The position numbers and the translations under genes were made by a program. From Brachypterus glaber (taxonomy: Eukaryota; Arthropoda; Insecta; Coleoptera; Kateretidae), in contig OY294044.1 of the NCBI GenBank assembly GCA_958510825.1, forward strand, positions 43,303,550 to 43,367,549: a DNA stretch of 64,000 nucleotides, written 5' to 3'. Position 1 is the stretch's first letter. The number at the start of each line of letters is the position of its first letter. Below, piece by piece: positions 1-64,000 of this stretch. Under the pieces are notes generated by a model. The model worked only from the letters and a program-made list of their open reading frames with translations, was not told where the DNA came from and did not search any database.

Positions 1-556
1 GTAATGTCCTAGGCGCGGTAAAGGACGGCTAATGGCCGGGGCGGTAAATTTGGCGCTATAAAAGACGGCGCCCTGGCAGAATAATGAATTTTATGAGCTT
101 TAAATTGATATATCACAAAACTCAGCAAGAAATTCCCAATATTTACCCTGCCAAATTTTGACAAATCACAAAAAGTTCATCTTCTCTAAAAAAAGCTTTA
201 CCCCTGTACCCCTGCCGAAACATTTTAATGACTAGACAAAAAGTCTGAAAAAAGCTTTACCCCTGATAAAAAAAGCTTTGCCCCTAACGAGAATTTTAAT
301 CACCAAGAAAAAAATCATTCCCCATCGCCTGCGCCCTGAAGGGAGTCTCTTTGTTGTCGTGCAAAGACCGGCTCGGCAAACCCACGTTTTACTAAAAAAT
401 CACCCCACGCTTCACTGCCCACATCTTATAAGCTAACAATTTCAAGTATGTTGTCCTGTTTAAGCTAAGGTCTCATCTCGTTCAAGAGTTAAAATAGAGA
501 AGGGTAATTCAGGACCGCACTGTATGCTGAATATAAATCTAGAGAACCAAAAAATA
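1..556. repeat. Decayed MITE-like sequence at window edge
   Basis: No gene is visible. Positions 84-290 resemble the inner part of the palindromic element at 25376-25638: both have a run like 'gctttaaa..gat.tatcaca' followed by A-rich stretches ending in CCCCT. A short word close to 'aaaaaagctttacccct' occurs three times here (188-205, 248-264, 268-285). The rest is ordinary AT-rich DNA. This is probably a truncated, rearranged copy of that family cut off by the window edge. Confidence 0.4.
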
Positions 557-559
557 TTT

Positions 560-637
560 TTATCCACGGCCGTGATTAATAGGCCTATTAATGTCTGTAA
601 AAATTAACCGTTTAAACTTCAAAACAGCCGTGGATAA
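560..637. repeat. Short inverted repeat (hairpin)
   Basis: 'ttatccacggc' at 560-570 is matched by its exact reverse complement at 627-637, leaving a loop of 56 bases. It could be a very small MITE or a chance hairpin. 638-878 holds nothing I can name. Confidence 0.4.
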
Positions 638-878
638 AGTATAGTATTCTACCCGTGTTAATTAATCATTCGGGTGATTAGGCCACTCACCTATCAGCTC
701 GTTTCCCAAAATTCACCCTCATTGATTAATAGCAAATATTATACACTCATTGAATAACATACTATTTTTAATAGAATTACTATTAATCTACAATCCATTG
801 TAATTACTCTATTGTAAAATAGCATCATGGAAAAATAAAGAATTGATATTTATTTGACTGTAGAGTAATATGTATATT

Positions 879-1585
879 AGGGTGCCCCGAATTTGGACTG
901 TTTTTGAATTTTAAAGGTCTTACCACCCAAAGTTTGTCATTGGGGTTAGTAGATTACCACCCTTAAGGTCACAACATGGCCGATTCTGTTTGAATGTTTC
1001 TAAAAAAATAAAGGTTGTTCCTTTACTACTCTAAAACTCTTTTTTGCATAAAAAATATATTTTTTTTATTCGTCGTGGGTCCTAAAGGAATAAAAAGTGT
1101 AAAAAATGTAGAAAAATCATGTATTTTTTTAAACATTTTTTTTATCGGACATCCTGTATATAGGATCAAATCTTTATATATGGCTTAAAAGGCACATATA
1201 AAGATTTGATTATAAATCAGGACACATCCATGTATTACAAAAAAAAAATTGACCGGGGTAAATAAATTTAATGTGGTATTTCTGGCACCCTAAAGTTGAG
1301 ATAACATCAAAATTTTGACTTTTCAAGGTCACAACAAGGCCGTTTGGACTTCCCTGTTTATTCTAGATATCCATACCTTGAAAAAAACATTTTTATTATC
1401 TTTAATAGGCCCTAAATAAAATTAAATATGGAGGAACGGTTAGTTTTGCAAAAAAGGATGTGCTCTAAACATTTTTTTTTTAATTCTGAAAAAATTCTGA
1501 AAAAAAAAATAGGGTGGTAATATATTCATCCCAATGAACAACAAGACGTTTAAAATAAAAAAAAAGTCAAAACTCGGGGCACCCT
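879..1585. mobile_element. Foldback/MITE-like palindromic element, about 0.7 kb
   Basis: The left end 'agggtgccccgaatttgg' (879 onward) is mirrored by 'aaaactcggggcaccct' ending at 1585. Inner parts of the arms also mirror: 'accaccc..cattgggg' near 924-950 matches 'cccaatg..gggtggt' near 1512-1536. No coding capacity is apparent. It directly abuts the next palindromic element at 1586. Probably a non-autonomous DNA element; the superfamily is unknown. Confidence 0.6.
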
Positions 1586-2059
1586 CCCTAGTAACATTGA
1601 ACTTGGACAAGTTTCTTGACGAAGTTCTTTGTAAAAAATTGGATAATTCTTGAGCAAGAGAATTAATCAAGATTCTGTATCCAGACTTAGGCAAGACTTT
1701 ACCAAGATTTTGGAAGCAGAGCGTTTAGCAATACTTTGTCAAGTCTGTTCGTCAAGTCTGTAGCAAGCAATTTGACAAGATTCTTGGTTAAGAATCTTGA
1801 CATACTCTAACAAGTACGATTTGATCATGATATATCATGATCTCTATAGAGATCGCTTTTCGATTTCTTGTCAATTTTTCTTGCTACATTCTTGCTCAAG
1901 ACTTGTCCAAGAATCTTATCTGTAGCAATTCGTTGACAATTTTTAAGCAAGAATCTGTCGACAGTATCTTGGGCCAGAATTGTCAAAATCTGGATGAAGT
2001 TACTTGTCAAGAATCTTGAACCAGACTTGCTCAAGACTTGACAAAATTTGTTACTAGGG
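1586..2059. mobile_element. MITE with CCCTAGTAACA ends and internal CAAGA words
   Basis: The ends are 'ccctagtaaca' (1586-1596) and its exact reverse complement 'tgttactaggg' (2049-2059). The interior is built from many variants of 'ttgacaagaatcttg' and 'caagacttg' on both strands, and its centre is a perfect 20-bp palindrome at 1823-1842 overlapped by another at 1839-1854. Open frames here on both strands follow from this low-complexity structure and are not genes. Confidence 0.65.
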
Positions 2060-2455
2060 CTAATGTATATAGACATTATTTATTAGTACAGTATACAGTA
2101 ATAAAAGAAGCAGACTTTTTTCCAATATATTCGTCCATTATTTCATGGAATGACCCTTCTTTTAAAACTCGGCAACTTTTGGTGTAAAAAAACTTTTTGT
2201 TTGACGATATGCTTAGCGGTTTTTTCCGGATGCCGCAATTTTATAGCGGATTACACTTTTTACAGGGACATGAGAAGATAATAAAGGTGTAGGTTTTATT
2301 ACTGGTTTAAATCACTGCAGATTTTTCAGGGACTTTTTAAGTCGTGAAACCTTTTATGTGAGAATGATTTACTGAAATTATATTTCTTGCATATTTGTAA
2401 GGAATCTTATTATGCAAGGAAATTAATTTTGAATTTTACTTAACTTTTAATTTAT
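2060..2455. other. No feature seen
   Basis: AT-rich sequence without a convincing gene or paired repeat. Confidence 0.5.
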
Positions 2456-2722
2456 TTAACTCTCCGTTGGTACGGTGCGGTATGAGAACCCCAACGCCAT
2501 TAAAATTGCTGTATCTTCAAATAAAAAAATGTGTTTTACGAAATGGTTTTTATAAAAAAAAATAACTACTATAAAAGATAGATAGATAGATAGATAAAAA
2601 AAAACAATAAAATAAAATTTTTCTTTTTAAACATATTTTGTATCCCCTTGTTTCGCTAGGGTATATCATACCCCAGTGTACCGGAATTTTAAGATTTTTG
2701 GACCAAACCAAAGGAGGGTTAA
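2456..2722. mobile_element. MITE with TTAAC.CTCC ends, about 267 bp
   Basis: The left end 'ttaactctccgttggt' (2456 onward) pairs with 'accaaaggagggttaa' ending at 2722. Inside, 'tggggtatgatatacc' read in reverse near 2655-2680 resembles the element at 7014-7239, so the two are members of one family. A (GATA)n microsatellite lies at about 2576-2597 inside it. Confidence 0.65.
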
Positions 2723-3804
2723 TGAAATTACACAAAAAAAATAATCTTAAGTTTTAAGTTGTTTCAAGGGGTATTTCACGTAAGAATATTACGAACACTA
2801 AATCACTTAATTAATAACACTACTCTACACTGCACTGCAGTGCACTAGTGGTTTAATATTCCGGTTGATTTTGATGTTTTATACAGGGTGTAGCAAAAAA
2901 GGTGGGTTGGCTATACATAGCCAAACTGTACTCACCAAAACAATGAAAAAAGTTCATATACAGGGTGCGCCACTTAAAAATCCCCAGGCCTGTAACTTCT
3001 TTATTAATAAAGTTATAGAAAAGTACAAGGCATCGATTTGTAGATAATTTAATTATCTTTAGAACAGTTAATAACTTTTTGAAAATATTTTTACTGGAAA
3101 ATTTTCTGGAAGAAACAATGTGATTTTATTTGAATATTTTTTTTCCTTAAAGTTTACAAAAAAGGTTTATACATGCCTAAATAGACAATTTTATTACCGT
3201 TAATTTAATGTATACATTATATATATATACATTAGGATCTAATTTAGTATTTTCCAGAAATCTGAAAAAACGTGATTGGAAAATTGATACCAAAAAATTC
3301 TACTTAAAACATTTCCATTCTTTCAAAAAAATTAAATTAATCAGATTAGCCTTGTAAGGAAATAATTTTTCTTATTAATGACGTTTGTTATTTTTGTCAT
3401 CAACTAAAACCTAAGTTTTGTTTTCTTTGCTCTGTTTATTGTTTGTGCGCGTTTTTGAATGAAAAAAAAGTAGATAAGTACGCTATTAATGTACTGAAAA
3501 TTGCAAACGAACGCTCAGTAAGCGCGTACGCCTAAGACCAGACCAGACCAAAAAAAAAACGGATCTTTTAGAACTCAAGAGTATAAAGAAAGTTTGTAAT
3601 AAATTCAAGAAAATGTCCAAAATATGGTAGAGCATATCAAATGCAGCTGTAAATGTGTATAAATATAATTTTAATACTTCAATAAAAGTTATTTTTAATG
3701 GAAATAAAAAATTTAATTATGATAATAAATTTTAACAACTCATTAAAAAACAACATGTTAAAAAAATTTAATTAATAATATAAGTGAAATAATAACAACT
3801 AGAT

Positions 3805-4038
3805 ATGGTTTTGTTGTATGGTGAATTACAAAATAATTCCAGATTAGCGCAAAGAGTTTTTAGTCAAAGATACCAAGAGCGGCGTATTCCAAACTACAAA
3901 ACCTTTTCCACGATAATAAAGAACTTAAACAAATATGGTTCATTTGTGAAACCAAAAAAAAAAAACAGACAAAAAAGGATTACAAATGACCAAAATACAG
4001 CTGTGGTTTTGGGTGCTATTGTACTTATTACAAATTAA
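3805..4038 (+). pseudogene. Inverted duplicate of transposase N-terminus
   Basis: This 77-codon frame (VLLYGELQNNSRLAQRVF...) is a diverged copy of the first 70 or so residues of the reverse-strand transposase at 4062-5115, starting just after that protein's N-terminal leader. It covers the helix-turn-helix DNA-binding part (YGELQNNSRLAQRV..RYPER) often found at the start of insect mariner-like transposases. The match stops abruptly at about 4019 (after VVLGAI), and the last few residues are unrelated. No catalytic domain follows, so it cannot encode a transposase. It is part of the left arm of the palindromic element. Confidence 0.8.
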
Positions 4039-4061
4039 ATTATTATTAACAATAAAACATC

Positions 4062-5115
4062 CTAATTTAAATATTGCTCAAAATTATGACCATTTTGAGT
4101 AATACAGAAATTATACCGCCGAATTAATTCCCCATTAGTGACCCTCAGGAGTACGTGTCTTCTTATTGAATGGCATCCATCACGAATTCGATTTTAAAGT
4201 TCGTTTAAGTCCTCAACTGGCATTTCGAATACTTTATTTTTTAAGTATTCCCACAAAAAATCGTTTGGGGTAAGGTCTAGCAGGCCAACAAGTGGGTCCG
4301 AACCTTCCCATCCATCTTTCTCCATTATGAGGAGTCCCGTCCTGTTGAAACCACATACGGTTTCTGACAGCTAAAGGCGCCTCCTCTAATAGTCCAGGCA
4401 AGTGATTTTGCAAAAAATTTAAGTACCTTTTACAATTTAAAATACCCTGAAAAAAGTATGGACCAATTAGTAAACCTCCTATAATGCCACACCAAACATT
4501 GGTGCTAAATCTCCTTTGGTGGCTCCTTTCTCGCGCCCATTTGGGGTTTCTGTCACTCCAGTAATGGCAATTATGTCGATTTAATTGGCCGTCGTTTCCA
4601 AAATTACTTTCATCTGTCCACATAACCTCTTGCAGAAAGTTAGGATTACCTGCTCTTAAAACTGCCATGCATGCGATAAAATTTAATCTAACTACATAAT
4701 CGTTCGGCCATAGTTCTTGAACTAATATTATTTTAAAAGGGTGATATTTATTTCTTCTAAGAATTCTTCGAACTGATGTGCATGAAATGTTGTTGTCCAA
4801 ATGTATAGCAGAAATTGATGTATGAACATTTTCTTCAATAGCGCCCAAAACCACAGCTGTGTTTTCGTCATTTGTACTCCTTGTTTTTCTGTTTCTTTTT
4901 GGTTTCACAAACGAACCATATTTGCTTAAGTTCTTTATTAGCGTGGAAAAAGTTTTGTGATCTGGAGCACTCCGCTCTGGATATCTTTGGCTATAAACTC
5001 TTTGCGCTAATCTGGAATTATTTTGTAGTTCACCGTACAATAAAATCATATCCACTTTTTCCGCATTCGTAAATTGTACGCAAAAAATAAATAAAAATAG
5101 TAATTTATTCAACAT
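4062..5115 (-). pseudogene. Tc1/mariner-like DDE transposase, broken
   Basis: The open part (5115 to 4234, 293 codons) starts with an N-terminal helix-turn-helix region. The catalytic core then shows the first acidic residue in 'VMWTDESNF' (near residue 170) and the second in 'FQQDGTPHN' (near 258). The usual stretch between that motif and 'GERWMGRFGP' is missing, so the spacing to the third acidic residue is too short. Near 4270 the frame slips: the expected 'DLTPNDFLWEYLKN' motif is found only in another frame, followed by an in-frame stop and a C-terminal tail that runs to about 4062. This is an internally deleted, frameshifted pseudogene. The family assignment (transposases with the N-terminal domain called DUF4817 in insects) rests on motif recognition. 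Confidence 0.85.
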
Positions 5116-5700
5116 TTTGAAAAAACTAAAATAATATTCAAGTTTAACTTCAGAACAAGACTATAAAAATGACAAATGTCATTATGAAGGGAAATTGTTA
5201 CTTCCGAGGCATATCTGATAAAATTTAATTTAATTTAAATTTATGTACTTTTTAGGTAGAATTTTTAAAGAAATTTTCTTCTATTGATTGTTGAGTTTGA
5301 AAATTAAAATATTTTTTATTTTAAACCCAACTGTTTAATCAGTTGGCGTGAAAAGGCAAAACCTGAAATAACGCAGTCCAACGTCCTGACTGAGTCGAAA
5401 ACTAAAATATTAAAAAAATATATTTTTTCAAATTTCTGGAAAATTACTAAATCAAATGTATCATACATCAAATTAAAGGTAATAAAATTGTCTATTTAGG
5501 CATGTATAAACTTTTTTTTTAAACTTTAAGGAAAAAAACTATTTAAAGATAATCACTTTGTTTCTTTTAAAAAAAAAATTAAAAAAGGTATAAACTATTC
5601 TAAAGAGAATGAAATCATCTATAAATCGATGCCTTGCACTTTCGTATAACTTAATAAATAAAGAAGTTACATACCTGGGGAGTTTTAAGTGGCGCACCCT

Positions 5701-5983
5701 ATATGCCTACATAGAAAAAACGGATTCCTTGAACCAAGGACACGTGTCTTTGGATATGTTCAAAGCCATATTCTCTTATTTCAAGGCTGGCATTCTCTTG
5801 AACCAAAGTCAATGTCCTTGAATAAAGAGCGCGGATTTTTATTCCAACACCCTTCCTCTTCATTCAAGGACATTTACTTTGGTTCAAGAAAATGCCAGCC
5901 TTGAAACCAGAGAATATGGCTTTGAACATATACAAAGACACGTGCCCTTGGTTCAAGGAATCCTTTTTTTCTATATACATATT
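5701..5983. mobile_element. Palindromic MITE, about 280 bp
   Basis: Arms of about 130 bp are near-perfect reverse complements: 'ggattccttgaacc' near 5721-5734 matches 'ggttcaaggaatcc' near 5950-5963, and 'gacacgtg' and 'ggctggcattctcttgaacc' have exact or near mirrors on the other side. It starts where the mariner-like element ends. Open frames across it are shadows of the palindrome. Confidence 0.75.
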
Positions 5984-6003
5984 GTCTAAAATGCTTCATC
6001 TAT

Positions 6004-6924
6004 GAGATACGCTCCTTTGAAAGTGGCTAAAGAAATTGGTTTTTATTTAATAACTCACGAACTCTTTGAGATACAGCAATGGGATTTTGCATGTGAAATA
6101 ATCTTAATAAAGTCTTACTTATTTTAACCAGTGGCGTGCGAAACGGGGGGTGCATTATCACTTTTTTGATCCAATTTTTTTTTCTGTGTAACATTTTTGT
6201 AAATTTATTAGTGGCTAATGATTACCCAGGTCAAAATATATGAAATGTGTACTTTTGTTGAATTACTTTAGGATTAACGATTTTTGAGAAAAATTCATTT
6301 GAAGGTGCAATTTTACGCTTCGAGGACTAAAAATTAAATACTAAAATGTTTGAAACTGAAATTTAACTGATGCGGAGTGAGTTTACATAAAAAACTAAGA
6401 AAAAAAGATTCTATACATGTAGGTCGAAAATTAGCCCTTAAAGATACTATGGCCCTTTAAAACTTGTGCATTTTTAGAATACTCTACCTCCCTTAGGATT
6501 GATATTTGGAAGTAACTGTATATGAGGTTTTTTTCCTAGTTTTTATTGCACATTTACTTGGCATTGTTAAAATTTCGGTTTTTAGTCCTCGAAACGTGAA
6601 ATTTCACCTTCAAATTAATTTTTCTCGAAAACGGTTAATCCTACAGTAATACAACAGGAGAACCTTTTTTATATATTTTGACCTGAGGAATCATTTTCAT
6701 AATAAAATTTCAAAACAGTTACACAAAAAAAGTTTGGGGCAAGAAAATGTCAAAGCTCCCCCGTTACGAATGGCCCTGGTTAAAATAAGTATATGAAAAT
6801 AACATATGAAGATGGGCCTTATTAAGATTGGTTCACTTGCAAAATCTCGTTGCTGTATTCCAGAGGGTTCCTGATTTTTTAAATAAAAACCGAATATTTA
6901 GCCACTTTCAAAGGGGCGTATCTC
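6004..6924. mobile_element. Nested palindrome, about 0.9 kb
   Basis: The outer arms begin 'gagatacgctcctttgaaag' (6004) and end with the mirror at 6924. The arms are continuous through a second boundary, 'attttaaccag' at 6121-6131, mirrored by 'ctggttaaaat' at 6776-6786. The core 6121-6786 resembles the core of the palindrome at 62801-63573, so it looks like a separate family lodged in the centre of an outer palindrome. No protein is encoded. Confidence 0.7.
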
Positions 6925-6944
6925 GAGATCTCAGAGACGATAGT

Positions 6945-7013
6945 TCATCCATTTGTATTTCTAGTTTTAATCCTTACAGGTACTTTTTTCCATCTTTAAG
7001 TTTACTTATAAAT
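6945..7013. repeat. Dispersed repeat copy, also at 49.6 kb
   Basis: About 70 bp ('catttgtatttctagtttta' then 'cttttttccatctttaag..acttataaattta') match 49623-49692 in the same order and orientation. Length and differences suggest an old dispersed repeat. Confidence 0.5.
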
Positions 7014-7239
7014 TTAACCCTCCATCAGTGTTGTGGGGTATGACATACCCCAACCCAGGTAACATCAATAATAAAATCAAAATTAGTGAAGTATGCGAGC
7101 TCTTGCTCTCAGTAGCTGGAGATCATAGTCTCCGCAATGCGGTCGAGTTGGGTCCTGCTCTCTATTTAGCGCAAGTCACTTGTCAGACCCTGTCAAAATC
7201 GATTGGGGTATGACATACCCCAGAACACTGATTACGTAA
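7014..7239. mobile_element. MITE with TTAACCCTCC ends
   Basis: The left end 'ttaaccctccatcagtgtt' is mirrored by 'aacactgattacgtaa' at the right end. Just inside each end lies the same self-complementary block 'tggggtatgacatacccc' (near 7034-7051 and 7204-7221). Same family as 2456-2722. Confidence 0.7.
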
Positions 7240-8550
7240 CTTTTTTTTAAATGTAAAAAATTAAACTGCTGGGCTCTTTGGACTATATTTTGTCCTAGGA
7301 CAAAGCTTTTTTAGTAAAATGTCTTATGAGAAAGAACAGAAACATGTCCAAGGGGTTTGGGATGATTTTCGTAGGCTTTCTGAGTCATCATCTTGCAAGG
7401 AACACGCATGAATGACCCTAAACTAGTGTAATTCCTCTAATTTTCCAAATTATGCCTTAACTTATTCCAATACATTTTTAAATAATATCCTAAGTAATTC
7501 CCATAATTCCCTAAGGTTTAAGGGAATATATACCAATAGATATGCACCTTGTTTATTAATTTCATATTAATTTTAGTTTTAGTCGAAATAAAATCCCAAG
7601 TAATTTTCATTATTATCTGTGGAATTAGGGTAGATTTTATCAAAATTAATCAATTTTAGTAAAAATGTATAGTTACGTCTATATATGCATGTTGTGTAAA
7701 AATTTTTTAAATTAATGTAAATTAGTGACAATATCCACTAAGTTTTATTTTATTTTAACCTAGATTAGGGAACGTTCAAGTATTATGTAATGCAAATTTT
7801 GATAATTTTAATATTTCAAATTTTCGCATTCTAGGAACTAAGGCACTGAGTGTAATTACATACCATTTTTAGAACTGGTAAAAAATAAATTGCTTTGTAA
7901 AAACTTTATACTCTTTATTTATAGTTTTTATTGCAAAGGTTTACGGTATTTATCAATGCATGCAACAAACCACTAATATGTACTGGAACAATGAAAAAAC
8001 TTAACTGAAATTAAGTCTGAGGTTTTGAAAAAAAATCATGTTTTTCCCCTTAAAAAAGATCATAACTCCTTCTGTGTATAAAATATTTTAAAATATAAAG
8101 AGGGGTTATATAAAGGAGTGTTATAGCTACAGTTGATGATAATTATAAATATATAGCGTTATAATTTACGATGTGGTAATTTTATAAGTTTACAATAGTG
8201 AAAATTTAAATTATTTTAAATCTTTCACATAAATGCAAATAAAAAAAATGACAGAGAAGATTTTAATAAAAATTTTATTTGAAAGGTCCATAGGTTACTT
8301 ATCAAAAACTACCAAGACTGGAAGAGGGTGTTGTCAACAAGTTATTACGTTAATGGAAAATAAACCTACAACTAACAAAAAAACAACATTACAATTTTAA
8401 ATTTAAATTAAATTTGAGTGGTTGATTGTTGGTCGGAACTCTTCTTCTCTAATTCCTTTTTAAAGCTGCTTTCATCGAGTTTTTACCATATGGTAAAGAA
8501 ATATAAGAAAAAAAATCTAAAAAAATACCATATCAAATTTATATCATCAG
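7240..8550. other. AT-rich sequence with one MITE end
   Basis: No gene seen. At 7765-7795 'tta' plus 'gggaacgttcaagtatta' is one end of the MITE family found complete at 49090-49232 and 60345-60583. The partner end is not recognisable here. Confidence 0.5.
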
Positions 8551-8618
8551 CAAAACATTACCGACGGGGCTATCAACCCGTCTGATAGCCCAGTAATTGC
8601 CCGTCTGTAAGGTTTTGC
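8550..8618. repeat. Nested hairpin (cruciform-like)
   Basis: Outer stem: 'gcaaaacattaccgacggg' against 'cccgtctgtaaggttttgc' with a few mismatches. Inner stem: 'gggctatca' against 'tgatagccc', with 'cccgtc' repeated in the loop. It may be the end of a DNA element or a very short MITE. Confidence 0.5.
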
Positions 8619-8944
8619 TTGGTCTGAAGAAGGCACATGTATACAGACCTGTACGAATGTACCCCTTCGACACTGTATGAATCTTTATATCCCACATAGA
8701 CCAAATAAAATTGTAGGCGCTAAAGTAATTTTAAGAGTGTCCAATCAGTTTTTTTACTGCACAACTTCTCGATGGTGGCTGAGGACGCTTGCCACTCATT
8801 GGCGGATCTGGCACAAGAAGAGGTATGTGCGGACGCAAATGTGAGTAATAAAACCTTTTGGTTTTTAAGTAAGATACGATGTACGAATGTGCCCCGTGTA
8901 CGAATGGTCCTAAACTCCCCCTAAATATTTTTAAATATTTTAAA

Positions 8945-9875
8945 TATTTTCTTTTTTTTAAATTATTTATTAACCTTAAGAGAATACAGGATTCCACATC
9001 AGGTAAATATAACAGAAAATATGAATAAAAATATAATAAATGTACATATGAGTTAATCATTTTCATTTATGTAATAGTCTTTAACAGATGCAGAAAAAGC
9101 TTTTAGAGTTTATTGCGTCTTTATATATTCTGGAATTTCATTAAACCAGTTCAAAGCAGTTTGGGTTACTCTTCTTTTGCCAGTACTTGTAGTTGTAGTT
9201 GTTATATAATGTTGTAAGTTATTTCTTGTAAAATATTCGTGAATATCACAATTTTTTGTTAATTCTACGTCCGTACTGATCAAATTATAATTATTTTTAA
9301 TTTTGTATATTATTTTGACACTCCATTTTAATTCACTTACGTTTAAGATTTTTAGTTCATTATAAAGGTCATTTGTACACGTTTTAAGTGATTTGTTAAT
9401 GTTAATAACAATTTTAAGATTTTATTTTGAGTAGTTTGGAGGGTTTTTATGTCCTTTTTACTTGCCTGACCCCAAAAAGCAGGAAGATACATTAAATGAG
9501 AGTTAATATACGCATTATATACGAGATGTTTTGTTTTATTATTTAATAACTTTGAGTTCCTACGAAGATAATAACCTATTGTTGATATTTTGGTTTTTAG
9601 ATTATTCACATGTTCACTAAAATTTAGGGAGATGTCTAGGGTTAAGCCTAGATACTTGGCAGTTTATACTTGTTCAAGTTCTGTATTATTTAAAACTAAG
9701 GCATAATTATCACATTTTGATTTTTTAAAGACTAGATAGTTACATTTGTTTTCATTAGGTCTTATATTATTGTCTTTAGTCCACTCACCAATATTAAATA
9801 AGTCACTTTGTGCTTTTTCGAAAACTTCTTGTTCACTTCCCGAATAAAAAAGACCCGTGTCGTCTGATAATAATT
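8945..9875 (-). pseudogene. LINE reverse transcriptase C-terminus, 5' truncated
   Basis: Reading the reverse strand from about 9875, the frame begins at a decayed catalytic motif (DDTGLFYSG), continues through 'NKCNYLVFKKSK' and 'KYLGLTLDISLNFSEHVNNL', then a clear stretch (9609-9352: NNLKTKISTIGYYLRR.. HLMYLPAFWGQAS), and ends near 9080 with 'QTALNWFNEIPEYIK'. This order is typical of the end of jockey/CR1-like LINE ORF2 (palm end, thumb, C-terminal tail). At least one stop and frameshifts interrupt it. The 3' end lies near 8945, after a TTAAGG..AATAAA-like tail. Everything upstream of the catalytic motif is absent, as expected of a 5'-truncated insertion. Confidence 0.8.
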
Positions 9876-9879
9876 TTTT

Positions 9880-10405
9880 TCTAATTTCACCCCCGAGGAG
9901 TAGGGTGTAGTTTTCGTGAAACTGGGTTTTTAAGGTTTATGAAAGTGAATCTGAATAAAAAAATCTAGATCCATCCCCTGATGGGCGGGGAGTAGTTTTC
10001 GTGAAAATTGGTATATTGGGGTTTTTGAGGTTGTTGCTGAAAGTGAATCTGATTATAAGAAAATTCTAACTCCACAACAAAGGGGCAAGAGTAGTTTTCG
10101 TGAAAATTGGTATATTGGGGTTTTTCAGGTTGCTGAAAGTGAATCTGATAATAAAAAAATGGCCTTCTTGAAAATTTCTATATTGGGGTTTTTGAGGTCG
10201 CTAAAACTGAATCTTATAATATTTTTTTTTAATTTCACCCCCTGAGGGATGGGGGGTAGTTTTTGTGAAAATTTGTATATTGGGGTTTTTAAGGTTGCTG
10301 AAAGAGAATCTGATAATAAAAAAGTTCTAGCTCCAGTAGTTTAGGGGTAGTTTTCGAGAAAATTTGTATATTATTAAGGTTGCTAAAAGTAAATCTAAAA
10401 ATCCA
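9880..10405. repeat. Degenerate tandem repeat, unit about 90 bp
   Basis: About six imperfect copies of a unit containing 'gtagttttcgtgaaaattgg', 'tatattggggtttttgaggt' and 'gctgaaagtgaatctgat' follow one another head to tail. Copies differ by point changes and small indels; the last two are shorter. It immediately follows the LINE fragment. An open frame at its right side is not supported as a gene. Confidence 0.75.
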
Positions 10406-11239
10406 TTTTACTCGCTGAGGTGCAAAATGGGAAAGCTCCTTTACTGGGCAGTGTATTTATTATTTCAGTTGCAAATACAAATGCAAGTTAGAGAGTGGGA
10501 AAGAATAACCTTAAATGCGCAATTAAAAAATCGTGCTAATAATTGCGTCTATTGAGTGATGCGCTGTTGCCATATTTGCGATAATATAATGGATTTTGAG
10601 TAATTTTTATTTATTTATTGAAGATTAATAAAGAAAACCTAGAAATCAGTTTTTCATTATTTTTTTCAACATTGTGTATTTCTTAAAACAAATATATATT
10701 TTTGTCATTTACCTCAAAATTTCCTATTAAAACGTTATTCTGCCTTCACTGTGAAACACCCTTCGCTACCCAGTGAATGATTATACCACTTCACATAATA
10801 ATTTTGTAAAATTTCACATAGTTTATTGATAATAATAATAATATAAAATTTTACACAATCTATTCTGAAAAAATTACAAAATTTTTAAATATTTTTTCTC
10901 TGTGTATGTGTACAATAAAGTGACTTTAAAATAGAATAGCAAATTATTCCGTTATGATGTAAATATATTTACATAATACAATATTTAATAAAATAGGTAT
11001 TTAATTTAACATTAATAACATTATAACAAATTTATTCAATTTTAATTTAAATACGTATATATTTACATGAATCTTATTGATATTTTTTATTTATTTTTGT
11101 ATGATAAATATTTTATAAAGTATCTAAATAGCTACATTGATTAAAGCTTAAGGAAACAAAAAAGATCAGGATCGATAAAGACAATTGAAGAACCATGCAA
11201 GAACAGGAGCATAAAATACTAATAATAGTAGTGAAGGAT
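10406..11239. other. No feature seen
   Basis: AT-rich sequence. A short stretch repeats 'tttcacata' and 'aaaattttaca' words around 10790-10870, perhaps an old MITE. No gene. Confidence 0.4.
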
Positions 11240-11469
11240 TTAACCCGAGAATACTCTCACCGCGGTCGTTTTGACTCTAGAGTCATATTGTATGTATTAG
11301 AATCACTTTTTATTAGTAATAAAACGATTGTTTATATGTGTATATTTTTATAATAAATTAATAAAACAACAGAAATAATTATATCGTACAGAACATTACA
11401 TTTTCCATTGGTCAAAACAACCGAGTGCGAGTACTAACGCAATTTTAGGCGTGAGTGTTCTCGGTTTAA
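11240..11469. mobile_element. MITE with TTAACCCGAGAA ends, 230 bp
   Basis: The left 'ttaacccgagaatactctcac' mirrors the right '..gtgagtgttctcggtttaa'. Inside the ends, 'cggtcgttttgac' mirrors 'gtcaaaacaaccg'. There is no coding capacity. It lies just upstream of a LINE. Confidence 0.7.
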
Positions 11470-11539
11470 GAGATTTGTACTGCTGTGAATTTTCCGGTAC
11501 ATTGTCAGATAACATATTAGGTTATTATGGAGTCATGAC

Positions 11540-13369
11540 TTTGTGGGAAAGGAAAGACCAGAGATAAATAAACTCTCTAAACGTTATGTTTTTGAGTTCT
11601 GTGCAGGGGATTTTAAAGTATGTGATATTAAATACGTTGTGTTATGTGTATACAGAACCCTCAATACGAACATCGAGGCCTTTTTTGAAAATCTGGAAAG
11701 AGCCGTCAACATTATAAGTGCAAAAAACTGTAGGATATTTATGGCAGGTGATTTTAACATTGATCTAAAAGTAAAATACAACCATTTGACATCATTTGGA
11801 CTTTTTATTTATTTATTAAATTTGTACAACCTTGAACAATCTGTTTTTGAATATACTAGAGTCACAATAACATCGAAGAAATGCAGAAACAATATTTTTA
11901 CAAATATAGACCCTTTCGAGGCAAACAACATAAATTATGCAATTTCAGATCATATTGGTAAAAAACTATGTTTTAATGTTAGTAAAAAACAAAATATTTT
12001 TTATAATAAAAGGATTTTCAGTGAAGAACGTAAAATAAGTTTTCTGAGTGAACTAAATGAGCAAGATTGGTGGTCCGTGTACACTTGTGATGAAAGTGCT
12101 GTAAACAGTCATTTCAACAATTTTATGAATTTGCTTATGCCTATTTTTAATAACTCTTTTAACAAAGAGTTATATAAAAAAATGACAACTTGTATTAACT
12201 ATAACTCGTTAGATATTATAAACTGTAAAAATCGTTTAAATATTTTAAACACGCTAAAATTGACGACCCCTCACACCATTGTGAGGGGTCGTCAATTACG
12301 GTGGATAAAATCTTATCTTGAAAAAAGGTCACAAAAAGTTGCTGTCAGTGATTTGGGAATGTGTTACTTATCTGAGCCAATTTATGTCGAGGAAATTAGT
12401 ATAGGTCAAGGCAGCATTATTGGTCCGTTGTTATTTATAATTTTTATGAACGATATAATCATTTTAACTGCAGCTTGATACATTTTGCTGATGATACAAA
12501 CCTTTTAGTTAAGACGGAAATTTATTACGAGTTGTCAGTTTTACTCCAAAATTATATTGAAAATATATTAGAATGCCTCTTAAAAAATAAGTTTACTTTA
12601 AATAGGGAAAAAACAAGGTTGTAATGTTTAAAACTTTACAATCTAACTTTGTTACCCCCGGTAAGTATACTATTCGACTAGACGTCACGGACAATACCAA
12701 ATTTTTGGGTTTAGTATTGGATGAAAATTTACATTGGAGTTTGCACACTCAACAGTTAACTAAAAAATTAAATTCAATAAAATATTCTTTAAAAGTGTGA
12801 GCTTTAATACGTTAAAACAGGATATTTTTCAAATTTTCAGTCAGTTTTAAAATATGGTATACTCTTCTTGGGGCAAAGTTTTCATGTACAGGATTTGTTT
12901 ACAATACAGAAGAATGCAATTCTCACAATTTTAGGTTTACATAATAGTGAATCTTGCAGAGGCGTTTTTAGGCGGAATAATATGTTAACTCTCACAGGGT
13001 TATATATATATATATGTATGAACTTTTAACTTTTATGTATAAAAATAAAAACCTATTTCGTGATTTTAAACCATCTGGTAACCGCAATTATAACCTTCCT
13101 AGACACAGGTTAACTCAATTTGAAAATGGTTCCTGTTATTCAAGTTTAACTGTTTTTAATAAATTACCAAATGATTTGAAATCTTTAAATAGTTTTAATA
13201 CTTTTAAAAGAAATCTTTTATTCTTTTTAATAAACCTGAAATTGTCGGAATATTTAAATCCCTTAATCTTTTTTATTTTAAGATGAATTTCATGTTCATG
13301 GTTGTTTATGTGAAATGTATTTTTGTTCTCAGTCATAATCGGTGAAATAAAAATTTATTTATTTATTAA
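11540..13369 (+). pseudogene. LINE ORF2 with internal deletion (endonuclease to RT C-terminus)
   Basis: The frame 11543-12478 begins inside an APE-type endonuclease: 'IMAGDFNIDL'-like motif (residues about 65-75) and 'YAISDHIG' near 133. It then jumps to the middle of a reverse transcriptase: 'LRWIKSYLEKRSQKVAV' and 'IGQGSIIGPLLFIIFMNDI'. The RT fingers and first catalytic motif are missing. After a frameshift the 'FADDTNLL' catalytic box is at 12484 onward. Further stops follow, then an open C-terminal part 13014-13286 (NYNLPRHRLTQFENGSCY..FNKLPNDLKS). The 3' end is an ATTT-repeat tail at about 13369. This is a dead CR1/jockey-like copy. Confidence 0.85.
12258..12297. repeat. Perfect hairpin at the LINE deletion junction
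   Basis: The arms 12258-12275 and 12280-12297 are exact 18-bp reverse complements with a 4-base loop (ccat). The hairpin sits where the LINE coding sequence jumps over its missing RT fingers. Confidence 0.9.
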
Positions 13370-13584
13370 TCTTAACTGTGCTTTGCAGAATCTTAGCTTG
13401 GCTAAAGTCGAAAGTTTTTCCAATCTGTTGTATCTCGAATTCAATAATGCACCTGGTTGTTGAATTAAACTAGAAAACTACAGAGGGAAAAACGACCAAA
13501 ATCGCATATTTAAAAAAAAAAGTTTTAGTGACAACATCTAGCGATAGTGAAATTGCATAAAGTCCACTTATCCAATTTTAATGG

Positions 13585-13855
13585 GCATTTTAAAAAATTA
13601 TGTTTTATGGAAAACTAATCCAAGTCGTCACATACGTATGCATACCACGAAAGAATTATCGTAGTCGCATTTCTTGCATTCATCGAAAAATGTCCTTGGT
13701 AGAGAGTTTTATAGCGATTACTCAAAGACGTCTTAGAAAACACAATAAATATTTTTGTTTAGATACAGGGCTTGTGTGTGGCGCTGGTATATGTACCATC
13801 GCGGCCAATAAATCCAGTTACAGCAAAGATCCTTGCGGAATACCCAATATTTAAA
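13585..13855 (-). pseudogene. PIF/Harbinger transposase fragment
   Basis: Reading the reverse strand, 'FAVTGFIGRDGTYTSATHKP' resembles the V.G.IDGT.I block of HARBI1-like transposases, which carries the first half of the DDE core. Further on, in another frame, 'NARNATTIILSW..VCDD' resembles the following N.K...I..Q.VCD block. Stops and frame changes separate them. A 30-bp piece of the same coding block recurs on the plus strand at about 20822-20862. The opposite-strand open frame is its shadow. The call rests on short motifs. Confidence 0.45.
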
Positions 13856-14651
13856 ATTAGAGTTGTGTAAATCATGATATATGCAAAGAAGAAGAAGAAG
13901 AATGCGTTATATGTAATTTTTAAGGGTTTGGCATGCTGGTATTCTGACATAATTTACTATATTTCAGTGTTATTAATATCAATATACAAATATAAAATAG
14001 TCAAGGTCTAAATACACGCTAGTTCTGACCAGGATATATCTAAACCTCGAGGCAGGTTTACTTTTCAAAGAATGGTCAAAGCAAACTTACAGTGGATATT
14101 GGTAGAATTCGGTCTAAGGTATAATATAATAATAACCATCAACAGTAAAAACACAGCAGATGATGGTTTTCGGAAGTCCTTAGTGATGGCCATGTTCAAC
14201 GAATATATTTTTGGCATATCGTGACGAAACTAAAATACTACTCGACTTAACAACTTTTTTTTCCAGAAACATTCCTAAGATAATTTAAAGAATTATTTTT
14301 TATTATTCTCAAATACTAATCTTCTTTTCGTGGTTTGGTTATGTTTGGAAGGTAATGTCCCATTTTGTCAATTATATGCAAGAACTAAATCCAAGCAAAA
14401 TGTGAAAAATTATCTTTTTCAAAAACGAAAGTTGAACAATTCTTTTAACGGATTCGGATTTTACTGATAAAATTTAAAATCAGTGAAAAAAAAAATTGCG
14501 TAACATGTATGTGTTGAACATGGTCATTATCAAGTATTTTTACAGCCCCTTCTACCAATTTCCACTCAATTTCCACTGGTTGTTTGTTTTGACCATTATT
14601 TGAAACATAAACTGAGGAATAGCATAAATAGATGGCTGGGTGTTAATGGGT
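13856..14651. other. No gene seen
   Basis: AT-rich intergenic sequence with no paired repeats that I can support. Confidence 0.4.
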
Positions 14652-14654
14652 TAA

Positions 14655-14789
14655 GGGCCATTTGCACCAAAGATGGTTTAACTTTAAACTTGGATTAAAT
14701 TGACGGCCGACCAATCAGAACGCAGCATTTTTAACTTAAACTCGGTTTAGGTGAGATAATCCCAGCCCAAAAATTGGTGCAAGTGACCC
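14655..14789. mobile_element. Harbinger-type (Tourist-like) MITE, 135 bp
   Basis: The ends 'gggccatttgcaccaa' (14655 onward) and 'ttggtgcaagtgaccc' (to 14789) are near-perfect inverted repeats, flanked on both sides by TAA (14652-14654 and 14790-14792). A 3-bp TWA target duplication and GGG ends are features of PIF/Harbinger elements. Inside, 'gttta' and 'taaac' words mirror each other. Confidence 0.75.
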
Positions 14790-14932
14790 TAAGTAACTAG
14801 TAACTATAAACATTTAATTACACTTTTTGTAATTAATTTGACCAAAAGTGCTGTGTCCTTTTTAATGTAATAATTTAAATTATAATTATTCAAAATAAAT
14901 GTTCCTTGCAATCGGTACAAAAGAAGAAAAGA

Positions 14933-14961
14933 CTGCCCTGCTAAGACAGGAAGTCGTATCT
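14933..14961 (+). repeat. Left terminal inverted repeat of the 5.5-kb element
   Basis: Exact reverse complement of 20426-20454 over 29 bases. It contains the word 'ctaagacaggaagtcgtatct', a variant of the subterminal word near the gene. Confidence 0.9.
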
Positions 14962-15520
14962 GGAAAAACAAGGTTTCGAGATATTAAGCAATTTGTAAAT
15001 TATGATATGCCATCTCCGTTTTTGTAACAGTGCTGTGGGACTGTTACTTTGTTTTTTTAATTTCTCGTATAACTTAGTCTATCCGACATATGTTAAATAT
15101 GATTTATGTTGAATTTATTTGTTGACATGGCTTATTAATATGAAAGAACAGTTAATTATCCGTTTATTAATAAAAGCTTACCTTATTATAATGTTTGAAT
15201 CACTTTTCCTTAGTAAAATTAACATTTTTCAGAAATGTTTTGTTTTTTTTATAACCTCAAAAATTTGCACAATTTTGTATACATTTTAAGTAATTCCTTT
15301 TGAACTCATTTTATTGGACTAGTACGTTGTTTTCTTTGATAAACACATCATTTTCATGTAAAAATACTTTAAAATTTTATTCAATAAAATATTCAATGTT
15401 TTGGTTGATTGTCAAAATCCTAATGTCGGTAATTCAGGAAATCTTTTGTATCGTATGAAATATTTTTGTTTAATTAAAGTTGTGATTACAATTATTATGA
15501 AATTCTTACAGTTTGTCGAG

Positions 15521-15980
15521 TATTTTCGTTAATTTATAATTATTAGATACTTTTGGTAATTAATTAATTGTATTTTATGAAAATAGAAATAACTGCCATC
15601 TAGGTATTTTCTATTAAACTAAAATCGAAGTTCTACTAGTTTACTACATTTACCGATATTTACAGGGCTCGCTATTTTGTTAATAACTGAAATTAATTAA
15701 GAAACCAATTATTAATTGTATTTTATTAATTGTACATGTTTGTTTTATAATATTTTCGTTAATTTATAATTATTAGATACTTTTGGTAATTAATTAATTG
15801 TATTTTATGAAAATAGAAATAACTGCCATCTAGGTATTTTCTATTAAACTAAAATCGAAGTTCTACTAGTTTACTACATTTACCGATATTTACAGGGCTC
15901 GCTATTTTGTTAATAACTGAAATTAATTAAGAAACCAATTATTAATTGTATTTTATTAATTGTACATGTTTGTTTTATAA
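15521..15980. repeat. Exact tandem duplication, 2 x 230 bp
   Basis: 15521-15750 is repeated at 15751-15980 with no difference that I can find reading line by line. The unit is AT-rich, non-coding, starts 'tattttcgttaatttataat' and ends 'tgtacatgtttgttttataa'. Either a very recent duplication or an assembly artefact. Confidence 0.95.
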
Positions 15981-16059
15981 TTAATAACATATTGGTTCAA
16001 TTATAATAACAAAATAAAGTATAATTGTTGGAATTTGAGATTTATATTTTTAAGCGCCC

Positions 16060-16260
16060 TCTTTAAAGGAGTGACGTCATGCGTGCGCTACAAGCTAAAA
16101 TTCGTACTGCGTTTTCTCTCAGTCAAATTTTAAACATATCTCAACGCACGTGTGTTTGGGGTTAAATTACTGATGGCCGATATACAACCTTAAGGTAATT
16201 GAATTTTAATTGTTTTAATTGAAAATATAGTAAATGAATGTTTTATTCTTTTTCAGGCCG
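16060..16260 (+). promoter_or_regulatory. Promoter-like block with small intron
   Basis: A CRE palindrome 'tgacgtca' (16072-16079) is followed 40 bases later by an initiator-like 'tcagtc' (16119-16124), then a candidate first exon ending 'cttaag' with a GTAATT donor (16194), a 63-bp intron, and a 'ttctttttcag' acceptor (to 16256). The GC content is higher than around it. It could be the 5' end of a captured host gene or an element-encoded transcript. No clear coding sequence follows: a frame at 16504-16797 has no recognisable motif. Confidence 0.35.
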
Positions 16261-16270
16261 GTTTTTAAAG

Positions 16271-16310
16271 TTTTATTCAGTTTTATTCAGTTTTATTCAG
16301 TTTTATTCGG
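16271..16310. repeat. Four copies of a 10-bp unit
   Basis: 'ttttattcag' three times followed by 'ttttattcgg'. Falls inside the candidate second exon after the promoter-like block. Confidence 0.9.
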
Positions 16311-16503
16311 TTTTTATTAGTTTTATACTTTTTAGTATTCTTAGTATCAGCATTTTTAATGTACTACTTTTTGAAATTTCACCGCAACCACATGTATTTC
16401 AAAATGGCGTCGTAAAAAAAGGAAATACTTTTCTTTAATTTTTACAAACAAATATCATTCATCCAACGTTTTTTAATGGAAATAACTATTTTTAATACAT
16501 CCT

Positions 16504-16797
16504 TTGATGAGTAGTAGATATATTTTCAAGAAATATACATCAAATTTAGCGAGAAATCATCTAGTTTATCAAGACAAGGAAATCATAATCTTTTTGGAAA
16601 TCCGTATATATTTTAATCATCCTTTGCCGTCAAAAGCAGATGAATACGTAATATTGCATGTTTTGAAGCTGGAAACCAGAATTGGAGAATATTTATGGAA
16701 TTTTGTCATATTTAAGCGTAGACTGGTTGACAAATTTTGCTCCGTCAGTTCATGGTTTATCATCGGAAAATCTCAGAATTGGATCCAAGGATTATAA
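16504..16797 (+). CDS. Unrecognised 97-codon ORF, doubtful
   Basis: The frame begins MMSSRYIFKK and is rich in K, I, L and F, as expected of AT-rich DNA. A second frame across 16660-16810 is also open (ELENIYGILSYLSVDWL...), which weakens both. I recognise no domain. It lies downstream of the promoter-like block at 16060-16260 and could be part of a transcript there, or be chance. Confidence 0.15.
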   Translation: MMSSRYIFKKYTSNLARNHLVYQDKEIIIFLEIRIYFNHPLPSKADEYVILHVLKLETRIGEYLWNFVIFKRRLVDKFCSVSSWFIIGKSQNWIQGL

Positions 16798-17423
16798 TTC
16801 AGGTCGTAAACATTTTTAGTATTATTAATTTAAGTATCTGTGTTTTATGAAGATTTGCCATTTTTCATAAAATACACATATTTTGTCACATTTTAAATTT
16901 TGCATAATCATTACTCATGAACATTTTTAAAGAAACATTTAACTGTCAATTTTTGTAATCTTACGAAAATATTCAATTTATTTAATATAAACTCATATGT
17001 CAATCTAATTTAATTTGTTTTAATATAACCCAAACTTTCATATGATATAAACATTTTTCCTAAACTTTACTTATTTTGATAAATATAGTTTTAAGTCCAA
17101 AATTAATTATATATAAAAAATCCCACATATGACAACCCCAAAAGTAAGAATCTCTCTGCTGAGCTAGTTGTGCAAGTGTAACCAACTTTCCAACAGTTCT
17201 GTGAATATTATTTTACCATCAGAATAATATTTACATAACTTGGCTTTAATTATCAAAATATCACCCTGTGGTATACGTTTGGCACGCTAAGCCGCTTTTG
17301 CGTTATATTTTTTGGTAATAGTTTCCATGTTTAGTGCTAAAGGGTGGAATTAACTTTAATAAACCAATACAAGAAATCTTAAATAATGTATGTAGCAGAA
17401 TTTGCAAAAAAAAAGACTTTTGT

Positions 17424-17501
17424 TAGATACGATATTTTGTCTTAGTATAATACGAAGACCAAATGTCGTATCTAACAAAACCGGTTAGATAAAATGTCGT
17501 A
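17424..17501. repeat. Subterminal word array, gene 3' side
   Basis: Three copies of the end-related word: 'tagatacgatattttgtcttagta' in two segments on plus (17424-17447), its reverse form near 17456-17476 ('gaccaaatgtcgtatctaac'), and a shorter reverse copy at 17485-17501. They lie about 140 bp past the stop of the DUF7869-like gene. Such arrays are binding sites for transposase in other DNA elements. Confidence 0.7.
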
Positions 17502-17643
17502 CAATGAAACTCATATTTTAGGTTTTTTTAAACATAAGTAAATTTGTCCCATATTTTAGCAACTAATAAAAATAAACAAGTAAAAGTTTGGGATTATAAG
17601 ATATATTAATCGAAATTAGTACAATATAATTATTACTAAAAAA

Positions 17644-19857
17644 CTAATCGCTTTCAATTACTGTTCCGTCTGTTTCTGGCAAATCTTGCCAAAAGCTCAA
17701 TCTATTTGGTGGGACGATATCTGGTAACTTTTTTAACAATGTGGCTTTCCTGTCTTTGTCGATTCCTTTAGGGGCCAATCTGATCTGGTAGCTCATCTTT
17801 ATAATGTTTTGCCAGGAGGAAGTTTAGTTCAATCAATTCACCACTGAATTTAGTTTTATAAAATAGATTTTTAGAACCCCTTGTAAACTGAACTTGTACA
17901 AAATTGGCTAGATAAGGTTTAGGTATAATTTTATTCATTTTATATCGGGGAGAAAAATCAATAAAATCACAAAAATCATTAAGATTCATTTCAATCACTT
18001 CCACCCTTGAACTATTACTTTTTTTTACACACAATTTAAAATCCTCAAAATCTAATACTTATCCTGTTTGTTTTAAGGACTTCTCCACTTGATGGTGGAA
18101 AGAGTCAGCGGACATGAAAGTGTGACCAGTTTGTAAATATTTTATTTTTAATAAATTTAGATTTACTTCTGCTGAGTTAATTAAATAAACAAAAAAGCAA
18201 TACAGAGCCCAATTCTTATTCTGTGATGCACAATTATCTAGCCAAATTGTTATTTCTGTGGCGTCACGTTGAAACGAAAGAAATTTGTAAAATGTTGATA
18301 TAATATCAGATTTACTCCTCCCAGCTACTCCTTCGTGCCAAACAGCAGCTACGGGCTTGTTTGTTAAAGATTGCTTGCCTAGGGGAACAAAACTTTCATT
18401 GAAACAAATGATCCTTGGTGTAAAAATTATTTCTTTGAACATTTCACAGCGTGGTAGCATTATCACCTAAAATTTAATTTAATGATAGCATTTTGCTGAT
18501 TAACATAAAAAATGATATACCTTCTGCAAGTCTGCAGAAAAACATAATGATTCTGGGCCTGCTGTTGAAGATGCGTCAATTTTATATTCATTTCTCGCTT
18601 CTATGGCATCTTTATAATGAATTTTCCATTTTTGACAATCGTCACAATCAAAAGTAAGTTTATTCTTGTCGTGTTTGGAGTTTTTAGAATGAAGATCAAA
18701 TGTTTCGCATGGCCAACATTCTTCATGACCTAGCACAGCAAACGAAATATTCATCTCAGCTACTTGTTGGCGATAAAGTTCGTATGAAACATGAATTCCA
18801 GGATACTTTTTGAGAAAATCGTTATGCATTAATTTAATGTTAATATCACTGGGGAGGTATTTTCTATTAGGAGCATGTTCCCTTCTATAATGGGCTATTC
18901 TTGGACCAAAACCGTTTATATGGTCTATAATGGATTGTCTATCAATTTTTTTCTCAGACGGGTGTCCTCGCTTTAATGGTTTGACAAGCAAACATTTTGA
19001 ATCAGTTCTATCTAAAACATCTCTTACGATTCTATCATTATGAACTGGATACCCCAAAATTGCCAAAAAAAATTTCTTGCACACTTTTACATCAGTCCCT
19101 GTATCGGCTTTTAAATAATAAACGATTGTATTACTACGCCTAGAGTCTCCATCTTTAGTTTTCTTTTTTTTAGTGATTTTCTTTACTGAACTAAAAATAA
19201 ATTGACGTTGTTGTTCGTAGGTCAATTCCCAGAATTCTTTATTTATAGCATTTTGCCTGTTTATGTCAATTATTTGAGAACATTTTTTGTGCAATTTTGC
19301 CTGCATGTTTCCTGAACACCATGTTTTCCAATTTTTTCCTCTTTTTTCTGTTTTTTTCTTTGTTCTAAGGATGTGCTGTGTAGTTTCCTTTTTCGTACTT
19401 CTCCTTTTTTTGTAAATTTCTTTAGTTGATTATTTTTACTTATTTCCACTGCATCTTCTATAATATTGTTTAATAAATCGACAATGAATTCTTCAGGATT
19501 TTCAATTTCGCTAGCTTTTGGCGATATTTCTTGAGATTTTGAAATTAATACATCAGAAATTATATTAATCTTGTGTTTATTTGATTGAAAGTCAGTATTT
19601 TTTGACACTAGAAAGAAAGCAAATTATTATTATTTATTTATTATTATTATTATTATTCAGGTTCCTACCGATTTAAGTTTTATCTGTAATTTCTTTCGCA
19701 CTGGTTCCGGAATAAAATCGGGATCATCTAAATCTTCGTTATTATTACTATTATTGTCGTCAACTTCTTGGTGGTCTTTAATTCTAAATGAGGACATTTT
19801 TTGAGCAAGTTCTTTGTTTAGTGCTAGTGTAACTAACTTTTTAGATCTTTCGGACAT
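17644..19857 (-). pseudogene. DUF7869-like transposase gene, spliced, damaged
   Basis: Five frames line up as one reverse-strand gene. 19857-19657: acidic N-terminus (MSERSKKLVTLALNKEL). An intron with a CG|GTAGGA donor and TTTCTAG acceptor follows, though the phase does not fit cleanly. 19608-19270: lysine-rich segment. A frameshift in the poly-T region near 19325 leads to 19306-18500 (268 codons) with 'KEFWELTYEQQRQF' and a zinc-binding pattern C197-x2-C200 .. C221-x2-C224 .. H230. A 55-bp intron (AAG|GTATAT .. TTTTAG) joins 'CFSADLQK' to 'VIMLPRCEMF'. 18466-18059 has 'WLDNCASQNKN' and 'QTGHTFMSADSFHHQVE', the conserved core. An in-frame TAA near 18058 is read through to 'LDFEDFKLCVKKS' (18034-17768). 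A last frameshift leads to 'PPNRLSFWQDLPETDG' and a stop at 17644. Proposed acidic residues: D of ADLQK, D of LDNC, D or E of ADSFHHQVE. Family call from motif memory. Confidence 0.7.
18481..18535 (-). other. Probable intron in DUF7869-like gene
   Basis: On the reverse strand 'gcagaag' is followed by GTATAT and 55 bases later by 'aaattttag' then 'gtgataatgctacc'. Removing it joins ADLQK to V-I-M-L-P in frame, giving the family's usual continuous block. The exact boundaries may be a few bases off. Confidence 0.6.
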
Positions 19858-20103
19858 CTAGGAATAATAAAACACACATAACATAACCATAAAAATAACC
19901 GGTAACGGCGAACAACAAGTTAACTATTTAAGTACAACATACCTTGTCTTATTTCTGTATCAACAGTTTAATAAAATAGAGAAACACATAACTAATCCTA
20001 TTTCTTCAATAAAGAATCACTTTAACTTAAATAATTCAATAAACGATAATAACAAAAAATTAACAGTTACGACTGTCAATAATTGGATCCGCCCACTATC
20101 CGA

Positions 20104-20303
20104 TACTAAGTCATAATGTCGTATCTAATATTTTAGATACGACAAAATGACCTAGAAAAAATCAATACGACTTTCTGACTTAGTACAAACACTAAGTCAA
20201 AATGTCGTATCTAACATATTTTTATTCAGATACGACAATTTGACTTAGTAATAATCCATACGACTTTTTGACCTAGTAAGAGGTACATTTTTGCAGATAC
20301 GAC
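20104..20303. repeat. Subterminal word array, gene 5' side
   Basis: At least six copies of 'agatacgac' joined to a 'tgacttagta'-like tail, in both orientations: 20104-20128 (reverse), 20134-20155, 20165-20185, 20190-20215 (reverse), 20227-20250, 20258-20279, and a bare 'cagatacgac' at 20294-20303. The end repeat at 20426-20454 is a further variant. They lie just upstream of the gene start, so they may also affect its promoter. Confidence 0.8.
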
Positions 20304-20425
20304 GAACAAAATATCATTTAAAATCACTATTTTTAATTGAGATATGACATCTAGACCTTGTCTTGATGGTAGAGCACACCCGAATGTACCAGAAACCGGC
20401 ATAACCTGAAAAACTCAATTTTTGT

Positions 20426-20454
20426 AGATACGACTTCCTGTCTTAGCAGGGCAG
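20426..20454 (-). repeat. Right terminal inverted repeat of the 5.5-kb element
   Basis: Exact reverse complement of 14933-14961. Confidence 0.9.
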
Positions 20455-20814
20455 AAGAGTGCGGACAAAGAGTTTAATGCACTCTCTGCAAAAAACAAGC
20501 ATGCAGAAGTCACAGGGTCCTCCAAATAATCGCTTATCTTCTCTATTTTTGGTGACATCTTCGTGGATGCAGCTATTTTTGCACTTATAACATTCTTGCG
20601 AAGTCATTTTGAGGTTATGTCACTTCACATTCGGATATGTATGCAGACACGATAAATTATTGTTGCATATATTCACAGTGTTATAAATTATTGATTATAC
20701 GAACAATTAACAACAAAATTATGTCAATTTAAATACTTTTGTCAATTTGACATTTCTTGTCAAAATTTAAATATTACAGATGTCTGTAAAATTTAAAAGT
20801 TAGTTTTAATATGT

Positions 20815-20880
20815 ATCATTTTTGAGTGTAGCTGGATTTATTGGCCTCGATGGTACCTTACAGTAATTTAAGTAACTCAG
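20815..20880 (+). pseudogene. Harbinger transposase scrap
   Basis: 'VAGFIGLDGTLQ' followed by a stop. The DNA 'ctggatttattggcc.cgatggtac' matches the reverse strand of 13785-13830. Too short to say more than that both derive from a HARBI1-like sequence, or from one dispersed repeat. Confidence 0.35.
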
Positions 20881-21041
20881 TACTTTTCTTAAGGTTGCCA
20901 ACACTGCAAACTTTTGTATTGGACCAACAGTGTTCTACAGCCGTCTCTTTTTACTCATCCTTCCGTGCACTTATCTGACTGATGGCAGCCATTTACGTTG
21001 TTACTTGTTGTTCGTTTAGTTTTTCGATTTTTCTTGCGTTT

Positions 21042-21086
<45 letters not shown>

Positions 21087-21647
21087 TTATTTTTTTATTT
21101 ATTTGTTTTAGAATTTTATACAGAGTCATGGAGAGCCCCAATAAGCTTCTGGCTTATAGTAAAATATTTATGAATGCGGTTGCTACCTATCCAATTAACG
21201 TCTAAAACGTCGAAAGGCAGGATACGTGCAACTAGAGGCACAATACCACATTCAAATTAATCGTCGTATATTTTTGTCTTGGTGTGTTTTGAAGTTTTTA
21301 GCTTTAGACTTTCTGTATTGTGGCATTAAAATTTAATGGTTTTTAGTAAGTCTACTAAAAACCATTTTTTATTTTTCTAAGAAGGTTAGTGATTTTTTTT
21401 TACTAAACAAAATTATGTACACTGCTTCCTAAAACTACGTTTTTTGAATTTCTCATCCAATCAGTTCCGACTCTTTCAGAAGAGATGTATTTTCAGGACA
21501 CAAATAACTATTACTTTAATTGAAAAAATTTTAGATAATAAATGATAAATTATTTTCTTTGAATTTTATTTATAGCAATTTTGATATACCATTTATTCAA
21601 TAAATCGTACAATTTAATTTTCTTTTAATTATTAAGAAATACATACA
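20881..21647. other. Unassigned; (TA)n at 21044-21081
   Basis: About 38 bp of pure TA repeat lie at 21044-21081. A small palindrome 'tggtttttagtaagtctactaaaaacca' region sits near 21339-21365. No gene. An open frame over the TA run is low-complexity. Confidence 0.6.
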
Positions 21648-21690
21648 CTAACTTTCCTACAGTCATTATCTTGAAAACTGTAAGAGATAA
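21648..21690. repeat. Dispersed element end, inverted copy of 28217-28257
   Basis: 'aactttcctacagtcattat' and the next 20 bases up to 'gtaagagata' are the exact reverse complement of 28217-28257. The flanking 'acaggatgtccca' seen beyond the 28.2-kb copy is lacking here. A LINE starts about 30 bp to the right. Confidence 0.6.
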
Positions 21691-21714
21691 AAATTACATT
21701 AAAAAAATCTTTTT

Positions 21715-23530
21715 TGGAAAACAAAAATCATTAATAACAATGAAAGTAGGCTATTATATAACAGCGAAAAAAAAGAATACAACAAATTAATTAATATTAG
21801 GAAAAAAGAATATTTTAAAAAAATAATAGATTCAGCGGAAAATAAACAGAAAAAAGTTTGGGAATTAGTTAACTTAAGCTTAGATCGAGCAAATAAAGCC
21901 AAAAATATTACTTTGAAATCTGATGACAAATTACTAACCGAACCGAAGCTGGTAGCGGATACTTTTGCAAATTACTTACAATATAACAGAGAGTAGCTTA
22001 AATAAACACTTTGGAAATATTCGCTCCAATCAATGTAGTTACTGTTTCTAAGCCAGTAGAAAACTCTTTCTTTTTTGTGTATGTTACTGAGAAAGAAGTA
22101 AAAAAAGTAATTTTAAACCTTAAGATTAAGAATAGTGTGGGAATTGATAACTTCAGAAAGGGAAGATCAACTGAGAGTGCGGCTTGTGACTTTGCCAACT
22201 GTATATATAAATGTTTGGATGATGGCGAATTTGTAGCAGCTATTTTGTTTGATCTTTCCCGAGCATTTGATACATTAAAATTCAAATTTGTTAAATCTAA
22301 ACTTTTTAATTTAGGGTTTAGAGGTTTTATCCTATCTTGGTTAATAGATTACTTAAATCATAGGGAAATGTGTGTTAAGATAGGTAATTCACGCTCTGAA
22401 AGTCACTACATGTTTTCGGGAATTCCTCAAGGATCTGTGCTGGGTCCTCTTATATATAAATGAACTACCTCAACACGTAAGAGCCAAACTCCTGATAATG
22501 TTTGCAGACCATACTTCATTTTTGGTATCAGCACGGACTCTGGGGGAACTTAAGTTGCTTTTAACTATTGTAATTACAGATTTTTTAAGTTGGTGTAGAA
22601 AGAATGAACTCATTGTTAATGCAGATAAGGCAGTATGCTTATATTTCCATAATGAGATACGTAGTGCATTATCAGAAACATCCCTAGATATAATCTAGGA
22701 CAGTTGTAGAATATCTCCCTGCATAAATACAAGATTTCTTGGAGTAGGTCTTGATAGTGATATGAGATGGAATAGCCACATAGAAATAGTACCTAAAAAA
22801 TAAATAAATCTTTTTTCGCTCTCGATGCTAGATGCTAGATGTTAAGGGCCTACTTAGTGTATATTATTCTTCAGTTCATTGTCATCTGGCTTATAATGTA
22901 TTACTTTGGGGTAACGCTATAAACTGCTCTAGAATTTTGGTTCAACAAAAGCGAATCTTAAGGCTCATATTTGGATTGAAATATAGAGACTCATGCAAAC
23001 CTTTTTTTATTCAACATCAAATACTAACGTTGCCCTGTATTTACATTTTTAAGTCGGTTCTCTATGTGAAACAAAATTTGCATCGTTTTGATCATGGATC
23101 TACTTCAAGAAATCTGTGTACATTGAAGATACCGAAACATAAGTCGGCCCTGTTTAAAAAGTCTCCGGAGTATGCTGGTGTTAAACTGTATAATAATCTT
23201 CCATCAGTGCTTAAAGAAATCACCCAGTTCTCTAGATTTAAAGCATCAGTAAAAGACTTTTTATATAAAAAAACTTATTACTCTGTTAAGGAGTTTTTAG
23301 ATTTTTAAATGTTTTGTCTTTTTTATTTGTTACTTTTAATAGTTGTACTTTATTTATGTTATTTATTTTGTTTGTTTTGCGCTCTGTATTCTAACCTAGG
23401 TATATTATTTTTGTATATATTATGTAAATTATTGTTGATAACTTTTATTTTATATTTATGATACTTTGACTTGTATATCCATCCTAGGATGGCACAAATA
23501 CTAAATATACTATTCTATTCTATTCTATTA
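21715..23530 (+). pseudogene. LINE ORF2 (reverse transcriptase), 5' truncated and internally deleted
   Basis: Coding remains begin near 21721 with the linker before RT (KKVWELVN.., 'VADTFANYL'). After a frameshift, 22011-22463 has 'NSVGIDNF' joined directly to 'RKGRSTESAACDF', so the RT fingers and motif 'YRPISLL' are missing; then 'AAILFDLSRAFDTLKF' (first catalytic D) and 'GIPQGSVLGPLIY'. The next frame 22498-22698 has 'FADH' where FADD is expected, so one catalytic Asp is lost. A thumb and C-terminal part follow (22832-23308: LAYNVLLWGNA.., ending EFLDF). The 3' end is a (TATTC)n tail at 23510-23529. CR1/jockey-like, dead. Confidence 0.85.
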
Positions 23531-23728
23531 GAATTTGCCCATAACACAATAGGGTCTTCTTCGATTTTTGGTTTTAATTATTTTTAAAAACTAGATATTC
23601 TAATTATAATATATATGCTATTTATTTATTTTTTAGTCCACTTAAACAGGAGAAAAAAAATTATAAAATTTGAATAATTTTTTCCCGCTCCACTGAAAAC
23701 GTAACAGACAGAGTTTGCGCACTTCAAC

Positions 23729-23888
23729 TCAGTTTCGATTTTATACGTTGGCTACTCTGATTGTTTTGTCTGTCATCGAGTGAGGTTAGATGTTTTTCTA
23801 GTTTTGTGTTTTATTCACTTTTAGTTATATTTGGTGTGTGTTTTCTGGACTTTTTATATTTCAAGACAGTGTATAGTGCATTAAAAAG
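23729..23888 (+). other. Candidate non-coding first exon of THAP gene
   Basis: An initiator-like 'tcagtt' at 23729 opens a stretch that ends 'attaaaaag' with a strong GTAAGC donor at 23889. The first good acceptor downstream is at 24567-24568, two bases before the THAP start codon. This is inference from splice signals alone. Confidence 0.4.
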
Positions 23889-24568
23889 GTAAGCAAAGAA
23901 ACTAAATTTAATGGTGTTTTTTTATAATACATACTAGCTATATTATAGCCGCTATAAGCAAAAAAGTCCTTTGCGAAACAATTTTACAGTACGATTTGAG
24001 GCCTTGACATTGAACCAAAGATTTTTTACCATATAGAAAACTTTTGGTTAAAATCTGAAGTTTTTGTGAAAGCATTCTTGAAATATAGTAAACTTATGTT
24101 TAAAGGACTTTCAGCTTTATACAGACCATAATGGAAGTTTCTCTATGACGAGAAAATGTCATATGTAATTTTTTAACATATGTTAATGCCACAAATAGCT
24201 TTATAAATTTCTCATTTATAATTGTGTAATAATTAGATTAAAAAACTGTACAAGTCCCTAAGGGCATTATCCGCAGACAAGTAAATGGACCATATTATAC
24301 ATGTATGTATGTATGGTACTCAAGAATATATTCAAAATATGCATCTGCAGACAACGTGTTAACACAGTGCATAATATGCATACTATGCACAATAATAATA
24401 TAAAAATATTAATACATTTATTAATTCTAAAAAGAATTTAACAAATTTTATATCAAGGGCTTAATCCCTACTCGAAACATTAAAAAAATACATACCAAAT
24501 TTTTCAAGAATAATGTTTAGTTTTTTATTTATAGAACTAAATTAGTTACTCTTGTGTTTAACTTTTAG

Positions 24569-24750
24569 GCATGGATGTCAAAAACTGTTTTTTGCCAAGT
24601 TGCAGAAATTCCTCAAAAAACTGCAAAAAAGTATTTTTTACTGTCCCAAAAGCAGATCCTGTGAGGAAGTTATGGATATCTGTTCTTCAACAACCTTGGG
24701 TGCCCAACAAATCTGTAGGTGGGTTGTTCTGCTGCGAGGACCATTTTGAA
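24569..24750 (+). CDS. THAP-domain protein, N-terminal exon
   Basis: The acceptor 'taacttttag' (to 24568) precedes ATG at 24571. The 60 codons up to the GTAAGT donor at 24751 form a near-complete THAP zinc-finger: C6, C11, P26, W35, C55, H58 and F59 sit at the spacing known for the C2CH THAP fold, which binds DNA. Only the last part of the domain (the AVPTIF-like box) must come from the next exon. A candidate exon at 26121 fits in phase but looks short. THAP domains occur in host regulators and in P-element and other transposase-derived genes, so this may be host or element-derived. Frames that run past the donor into the intron are not the real product. Confidence 0.75.
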
Positions 24751-24859
24751 GTAAGTTTAAAAAATATATATTTACTAAAATACGACTATTACTTTTTATT
24801 CGAGAACAAAACATTAGCATTTCAGATTATACAAAACAGAAAACGAAATTAGAACGACC

Positions 24860-24939
24860 AGATCAAGGCTGACATGGGGAGACGGTCCGTGCGACGCTCT
24901 GTATTTTATTAAAAAAAAAACACCCGTCAGCCTTGATCT
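24860..24939. repeat. Hairpin inside THAP intron
   Basis: 'agatcaaggctgac' (24860-24873) and its exact reverse complement (24926-24939), 52-base loop containing GC-rich 'gacggtccgtgcgacgc'. Possibly a small MITE. Confidence 0.6.
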
Positions 24940-25046
24940 TTGTTTCATAGGTTTTGTTTACTTTCAAACGGGCGGTATGTATATGTAAAAAATATATGCA
25001 TAATTTTTTTATTATAGTTTGATTTTGGGGGGGTTTAACAAAATTT

Positions 25047-25063
25047 GGGGGGCTAAGCCCCCC
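25047..25063. repeat. G/C palindrome GGGGGGCTAAGCCCCCC
   Basis: Nearly perfect 17-base palindrome in AT-rich surroundings, followed by another C-run. Part of an unassigned repeat at about 24950-25110. Confidence 0.7.
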
Positions 25064-25375
25064 GCCCCCCAGTTACGCCTATGCCGCCGACGAGGCATTT
25101 TTCGGCGCGCCATTTTTCTTAAATTTGCCAGCCACAAGCAAAGTTGCACTTGTCGATTTTTTTTACTTTCACCTAAAACAAGTTTTGCTATTGACTTAAA
25201 ATTTTATATTGCTTGATTTTTTTTTATAATTAAGTACCTAGTCGAGATAGGTAAAAAAAAAGATTTTAACATTTTTTTTTCTGTCTCTTTATGGAGTCTA
25301 TAACTTTTGAGGTAACTTTTAATCCTTTTAACCTAAAGGGGTCAATTTTTACCAGAGCTTGTTTATACAGAGCGT

Positions 25376-25638
25376 GTCAAAAGTCCGCCCCCCCTCCCCT
25401 TAACTTTTGAATGGCTTAAAATATCAATTTGAAAATTTTATAAGCTTTAAAATGATGTATCACAATACACCCCTTTTCATTTAAAAAAAGTTTTCCTTGC
25501 CCCCCTGTTTCAATTGTGCCCCCTAAGTAAATCAAATATATACTAAAAAAATATTTGGGTTATGTTATTTAAGTGTTCCCAATTTAAAGTTAATATTTAA
25601 AAGTTAAAGGGGGGGGCAGACTTTTGACACGCTGTGTA
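25376..25638. mobile_element. MITE with TACAGAGCGTGTCAAAAGTC ends, about 263 bp
   Basis: The left 'tacagagcgtgtcaaaagtc' plus a C-run mirrors the right G-run plus 'gacttttgacacgctgtgta'. The inner sequence is related to the fragment at 84-290. It sits in the candidate THAP intron. Confidence 0.75.
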
Positions 25639-26120
25639 TGAAAATCTCACCAGGGATTGTATATGGATAATATAGGGGTTTTGGGGGGTTAATGTGTTTG
25701 AAAAAACGTAAATATTGGGTAGCTGGGCTGATTTTTTATGTATTTTATATTTTAAATTCTTTTCAAAAAAAGTTGTTTTTTTTTTCAATTTTATTTTTTA
25801 TTTTTAGTAGAAAGTCCTCTCGTTTATCTGAGAGAGGTATTTGGCGCGAATTTGGCGGCTGGTAGGTCGAAATAAAATAATTTTTTTTTTAATATTTTAG
25901 CTAAGTTATGCATTTTTGCATATTATGAAACAATTTTTATAAAAATTAACTGTAAAAATGTACGTTTTTGTATGGAAAACTTTTTCCCAGAAAGACAATA
26001 AACTGAGTAACTATAAGCTATAGCTTAAGAATGAGTTGACATAAAACCATAAAATTTGGAGGATCACTAATAAATATTTTTGTATGTAAATTAATACTCA
26101 CAGTACTTATTTTGTTGCAG

Positions 26121-26310
26121 ATGATCAAGTCAGGGAAAAGTCAGCGAATTTGGATTTTAAATTTCGGTGCCAATCCTGCAGGGAACATGTACTAGCACTA
26201 TTATTTAAAGTTATAATTAAAAATGAGAATGTCACTTGTATTTTTTCCATTTATCTTGTGTTAAGTTTATTTATTTATTTGTACAATCATTGTATTATAT
26301 AATAAATTAT
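26121..26310 (+). other. Candidate last exon of THAP gene with polyA signal
   Basis: The acceptor 'ttttgttgcag' is followed by a phase-0 continuation of the THAP exon: 24 codons (MIKSGKSQRI..) to a stop, then AATAAA at about 26300. The short tail does not look like a THAP C-terminal box in this frame. In another frame 'NLDFKFRCQSCREH' is more THAP-like, so the copy may be frameshifted or the true exon may lie elsewhere. Confidence 0.3.
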
Positions 26311-26839
26311 GTCTACATTAAATCCCAAGATAAGTAGTTTTCATATACATAATATAATATACATACATATACATATTTTCATATACATAATATACATTTA
26401 TATTTAAATAAATGTTTGTTTTTCAATACTTTTTTTGAATTTTATTACCCCACCCTAACTTATTTTTTTGTGGATTTGAGGAAAACTATGTTGTTTTCTA
26501 AAATTCTGACCCTAAAGTAATTTCCTATATCTTCAAAGAACATAGAGGGTCCCCCAATTTTTAATTTAGAGGGCTTGATGTATTTCATTTTGTGGCCCAC
26601 TTGTTCCAATGCTGGTTTTTTCTAGTAGCACTTAACCTCTGCAATTGCATGCTTATATCCACCTAGAACAATTAAAAATGCTTTTTACTTTTGCTATAAT
26701 TATATCGAAGGCTGCATAACATGGAACGGAAACCAAAAACTGAAGGTACACCTCTTCGTTATAAAGCCCTCAATATCAAGAAAGTGTTAAATCTTATTCT
26801 GAGCGGGGGGGGGGGTAGTTCGCAGGAAAAAATTTGGTT
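26311..26839. other. No gene seen; G11 run at 26805
   Basis: AT-rich, with an unusual run of G around 26805-26815 just before the MITE. Confidence 0.4.
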
Positions 26840-27101
26840 GTATATCATGGCTTGGTTCTAAAAGGGCCAATGTCACTATATCCTTATTATAAGTTATACT
26901 GTAGAACTAACTTTTTCTTAGATCTATATAACCTAAAAAAGCCAACGTCAGTGCTTGTGAGATAAGTGTAGATTTTAAGTGACAAGGGTGTTTTTAATAA
27001 ACATGTCTGTTAAACTGCTAAACCAGCCAATATTTTGTTTGACTTAGTGTATCTGTTTAAAATTTTTGACATTGGCTCTTTTAGAACCAAGCCACAGATA
27101 T
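26840..27101. mobile_element. MITE with TGGCTTGGTTCTAAAAG ends, about 260 bp
   Basis: 'tggcttggttctaaaagggc' near 26848 and the mirror 'ctcttttagaaccaagcca' near 27076-27094. Its right half ('gtgtttttaataaacat..ttaaactgctaaa..ccaat') matches 32850-32935 and its left end matches 31650-31678, so it looks like an internally deleted derivative of the longer element at 31645-32935. Confidence 0.75.
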
Positions 27102-27217
27102 ATACTCGACTGGGGCTCCTGTTGCTTAGGGGATTGCCCCACAACAGCTGAATTTTTATAAGGTATTTAAAATAGAACCCCAGAATTCCACAGACCAAAA
27201 TAACTAAAATAATTTAC

Positions 27218-27615
27218 CTTTAGAAGCTGTACAACTTTGCAACTAAGAATGACATCATTATTTTCATCAGTTTTTTTACTGTGCAAATACTAGTGCTCTT
27301 GTTCTGATTTAGTTGCACATAACCAATAACATCTTTCTCCATAATCTGGTCCTGCAAATATACAATATGTTTTAAAATATCCTCCACATTTTTCACAAAT
27401 TACTCAAAAAAATAGTTTATGCACATAAATAAAAAAAAAACTTAGTAAAAACTAAAATTAAAATAAAGAGTGTATACTGACCATACATTTTTAAACCTTC
27501 GGAACTCCACACTAAAATAGTCCAAGTTTTTTGCGAAAAATTCTTTAACCATCACGTAATTAACGTGTAGTAAATTTTCGCTACTTGCTTTCACAAAAAA
27601 AAACCACTGAAGCCA
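27218..27615 (-). pseudogene. Decayed two-exon gene, possible SWIM/YqaJ-family fragment
   Basis: On the reverse strand an ATG at 27615 starts 'MASVVFF'. A 9-T run then breaks the frame; with one base fewer it would continue 'VKASSENLLHVNYVMVKEFF' and '..YFSVEFRRFKN'. A GTATGG donor (27486) and a 'tatttgcag' acceptor (27352) join this in phase to 'DQIMEKDVIGYVQL', then the frame slips again before 'VILSCKVV' and a GTAAAT donor at 27217. Blocks like M..YF....F...EFR.. followed by IGYVQL..... CTVKCK occur, as I recall, in multi-copy insect proteins with SWIM and YqaJ-nuclease domains, some carrying THAP domains. That link is tentative. Confidence 0.4.
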
Positions 27616-27619
27616 TAAT

Positions 27620-28190
27620 TAAAGCAAAAACAAATAAAATAACTTTAAAAACAAACCGATTCCGAAATTTAACACGGAACTCTCCACTGACAGATAAAAA
27701 GTGAGGTTTGGACTTGTCTACGCTAGCAGTTTAGCCACACTAAGAAATAAAATGTCGTTTCTGCGCAGTCTCTATCTGTGACGTAGAAAATAAGGCGCGA
27801 CGAAAAAATTTAAACTTTAAATCGATTTTTAAAATAGTTAGCGTTATCAAAAAGGAAAATTACTTTACATTTACCTTACTATTATAAAGTACTTTGTAAA
27901 TCAGTGTTCAAATATTAAAAACAAGACTTAGTGGAGAACCCTATTAAGATACCTTTATTTTTCAAATATAAGATTTTTTTCAATATTATATTTTTAATTT
28001 TTTGACATTATCCGTTTTTAAAAATTAAAAATAAATTTTAATCAAAATAAAAATACCTTTCAAATAATGCATGCCGTGGCCCATATTGCTATTTAAGATT
28101 TTAAAGTTGGGGTTACTGGGGCTTAGTGGGTGAGTTTTAGAACCTTAAAGATTACATAAATAGAAAGCTTACTAAAAATATCTAACTGAC
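27620..28190. other. No gene seen
   Basis: 27660-27790 is somewhat GC-richer and could be the promoter of the reverse-strand gene at 27218-27615. The rest is AT-rich and may belong to the element ending at 28268. Confidence 0.35.
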
Positions 28191-28268
28191 CTACTTTTTA
28201 GATTTTTGATATCTCTTACAGTTTTCAAGATAATGACTGTAGGAAAGTTAATGGGACATCCTGTATCC
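28190..28268. repeat. Element end (ACAGGATGTCCCATTAACTTTCC, reverse)
   Basis: The reverse strand starts 'acaggatgtcccattaactt' then 'tcctacagtcattatcttga'. The inner 40 bases equal 21649-21689 in the opposite direction. The other end of this copy was not found. Confidence 0.55.
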
Positions 28269-28269
28269 T

Positions 28270-29390
28270 GTATGCATATGGTTTTGTGTAAATATTTGTT
28301 TAAAATCAAAATTGGAGCAAGACAGCAAGTAATTGTAATAAACCGATTTTTGTATTCCTTATTTTGATATTAAACATTAAAATGTACGTTTTTTATATGT
28401 TAAAAATACATAACAAAGTTTCCATTCTTTATATTTGCACAGTTGGTTATAAATGTAAGCCGACTTTGTAGTACATAGAATTATATTACTGTTTGTTGGT
28501 CAGATATTAAATTAACAATTGTCCACTGCAATGAACAATTGTTGAATAACATAAACGCAAACATGAATACCAGATTACCGGCCTCGACTTAAAAGTGGTA
28601 TCTGTAAAGGGTGTTTGTCTAAAAAAAAAACAGTTGTCTATTCATTGTAAATTCAAAACGTATCTAGACAGAGATACATTGGTTGAATATCAACACTGTT
28701 TACTGAACAGCAAAGCTTGTATCTCACCTAGGCCTAGGTAGTGTTTCACCAGATAGTAGAAACGGAACTTCTCATCTCGATTGTCGAGTTTTGATTTTCT
28801 AGACAATTCTTCAGGTTAGAGTTACAAGGTTATATCTTCACAAAACCATGTTTTGAGTAAATCTAAAAAAAAATAGCTTTCTACTTTTCTATACACCTTG
28901 GTACAAACGTCATGCATAACGGAGCACTCTCAAAATACACTATGCCTTTAAAAATAGGGCGTATTTAGAAGGACATAACTTCATACATAATTTTTGGATC
29001 AAGGTGTATGCAATATTTTTTCTCGGTTTTTAATGTTTAATCACCACCCAGAATTAAAATATTTATTTTTATAATTTTTTTATTTTTAATTTTTCATTCT
29101 AAATGCGTAAAAATTTAAAATAAAAAAGTATATTCCAATAAGATAAATTTAAAAAAAAGTGCACTGAGAAAACTGAAAATCCATCTGGTTTCGAATTGAA
29201 ATTTATTTTTTTTACCCGACTTGCGAAAACAAATAATGTCTTCTGTAAACACAGGCAGGTTAACATGGATATATTATTGTATAATAATATATAAGTTTTC
29301 AGTTTTTTTTACTTAAAACTGTTTTTTATGCACTTTTTAAAACTTAAAAAAATTAAATTTTCGCGAAATCTTCAAATAATTGGCGATTTT
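28270..29390. other. Unassigned; MITE end at 28813-28895
   Basis: 'gttagagttacaaggttata' and the following 'aaaaccatgttttgagtaaa' match one end of the MITE at 61685-61887. A 14-bp palindrome 'acctaggcctaggt' lies at 28726-28739. No gene. Confidence 0.5.
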
Positions 29391-29394
29391 TTTT

Positions 29395-29640
29395 ATGTAC
29401 TAACTTTAGGGGAGGGGGATGTCTATATTTTTTTAGTTTCTCCCAACTATTCCTCCAAAATTTCCTCAATTAGTTTTTAACCGAAAAACAGGTACCGATT
29501 TTTTTCAAAGTTTGGAGCTACCTCTTAACATTAATCGATTTGGCTCATTTTTGAGCGACCACCGTTTTTTATCAATGAGCAACTTTTAAATCTTCGATTT
29601 CGAAATTAGGGATTCTTTGACACATGCTACTTTGTAACTC
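29395..29640. repeat. Single-arm copy of the 30.3-kb foldback
   Basis: Matches 30700-30995 in order and orientation ('ggggagggggat', 'aaaaacaggtaccga', 'attaatcgatttggctcatt'), ending at 'tttgacacatgc' where the other copy has 'tttgacacactc'. Confidence 0.7.
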
Positions 29641-30287
29641 TATTTAAAATGATTTTTGATAAATACAACTTTTTAATTTTGTAAGAAAATAATAAAGATT
29701 ATATCCCGACTCGGGATTCCTGATACACAATGGTTTAACCTGCTAAACTGCAAGTAGCTGTGTTTTTGTTGATTTTGCTTAGAAAATGTTTGAAACTTAA
29801 TAATTCATTATAAAATGAATTATTAAGTTAAAAACATATGTGTTTCTTAATCTTATATAGATGGGACCTTTCAGCTTAGCACGGCAGATTAGGTGGAGGG
29901 TATATTTTAGTGATTTAATATTTTTTAAATATATTTTTATTTTTATAACCTTTTTTAAATATATTTTTATAATATATTTCCTGCAGATAAAACAAGCAGC
30001 TGTATTTTTGGTAATTTTGAGCTATCGGCATAATAATCACTTATCTAAATAGCGAGGTGCTATTTAATCGCTCTTAAATAGCGAGATGCTGTTTAATCAG
30101 GGAAATAACCTAGATGCTAATGTTTGATTGAGTATATTCAATACTACCTATAGGTGCTGAAAAATAAAATAAAAGTATTGTAAGAAATAGCATAATACAG
30201 AGGGGATTTTTTAAAATAATTTCGATAACTAAAAATTAATTTTTTAGAAAAACTCTTTGGACAGGTCGATTTACATTGTGAGGGGAT
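29641..30287. other. No feature seen
   Basis: AT-rich sequence with short local duplications ('ttttttaaatatatttttat' twice near 29920-29970; 'tctaaatagcgag' near 30045 and a variant at 30073). Confidence 0.5.
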
Positions 30288-31148
30288 CACGGTTCACCTG
30301 GGCGATTTTAAATAAAAATTTTGTGGACCCCTACATTTTTTGGACTAAGACATACCTGATGAAATAAGAAATCAATTCCCATTTGAAAGAAAATCGTAAA
30401 AGATACACTTTTTTAGACAGATAAAAAACGTTTTTTTAAGTTATAGGGTGTGTCAAAAAAGTCGCGATTTTCAAAATCAAAAACGCTCTGGCTTAAAAGT
30501 TGCTTCTTAGACAAAAATAGTGGCCACTCAGAAATGAGCCAAATCGATTAATGTTTAAAGGTAGCTCAAAGCACTCAAACTTTAAAAAAAAATCGGTACC
30601 TGTTTTTCGGATAAAAACTGATACCGATAAAAATTGAGGAAAATTTGGAGGATTTCTTTGGTAATATTTTCGCGAAATTTTCAAATAATTGCCGATTTTT
30701 CCATGTTCTAACTTAAGGGGAGGGGGATATAATTTTTTTAGTTTCTCACAATTAGTATTGTTTCTAAATATTATCAAAGAAATCCTCCAAAATTTCCTTA
30801 ATTTTATATACAATCACTTTTTATCCGAAAAACAGGTACCGACATTTTTCAAAGTTTGAGTGCTTTGAGCTACCTCTAAACATTAATCGATTTGGCTCAT
30901 TTTTGAGTAGCGACCGTTTTTTACTAAGGAGCAACTTTTGAGCTAGAGAGCGTTTTCTATTTCGAAAATCGGGATTTTTTGACACACTCAATTACTCAAA
31001 AAAACGTTTTTTTATCTTTCTAAAAAAGTGTATCTTTTACGATTTTCTTTCAAATGGAAATTGATTTCTTATGTCATCAGGTATGTTTTAGTCCAAAAAA
31101 TGTAGGGGTCCACGAAATTTTTATTTAAAATCGCCCAGGTGAACCGTG
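30288..31148. mobile_element. Foldback element, 861 bp, arms about 400 bp
   Basis: The left 'cacggttcacctgggcgatt' is mirrored exactly at the right end ('aatcgcccaggtgaaccgtg', to 31148). The arms stay alignable inward through 'gtaggggtcca', 'aaagatacactttttta' and 'aatcgatttggctcattt' to a centre near 30700. One open frame (reverse, 30813-30493) runs across the palindrome and is not a gene. Confidence 0.85.
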
Positions 31149-31644
31149 GGATATCTTTTGATTTTACTGACATGAGTAATGACATAACTTTATGAGATTC
31201 AAAGAGGACCACAAATCAAATCAAATCAAAAGTCCACATCTAAAATATACCTATTATGATTCTGTTTCAAGAGTATTTTGTTAAAAAAAAATTAATTTCT
31301 TTTTTCGAGAAATGAAAAATTTTATTTATTATTATTTTTTTTTTTTTTAGAAAAAGGAGTAAGTATTTTTTTTTTTTTTTTGAAAAAGATAGTGTTTTAT
31401 TTATTTTTTTTTAAGTTTAACCCCCAAAAGTTTTTTTTTTTGGGATTACTTTCAAAAACAATAGGGATCATAAAATTTGATTTTTTCTAAATATTTTAAG
31501 TCGATTAAATAATTCGTTCTTGAATTATCGTGTCCACAAAAAACGTGACATCAGATGGACGGACACGAAATGTATTTGTGCCCTAGAATTTTTTATCTAG
31601 GATGTTTTTTGGAGTTTTTGGGAAATTTAAAAAGTACCGTATAA
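31149..31644. other. Poly-T-rich unassigned sequence
   Basis: Several T runs of 10-15 bases (31330-31440). No gene or paired repeat supported. Confidence 0.4.
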
Positions 31645-31696
31645 TATCTGTGGCTTGGTTCTAAAAGGGCCAATGTCAGGTTTTCCGTATTTTGAG

Positions 31697-31942
31697 TTAT
31701 ACCGCCGAAGCAGAAGCTCTACACATTACAGAACCATTTACAGCTAAATCCAGAAAACTTGTTTTTGGTAAATAATCCTCTGCAGAATAACTCTGACAAT
31801 TAATTGCATATTTTGTTGAACGATTCCCATAGTATTTTTTTACCTGATTCCGAATATCTTTAAAGTGAATCGCTATATTTTTCCGTTTTCGAGAAAAATG
31901 CTCTTGAAAATATTTTTTTCCGTTTTTTTTCAAGTGCTTCAT
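31697..31942 (-). CDS. Short ORF of foldback arm, unknown product
   Basis: 81 codons: a basic N-terminus (MKHLKKNGKKYF), then 'HFKDIRNQVKKYYGNRSTKY' and 'SYSAEDYLPKTSFLDL'. The forward copy at 32404-32625 keeps the same reading frame and most residues, which hints that the frame was once coding in the parent element. No known domain recognised. Could be the start of a transposase whose rest was lost. Confidence 0.3.
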   Translation of the reverse strand: MKHLKKNGKKYFQEHFSRKRKNIAIHFKDIRNQVKKYYGNRSTKYAINCQSYSAEDYLPKTSFLDLAVNGSVMCRASASAV

Positions 31943-32403
31943 AGTTCCTGAAAGATTTTATCCAGGCTTAAATTAGAGCCTTAACACAATGTTTAGTGGT
32001 AAATTTTAAAACAGTTTTAAAATACCGCTGATAACACATTTTATGCAAACAATAATTTTCTTTGTTATTATGCCATTATGTCATTATGTTAGCAGCGAAT
32101 TTTACCCCTAAAAATCTCAAATACAGAACGCCTATGATACTACAATAATTCGCAATTACTGTCAAAAATAAAAGTTATACAAAAACCGAGCAAACTCGGC
32201 AAAATTCGGCAAAAATACTCTGTAGCAAAGACAAATGTAGTTTGCCTGAAACGTGGTTTCAGAGGTATTTTAAAACTGGTGTTAAATTTACCACTAAACA
32301 TTGTGTTAAGGTTTTCTTGTACGATTTTAAAGGGTTAGAACAACGCTCTAATAAAAGCCTGGATAAAAGCTTACAGGCACTATGATAATTTTTCTAAAAG
32401 CAC

Positions 32404-32625
32404 TTGAAAAAGGGAAAAAAAAATGTTTTAAAGCATTTTTCTCGAAAACGGAAAAATATAAAAATTTACTTTAAAGATATTCGAAACCAGGTAAAAAAAT
32501 ACTATAGGAATCGTTCAACAAAATATGCAATTTACTCTCAGAATTATTCTGCAGAAGATTATTTACCATTATTTACCAAAACCAAGTTTTCTGGATTTAG
32601 GTGTAAATGCTTCTGTAATGTGTAG
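32404..32625 (+). CDS. Mirror copy of the foldback ORF
   Basis: 73 codons: MKKGKKNVLKHFSRKRKNIK, then 'YFKDIRNQVKKYYRNRSTKY' and 'NYSAEDYLPLF', after which the frame changes by a small duplication (ttatttaccatta). Same family as 31697-31942; function unknown. Confidence 0.3.
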   Translation: MKKGKKNVLKHFSRKRKNIKIYFKDIRNQVKKYYRNRSTKYAIYSQNYSAEDYLPLFTKTKFSGFRCKCFCNV

Positions 32626-32929
32626 ACCTTCTCCTACCATGATCTATAATCAGATTTTTCTGTAGAACTACTTCATCTCATTAATCCTTCAGGAATGCCG
32701 TGCCTGGCTAACCTTAGTTGTACATAAAATTTTGCCTACACTCAATGTATAATATAATTAAATATAAGAAAAACGAATTTAAACCCTTATTTTTCAATTT
32801 TTGTTTTTTACCTGATGTCCGACCTATGGCCCGCTTCGTTCCATAGTGCGAGGTGTGTTTTTAATAAATATTTCTTAAACTGCTAAAATGGCCAATGTTT
32901 AACTTAGTGTATCCGCTTAAAATTTTTGC

Positions 32930-33665
32930 CTGGGGTGTTAAACATGATCAGTTGTATTTTAAGAGGTTTTTACCTACCCATCTGAAGTTTTATAAAATAA
33001 TTTGCTTATCAGGAAAAACTATAAAATCTTAAAATTTTCTTGATAATCAATAATGTAATATTACAATTTTAATTAATAGATTTTGTAAAATTATTAACAA
33101 GTCAAATTTTAAGGGAAATGCAGAAACTTAAGATTTCTAAAAAATTTTGCCTGCGAAGCTAAGCATAATACTACTTATATTAAAATTTATAAAAAAAATG
33201 GTTTTCGAATTCTTATAAAATGTTTGTCCTGAATACTGTAAACTGTTAAAATTTTCACCTACGGCGCTAAAATTGATTACCAATGATGTGATATTACAAT
33301 TTTAATTATTAGATTTATAAGATTATTTACATTTTAAATTCTGAGGTGTGGGGGAAATGTCAAAAATTTTAAAATTCTAATTCTAAAAAGTTTTACCTGC
33401 GGCGCTAAACAAGATAAGTTATAATTTAAGAGATTTTCTCTACTCATTTGCAATTTTATAAAATAGTTTGTTTTTGAATTCTTGGAAATTGCTTATCCTG
33501 TAAAACTGTGAACTGTAAAAAAATAGCCTGCTTCGCTAAACTGGCTAAGGAAAATGTGATGAATTATTAATATTGTAATTACAACTTTAATCAATATATT
33601 TTATAAAATTATTTACATGTCTACAAGTTCTGATGTGTCTGCGAAATGCGAAAATTTAGGATTTT
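32930..33665. repeat. Degenerate tandem array, unit about 245 bp
   Basis: About three copies, each opening with a variant of 'ttgcctgcggcgctaaac' (near 32928, 33146, 33398; a fourth start 'tagcctgcttcgctaaac' near 33525) and containing 'attacaattttaattaatag' and 'ttttataaaatta'. Non-coding. Confidence 0.6.
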
Positions 33666-34462
33666 TTTATTTCCTCTGTCTACTAGAAGGTTTTTTAAAT
33701 TGTTTTTCAAATTTAGACGTGAACGTGCGTGACCTTGAAAACTCTAATCAAAATTGACTGCACCCTGCACCCTTTACTGTTAAAAAGCTAAAAGGTCATA
33801 ATAGGCCATAAATAGATCATAAAAAAATATTGTAGCCGTCCCTGGCTTAACCCCCTCCCCCAAGAAAAATCCTGGGTGTACCACTGATATGGATATGGTT
33901 ATCATAACATTCTTTTCTCATTGGACTAAAAAATTTTTACGTTAACTAAAACGTACCTTTCTTCTTTGTCTTATTATTTCTTATGCACACGATTAACCAC
34001 ATGTGGTTAATCTTGGTTATAAATTATGTATATATTATCAAAAAATTTATAGTACTACATGACCACATTGTGGTAGATATTAATTAATAAATTAATATTT
34101 GCGAAATATCTCTCAGTGTATAACATAGTATATTTATTGCTGCTAATTATCCTTGAAACCTAGGACAATTTAACTCGACCTTGTCAGGCAATAATAATTA
34201 TAATTATAGGCCAACCCTTAAGCTAAATCTTTTAGGCTGCAGTCAGATATTAATGGGACCGATAAATTTTTGACAAATGACGTGACCTTTTCAGGGATAA
34301 TTATTGCAGTCAAAAGAAACTGGCCGGTTGTAAGCGCAAAAATTATGCGTCAATATTTCCACAAATAATAAATGTTAAAATGTTTTAATAAAATACCAAA
34401 TTACTCTTTATAGAATGTTTTGGACAGTATTTACAATATAATATTATACTATAGAATCTTAG
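33666..34462. other. No gene seen
   Basis: Contains a perfect 20-bp palindrome 'attaaccacatgtggttaat' (33992-34011) and a related 'gaccacattgtggt' near 34060. Confidence 0.5.
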
Positions 34463-34578
34463 AATACATTGAAAATTCGTTACCGTAGTAAATACTAAAC
34501 GTTTTTTCATATATGAAACCCCACGAAAGTTTAGTTTAAGTTGTTACTGAACTGTAACTTTACCAATACTATAACAAG

Positions 34579-34861
34579 AAACTACAGCAGCTTGATCGTG
34601 AAGCCCTTGCTATAATTTTTGGGGAAGCTCACTTTTATACCTATGTGTACTGAACCAGATATAGTACCAGTACCAGCTCCTCAATCAAATTCAGCATCAA
34701 CTTGTATTCCTGAAGCAGAACATGCACCAACTCAGATTTCTAAATCAAATTTAGCATCAGTTGCTAACCCACCACCAAGAAGATCGCAACGGGATCGAAA
34801 ACATCCATCACGTTATAGTGATTTTTTGATTAAAAAAAAAAAAAAACAAGTAATTGTTTAA
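34579..34861 (+). pseudogene. Ty3/gypsy pol fragment, copy A
   Basis: 'QLDREALAIIFGEAHFYTYVY' in one frame matches the RNase H start of gypsy pol (..D.EALAIVFG..). After a stop, another frame (34619-34861) holds a proline-rich pol C-terminus ending 'PPPRRSQRDRKHPSRYSDF' plus lysines. The integrase and the rest of RNase H are missing between them. Dead remnant. Confidence 0.65.
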
Positions 34862-35068
34862 TTTAAAAATAGCCTGATTTTATAAAATAGATAACTTTCA
34901 ATTCGAAATTCAAATAAGCGAGAGAGAAACTGTAGAGATCTTATCTATAAACTATAGAATTTTCAAGTTTAGACATATTCTTGAAAGGTAATGTTGTAAG
35001 TTATACCATTAAAGGTTATGAAAAAACCCATAGCCTATGCTTCAAGATAACTCATTGTCTCAAAAAGA

Positions 35069-35240
35069 AACTACAGCCAGCTTGATCGTGAAGCCCTTGC
35101 TATAATTTTTGGGGAAGTTCACTTTTATAACTTTGCGTACTAAACCAGATATAGTACCAGTACCAGCTCCTCAATCAAATCCAGCATCAACTCGTATTCC
35201 TGAAACAGAACATGCATCAACTCAGAAAAACAAACACAGT
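35069..35240 (+). pseudogene. Ty3/gypsy pol fragment, copy B
   Basis: Repeats 34579-34735 with a few differences (LDREALAIIFG block and the start of the proline-rich tail), then breaks off at about 35225. Its continuation, matching 34869-34998, reappears at 35991-36112, so unrelated DNA was inserted. That insert carries an unrecognised 70-codon ORF at 35304-35516. Confidence 0.6.
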
Positions 35241-36303
35241 TAACTTTTCCATATATGGAAAATCTTTAGATTTTGAACCTTGTAGTTTTTTAACATCTTT
35301 AATTTGAGAGAAAATGATTTAAATATTCTTGATTCACAAATAAAATTGGACGATCTTGTTCTTATTGTTTATTATAAAATATGCGTTACAGAAATATATG
35401 TTGTGTTTATAACTAGTTTTATTGATCTTCTTCAAGTCCAATATTATCGCACTTTTTCCATTAGTTTCGTGATCAGTCTGGTAATCCTTTTATGTAGTAT
35501 TCTCAAAAATTATTGATATCTGACTCATATTACTATGATTTGAGTATATCTATGGATTATATTATTATTTAAAACTATTTATTTCCAAAAGTAACTCCCT
35601 TTATTGATATGAGCTTGTCTCCCTTAAACTTAACCATGAACGTAGAGAACTTAACTATATTATTATTATTTTTATAACATTTTTTCAGCTTACAACTAAA
35701 TTTACAACTAAAAAAAAGACGGTTTGTTTACAACTCTAAATACAGTGTACTAAATTAATTTAATTTCACTATTTCACTATTTCATTAAAAAGTCCAAACC
35801 ATTATAATTACCAGGTTTAAAAAAAAATATAGAAAGATATTTTTTCTTATAAACTTTAATTTGATTTATTTCTGACAAAAATGTCAAAAATTCTATGTAA
35901 CCTCAATTTTTTCAAAATAGCTATGCATACTCTGTTCCATAAAATTTTAGTTCCATTTCGGCTCACTGACCGGAACCCGTTTAATTTAAAAATAGCCTGG
36001 TTTTATAAAACAAATAACTTTCATTTTGAAATTCAAATAAGCGAGAGAGAAACTGTGGAGATATTATCTATAAACTTTTAAGTTTAGACATATACTTGAA
36101 AGGTAATGTTAAGATTGTATTGTTAAATAGTTTATGAACTGTTATTTTTATAAAGTTAGAATTAAAAAGTTCTTTATTCTTCAACGTCTTTTCAATTACT
36201 ATATGGATCTATAATAAAACCCATAGACACTTTAAGACTGCAAACACCGTGTTTGCAAAAACGTTTAGTATTTACTACGGTAACGATTTCTCAGTGTACA
36301 TTA

Positions 36304-36581
36304 AAAATTAAATTAGTATTTGTTTTCCCATTAGTTTTACTAAAAATAGTTATCTATTGAGAATTCCCAGCAGTGTTAAATTTACATAACTGAAGTCATG
36401 TTCCAGATAAACATGCCACAGCTTATAGAGTTTTCTGATCCTTATCCTTAATTAATGTCAAAATTAATTAATGTTATTATTATTTTTTTATTATATTTAT
36501 GCAACCAATATCGCACGCCCCTGTAAAATCATCCCTTCCAATGAATAGAGCTATTTAAGAATAATGATTATAATCCTGTAT
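36304..36581. other. No feature seen
   Basis: AT-rich spacer between the gypsy-bearing unit and the next MITE. Confidence 0.4.
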
Positions 36582-36809
36582 GTCACTCAAAGTGAAAAAG
36601 GTCGTATGTTAAATTTTACTTTGTTGTTCAAAATTGTGGGAAACTTAAATGAAATGACTTTAAACTTCACATTTTTAACAGTGTAGAGTTTAAAGTCCAC
36701 TCTTTTGAGACACCCTACTGAATTGTGGCATTTTATTAAAATGCCATAATTTAGCACCAAAATAAAACAAAGTAAAATTTAACATACGACCTTTTGCATT
36801 TTGAGTGAC
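36582..36809. mobile_element. MITE with GTCACTCAAAGTG ends, 228 bp
   Basis: Left 'gtcactcaaagtgaaaaagg' and the following 24 bases mirror the right 'aacaaagtaaaatttaacat' .. 'gagtgac'. TA/TAT flanks on both sides suggest a Tc1/mariner-type target. Confidence 0.8.
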
Positions 36810-38914
36810 TATATACACTACTATATGACCTACAACTTGGTCAACTCTTTCCATAATTTACTTTTTCTCCCAGTTATTGGCATATTAGAAACACTGAAAT
36901 CAAACGTTCTAAGTACATTATAAGAATATTCCTAAAATATTTCGGAAATATTGTGTTATATGGATTGTATGAGAATACCACTTTTAAGTGTAGAACAGCA
37001 GCAATGAGTGCGGAGTTCAGTTAGGAATTTCAGCTAAAACTAAATTAGTTATTCAAGTGTCAACCCTATATCTCACTTCAAACCATAATTGAATCAACAT
37101 TAAAAAAACAGTTTGTTTAACAAAACACGCAGGTTAAATTAAACTACACTGAGAAAAAAGATAATTCAATAATTAACCTGGAAAGTTAAAAAATAAATTG
37201 TAATTTTATAATTTTATATTATTTAATAAAGGTACTTTTAAGGATGTTAAATAAATATTTTAATTAAAAAAATAGTCAAGTGCAAGTAGACTCGTGCATG
37301 TAGGTTTCGTATAGGGTTTCCAAAGTTGGAGTTCTCTGAATCATTAAAATATATTTTATAAAGGACATGAAAAAAAGAACGAAACTTTGTTTTTTTTATT
37401 TCTTTATATCAATTAATTAAACAACTCTCTACCCTGTCTATCTTTGCATTTTTTTTAGTAAAAATAACTTATATGGACTAATAATAGTAATATCTGATAA
37501 ATATTTTATATAATATACAATAAATTTATGGGTCAGACCTTAATGGGTTAAGCCTTAAGGCGCGGTTATGCGAAAATACAATTTTACAATTTTATTCAAA
37601 TTGAAACATAAAAGCTTTTTTGTTACATTGTGCGACAGAAAATCTTGGCAAGAGATATGTCAGCGTCATTCGAAAATGTAGGTCATTTAAACGATTTTTT
37701 TTTAATTTAAAGTTTTCAGCTCAAGTTAATATACAAGACCCATTTTTTAAGTTAGCGTTTGATAACTTTGGGAGGTGAATTCCTATCAAAAGACATATAA
37801 ACTTATGTTCAAAAATGCTTCGTAAGGGAGTAAGGGTCCTTCAGTTACAGGTCCGCAAATTAGATTTTCCTTTAATATCTCAGGAAACCTTTGACCTACA
37901 GAAATGAGTTTATGCATGTGTTTTTATCAACAAGGCCTATTCATATAATTTTAGAAAAGGGCGGGTCAAACGTGAAGGCCCAAGCACTTTTTTGCCCAAT
38001 TTTTTTTTAGCGTAACTTTTTTGCTGTTTGTTTGTTTGAATATGATCCTATACATAAAAAAGGTCATATGATGTAATCATCTAATTTTTTTGATAGAAAC
38101 ATGTTTTTAAAAAATGTTAATACCTGGATAAAAAGCTGATGCAGATGAACGGACATACATACAATAAGCAATCATATAAAGGATTCGTTTTCGATTTTTG
38201 AGGTACGAAACCCTAATATAAATGCGCATTGTAAAAGAAAAATTGGCCATTCGAAGGCATTAGCAAAAAAATTGTTTTTCCTGATTACCAAATTATTCAT
38301 TTGAAAATTGTGTACTGTGTGTATATGTGTTAAGTGATATTTGTTTAGGCAAATTAATTGTTTGTTTTACAAATTGGCATAGAATAGTTGAAATAAAAAA
38401 TAATGCTGTCAACAAAACAATATATTTTACTATAGTTCTGCAATATCTACAAAAATTATATACAGGGTTATTCAGAAATATTGACATTAAAAATAATACA
38501 TATAGGTCCATGTTTAAGTTTAATTTTTCTACACTAAAACAAAAAATATACGTAGTCGATCAGGAGCAGATTTTTTTTAAAAGGAAACACTCCTAAAATT
38601 AGTATGCCACTGGTTATAAATTAATAAACAGCGATGTTTCCAAATTGATTAATTTGGTTTATAAAGATATTTTTCTACTTTATAAACTGAAGAAACATTC
38701 AGGCAGAATGATCCTGCTGTTAATATTGTCCCATTATTTAATTATAAAAAATAACAAAGGGTCCCTTTTTATGACTTGAGAAATCAAATATCTTTTGCAA
38801 AAAAAATTTAATGAGATTATTTTGATATAAAATATTTTTTCAAAAATGTTACTATGGTCTGCTTCACCAAGCAAGAGAGTAAATTAAAAATCGCATAGTA
38901 AATATTTTTACAAC
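36810..38914. other. Long unassigned stretch
   Basis: About 2.1 kb without a credible gene. At 38462-38479 'acagggttattcagaaat' is the end sequence of the palindrome at 62801-63573, but no partner end was found here. Short frames here are AT-driven. Confidence 0.45.
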
Positions 38915-38941
38915 AAGTTTGAATAGTAAAAAAATCAAAAT

Positions 38942-39345
38942 TGCATAATTATTCATGGTATACCAGAAAATCAAAAAGATGTTTATGAAGGTGCAATCGA
39001 AATTTTCAAAAACAGATTAAATATCGACGTGCCAAAAAACAATATAAATGAAATATATCGATTGGGAAAAAAAATTGTCAACAACAAAAATCCGAGGCCA
39101 ACCGTAGTTATGTTTTGGCAACGCTGGATACGGGACAATGTTTTCTTTTTGAAAAAGAACTTAAAAGGGTCTAAATATTTAATAACGGAAGTGTTAACAA
39201 AAACATCTTTAAATTTATTTAAAGAAGTGAGAAATATTATGGGAAACTCCTGTTTTACAAAAAATGGAAAAGTTTTTGTGTCAAAAAATGGTGTTAAAAC
39301 AGTAATTAAAAATAGTGAAGACTTTGAAAATTATAAAAATACATA
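38942..39345 (+). pseudogene. LINE ORF1 protein fragment (RRM-like)
   Basis: A continuous frame from about 38942: 'IIIHGIPENQKDVYEGAIEI' (start of the RNA-binding fold), 'EIYRLGKK', 'PRPTVVMFWQRWIRDNVF' and 'LTKTSLNLFKEVRNIM'. This order (I.V.GIPE .. YR.G .. RPi.V.F .. D.....) is that of L1-type and related LINE ORF1 proteins, which bind the element RNA. The N-terminus is missing or frameshifted. It ends with a TAG at 39343. Probably the ORF1 of the LINE whose ORF2 starts at about 42170; the two are now separated by a nested insertion. Confidence 0.7.
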
Positions 39346-39589
39346 GGGACTAAATTATTACTGTGTAAATTGGCGTTTTGGATTTATTCTTATTGATGTT
39401 AAGGTTGGTACTTAAATTACTATAAAAACTTTTTTATTTACATTATTAATAAATTTTGAATGTTACTTAGGTAATGTATATACACAATGTATACTATACA
39501 AAGCCTACTATAATATTTTGATGCAGTGTGTGTATAAAATAGTGTACATTTATGTATATATACATGTGTATACATGTATGTATGTTTTT

Positions 39590-41695
39590 TTTTTATTAAC
39601 TACCTTTTTTTTAATACAATCTATCCTAGGACAATAAGTATTTTTTATGTACAATAAAAATAGACATGTGGAGTAGGATGCCAGTGCATTCTCTCCATTA
39701 TACATTACAATATATTTGTGTGACAATGGAAAATAAAATAAATAAAAAATATCACATAAATCTAGTGGGTAAGTCGTTTGGTCTAAATCACTTCAAACGT
39801 TTAGGTTCATTAATGGGCTCCATTAACTTATTAGCTAGTTTATTTGGGTGGTCACTTATTCTGTCTTTGTATTTAGAACTAAAGTTTTGTATTTCATCTT
39901 TTACTAAAGGGACACCTAAATCACGATGTAATACTTTGTTTGGTACATACCATGGCGCATTTACTATTAAGCGCAACACTTTGCTTTGAAATCTTTGGAT
40001 AATTTCAATGTTTGAGTTACTGGCTGTCCCCCAGAGTTGTATTCCGTAGGTCCAGATTGGTTTAAGAGATACCTTGTATATAAGTAATTTGTTTTCAGTG
40101 GATAGCTGATACTTTCTACCAATCATCCAGTAGAGTTTTTGTAAAGTTATTCCTAGCTGTTTCCTTTTTGTGAACAGATGTTTTTGCCAGGTAAGTCTTC
40201 TGTCGATATGTAGTCCAAGGTATTTAGCACTCTCTGATTGTTGTAGTTGCTTACCATTTAGTGATACTGGTGGACAATTGTCTCTATTCATTGTATATGT
40301 TACTTGCACCGATTTGCTCTCATTTAGCTTAATTCTCCATCGCTTGCACCAGTTGTGAATTTCATTTAGGTTGGTTTGTAAGTTTCTTGATGCAATTTTT
40401 GGGTTACTATGGGATGAAAGAATTGCTGTGTCATCAGCAAATGTTGCTGTTGTAGTGAGACCAGATGTTGGAAGATCTGAGGTAAAAATAAGGTAAAATA
40501 TTGGTCCTAGAACGCTTCCTTGTGGAACTCCTGCCAGAATGGGATTTAAATCGGAGTATTCATCTTTACATTTTATCGTAAAATACCTATTGGTAAGGTA
40601 AGATTTTAAAATTTCATATATATCATATGGTAAGTATGTTTTTAATTTAAATAGCAGGCCTTCGTGCCAGACTTTATCAAAAGCTTGTGTCACGTCGAGG
40701 AAAACAGCAGGGCAATATCTTTTTCTGTTTAAATCTCTAGAAATTTTTCTAATCACTCGATGAATCTGCTCTATTGTACCATGATGGTTTCTAAAACCAA
40801 ACTGATGCAATGGTATAATATTTTTTTCCTTTAGGATTGGTAGTAGTTTTTTTAATAGTAGTTTTTCATATACTTTTGATAGTATTGGCAACAAACTTAT
40901 CGGTCTATATGAGGTAACTTCTTCCAAAGGTTTTCCGGGTTTCGGTATTATTATTATTAGAGCCACCTTCCAAGCATTTGGAAAATAGCCAGTTCGATTA
41001 ATTGGATTAAATATTTGTGTCCTTTTACTGCTTTCTTTGGTAGCTTTTTTAAAATTTCCCCAGTTATTAAGTCATATCCAGGTGCTTTTTTTGGGTTAAT
41101 TTCTTTTTTGATGACTTTTTTAATATCCTTGACTTTGAATTTGGAAATAGGTAGACTCATCTGGTGTGGGCATTCATTAAACTGCTCAATTTCCTTGTCC
41201 TCTTCGGGGCACTGACTTGGGGCAGGTTGAAATACATTTGACAGATGTTCAGCAAATAAAGTAGCCTTTTCTTTGTCACTTCTAGCCCAGTTACCATTTT
41301 TAGTTTTGATGGGAGAAATATATATAATTGGTCTTTTTATGGCTTTTGTAGCTTTCCAAATCGAATAGTTGCTGTTTTCAGAGGCTGAAAGACTTTGAAG
41401 GTAATCTGCAATGCCTTGATTTTTTACTTCTAGCATGACATTTTTTAACTCTTTGGTTAGTCGGTTTAACGTAGTTTTATCATCAGTCAATCTGTGGATT
41501 TGCCAACGTTTACGAGCTTTTCGTTTTTCTATAATCTTTTCACCAACAACTATGGGACAATCATATTTTTTAGTGTCCTGTTTTATATCAGGAGTTGCTT
41601 CCCAAGCTGCTTGTTGTATTATATTGGTAAGGGTTGTTATACCCTCATCAATATCTTCCCTGGTTTTTAACGTTATATCTATATATGTATGTATG
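39590..41695 (-). mobile_element. Jockey-type LINE, 5' truncated, nested insertion
   Basis: On the reverse strand the sequence enters inside the endonuclease C-terminus (41680), covers the whole reverse transcriptase, a 3' UTR of about 190 bp, and ends in a poly-A run (TTTTTTTT at about 39604-39612 on plus). TATG-type repeats flank both sides (39572-39585 and 41683-41704), so the target lay in such a repeat. It interrupts the forward LINE (38942-44881). Confidence 0.8.
39788..41680 (-). pseudogene. Jockey-like reverse transcriptase, one frameshift
   Basis: From 41680: 'REDIDEGITTLTNIIQQAAW', 'KRKARKRWQIHRLTDDKTTL', then RT: 'PKKAPGYDLITGEIL', a frameshift near 41010, 'NRTGYFPNAWKVALIIIIPK', 'SYRPISLLPILSKVYEKLLL', 'HQFGFRNHHGTIEQIHRV', 'PAVFLDVTQAFDKVWHEGLL' (first catalytic D), 'GVPQGSVLGPIFYLIFTSDL', 'TFADDTAILSS' (FADD at about 40430), 'KYLGLHIDRRLTWQKH', and a long thumb and C-terminus to 39788. 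The motif order and WKVA..I.KPGK style are those of the jockey clade. Only one frame break is seen, so this is the youngest-looking LINE in the window. It lacks ORF1 and most of the endonuclease. Confidence 0.9.
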
Positions 41696-42029
41696 TATGT
41701 ATGTTTTTATTTACAAATTTTTATTGTTCTTTTACTGGCTGATTTTTACAAACATTTTAGTTATCTCAAGTAAATATTCTCCGTATTAGTTTTTTTTTTC
41801 TCTGTGAAAATTCATATTCAACACATACGATGTGTCACTTGAATTATAATTTAAGTTAATTTTAATTTATAATTATTATTTATTTATTTTTTTTAATTGC
41901 TTTAATTAAGCTTAATTTAGAGGCTTTTTCTATATATAAGTGCTACAAGTTTAATTGGGTTATATAATTATTATTTATTTGATATTTTTATTGATTTTTA
42001 AATATTTTTTATTAGTTTTTATATATGTT

Positions 42030-44881
42030 AGAAATACTGAATGAATTAGAGAATGAGGGAGAGATGGAAACTAGGGTTGTTGAGGATATAAAATTATTTA
42101 AAAATGAAGTAAGTGGTGAAGGTAATATCATAACATCAGAAGCTTAAACAAAAACTTTAATGAGCTTATGATTTATTTAGAAAAAATTAATTTAAAGGAC
42201 GTAGGTGTAATTATTTTATCTGAGACCTGGAGGGTTGACTCAATAGATCACTATAGTATTCCTGTCTTTGTGCATATCATAATAACTCGTGTATAAATCA
42301 AAATTATGGTGTTTTAATTTATATAAATAATAAAATTGTTCATAATGTAACAGGCATTGATCTTTCTGAAACTAAGTTGCTACGAATTATCTTTGAGTTA
42401 AATAATACCCAAATTGGTTTAACCACTTCATATCGTCCGCCATCCATAAACGAAACCACATATATTGACGAAATAAATTACTATTTTACTAATCTAAATA
42501 ATCAAAATATTGAACTATTTATTCATAGGGGAAATCAATATTGATATTTCAGACAAATGCGACAAAAATTCAATAAAATATCTAAATAATGTGTATGAGC
42601 GGGGGTGGATGCCTTATATCAATAAACATACAAGAATAACAGATAAAAGTGCGACTGTAATAGATCACATTTTTATTAAAGCTAAAGAAAGTTTTCTTAA
42701 AAACAACCAAATACAACTAAAACCTTATATATTAAAAACAAATCTCACTGATCATTACACGATTTTTTTGGCTTTAAATTTTGCAAACGATCATATAAAT
42801 ACACCACTAAACCCAGATAAATATATTATAAATTTTACAAAACTAGAAAACGAAAATAATTAGAAAAATGAAAGGACGTACTCGAGTGTAGTGAGCCCAA
42901 TTATTGTTATACATTATTTCTACAAAAGTTAAAGCAGTATGTTAATAACGCAAGTGTAAAAGAAGCACCCCATAATAATAATAAATACAATAAAAAGCTT
43001 AAACCCTGGATAACCAGTGGGTTAATCAAATCTATAAGAAATAGAGATTCATTAAAAAAATAAACTGAATAAAAACTTTTCTCTCGAAGCAAAAACAGAA
43101 TATAATGTCTATCGTAATATGCTAAATTCACTAATAAAAAGTACTAAAATGAATACTATCAAAATTAAATCAAAAATGCTGGAAAAAATTATAAAAAAAT
43201 CTGGGATGTTATAAATGAAGCTTTTAATAGTTTAAAACATAGGGAAAAAAATAATTTTAATATACTTGATAAATCTGGTAACTTAATAAAAGATGATAAA
43301 AATAAAGCAAAGGAATTTAATAATTTTTTCATAAATGTTGGAGATAATATGGCTAAAAAAAATTGGTAAAAATAACTCTCAAGATCAACCAAGTAGGCGA
43401 ATAGCTAATTCACCTTTTATTAAACCACTAACAAAGAATGAATTAATTATTAAAATTTGACAACTAAAATCTAAATCATCGCCAGGTCTCGATGGGGTAA
43501 CAGTTACCACTATTAAAAAAATACATACCTTCTTATTGGATCTTCTTGTACATATTATAAATTTATGTTATGCTACAGGGGAGATACCTAACGAGTTTAA
43601 AACTACAAAGGTGACTCCAGTTCATAAGGCGGGCGATAAGCAAAGCCTTACGAATTACAGACCAATTTCTGTTATTAATAACTTTGGGAAACTTTTTGAA
43701 ATGTGTCAGTTTGGCTTCAGAAAAGGATTAAGTACAGAACACGCTATTACAAGAAATAATATTGAATTTACATAACAACAAAAAAATACTAACAATATTT
43801 CTTGATCTCGCAAAGGCTTTTGATACCGTCTCCCATAAAAAACTACTAAATAGGCTGGAAAACATAGGTATCAAAGGAACACTTTTAACCTTGTTTAAAA
43901 ACTACCTTAGCAAAAGAATTCAACGTGTAAACATTAACAATTCAATCAGTGACCCTATGGAAATCATAATGGGAGTCCCTCGGAGGACTGTGTTAGGACC
44001 TATCTTGTTCTTGATTTACATAAATGAGTTATCTGCAATTCACGATTTAGGTGGTTTACTTATAAGCTACGCTGATGATACAGCTGTAATTTTTAGTGGT
44101 AATACATGGGAGGAGGTGTATAGGAAGTCTGAGCGGGCTCTTCAAATTTTGTTAAACCGGTTAAATAATAGTCTTTTAAGTCTGAATTTGAAAAAAACTA
44201 AATTTCTTACTTTTACCATATTAGCAAATAATCAGCCACAAAAAAATACATTAACTATTCATAATAGTTTATGTAATAAAATAAAATGTGACTGTGGTAA
44301 TAGATAAAGTAGAATCTATAACTTATCTAGGAATCAAAATAGATCAGCATTTAAAATGGCATGAACAATCGAGTTTTTTAACAAAAAAATTAAAAAATCT
44401 AATATATAAATTTTACCAGTTAAGAGGCATTTTATCATTTTCCAACTTATTGTTGTTGTATAAATCTCTAGCGGAGTCCATTTTGAGGTATGGAAAAGTC
44501 ACACAAAACACTATTTTAAAAATTTTATTTAAGAAGAATTACCTGTACCCCACTGAGACTTTGTATGATGAATTAAATTTATATGATATTAAAAGTTTGT
44601 ATGCTTTCCAATGTATATTACATACTTATAATTCACCTTTAGACAGCATCTCACATAATAAAAATAACAGAGCGATGTTAAATTTCCAATTTGTAGTTCC
44701 TCTATTTAAAAAAAGCCATACTCAACACTCTATTCTTTATAACGGGCCAAAACTATATAATGTTCTCCCTCTAGAAATCAGAAACATAAAAAAATTCCAC
44801 CTATTTAAAACAAAAGTAAAACAGTATTTTAGCCATAATAAAAAAAAATTCTTAAACGTTCTGGAAAATCCAACTGTCTAG
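42030..44881 (+). pseudogene. LINE ORF2 (endonuclease + reverse transcriptase), frameshifted
   Basis: Endonuclease: 'NIRSLNKNFNELMIYLEKIN', 'VIILSETWRVD', 'TSYRPPSINETTYIDE', then 42510-42863 'IGEINIDI', 'TVIDHIFIKA', 'LTDHYTIFLAL'. RT: 'SKSSPGLDGVT', 43536-43775 'YRPISVINNFGKLFE' joined to 'CQFGFRKGLSTEHAI' with about 25 residues missing, 43762-44307 'IFLDLAKAFDTVSHKKLL' and 'GVPRRTVLGPILFLIYINEL' (GVPRR for GVPQG), YADD at 44068-44079, 44288-44881 'YLGIKIDQHLKWHEQ' to the C-terminus. Five or more frame breaks. CR1/jockey-like. The 3' end runs into a (TC)n tract at 44917-44956. Confidence 0.9.
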
Positions 44882-44916
44882 TGTATTAATTATATTATTT
44901 TTGCCCTCTCTTCGAT

Positions 44917-44947
<31 letters not shown>

Positions 44948-44956
44948 ATCTCTCTA
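44917..44956. repeat. (TC)n microsatellite
   Basis: About 40 bases of TC repeat with a few interruptions, directly after the LINE 3' end. Confidence 0.9.
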
Positions 44957-44984
44957 AATATTAAATTAACAACATAGATGTATA

Positions 44985-46539
44985 TACCGGGTGCCACAAA
45001 ATAGTGGTACACCCCTATAACTTTTTGATTTATTAACTTATTAAAATTAAATTTGGAAGATATTTACACATATTGAATAAACTGCATTTTTTGACATTGT
45101 AAAAAATATTCTGTCGCTTCCGGTTTCGCCGGAAATGACCTCAACTTTTGATTTTTAAATGGAACACCCTGTATATTTTTACATATTTTAATTCAAAATT
45201 GAATTTTGAGTACAAATATGTATAATTTGTCAATCTTTGACAGAACATGTCATTTTTTAATTAAATTTTAATTTTTTAATCTAGTTAACTTTGAAATATA
45301 CAAAATTATTATTGGCTTAGTAATTTTCTTAAGAAAAATATGAAACAACGTTTTATTTAATTATTAACCAGTTTGGAGCTCTTTAAAACTAAACAAATCA
45401 TTTTTTTCAATAAAATAAAAAAATTTTAAATGGAAAGGTACTGGTACCGTATTACCATATTTTTTTCTTAAAAGTTAAATACCCATATCGTTGTATTTCA
45501 ATCAAAAATTATTGGCAAAAAATTAAATTAATTATTTTTTTTTCAATTAGCAATTAGCAATTAGCAATAAAACAACTTTTTTTAGTCAGTTATTGTTTTT
45601 GTTCTAATTGTTATAATTTTTTAAGTTACATTTCAAAATATTTCAATAAAGATAACATAAAACAAAAACATTGCATTCATAAAAGCAGCATTTTCTGTCT
45701 TTTAATGATATTTACTTTTTTTTAAACATAAAACTTAGTTACCTTAGAATTTCTAATAAAAAACAAAAAACAATCGTTGTATTAATTTAACTAACGATAA
45801 AACGTATGTAACGTAGGTATAGCTATTAACGATGTTTTTTTATTAGAAATTTTAAGATAACTAAGTTTTATGTATTAAAAAAATTAAATATTATTAAAAT
45901 ACAAAAACTGCTATTTTTTAAAAAAATTAACTTAAAAAAAAATATTAACACTTAGAAAAAAAAACAATAACAGACGAGTTGTTTTATTGTTGATTTTTCT
46001 TTTTTATTTATTTTTAATAGTATTTTTTTGCCAATAAATTTGGATTGAAATACAATGATATGGGTATCAATCTTTTAAGAAAAAAAAATGTGATTTACTG
46101 GTACGACCTTTTAAAAAAATTAAGTTTTATTGAAAAAAATGATTTGCCTAGTTTTAAAGAGTTCCAAATTGGTTAATAATTAAATAAAAGGTTGTTTAAT
46201 ATTTTTCCTAAGAAAATTACTAAGCCGAGAATAATTTTTCATATTTCAAAGCTAACTAGATTTAAAATTAAAAATTATATGTTCTGTCAAAAAATGACAA
46301 ATTATACATGGTTGTACTCGGAATTTAATTTTGAATCAAAATATGTAAAAATATACAGGGTGTTCTATTTAAAAATCAAAAGTTGAGGACATTTCCGGGG
46401 AAACCGGAAGTGACAGAATATTTTTTGCAATGTCAAAAAATGCAATTTATATAATTATTTACATCCTCCAAATTTCATTTTGATAAGTTAATAAACAAAA
46501 AAGTTATAGGGGTGTATCACTATTTTGTGGCACCCGGTA
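44985..46539. mobile_element. Large palindromic element, 1.55 kb
   Basis: The ends 'taccgggtgccacaaaatag' and its mirror (to 46539) lie between TA. The arms remain alignable inward for about 750 bp ('aaagttataggggtg', 'cttccggtttc', 'acaccctgtata', 'gttctgtcaaa', 'taaaactaagtt') and meet near 45800, so nearly the whole element is one hairpin. No protein motifs. Confidence 0.85.
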
Positions 46540-46868
46540 TATATATATATATTTTTTTTAACTAATTACTTAATTAAAACTTGTTAAAATTTTATTACTT
46601 AATTTAAATATTATATTATAATATTTCTGGGTGTATTTCACACACAAGCTTGCTTAGGTGAGTCACCCATGAACCAGACATTTGTAAACTTATTTGTATC
46701 GTAGTAGTAAATAAACTTATTATTATTATTATTATTATTATTAGTATATGTTTGTGTATAGAATATAGTTGTTTTATAAAATAAACTACGCAGTATACTC
46801 GCACATCCAATATTCGAATCTGTTTTGAAAATATTCACTGTACGATTTTTTATTTACTCTCTTGCTTA
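46052..46868. repeat. Direct duplication, copy 1
   Basis: From 'atacaatgatatgggtatca' (46052) to 'ctctcttgctta' (46868): the right arm of the palindrome plus about 330 bp of flank, repeated at 46895-47780. The flank includes 'aataaacttattattatt' with a (TTA)n run, as in LINE or SINE tails. Copies are separated by 25 unrelated bases. Confidence 0.85.
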
Positions 46869-46894
46869 GTGATTGGCCGCCACGATCGTCTGAA

Positions 46895-47398
46895 TACAAT
46901 GATATGGGTATCAATCTTTTAAGAAAAAAAAAATGTGATTTAATGGTACGACGGTACCAGCACCTTACCATTTAAAAAAATTAAGTTTTATTGAAAAAAA
47001 TGATTTGCCTAGTTTTAAAGAGTTCCAAATTGGATAATAATTAAATAAAAGGTTTTTTAATATTTTTCCTAAGAAAATTACCAAGCCGAGAATAATTTTT
47101 CATATTTCAAAGCTAACTATGTAGATTTAAAATTAAAAATTATATGTTCTGTCAAAAAATGACAAATTATATGGTTGTACTTGGAATTTAATTTTGAATC
47201 AAAATATGTAAAAATATACAGGGTGTTCCATTTAAAAATCAAAAGTTGAGGACATTTCCGGCGAAACCGGAAGTGACAGAATATTTTTTACAATGTCAAA
47301 AAATGCAATTTATATAATTATTTACATCCTCCAAATTTCATTTTGATAAGTTAATAAACAAAAAAGTTATAGGGGTGTACCACTATTTTGTGGCACCC

Positions 47399-47465
<67 letters not shown>

Positions 47466-47625
47466 TTTAACTAATTACTTAATTAAAACTTGTTAAAATT
47501 TTATTACTTAATTTAAATATTATATTATAATATTTCTGGGTGTATTTCACACACAAGCTTGCTTAGGTGAGTCACCCATGAACCAGACATTCGTAAACTT
47601 ATTTGTATCGTAGTAGTAAATAAAC

Positions 47626-47661
<36 letters not shown>

Positions 47662-47780
47662 GTTTGTGTATATAATATAGTTGTTTTATAAAATAAACTA
47701 CGCAGTATACTCGCACATCCAATATTCGAATCTGTTTTGAAAATATTCACTGTACGATTTTTTATTTACTCTCTTGCTTA
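46895..47780. repeat. Direct duplication, copy 2
   Basis: Same order as copy 1 with scattered differences. The TA run after 'ggcacccgg' is much longer (47401-47457) and a stretch 'ggtacgacggtaccagcacc' is present. Small reverse frames in both copies are the same shadow sequence and are not supported as genes. Confidence 0.85.
47401..47457. repeat. (TA)n microsatellite
   Basis: About 57 bases of TA repeat, expanded relative to about 14-18 bases at the same place in copy 1 (46538-46552). Confidence 0.95.
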
Positions 47781-47986
47781 ATGAAACAGACCATAGGGAC
47801 TTATCGTCTCACTTAAAAATACTTAGTTAAAACCACGATACATTTATTTGTTCATGTCCATGATTGTAGGTATGTAAAAAAACTAATAAATTTTTAAGAT
47901 ATTAGATTTTATAACTAGCTTAAAAACTTTTAGTCTCCACATCACCTTTTATTACAAGTACTATTAATAATTAACGTAATAATGTA

Positions 47987-48450
47987 ATGTAATGTTATAG
48001 GGTTTAATAACACAGGTTTACAAAAAAAAGTCAGGACTATTTGACCGGACCATGGTATTCCTAGGTATTTTGACGCCCTGAATCAGATCCCGGGGTCAGT
48101 TTTGCCCCATCACGTCATGAAAACGAGATTTCAAGGTCATTTGGAGGTCAAAATGGTGATTTTTTTGGGAGCGGCCCCGGGACAACATCTCAACGTTCAG
48201 AAAGTATTCAAGACCTACACAGTTACTCGTGAAGTTAACAGGTCGCTTAAGATATTGTCCCGGGGCCGCTCCCAAAAAATCACTATTTTGACCTCAAATG
48301 ACCTGAAATCTCGTTTTCCTGACGTGATGGGGCAAAACTGACTCCGGGATCTGATTCAGGGCGCCAAAATACCTAGGAATACCATGGTCCGGTCAAATAG
48401 TCCTGAATTTTTTTTGTAAACCTGTGTTATTAAACCCTATAACATTACAT
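47987..48450. mobile_element. GC-richer foldback element, 464 bp
   Basis: Arms of about 200 bp are nearly identical reverse complements: 'atgtaatgttatagggttta' at the left end, mirror at the right end, and inside 'gaccggaccatggtattcct', 'ttttgccccatcacgt', 'gggagcggccccgggacaa'. Spacer about 48192-48254. An open frame over it is a shadow. High arm identity suggests recent origin. Confidence 0.9.
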
Positions 48451-49086
48451 TTTTCAAAAAAAAAGCCTTTATGCCGTGATTTTGTCAAAATTCAGCTTTT
48501 TGTTGACAATCGTAACAAATCTACTCTTCATAAACAAGTTCTATGGGTATAAAATCAAATACATATCGCACAGACACGAGCTACTAATATGAAGCTGTTA
48601 AAAATCTGAACAAAGACAGCCATAAATAGCTCCATGGCCACGACATGTTTACCAATCCCCGTGCATTTGTTTACTTTATAATGTGTTTTCGCAATTAATA
48701 ATTTTTTGTTAAAGTGGTGAATTTGAACTAATAAACTTTTTTCGAGTTAAAAGATATTGATTATATATTTTGATTTGTTCCAGATATGAGTTGAATCTTA
48801 AAGAGAAAGTGATTTTTTTTGTACTTATTATAATAAGTGTGTTACATCAGCTCCAAAATCACAAAAAGTAAATTATTTTCCAACCGTAATAAATTTGGCA
48901 ACTTGAAAAGAGACTCGCTTTAAGCGAGATAGAAAATCTGGAAAGCGAGATAGAAAAGTAAGGTACACTACAACCTCACGAGTTGAAAAAAAATTAAAAT
49001 ATAATTATCTTTAATATTAATATTAAAAACAATTTAGAAAAAAAAAATGAAATAATTTTTTTTTAACAAAAAATTGGAACGTTGGG
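48451..49086. other. No gene seen
   Basis: Includes a short direct repeat 'gcgagatagaaaa' near 48923 and 48948. Otherwise unassigned. Confidence 0.4.
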
Positions 49087-49089
49087 TTA

Positions 49090-49232
49090 GGGAACGTTCA
49101 AGTATTCGTAACGCAAATTTTGATCATTTTGGACCCCCCCCTGTAACGCTATTTTCCTATACCATTAACATGGGCGTTACACTCCAAAATGACTCCCCCT
49201 CCAGGCGCGTTACGTAATACTTGAACGTTCCC
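49090..49232. mobile_element. Harbinger-type MITE, 143 bp, TTA target duplication
   Basis: 'gggaacgttcaagtatt.cgtaacgc' and mirror 'gcgttacgtaatacttgaac..' with TTA at 49087-49089 and 49233-49235. Same family as 60345-60583 and the single end at 7768. Confidence 0.85.
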
Positions 49233-49235
49233 TTA

Positions 49236-50737
49236 GGGAACATATGGTCCAAATTTATCTCAATACTTCTAAAGTTTAAAATATTCCGGGACAAGCGAAT
49301 AGTAATTAATATCAAAAAAAAAGGTTGTACTCAATGTTAAACTACTGTTTATTTTTTTACCCTTATGTTCATCATTTACATGATATTTGGACTTCCAAAC
49401 GTAGTGTAAACAATAAACATAAGGCCATGGAAGTTCAAACAAAAATATATATATTTTTTACTCTAAATTAGTAATAATAGAGTGGAAAATAGGAATTACT
49501 AAACCATAAATAGTAATTTATTTAATCTTAGGCGTCCATCTCAGTTGGAAATGGGCCATTCCGTCGTTACGTACGTTACATTCGTACACCTTAATTTAGG
49601 TCTCAGAAAAATACTGGATAGTTCGTTCATTTGTGTTTCAGGTTATAATCCAGGCACTTTTTTACATCTTTTAGTTTACGTATAAATTTAATAATCAATT
49701 AGGCAATAAAAATATTGCAGCTTATGTGCACTTTTCATGTTACAAAATTTGGAATTACAATTATACAATTAAGTAAATGATAATGAAAATCTGCTAATCA
49801 GATTTGTTTTTTTTTTTAATTATGTTTGCCTAATTTGTGAAACATTTACTTCCTAATATGCATATGTGATAATAAAAAAATAAATAAATATAATTTTCAG
49901 AAATTATTATATTTGTTACGTACGTTACCAAAAAGTGTTACGTACGTTACCTGTGGGGTTTCACCTTTCAAACTGAATTTAGGAAAACTAACTATACGTT
50001 AAATTATTCTTCTGTAGGGCAACATACTACAATTTTTTGTTGCAGTTGATCGTAGTTCATTTAGGGATCGTTTGGGGGAACTAAACTAAACTAAATTTTG
50101 GGTATTTTAAAACTTTTTTACCACGACAGCTTTGGAAGTGCTGGACGAATTTTAAACTAAAACTTTACCCAATATCTAAATAAGTATAATTATATAGTAT
50201 ATTCAGTATATAGTATATAGTATATAGTATAATATTATTATTTAATTTGTTATGTTGTGGTAGTAGTTGGCGCGGAATGACCCAAATGGAAAAAGACAAT
50301 AAACTAGGAAGAAAAAATGCTTAAAATTTTCCCATTTTAAAAAAATATTAATGTTTAATTTTTCGAAAATAAGGTAAAACAAGATTTTTGGGGTTATGGG
50401 TTTCTGGGATCATGGGTTTTTGTATGGATTGGACATAGGTGAATTTATCTCAACATATTGTTTTTCCTTCAGGACCGTTTCCGCGTGATCAGTCAAATAT
50501 TGTGTTGGGTTTTCTGTGGAATTTGACCAAATATTATATATTTTCTATAAAATTGTATTTTACATGTTTTTTTTTTAATTACATTATCATAAAAAAAGAC
50601 AAAATTGCCAGTCATTCTAACTGGAATTTTACTAAATATAGTAAAATACGGGAATCGACACACATAAAATTCCAATGCCAATATAGCTACCGGTTGTCAC
50701 ATGAAGAATTTCCTATGAATTATATCCGTAACTATTA
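49236..50737. other. Unassigned; GTTACGTACGTTAC words
   Basis: The 14-bp palindrome 'gttacgtacgttac' occurs at about 49566, 49915 and 49938. The repeat at 49623-49692 matches 6945-7013. No gene: frames at 50439-50753 are not supported by any motif. Confidence 0.5.
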
Positions 50738-50906
50738 TCCGTGTCTGAAATAGACTGTAGTGACTCATTTTCCAAAGTGTGCTAAAAGTCGAGGATCATA
50801 CTAATTCTGGTGCGGTTCGCGTAACTCCGTCTAGGAGGAATCCCTTATACGAGGGCAGCATAATACGTTTTAGGTATTAGTCACTGCGTTCTATTTCAGA
50901 CACGGA
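50738..50906. mobile_element. MITE with TCCGTGTCTGAAATAGA ends, about 170 bp
   Basis: 'tccgtgtctgaaataga' at 50738 mirrors 'tctatttcagacacgga' region ending at 50906; 'gtgact' and 'agtcac' follow inside. Weak similarity may continue outward for about 25 bp. Confidence 0.75.
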
Positions 50907-51029
50907 GAATATTATAGGGAACTATTTGAAATTTGCAGTGATTATATGTGCCATAAAAACCCCTATTTTGGCATAGATATTAAAAAATAACGCTTTCGGT
51001 CTAACCGAATGTTATACTAAGTATTGTTT

Positions 51030-51690
51030 TTAAATGACACCCCATTTATGTTTACACTTTTAGATTTGCATTTAGATTCCCTTTTAAATGATGTGTCCCA
51101 AGTGCACATTTCTATTAAAGGAGACATTTTTTAAAAAATTATCATGGCGGTGTTGTGATGTACATATTGGAATATTTTAGAAACTTGACATTTTAACTTT
51201 GGTAGGAACTCACTCTTTATGTAAATCCGATTTTCTTTTGTGTTTATGGAAATGGCTAAATTTTTTGATTTTTTTTTAATCGTCAATTTTATGCTGAATT
51301 TTAAAATTCAATGACCTATTTTTTATATTGCTAAATTAAAAACAGTTTTCTCTATAAAAAAAAAACTAAATAAAAATGGGTCGTTGCATTTAATTTTTTT
51401 AAGAAAATGGTATTTTAAAGGTTTGGACTTTTTCAAAAAATTTAAATTGGCGCCATTTCCAAAAAAACAAAAGAAATTCAGTTTTACATGAACACTGTGT
51501 TCTTAACATACTGCTTAAAGAATTATAACTTCAAGTTTCTAAAATATCGTCACAGCACCACCATGTTGTTTTATTAATGCCCCTATGATTCTATGGCGTC
51601 ATTTTTAATGCAAATATAGACTTGCTATATATCACTGAAAAGAAAATTTAAAGAAAATCTAAAAATGTAAACAAATATATAGGGTTCTAT
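51030..51690. mobile_element. Palindromic element, about 0.66 kb
   Basis: 'catggcggtgttgtgatg' .. 'tattttagaaacttga' (51143-51188) mirrors 'tcaagtttctaaaatatcgt' .. 'caccaccatg' (51530-51566). Inner 'aaatggctaaatttttt' mirrors 'aaatttaaattggcgccattt'. The centre is near 51340. Outer matching ('gtttacacttttagatt' against 'aatctaaaaatgtaaac') reaches about 51050 and 51675. Confidence 0.7.
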
Positions 51691-52091
51691 GTAAAAATCC
51701 AAAGTTAGTGTAACTTCAAAATGACCAAATGGTTCATATAAGCTCTTTATATTTTAAAGAGTTATCTCTTACAGTTACAGAGATATTTCGTAGGCAATAC
51801 TTCTTGTGACACCCAGTATAGGTAAAATCGGAATTCTGGTACGGATTAGTGGAAATTTTCTCTTTCATGTTTTAGATTGCACTTCACAATATATTCCTAA
51901 AATTGACACATAAATTTTCTCTGTATACTTTGTAATGAAATACAATGTTTAAAATAAACTTTCTCTCGCTATAAAGTATCCAATGGGAAAGAAGCAGGAA
52001 AATCACATATCCCCGACGTGAGTTCGCCGCAGGAGACACAAATTGAAAACGTGACCAAGTCCTTAGCGCCTGCCTGTCGACTGTGACCAAA

Positions 52092-52260
52092 ACGTTAGAT
52101 TCTAGCAAATGCTTCTTGTGCAATAGCAAACAATCGCTTTATATGTAGTATGGTCAAATTAGATTTAGGTTAGTATACATTCCGACCTCGAATTTAGGGC
52201 AGGGCGGGGCAACAGTGGCAACTTAAACAAGCTGAAATGAGTACCTTTTCTAGATTTGTA
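52092..52260 (+). repeat. Dispersed repeat R, copy 1
   Basis: 'caatagcaaacaatcgcttt', 'ggtcaaattagatttaggtt' and 'aaatgagtacctt' in order. Copies 2 and 3 lie at 57344-57492 and 60128-60275 in the same orientation. Confidence 0.85.
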
Positions 52261-52264
52261 GTAG

Positions 52265-53480
52265 TAGTAAAGTGGTTTTTTGCAAATTTTAACTTTTTGT
52301 TTCCGACCCCTGATTTTTTTTTCATAAATTGTTTAAGGAAGTAATAAGAAGTAATTTAGGCAAATATAAAAAAATCTTTCGGATCGATCGTTTTTTTATA
52401 AGTTTTTTCTAATTTATTATAATATGTACATATTACGTACTCGAACTTCAATATATATTTTAGATATAATAATAAATTATTTATGGTCACTACATTACAA
52501 AAATGCTTATCTTCAACGCCAAAGAGCGTATATTTTTTTCTAGTGCTTTATTGTTTTAGGGGCGTAGTCGACCGAAAAATCATTTTTTTTACATATTCGG
52601 ACTTAAAATGCCATGAAACATCGAGAAAATGTAAAAAATGGGTGTTAAAAAAATATCAGTCTGTCTGCCCTCTGACTATAAACCATGTAATTTTTAAACG
52701 AAAGGTCCGGTTTAAATTCCTTCAATGTACGATTTAAGACCTTCGTTATGTACCTGACGTCAAACATGGTTAACATTGGAGAGTAGTAAGGGGGGAAAAG
52801 GGGTCAAAAACCAATATTTTTAGCGATAACTGGCTTATTATTGATCGAAAGATAACAATTCTTATCCTAACAAAATTAATTAAAATTTAGTAGAAAATAA
52901 GAAAAATACTTTTTATCTGCGTAAGAATTTTTATCCTACGATTAATAAAAAGCGAGTTATAGTATAAAATATAAGTTTTTGTCTCTTTGTCCAACCTACC
53001 TTATCCCAATGATAACCCTATTTGATATCAGTAAAACTACGAAGGTCCTAAGTTGTACATTGGAAGAATTTTTTAAATCGGACCTTTCATTTAAAAGTTA
53101 CAGTCAGAGGACAGACAGACCGATATTTTTTAACACCCACTTTTTTCACATTTTCTCGACATTTCATGTCATTTTAAGTCCGAATGTTCAAAAAATAATT
53201 GATTTTTCGGTCGACTTCGCCTATAAAACAATAAAGAGCTAGAAAAAATATATGTAGTGATCGTATATAATAACTTTATTATTATATATGAAATATATAT
53301 TGAAGTTCGTGTACGTAATATGTACATATTAAAATAAATTAGAAAAAAAAAATTAAAAAAAAACGATCGATCAGAACGATTTTTTTTATATTTGCCTAAA
53401 TTACTTCTTTAAAGAATTTATGAACAAAAATCGGGGTCGGAAACAAAAAGTTAAAATTAAAAAAAAAACACCGTCGGTTT
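52265..53480. mobile_element. Palindrome P1, about 1.2 kb
   Basis: 'aactttttgtttccgacccc' near 52290-52309 mirrors 'ggggtcggaaacaaaaagtt' near 53433-53452. Also mirrored: 'atatgtacatatta', 'tcgaccgaaaaatca', 'catcgagaaaatgt..aatgggtgttaaa' and 'acagacaga'. The centre is near 52880. Arms of about 580 bp at perhaps 85% identity by eye. The two frames 52483-52737 and 52979-53242 are mirror sequences, not genes. Confidence 0.85.
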
Positions 53481-54635
53481 ATGATTGACTAAAAAACTGT
53501 TGTCCCTACACTGTTGCTCAAGTGTAAAAAATGTTAGTTTTTCTCCCTTTCCCCCTCATCGTTCCCTCGACCCTACCTTGGTGTTACCCATATTTTACGT
53601 AACACAATTGTGTCACTTAATTGTAAAAACTACAAAGCTCGTGTTATAAACGTTTAAACTGAGAATAATGGGACTGGATCTTGGTAAAAACAAAAATACC
53701 AGTTAATGTATGTCGACGTTTCGTCTTTTATTAAGACTTCTTCAGGACTCGACAATAAAAAAATGTGTTTTAGCTAATGTATTTAAAAAACAATAATAAC
53801 ACAAATGCGAATACGAAATTATTATCACAAAAACCGAAAACCCTCAAAAAAGGTGACTTAAAAACCAACAATATAACTACGAAAATACAAAATAAAAACT
53901 TTTAACAAAAAAAAATGAACCGACTTCTATGTCTCTAGAAAATAAAAAAAATAAATTGGTGCCAATTTCACCATTCCCTAAATTAAATAGTAAACATTAT
54001 TTTTGTTGTTAAATTGTTTGATATAAAATTGGCACCGACTTTTTGATAATTTCACTATGCGCATAAAATCAACCCTGTGCGTAACTTTTTATATAACAAA
54101 ATGTTGCAAAATCTGGGACTGTTCGTTTCAGACAAATATTGAAAAGGAAAAAAAGTTTTGCAATTGAATTTTATATATAATGAAATTGGTTGCAAATCGA
54201 AAAAATAATTATTATTATTGAAAAAATAGTAAAAATCACAAAAAAGGGTTAGAAAAATCGAGTTTTTTTGGGATTTTTTTTTCGGATCTTAAAGTATACG
54301 TAGGACCTTCAAAATTGGCACAAGAAAACTTTATGGTGTGCTAAATCATCACACCAAATTTCATCAAAATCGGTCTGATAGTTTTTGCACAATAATTTTG
54401 CAATCCGAATTAAAAAAAAAAATCAAATTTTCAAAATCATACAAAACTGAACATAAAGCCATTAGATACTTGAAAATTTAAACACATATAGAAGATAGTT
54501 CAAACTTTCAAATGATTTTTGAAAAATATAAATCCGTTAATTATGAGAGCCTAGGCACTTGTTTAAACATTTATCGAATTTTTGCGCTTATAAACAATTA
54601 GAATAACTTTATGAATTTTCAATAAATTTGTTCTT

Positions 54636-54641
<6 letters not shown>

Positions 54642-54705
<64 letters not shown>
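54642..54705. repeat. (TA)n microsatellite
   Basis: About 64 bases of TA repeat in the left arm of P2. The mirror place in the right arm (near 56380) has only a few TA units. Confidence 0.95.
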
Positions 54706-54707
<2 letters not shown>

Positions 54708-54761
54708 AAAGTACTCGAAAAGACGCTTTCTTAAAAAAAAATATGATGATTCGTTCATTAG

Positions 54762-54789
54762 GCTTGTACTTTAAATTTGTAAATGTGTG

Positions 54790-54821
<32 letters not shown>

Positions 54822-54960
54822 TGTATTGATGTACTTATGTATATGTATATATGTATATATATTGTTTTGTTACTTCTGAATTATAGATTTAACTTTTCTT
54901 TTTTTTTTTGAGCAATAATAGGTCTTCGACCTCTGCTCTTATCTGCTTGTAATAATAATA
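54762..54960 (+). mobile_element. Retroposon-like insertion in P2 arm, about 200 bp
   Basis: The right arm reads straight through 'gattcgttcattagtttcgaag' (reverse of 56310-56340 region). The left arm has the same words split after 'cgttcatta' by about 200 bp that begin 'ggcttgtactttaaa', contain a (TATG)n run at 54791-54825, and end 'ctgcttgtaataataataa'. An AAT-repeat tail is typical of some LINE or SINE 3' ends. Confidence 0.65.
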
Positions 54961-55093
54961 ATTAGTTTCGAAGTTATGATCGTTCAAATTTAACCGCCAT
55001 TTGCACTGAAACTGAAACTTAGCGAGAGATGGACACCTGACTCAAAAAAAAACTGTATATAGCATTTTTATAGGGCTTAAAATAGTATATTAA

Positions 55094-55212
55094 AGTACTA
55101 GTTTCATAACATACGTTTTTAGCGCACGAGTACAATTTTAGAAAACGAGCCGCTTGCGGCGAGTTTTCTAAAGTACTAGTGCTCTAAAAACGTGTTATGA
55201 AACAAGTGCTTT
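55094..55212. mobile_element. Short MITE with GTACTAGTTTCATAAC ends
   Basis: 'aaagtactagtttcataaca' mirrors 'gttatgaaacaagtgcttta'. Next inward, 'cgtttttagcgcacgagtac' mirrors 'gtactagtgctctaaaaacg'. The centre is a hairpin 'gaaaacgagccgc..gcggcgagttttc'. About 120 bp, compact and well kept. Confidence 0.8.
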
Positions 55213-56257
55213 ATACAGTTATTTCTATTTTGCTCTAAAATTTAAAAAACTTACATTTAAATTGATGACTGATTTAGGGATTTTTGTTTTGGATTGGCAT
55301 TACAGTTTACACTATTTTTAAAATTCTAAGAACAAATTACATTTTGATATATTTTACAGTCATCTTTCTTTTTTTCACTGCAATTAACCAGTCAACAATT
55401 TTAACACGGTAAAAAGTCCAAACCCAAACACAAAATTTTGTAAAAAATTAAATTTTTAAATCGACATTGACATTTGCACGCAAAACGTCAAGAGGTAGGC
55501 TTTTGTTTGTTGCCAACCCAACAGAAAAAAAAGTAGAGACCTCTTATGGGTCTATAAGAATAATGTTTGTTTGTTAATGTTAACCTCGTACTATTCTACT
55601 TAATTAAGCATCCCCTAAGTCCAGGACTTGTGTGGGCTAGTAGTAGAGGGAACCACCGGCTTTAATTGACTTTCGAACCAATATATCTAGGGAGTGCGCC
55701 TTCGCCAAATTTCAATTATTAATTAACTAAAAAAGGCAATCGGCGCCAGTGAGGCAAAATGCGTGTGATTATGATATTATAATAGTCGCAAAATAGAAAA
55801 AATACTTTTATTTGAAATACATTTTTTTTTAATCGTTTTAGAATTAAGTTATGCTAAAAAAACATTTTACTGATTTAAACACTAATATCTCGAATACATT
55901 GTATTTTAGCAAAAAATTGTTTATAACATTTTTTGAGCAATTTTAAAAATATCTTTTATATAAGTGCTTAATTAATAACATACAATAATAATTAACATAC
56001 AATAATTATAAAAGAACTATTAAATTACAATTAGAAACGATATGAAAAAACTGCTAATCGATATCTTCTTTTTGTTGCTATTAGAACTGGCGATTTCAAT
56101 TTCTAGTCGGACAAGCTCTCGTACACTTTTCGTCGATTTCACGCGAACTTGAGTTTTTTAATAAACATTTTAACAAGGTCGCACATGATCGTAAGTATTG
56201 CAAATTAATGTTTGGTAAGTACTCGGAATAACAAAGGTAGTTGTCGAAAAAACAGCC
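55213..56257. other. Unassigned centre of P2
   Basis: 55590-55770 is clearly GC-richer than its surroundings ('ccaccggctttaattgactt', 'gggagtgcgccttcgcc', 'aatcggcgccagtgaggc'). It matches no gene or RNA that I know. The remainder is AT-rich. Confidence 0.5.
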
Positions 56258-57256
56258 CTTATGCCCTTGTAGTTTCAGTGTAAATGGCGATCAAATTTGA
56301 ACGATCATAACTTCGAAACTAATGAACGAATCATCATATTTTTTTTTAAAGGAAGCGTCTTTTTAAGTACTTTCAATATATATTTAAAAAAAAAACAAAT
56401 TCATCTAAAATTCATAAAGTTCTAATAAAGTTATAATTGTTTATAAGCGCAAAAATTCGGCAAATGTTTAAACAGCTGCGTAGGCTCTCCTAATTAACGG
56501 ATTTTAATTTTTTAAACATCATTTGAAAGTTTAAGCTCTCTTCTATACATGTTTAAATTTTCAAGTATAAAGGGCTTTATGTTCAATTTTGTATGATTTT
56601 GAAAATTTGCATTTTTTCTTTAATCTGGATTGCATAATTATTGTGAAAAAACTATCAGACCGATTTTGATGAAATTTGGTGTGATGATTTAGCACACCAT
56701 GAAGTTTTCTTGTGCCAATTTTGAAGGTCCTACGTATACTTTAAGTATCCGAAAAAAAATCCCAAAATAATTCGATTTTTCTAACCCTTTTTTGTGATTT
56801 TTACTATTTTTTCAATAATAATAATAATTTTTTTCGATTTGCAACCAATTTCATTATATATAAAATTCAATTGCAAAACCTTTTTTCCTTTTTAATATTT
56901 GTCTGAAATGAACAGTTCCAGAGATATATGCACGAAAAGGAGAAAAAACATGAAATTTTTCTCGATTTTGCAACATTTTGTTATATAAAAAGTTACGCAC
57001 AGGGTTGATTTTATGCGCATAGTGAAATTATCATTTTTAGTGATATTCTGGACCCATTCATCCAAAAATATCGAATGGTATACGATTTACCCAAACATGG
57101 GTGTTTTAAAACAGATACCGCCTGGCCTATGTGCATCAAAAGTAAAGGCGAAACGTCGAGATACATTAACTGGTGTTTTTTGTTTTTACGAAAATCAAGT
57201 CCCATTATTCTCAATTTACAATTTAAACAAGGATCACTAAACCCTTCATTAATATA

Positions 57257-57800
57257 AGATAAAAGGTTTACATACAAACAAACAGACGGCCAAACAGGTA
57301 GAAAGACAGACCGAAATATTATTAACACTCACATTTAAAAAAGTTAGATTCGAGCAAATGGTTCCTGTGCGATAGCAAACAATCGCTTTATAGTACGGTC
57401 AAATTAGATTTAGGTTAGTATACATTCTGATCTCGAATTTATGGCAGGGCAAGGCAATAATGACCACTTAAACAAGCTGAAATGAGTACCTTCGAAAACT
57501 AAAGCGGAGTTTACACTTCAGCAACAGTGTGGGGTTGCAATTCCCACTCATATTACCTATCAAGCTGTTGCCGAAAAAGCCTGTCTGTAATTGAATTCTA
57601 TTCAACATCAGTGGTTGACATTGGCAGCAGAGGGGAGTATATACCCATATTTTACGTGACACAAACTTCAAAGGTCTTGGCTTGATGAAAGATATTTTTA
57701 TGGGCTCCGTTAAAAGGATATAAGGTTTACATACAAACAAACAGATAGCTTAATGGTTAGAAAGACCAAAATTTTATTAAACCTTACATTTAAAAACGTT
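57257..57800. repeat. Two copies of 'ggtttacatacaaacaaaca' block around repeat R copy 2
   Basis: A block 'aaggtttacatacaaacaaa' .. 'agaaagac' .. 'atttaaaaa.gtta' occurs at 57264-57350 and 57722-57804. Between them lies copy 2 of repeat R (57344-57492), then about 200 bp including 'acccatattttacgtgacac', which resembles 53588-53605. So this stretch is a direct-repeat mosaic. Confidence 0.6.
57344..57492 (+). repeat. Dispersed repeat R, copy 2
   Basis: Same order of words as copy 1, about 85-90% alike by eye. Confidence 0.85.
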
Positions 57801-57807
57801 ATATGAG

Positions 57808-60123
57808 TATTTCCACGCCAACTAGCCCCTCGATCCGGAACTCATCTCTCCGATTTTGCTGAAATTTTGCATGTCCCCATAACTTAGTGTTTATATAACC
57901 TCATTAATGGCGTTTTGCAAAAAAGTCTTTGGTTGCTGAGATATTAGGGTGGGTCATTTTTTGCCTTTTTTAAAATGGGAAAACAACCATGTAATAAATT
58001 CGTAATAACTTAATTTCTATTGAAGTTATATACTTTATTCGTATTAATTTGTAAAGAGAATCAAATTATGGTCTAGTAAACCCATTTTTTTTACCCATTC
58101 TAACATTTCCAAGATGGCGGACCGCCATGCCAATTCGGGGAAGTTTATATTTTGTATCCCCAAAATAGCTTATCTTCGATTTTTTTTATTTTTTTAATAT
58201 TTACTCGTATTTAGTGGTAGTATATCCCTATAAAATATATCGACTCAAATGATATATTTATGGGAGATATGATCCATAATGTGCGACCATACCCTAATTT
58301 TTTTTCATTTTTAACTACAAAAAATGAGCTCTGTGAGGAATTTAATGAAGAAACTAAATCCATTGAACAATATTATTAATTTGATTACTTATTTAATGAA
58401 AAGGGTCATCAATAACAATATACAGGGTGTGCCAAAAATATAGTAGCATGTCCCAGAATGTTGCCAAAATCTCTTAAGGGTAATGAGATCTCGTCAAAAT
58501 AATGCAACAAGTTGATATAAAATTTTTGGCTACGGCCCCCCTACTCTGAGATATTTGCCCCCCTAGATGAAATAGAAAAATTATTTTTTTTTGATAACTT
58601 TTTTACTTTCTAATATTAATTGACAATTTTTTTTTGAGTTTTTTAAGAAAATTAATGCGCATCGAATGATTTTTACAGAAATTCCGTAATTATCAGAAAA
58701 GTCAGGGGCGGACTTCCGTTATGGTTGCAAACCCCTAAGTTTTATAGGGTTACAAATTTTATACATTTGATTACTTTTTTACATTTGTGAGTAATTTTGA
58801 TCAAAAAAGTACTATACACAAAATTCGATAACATAAAGCTTTTCCAAGAAAAAGGCACCTTAAAAAAATCCATTAAAAATATTAAAAAAAGTTGGATTTT
58901 TATTTTTTATATAAGGGGTGAATATCTCAAAGGGGGGGGGGGTAGTCGAAAATTTCATAAGGACTTTTTAATTCATTTTAATGAGATAAAAACATTTTTA
59001 AAATAATATATAGCATTTTTGAAAAATTATAAAAATATTTTTTTACGGTCCTTCTGCCTTTGAATTAAAAAAGTGCCTTTTTCTCGGAAACACTTCATTT
59101 TATCGAATTTTTTGTAGAGTGATTTTTTGATTAAAATTGCTCACAGAATGTACAAAAGTAATTAAAATTCTAAAAAAAATTAGGAGTTAGGAACCATAAG
59201 GGAAGTCCGCCCCTGACTTTTCTGATAACTTTTAAAACTTCTGTCAAAATTATTCAATGCGAATTAATTTTCTTAAACAACTCAAAAAAAATTGTCAATA
59301 AATATTAAAAAGTAAGAAACTTTCTTCAAAAAAAAATAATTTTTCTATTTCATCTTGGGGGGCAAATATCTCGGAGTAGGGGGGCCGTAGCCAAAAATTT
59401 TATATGAACTTGTGGTATTATTTTGAAGAGATCTAATTACCCTTAAGAGATTTTGGAAACATTCTGTGACACCCTGTATAGGGTGCTCCTAGATTTTTGG
59501 TACACCCTGTATATTGTTATTGAAGACCCTTTTCCTTAAATAAGTAAACAAATTAATAATATTGTGCAATGGATTTAGTTTCTTCATTAAATTCCACACA
59601 GCGCTATTTTTTTGTAGTTAAAAATGAAAAAAAAATAGGGTATGGTCGCACATTATGGGTCATATCTTCCACAAATATGTTATTTGAGTCGAAATATTTT
59701 ATAGGGACATACTACCACTAAATACAAGTAAATAGTAAAAAAATAAAAAAAATCGAAGATAAGCTATTTTGGGGATACAAAATATAAACTTCCCCGAATT
59801 GGCATGGCGATCCGCCATCTTGGAAATGTCAGAATGGTTAAAAGAATAGATTTTCTAGACGATAATTCGATTCTCTTTAAAAATAAATACGATTAAAGTC
59901 TATATATTCAATAGAAGTTAAGTTATTACGAATTTATTACATGGTTGTTTTCCGATTTTGAAAAAGTCAAAAAATGACCCACCCTAATATCTCAGCAACC
60001 AACGATTTTTTTGCAAAACGCCATTAATGGGGGTATATAAATACTAAGTTATGGGGACATGCAAAATTTCAGCAAAATCGGAGAGATGAGTTCCGGATCA
60101 AGGGGCTAGTTGACGTGGAATAT
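57808..60123. mobile_element. Palindrome P3, 2.3 kb
   Basis: 'ttccacgccaactagcccct' at 57811 and onward mirrors '..aggggctagttgacgtggaa' to 60120. The arms run through 'gatgagttccggatc', 'catgtccccataactta', 'gggtgggtcattttttg', 'caagatggcgg', 'ccgaatt', an inner end 'tatacagggtgtgccaaaaa' at 58429 (mirror near 59500-59515), 'gggggccgtagccaaaaatt' and 'gtccgcccctgact', meeting near 58960. Arms of about 1.1 kb, very similar. The inner 'acagggtgt' boundary suggests one foldback element inserted in the middle of another. No coding motifs; the frame at 58797-59006 is a shadow. Confidence 0.9.
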
Positions 60124-60127
60124 ATAC

Positions 60128-60275
60128 CAGCAAATGGTTCTTGTGCAATAGCAAACAATCGCTTTATAGTCCGGTCAAATTAGATTTTGGTTAGTAACAT
60201 TTGGATCTTAAATTTAAGGTAGGGCAGGGAAACAGTGAAACTTAAAAAAAAAGCCGAAATGAGTACCTTTTCTAC
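60128..60275 (+). repeat. Dispersed repeat R, copy 3
   Basis: Same orientation as copies 1 and 2, starts five bases after P3 ends. Confidence 0.85.
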
Positions 60276-60344
60276 ATTGTAAAAAGTATTAGCGGCTTTC
60301 AATACCAATAATTTTATTTTTTTTTTCCGTATTTCATACCGTTA

Positions 60345-60583
60345 GGAAACGTTAAAGTATTACGTAACGCAAAATGTACCAAAATTTATACACTTCATAC
60401 CTCGGTTCTCGCGTTATTCAAGGCTGTAGAGATTTCATAATTTTGGCTACCCTCCTAAGACACCCCCTATTAGGGGGGGTAGACGAAATATGAAATCTCT
60501 ATAATCAATAATAACGCGAGAACCGGGGTATGATGTGTATGAATTTTGGTACAATTTGCGTTACGTAATACTTGAACGTTCCC
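60345..60583. mobile_element. Harbinger-type MITE, 239 bp, TTA target duplication
   Basis: Ends 'ggaaacgttaaagtattacg' and mirror 'cgtaatacttgaacgttccc', TTA on both sides (60342-60344, 60584-60586). Inside, 'cctcggttctcgcgttatt' mirrors 'aataacgcgagaaccgggg', and 'agagatttcata' mirrors 'tatgaaatctct'. Longer relative of 49090-49232. Confidence 0.85.
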
Positions 60584-60586
60584 TTA

Positions 60587-61684
60587 CTTTAAATTAATTT
60601 AATCTTAATTTGACTCTATTTTTACCCCCATTTTTAAAAATGAATGATAAAGATAGAGCTTCCTATTTTATAGGGAAAAATCACTTAATCACAGTAGACT
60701 ATGACGTAAAACCAAACTTTTCAGTTACAGCTCGTAGCTTACTTACGAAGAAAGGACTCTAAATTCCCATGTGGAGTAATTTTTGCATATTTTTTTGGTT
60801 TAATTAAATGTTTTAATTTACGATCACTATGTAATATTAACACTGAGCGGAATAAGAATGCTTTAACAAGACCACAGACAGATATTAATTAAAACGCAAT
60901 ATAAAACTTTGGGCACATATCCTGTTTTCATCTTTGTTATTTAGGTATACCTATAGCTATAGCTATAGATAATTATCTATGATTATAATCATTGTTTAGT
61001 TTTATTTTAGTGTAAATTTTTTTTATAGGTAATTCTGTTTGTTGTTGTTAATTTAAGTTGTAAAAAAAATTAAAAAATATGTCATGACATAAAAACATCA
61101 CTTTTAAAATTAAAATATGTCTTGCTCATAGAGTACATATTTTTTGCAAATAATATTCTAATAGCTTGTTTTTTATAATTTATAAAATATATCATTTGTA
61201 TTGAATTAATATTTCTGTAAAAACTTGTTTTGTGTAGTACGGGTGACCAAAAAAAACCTTATTAGTGTTTACACGTTTGTGACTTTTTGTCGGTTATTTT
61301 TAAGAAAAGCAGATAAATTTTAGTAAAAACGGTGTTGTTCCTAGGTAATTTATTTGCGAATAAAAATTAATACATTTATTAAAATGAAATTTATGACCTA
61401 AAAAAATGCTGTTTTCTTATGATTTTTCTTTTTTTTCTAATCTTTTATTGAACATTATTGATCATTTAGTAACAGCCCTTATAAGTACGTCAAATTTGAA
61501 ATATTTTTGAGTTTCAAGGTTAATTTTTGTTTCTTTTTTTAACTCAAAAAAATTTGAAGAAAACTATGGTTTTCAAATTATAAAAAAAAAAATATTTGCA
61601 ATAATAAAAAGACAAAAGAAAGTCAAAATGGGTAAAGACACACCAATAAATTTATTTTTTTAATGCACCACTGACATCTCGTTA
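60587..61684. other. No gene seen
   Basis: AT-rich sequence. 'tatagctatagctatag' near 60952-60968 is a short tandem repeat. Confidence 0.4.
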
Positions 61685-61887
61685 GTTAGAGTTACAAGGA
61701 TGTGCACAAAACCACGTTTTGAATAAACTAAAAAAAAATGGCTTTCTACTTTTCTTACATAAAATAAAAATATGTATTTTATCTTTTTATATAAGCTTTT
61801 TAGGTAAATCTTATTCTGTTTTTTTTTTAAATACAAAATGTAAGTCAGAAATGGCCAAAATGGGGCATACAACCTTGTAACTCTAAC
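61685..61887. mobile_element. MITE with GTTAGAGTTACAAGG ends, 203 bp
   Basis: 'gttagagttacaagg' at 61685 mirrors 'ccttgtaactctaac' ending at 61887. One end also occurs alone at 28813. The reverse frame over it is a shadow. Confidence 0.8.
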
Positions 61888-62800
61888 ATGACGATCTGTT
61901 AACGTGGAAAGATTATTTTCAATGTATAAATGGATTTTTAATCAACAAAGAAATCAACTGCTACAAAAAAAAATAGAATTGTTTTGATAATTTACTACGA
62001 AAATAAAATAAGTTAGAATGACCCTAAAGTGAGTTTTATTTACTATATTATATCGATAAACATACAAGCCTGTTGCCATATATTAATATTTTTATATTTA
62101 TAAAATAAATTACACGTTCCTTAGTGCGGTCCTGTATTCTCATTCCGATAAGTAAATATTAAAGATTCATCTAAAATTAGGTTTACAAATACAATATTAA
62201 TATTGTATTATAGTAATTTTAAAAATATATTTAAAATTTTTTTTTTACGATGACAACTTTTTAAAATTACGGTACATATTATTTAAAAATTACGGTATGA
62301 CAAATAAAATGTAAGATTTGCTTTTCACATTTCATTTAGTTGGTTAAATTCTTACTTTAGTGTTATTTATTGGGTAAAGTACACTTTAAAGTCCATAGTT
62401 AAAGCAAAAATGTAATCTTACTGTAATTAAAGCTATAATTTTACAATTTCTTTTAATTTTCTGGTATAGTTCTCCGCATGATATAAAGTCTCCGACGAAA
62501 GGGGTAGGAATCATTCGCGCTCTCTTCTTTCTGTCAAGTGCATTATAAGGCGTGCGTGCCTACAACGGGCCTCCCACTTGCACATACATTCCAAACATAT
62601 TTCCCGTAGCAGATCCGTGCGTCAAACTATAATTAAATTGCAGGTTATCCATACCGGAAACACTGTGTAGGATAATCCTATTAGAATCCTCCTCATACAT
62701 ACTAAAGTAAATGCTTGCTTCAGGGGCGGAACCACGGGGGGTAATTACCCCCCTCCCAGATGATAAAATAATTGTAAAATTAGTAGGATATTTTTTCTAT
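61888..62800. other. Unassigned; GC-richer patch 62490-62760
   Basis: 62500-62660 has mixed base composition and no repeat that I can pair; it may be single-copy host DNA. The perfect 18-bp palindrome 'ggggggtaattacccccc' is at 62736-62753. Confidence 0.5.
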
Positions 62801-63573
62801 ACAGGGTTATTCAGAAATGAGTTCTAGAAATTTATGAGGCGATTCTAAGTTAAAAAATATGAAAAAAAGTTCCTATAAACGTTGGTCCGGAAATGAGCCC
62901 TAAGGGTGCTACGACCCTCCTAAGGGTATATCTAATAAGTAGTTTTTATTTAATATTTCTGGAACCCTATAAACCACAGTAACAAATTTTTGCACATGCC
63001 TTAACATTGCTAAGTTCACAATGATAAAGGCTATTGTTTCATGTAATTTTTATTTGGTAATTTTAACCAGGGAAGTGCGAAATGTGGTGATGCCACTTTT
63101 TTTCCCCAAACTTTTTTATGCGTAATTTTTTCGACATTTTTTCTATAAAATATTAATCTTTAATTAAAAATACATAAAAAATACTCTTTATGTAACACCG
63201 TAGGGCCAACCATTTTCGAGAAAATTGCCGTTAAAGAGGTAATTTCACGTTATGAGCATCAAAAATAGGAAGTAAAAAATGCACCAATAAAAATTTCAAT
63301 ACTGCAAAAAGATTCCACATTAAAAACTATGAAAAAATCCCATTTTGCACGTCTCTGGTTAAAATGACTAAATTACATGAAATAATAGCGTTTATCAATG
63401 CTAAGGCATGTGCAAAAATTGATTACTGTGGTTTATAGGGTTCCACAAATATTAAATAAAAACTACTTTTTAGATGTACAATTAGAAGGGTCATAACTTC
63501 CTTATGGCTCATTTCCGGACCAACCTTTATAGGAACTTTAAAATTTCTCGAACTTATTTCTGAATAACCCTGT
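62801..63573. mobile_element. Palindrome P4, 773 bp, with nested core
   Basis: 'acagggttattcagaaat' mirrors '..tctgaataaccctgt' (63573). Arms include 'ttcctataaa.gttggtccgg', 'aaaccacagtaa' and 'gcatgccttaacattg'-like words. A core at 63061-63365 starts 'ttttaaccaggga.gtgcgaa' and ends with the mirror, related to the core at 6121-6786. Confidence 0.85.
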
Positions 63574-64000
63574 ATATGCATTTTCATGATATATTCTTTC
63601 GAACCTAAAACTAAAGTCAGTTTTTCCAACTAAATTTTATTAACAACATTTTCTGTTGGTTAACTGCCATTTAAAAATTACCCTAGTCAGGTAACCGAAA
63701 TCGTTTTTACTGTGACATCCATTAAAAAATACCATTAAACCAACAAAAAAAAATAATAACTAGAATTTAGTTCAGAGTATTTTTTTAACCAGACTACGTT
63801 TTAAATCATTATAAACTGGCAACACCTATTGTACTTTTACCTTTCTATTTATTTAAAACAGAATAAAACTTTTTGTCATAAAAAATTAGAGAAAGACACC
63901 TAGTCACCAGAAAGAAGAAGAAAATGTTGTTTTTTGTTTTTGATGTTAGTTTTTGTTGTTTTTAATATCTTCTGTAAAGGTAAGCTTTAAAATTTTATAT
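63574..64000. other. No gene seen at right edge
   Basis: An ATG at 63925 follows a purine-rich stretch and a GTAAGC-type donor occurs at 63980, but the frame is stopped after 13 codons, so an exon cannot be claimed. Confidence 0.35.

Follow-up and report, generated by a model that had tools for sequence, protein, structure and literature searches.

As listed in Table 1, it was found that the window, i.e., the whole 64,000-nucleotide stretch of Brachypterus glaber DNA analysed here, contains a unit (14933-20454) that carries terminal inverted repeats (TIRs) and is bordered on both sides by AAGA, a 4-bp target-site duplication. The inner 21 nt of the TIR, searched with up to three mismatches, have no further site in the window (expected number 0.00 from 100 shuffles). 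Between the TIRs lies a reverse-strand gene that is readable as three exons and has the sequences LDNCASQNKNW and GHTFMSADSFHHQVE. The Pfam DUF7869 profile (PF25273) matched one fragment of the window gene with an E-value of 1.4e-7 and 31.8 bits, above the cut-off of 26, and the closest named protein among the matches listed is from Callosobruchus. The identical 29-bp ends with AAGA flanks and the DUF7869-like gene with predicted introns, both noticed in a preliminary description of this DNA, were thus confirmed. The finger that it gave as CxxC..CxxC..H is present, but the pattern is CxxC-H-CxxC-H, and of the 64 relatives in the alignment, 63 or 64 keep each of its positions. An in-frame stop and two breaks of the reading frame disrupt the gene; the window copy is dead.

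Table 1. Features of the DUF7869 element and its nested insertion (positions in the window)
Feature	Position	Strand	Details
Left target-site duplication AAGA	14929..14932		
Left terminal inverted repeat	14933..14961	+	Identical to the right repeat over 29 nt; 94% across 36 nt
Transposon left end up to the nested LTR	14933..15022	+	96.7-100% identity to 15 sibling copies
Nested solo LTR of an unrelated LTR retrotransposon	15023..17307	+	2,285 bp; 4-bp duplication TTTT; outside the transposon proper
Left subterminal remainder	17308..17643	+	Two inverted copies of the 21-bp motif (17425-17445, 17453-17473)
Transposase exon 3	17644..18466	-	Putative second catalytic D (LDNC..QNKN), GHTFMSAD, C-terminus; in-frame TAA at 18059-18061; frame break near the C-terminus
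Intron 2, predicted	18467..18520	-	GT...AG, 54 bp
Transposase exon 2, approximate start	18521..19607	-	Cysteine cluster at the N-terminus, finger of the pattern CxxC-H-CxxC-H, putative first catalytic D (SADLQK); frame broken once
Transposase exon 1 (MSERSKK...), first splice junction approximate	19669..19857	-	
Right subterminal array	20106..20276		Six copies of the 21-bp motif, both orientations; weaker seventh at 20340-20360
Right terminal inverted repeat	20426..20454	-	
Right target-site duplication AAGA	20455..20458		

With up to six changes, the 21-bp motif CTAAGTCAAAATGTCGTATCT has 11 sites inside the unit, which lie in both TIRs and in the subterminal arrays and take both orientations. 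The rest of the window has four sites, always with six changes, and 50 single-base shuffles of the unit gave a mean of 0.36 and a maximum of 2. The motif copies are likely binding sites; the transposase would bind the TIRs together with the motif array.

The size of 5.5 kb given in the preliminary description did not hold. When the left 201 bp of the window copy were searched against its own genome (648 Mb), at least 39 other places matched from about position 15023 onward, and several of these matches are paired about 9 kb apart, as LTRs would be. Comparison with fetched genomic copies set the limits of a nested solo LTR, which is missing in all 15 sibling transposon copies examined. The sibling sequence at the insertion point shows that the LTR duplicated TTTT. 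Thus, a single 5.5-kb element was ruled out, and the transposon at full length measures about 3.2 kb. Six siblings are 3,229-3,301 bp in length, while L044 (3,426 bp) and L051 (2,966 bp) have internal differences. The 2.3-kb solo LTR would have arrived later, in the left arm of the transposon.

How common is this transposon in the genome? The right end (395 bp), used as a query, found 11 copies, including that of the window, with 96-100% identity across 379 bp or more. Five further copies match the outer 244 bp only and are internally deleted derivatives of 1.38 kb, and another set has just the last 46-51 bp in common (84-88% identity). In total, 31 loci were examined (the window and 30 fetched), nine of which (L046, L058, L059, L060, L062, L064, L065, L068, and L070) have one end only in the fetched stretch and were not counted for duplications. 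The 22 two-ended loci comprise 15 of the window family and seven relatives that are short or diverged and have 3-6 base differences in their ends. An exact 4-bp duplication was found in 21 of these 22; the sole exception is L051, whose last base is also changed. Matching flanks of 3 or 5-8 bp were found at none of the 22. The recurrence of the ends with a duplication of fixed length, a check named in the preliminary description, was thus observed genome-wide. The 21 duplications are TATA (7), AATA (5), TATT (3), and AAGA, ATTA, AGTA, AATG, CATA, and TGTA (1 each), the AAGA of the window being atypical. With both strands counted, C lies directly before the duplication in 20 of 42 cases and G directly after it in 20 of 42. 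The preferred target is a palindrome centred on TATA. The transposase would excise the element and join both ends, 4 bp apart, into a target resembling C|TATA|G.

Pairwise identity among five full-length copies is 99.2-99.7%, and a sixth has 96.3-96.6% identity to them. This comparison took six copies and excluded the window as well as L044, L046, and L051, which differ internally or lack an end. In L053, all three predicted exon frames are open. The window copy, L043, L047, and L051 lie at four different sites and have one premature stop in common; therefore, copies probably move in trans. This suggests that stop-carrying copies spread after the gene was broken, via the enzyme of another copy. 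The five 1.38-kb derivatives occupy separate sites, and each has a 4-bp duplication of its own, which also suggests movement by another copy's enzyme. Copies with broken genes, such as that of the window, would be moved by intact ones. Judged from its sequences, the window family is recently active.

The DUF7869 profile matched 39 places in this genome but gave no match when 14 control genomes were searched. It was revealed that one of these places, L073, belongs to a second multi-copy element of about 3.05 kb with a 559-aa frame and 31-bp ends starting with GAATCG. Its protein matches Pfam DUF7869 with 37.5 bits and aligns with the window-family protein over 494 columns (hhalign E-value 2.3e-23), the two being deeply divergent. 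A search with the left end found six copies, and L073 and the end stretches of the five others all have matching 4-bp flanks: ATAT, ATAT, ACTT, AAGT, AATT, and AATT. These duplications are of the form A..T in six of six and strictly AWWT in four of six. Since all six are A..T, a 2-bp duplication with ends reading TGAATCG would look alike if the target were A..T anyway. The start of the TIR was set at GAATCG because TGAATCG, which would suit L073 (TATA), does not suit the C2 copy. The 4-bp duplication would require fewer assumptions than a 2-bp one with longer ends. At C12:992535-992681, a related stretch crosses the insertion point uninterrupted at 78% identity, as expected of an empty site, and a shorter match at C18:11590689 likewise spans it.

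The predicted model of P0005, a relative 53% identical to the window-family protein, has an RNase-H transposase/integrase core. Foldseek alone gave no significant match for this model, and NCBIfam gave 0 families for three relatives tried. Two short motifs, used as patterns, matched 55 prokaryotic and three viral sequences, none of which was confirmed as a relative. The structure alignment took in 64 of the 120 listed proteins. D421, D500, and D544 of P0005 are spaced by 79 and 44 residues, and the last core helix of the model spans 542-557, with D544 close to its start. The catalytic triad is probably D-D-D, as read from the alignment, because the second family keeps three aspartates without the final E; the transposase would use D421, D500, and D544. 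Could the third acid be E551 instead? D544..H547 would then be the C/DxxH motif that passages of PMC9587614 and PMC3706591 describe for hAT, P, Kolobok, MuDR, and Dada. The near-complete conservation of D544, H547, and E551 (64, 63, and 63 of 64 aligned relatives) counts for this triad, while the position of D544 near the helix start counts against it. Furthermore, the second family has a K aligned with the E of the window lineage, has lost the H, and keeps the preceding D, so that the DxxH..E motif is absent; yet the left 200 bp of its copies are 98-100% identical and their duplications are clean. A triad ending in E551 is accordingly quite improbable. The final E of the conserved blocks named in the preliminary description is thus not supported as a catalytic residue.

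From the predicted RNase-H core together with the 4-bp duplications and three aspartates of the second family, the DUF7869 protein appears to be a DDE/D-type transposase. It may be asked whether the gene is a passenger or a captured host gene in an element moved by another protein. Passenger genes do occur in transposons, such as Fanzor in the Sola2 elements treated in passages of PMC3627910. However, the coding strand of the full-length siblings has no other frame of at least 90 aa between the ends (the other strand was covered in the window only). The DUF7869 gene also recurs in two element families with different ends, and its predicted core is that of a transposase/integrase with invariant acids. 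By its predicted fold and this recurrence, the passenger reading was ruled out, and it is hardly credible.

It is therefore very probable that the window unit is a dead copy of a young family of cut-and-paste DNA transposons of about 3.2 kb with a DUF7869 transposase. The mobile-element reading follows from identical ends, an exact 4-bp duplication, many near-identical copies, internally deleted or miniature relatives whose ends are the same or similar, and a DUF7869-related protein. The mobile element with a DDE-type transposase proposed at the outset is thus supported by the recurring ends and the predicted fold of a relative. Single-copy ends or a fold lacking an RNase-H core had been named as counting against it; the right end has 11 copies at 96-100% identity, and the core is present in the model of P0005. 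DUF7869 copies with different ends had also been named, and the L073 family is literally such a case. It was not taken as a refutation because the duplication length is the same, which is to be expected when two families belong to one superfamily. Numerous proteins of insects, and at least one of Hydra, bear no label other than DUF7869 or 'uncharacterized'. If DUF7869 is a transposase core, such entries can be recognised as mobile DNA and not as host genes. With near-identical copies, one with open frames, and with defined ends and target, the family is directly testable for transposition.

To which superfamily do these elements belong? DUF7869 may form one of its own, apart from Sola2 and the other named groups, marked by 4-bp duplications, a DD(about 44)D core, and a GH(T/S)F..(A/C)D motif. 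In favour of this, among the 120 listed of 620 and the 120 listed of 255 protein matches, no shown name says transposase, although most are unnamed and the names are truncated, and the literature searched mentions neither DUF7869 nor PF25273, 'Sola2 transposase', or four motif strings. Against it, a group so abundant in insects and Hydra would probably not be absent from Repbase. The TATA target of the window family is unlike the AWWT of Sola2 in passages of PMC3627910, but the same passages make 4-bp AT-rich duplications a mark of Sola2, and the second family has A..T in all six cases. A separate superfamily is thus unlikely, and it is doubtful that the superfamily is undefined, as the preliminary description had supposed it might be, since the traits appear to fit Sola2. 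A tentative and rather improbable idea is that DUF7869 is the hallmark of a DDD transposase superfamily, or of a Sola2 far broader than now recognised, with two old lineages that differ in target (TATA palindrome versus A..T) and in ends and share a strict 4-bp spacing. The DxxH..E of the window lineage would then be a secondary feature outside the catalytic triad.

Among known systems, piggyBac and Kolobok also have 4-bp duplications and a DDE/D transposase, but their target is TTAA according to passages of PMC9587614. TTAA was found in none of the 21 duplications of the window family and its relatives and in none of the six of the second family, and these types were rejected. hAT, P, MuDR, and Dada have a DxxH-like motif before E, as in the window's lineage. 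A C/DxxH motif between the second D and the last E, as in the C/DxxH group (these four and Kolobok), is not kept across the DUF7869 elements, since the second family lacks it. In passages of PMC3706591, the duplications of hAT and P are about 8 bp and those of Dada 6-7 bp, in contrast to 4 bp here, and that of mariner is 2 bp. For mariner/Mos1 and retroviral integrases, the sequence search of solved structures gave no meaningful match, its three weak hits (best E-value 0.063) being unrelated. Sola2, as described in passages of PMC3627910, shares 4-bp AT-rich duplications as its hallmark, TIRs, and a transposase several hundred residues long (DFa-2 of Dictyostelium: 888 aa); its duplications are AWWT in Dictyostelium, whereas those of the window family are AT-rich and mostly TATA, AATA, or TATT. 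The DUF7869 elements most likely belong to Sola2, a fairly probable assignment by likeness of traits.

Short elements of 428-504 bp were found at five loci of the beetle's own genome (L061, L063, L066, L069, and L072), each with an exact 4-bp duplication and with terminal repeats that differ from those of the window's DUF7869 transposon by 3-5 changes. These are miniature relatives, too small for a transposase gene. Two longer elements have related ends (table).

Long stretches of the solo LTR nested in the window's transposon are matched by LTRs elsewhere in the genome at up to 100% identity; thus the LTR-retrotransposon family behind it is young. The solo LTR has one copy more of a 230-bp tandem unit (15521-15980) than the comparison LTR at L009. 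As for other mobile-element frames in the window, the DUF4817 frame resembles a mariner-type transposase remnant, and the three reverse-transcriptase frames are probably non-LTR retrotransposon fragments.

Mobile-element features and their locations
Feature	Location	Strand	Length	Basis
DUF4817 helix-turn-helix frame	window 4234-5160	-		PF16087
Solo LTR	window 15023-17307			identity to LTRs elsewhere in the genome
Reverse-transcriptase frame	window 22002-22463			PF00078
Reverse-transcriptase frame	window 39788-41071			PF00078
Reverse-transcriptase frame	window 43732-44307			PF00078
Element with related ends	L067:3624-5782		2,159 bp	exact 4-bp duplication
Element with related ends	L071:301-1100		800 bp	exact 4-bp duplication

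The flanks of the second-family DUF7869 element at L073 look like a single interrupted repeat. A retrotransposon-like frame with zinc-knuckle motifs (L073:3133-4101) adjoins this element. The places G000:C4:6216256, C2:68455908, C2:51957542, and C15:44061461 may represent a third multi-copy DUF7869 set in the genome, one with a 253-aa frame.

The Hydra protein P0087 and the DUF7869 protein of the window's transposon share 47% identity; horizontal transfer is possible.
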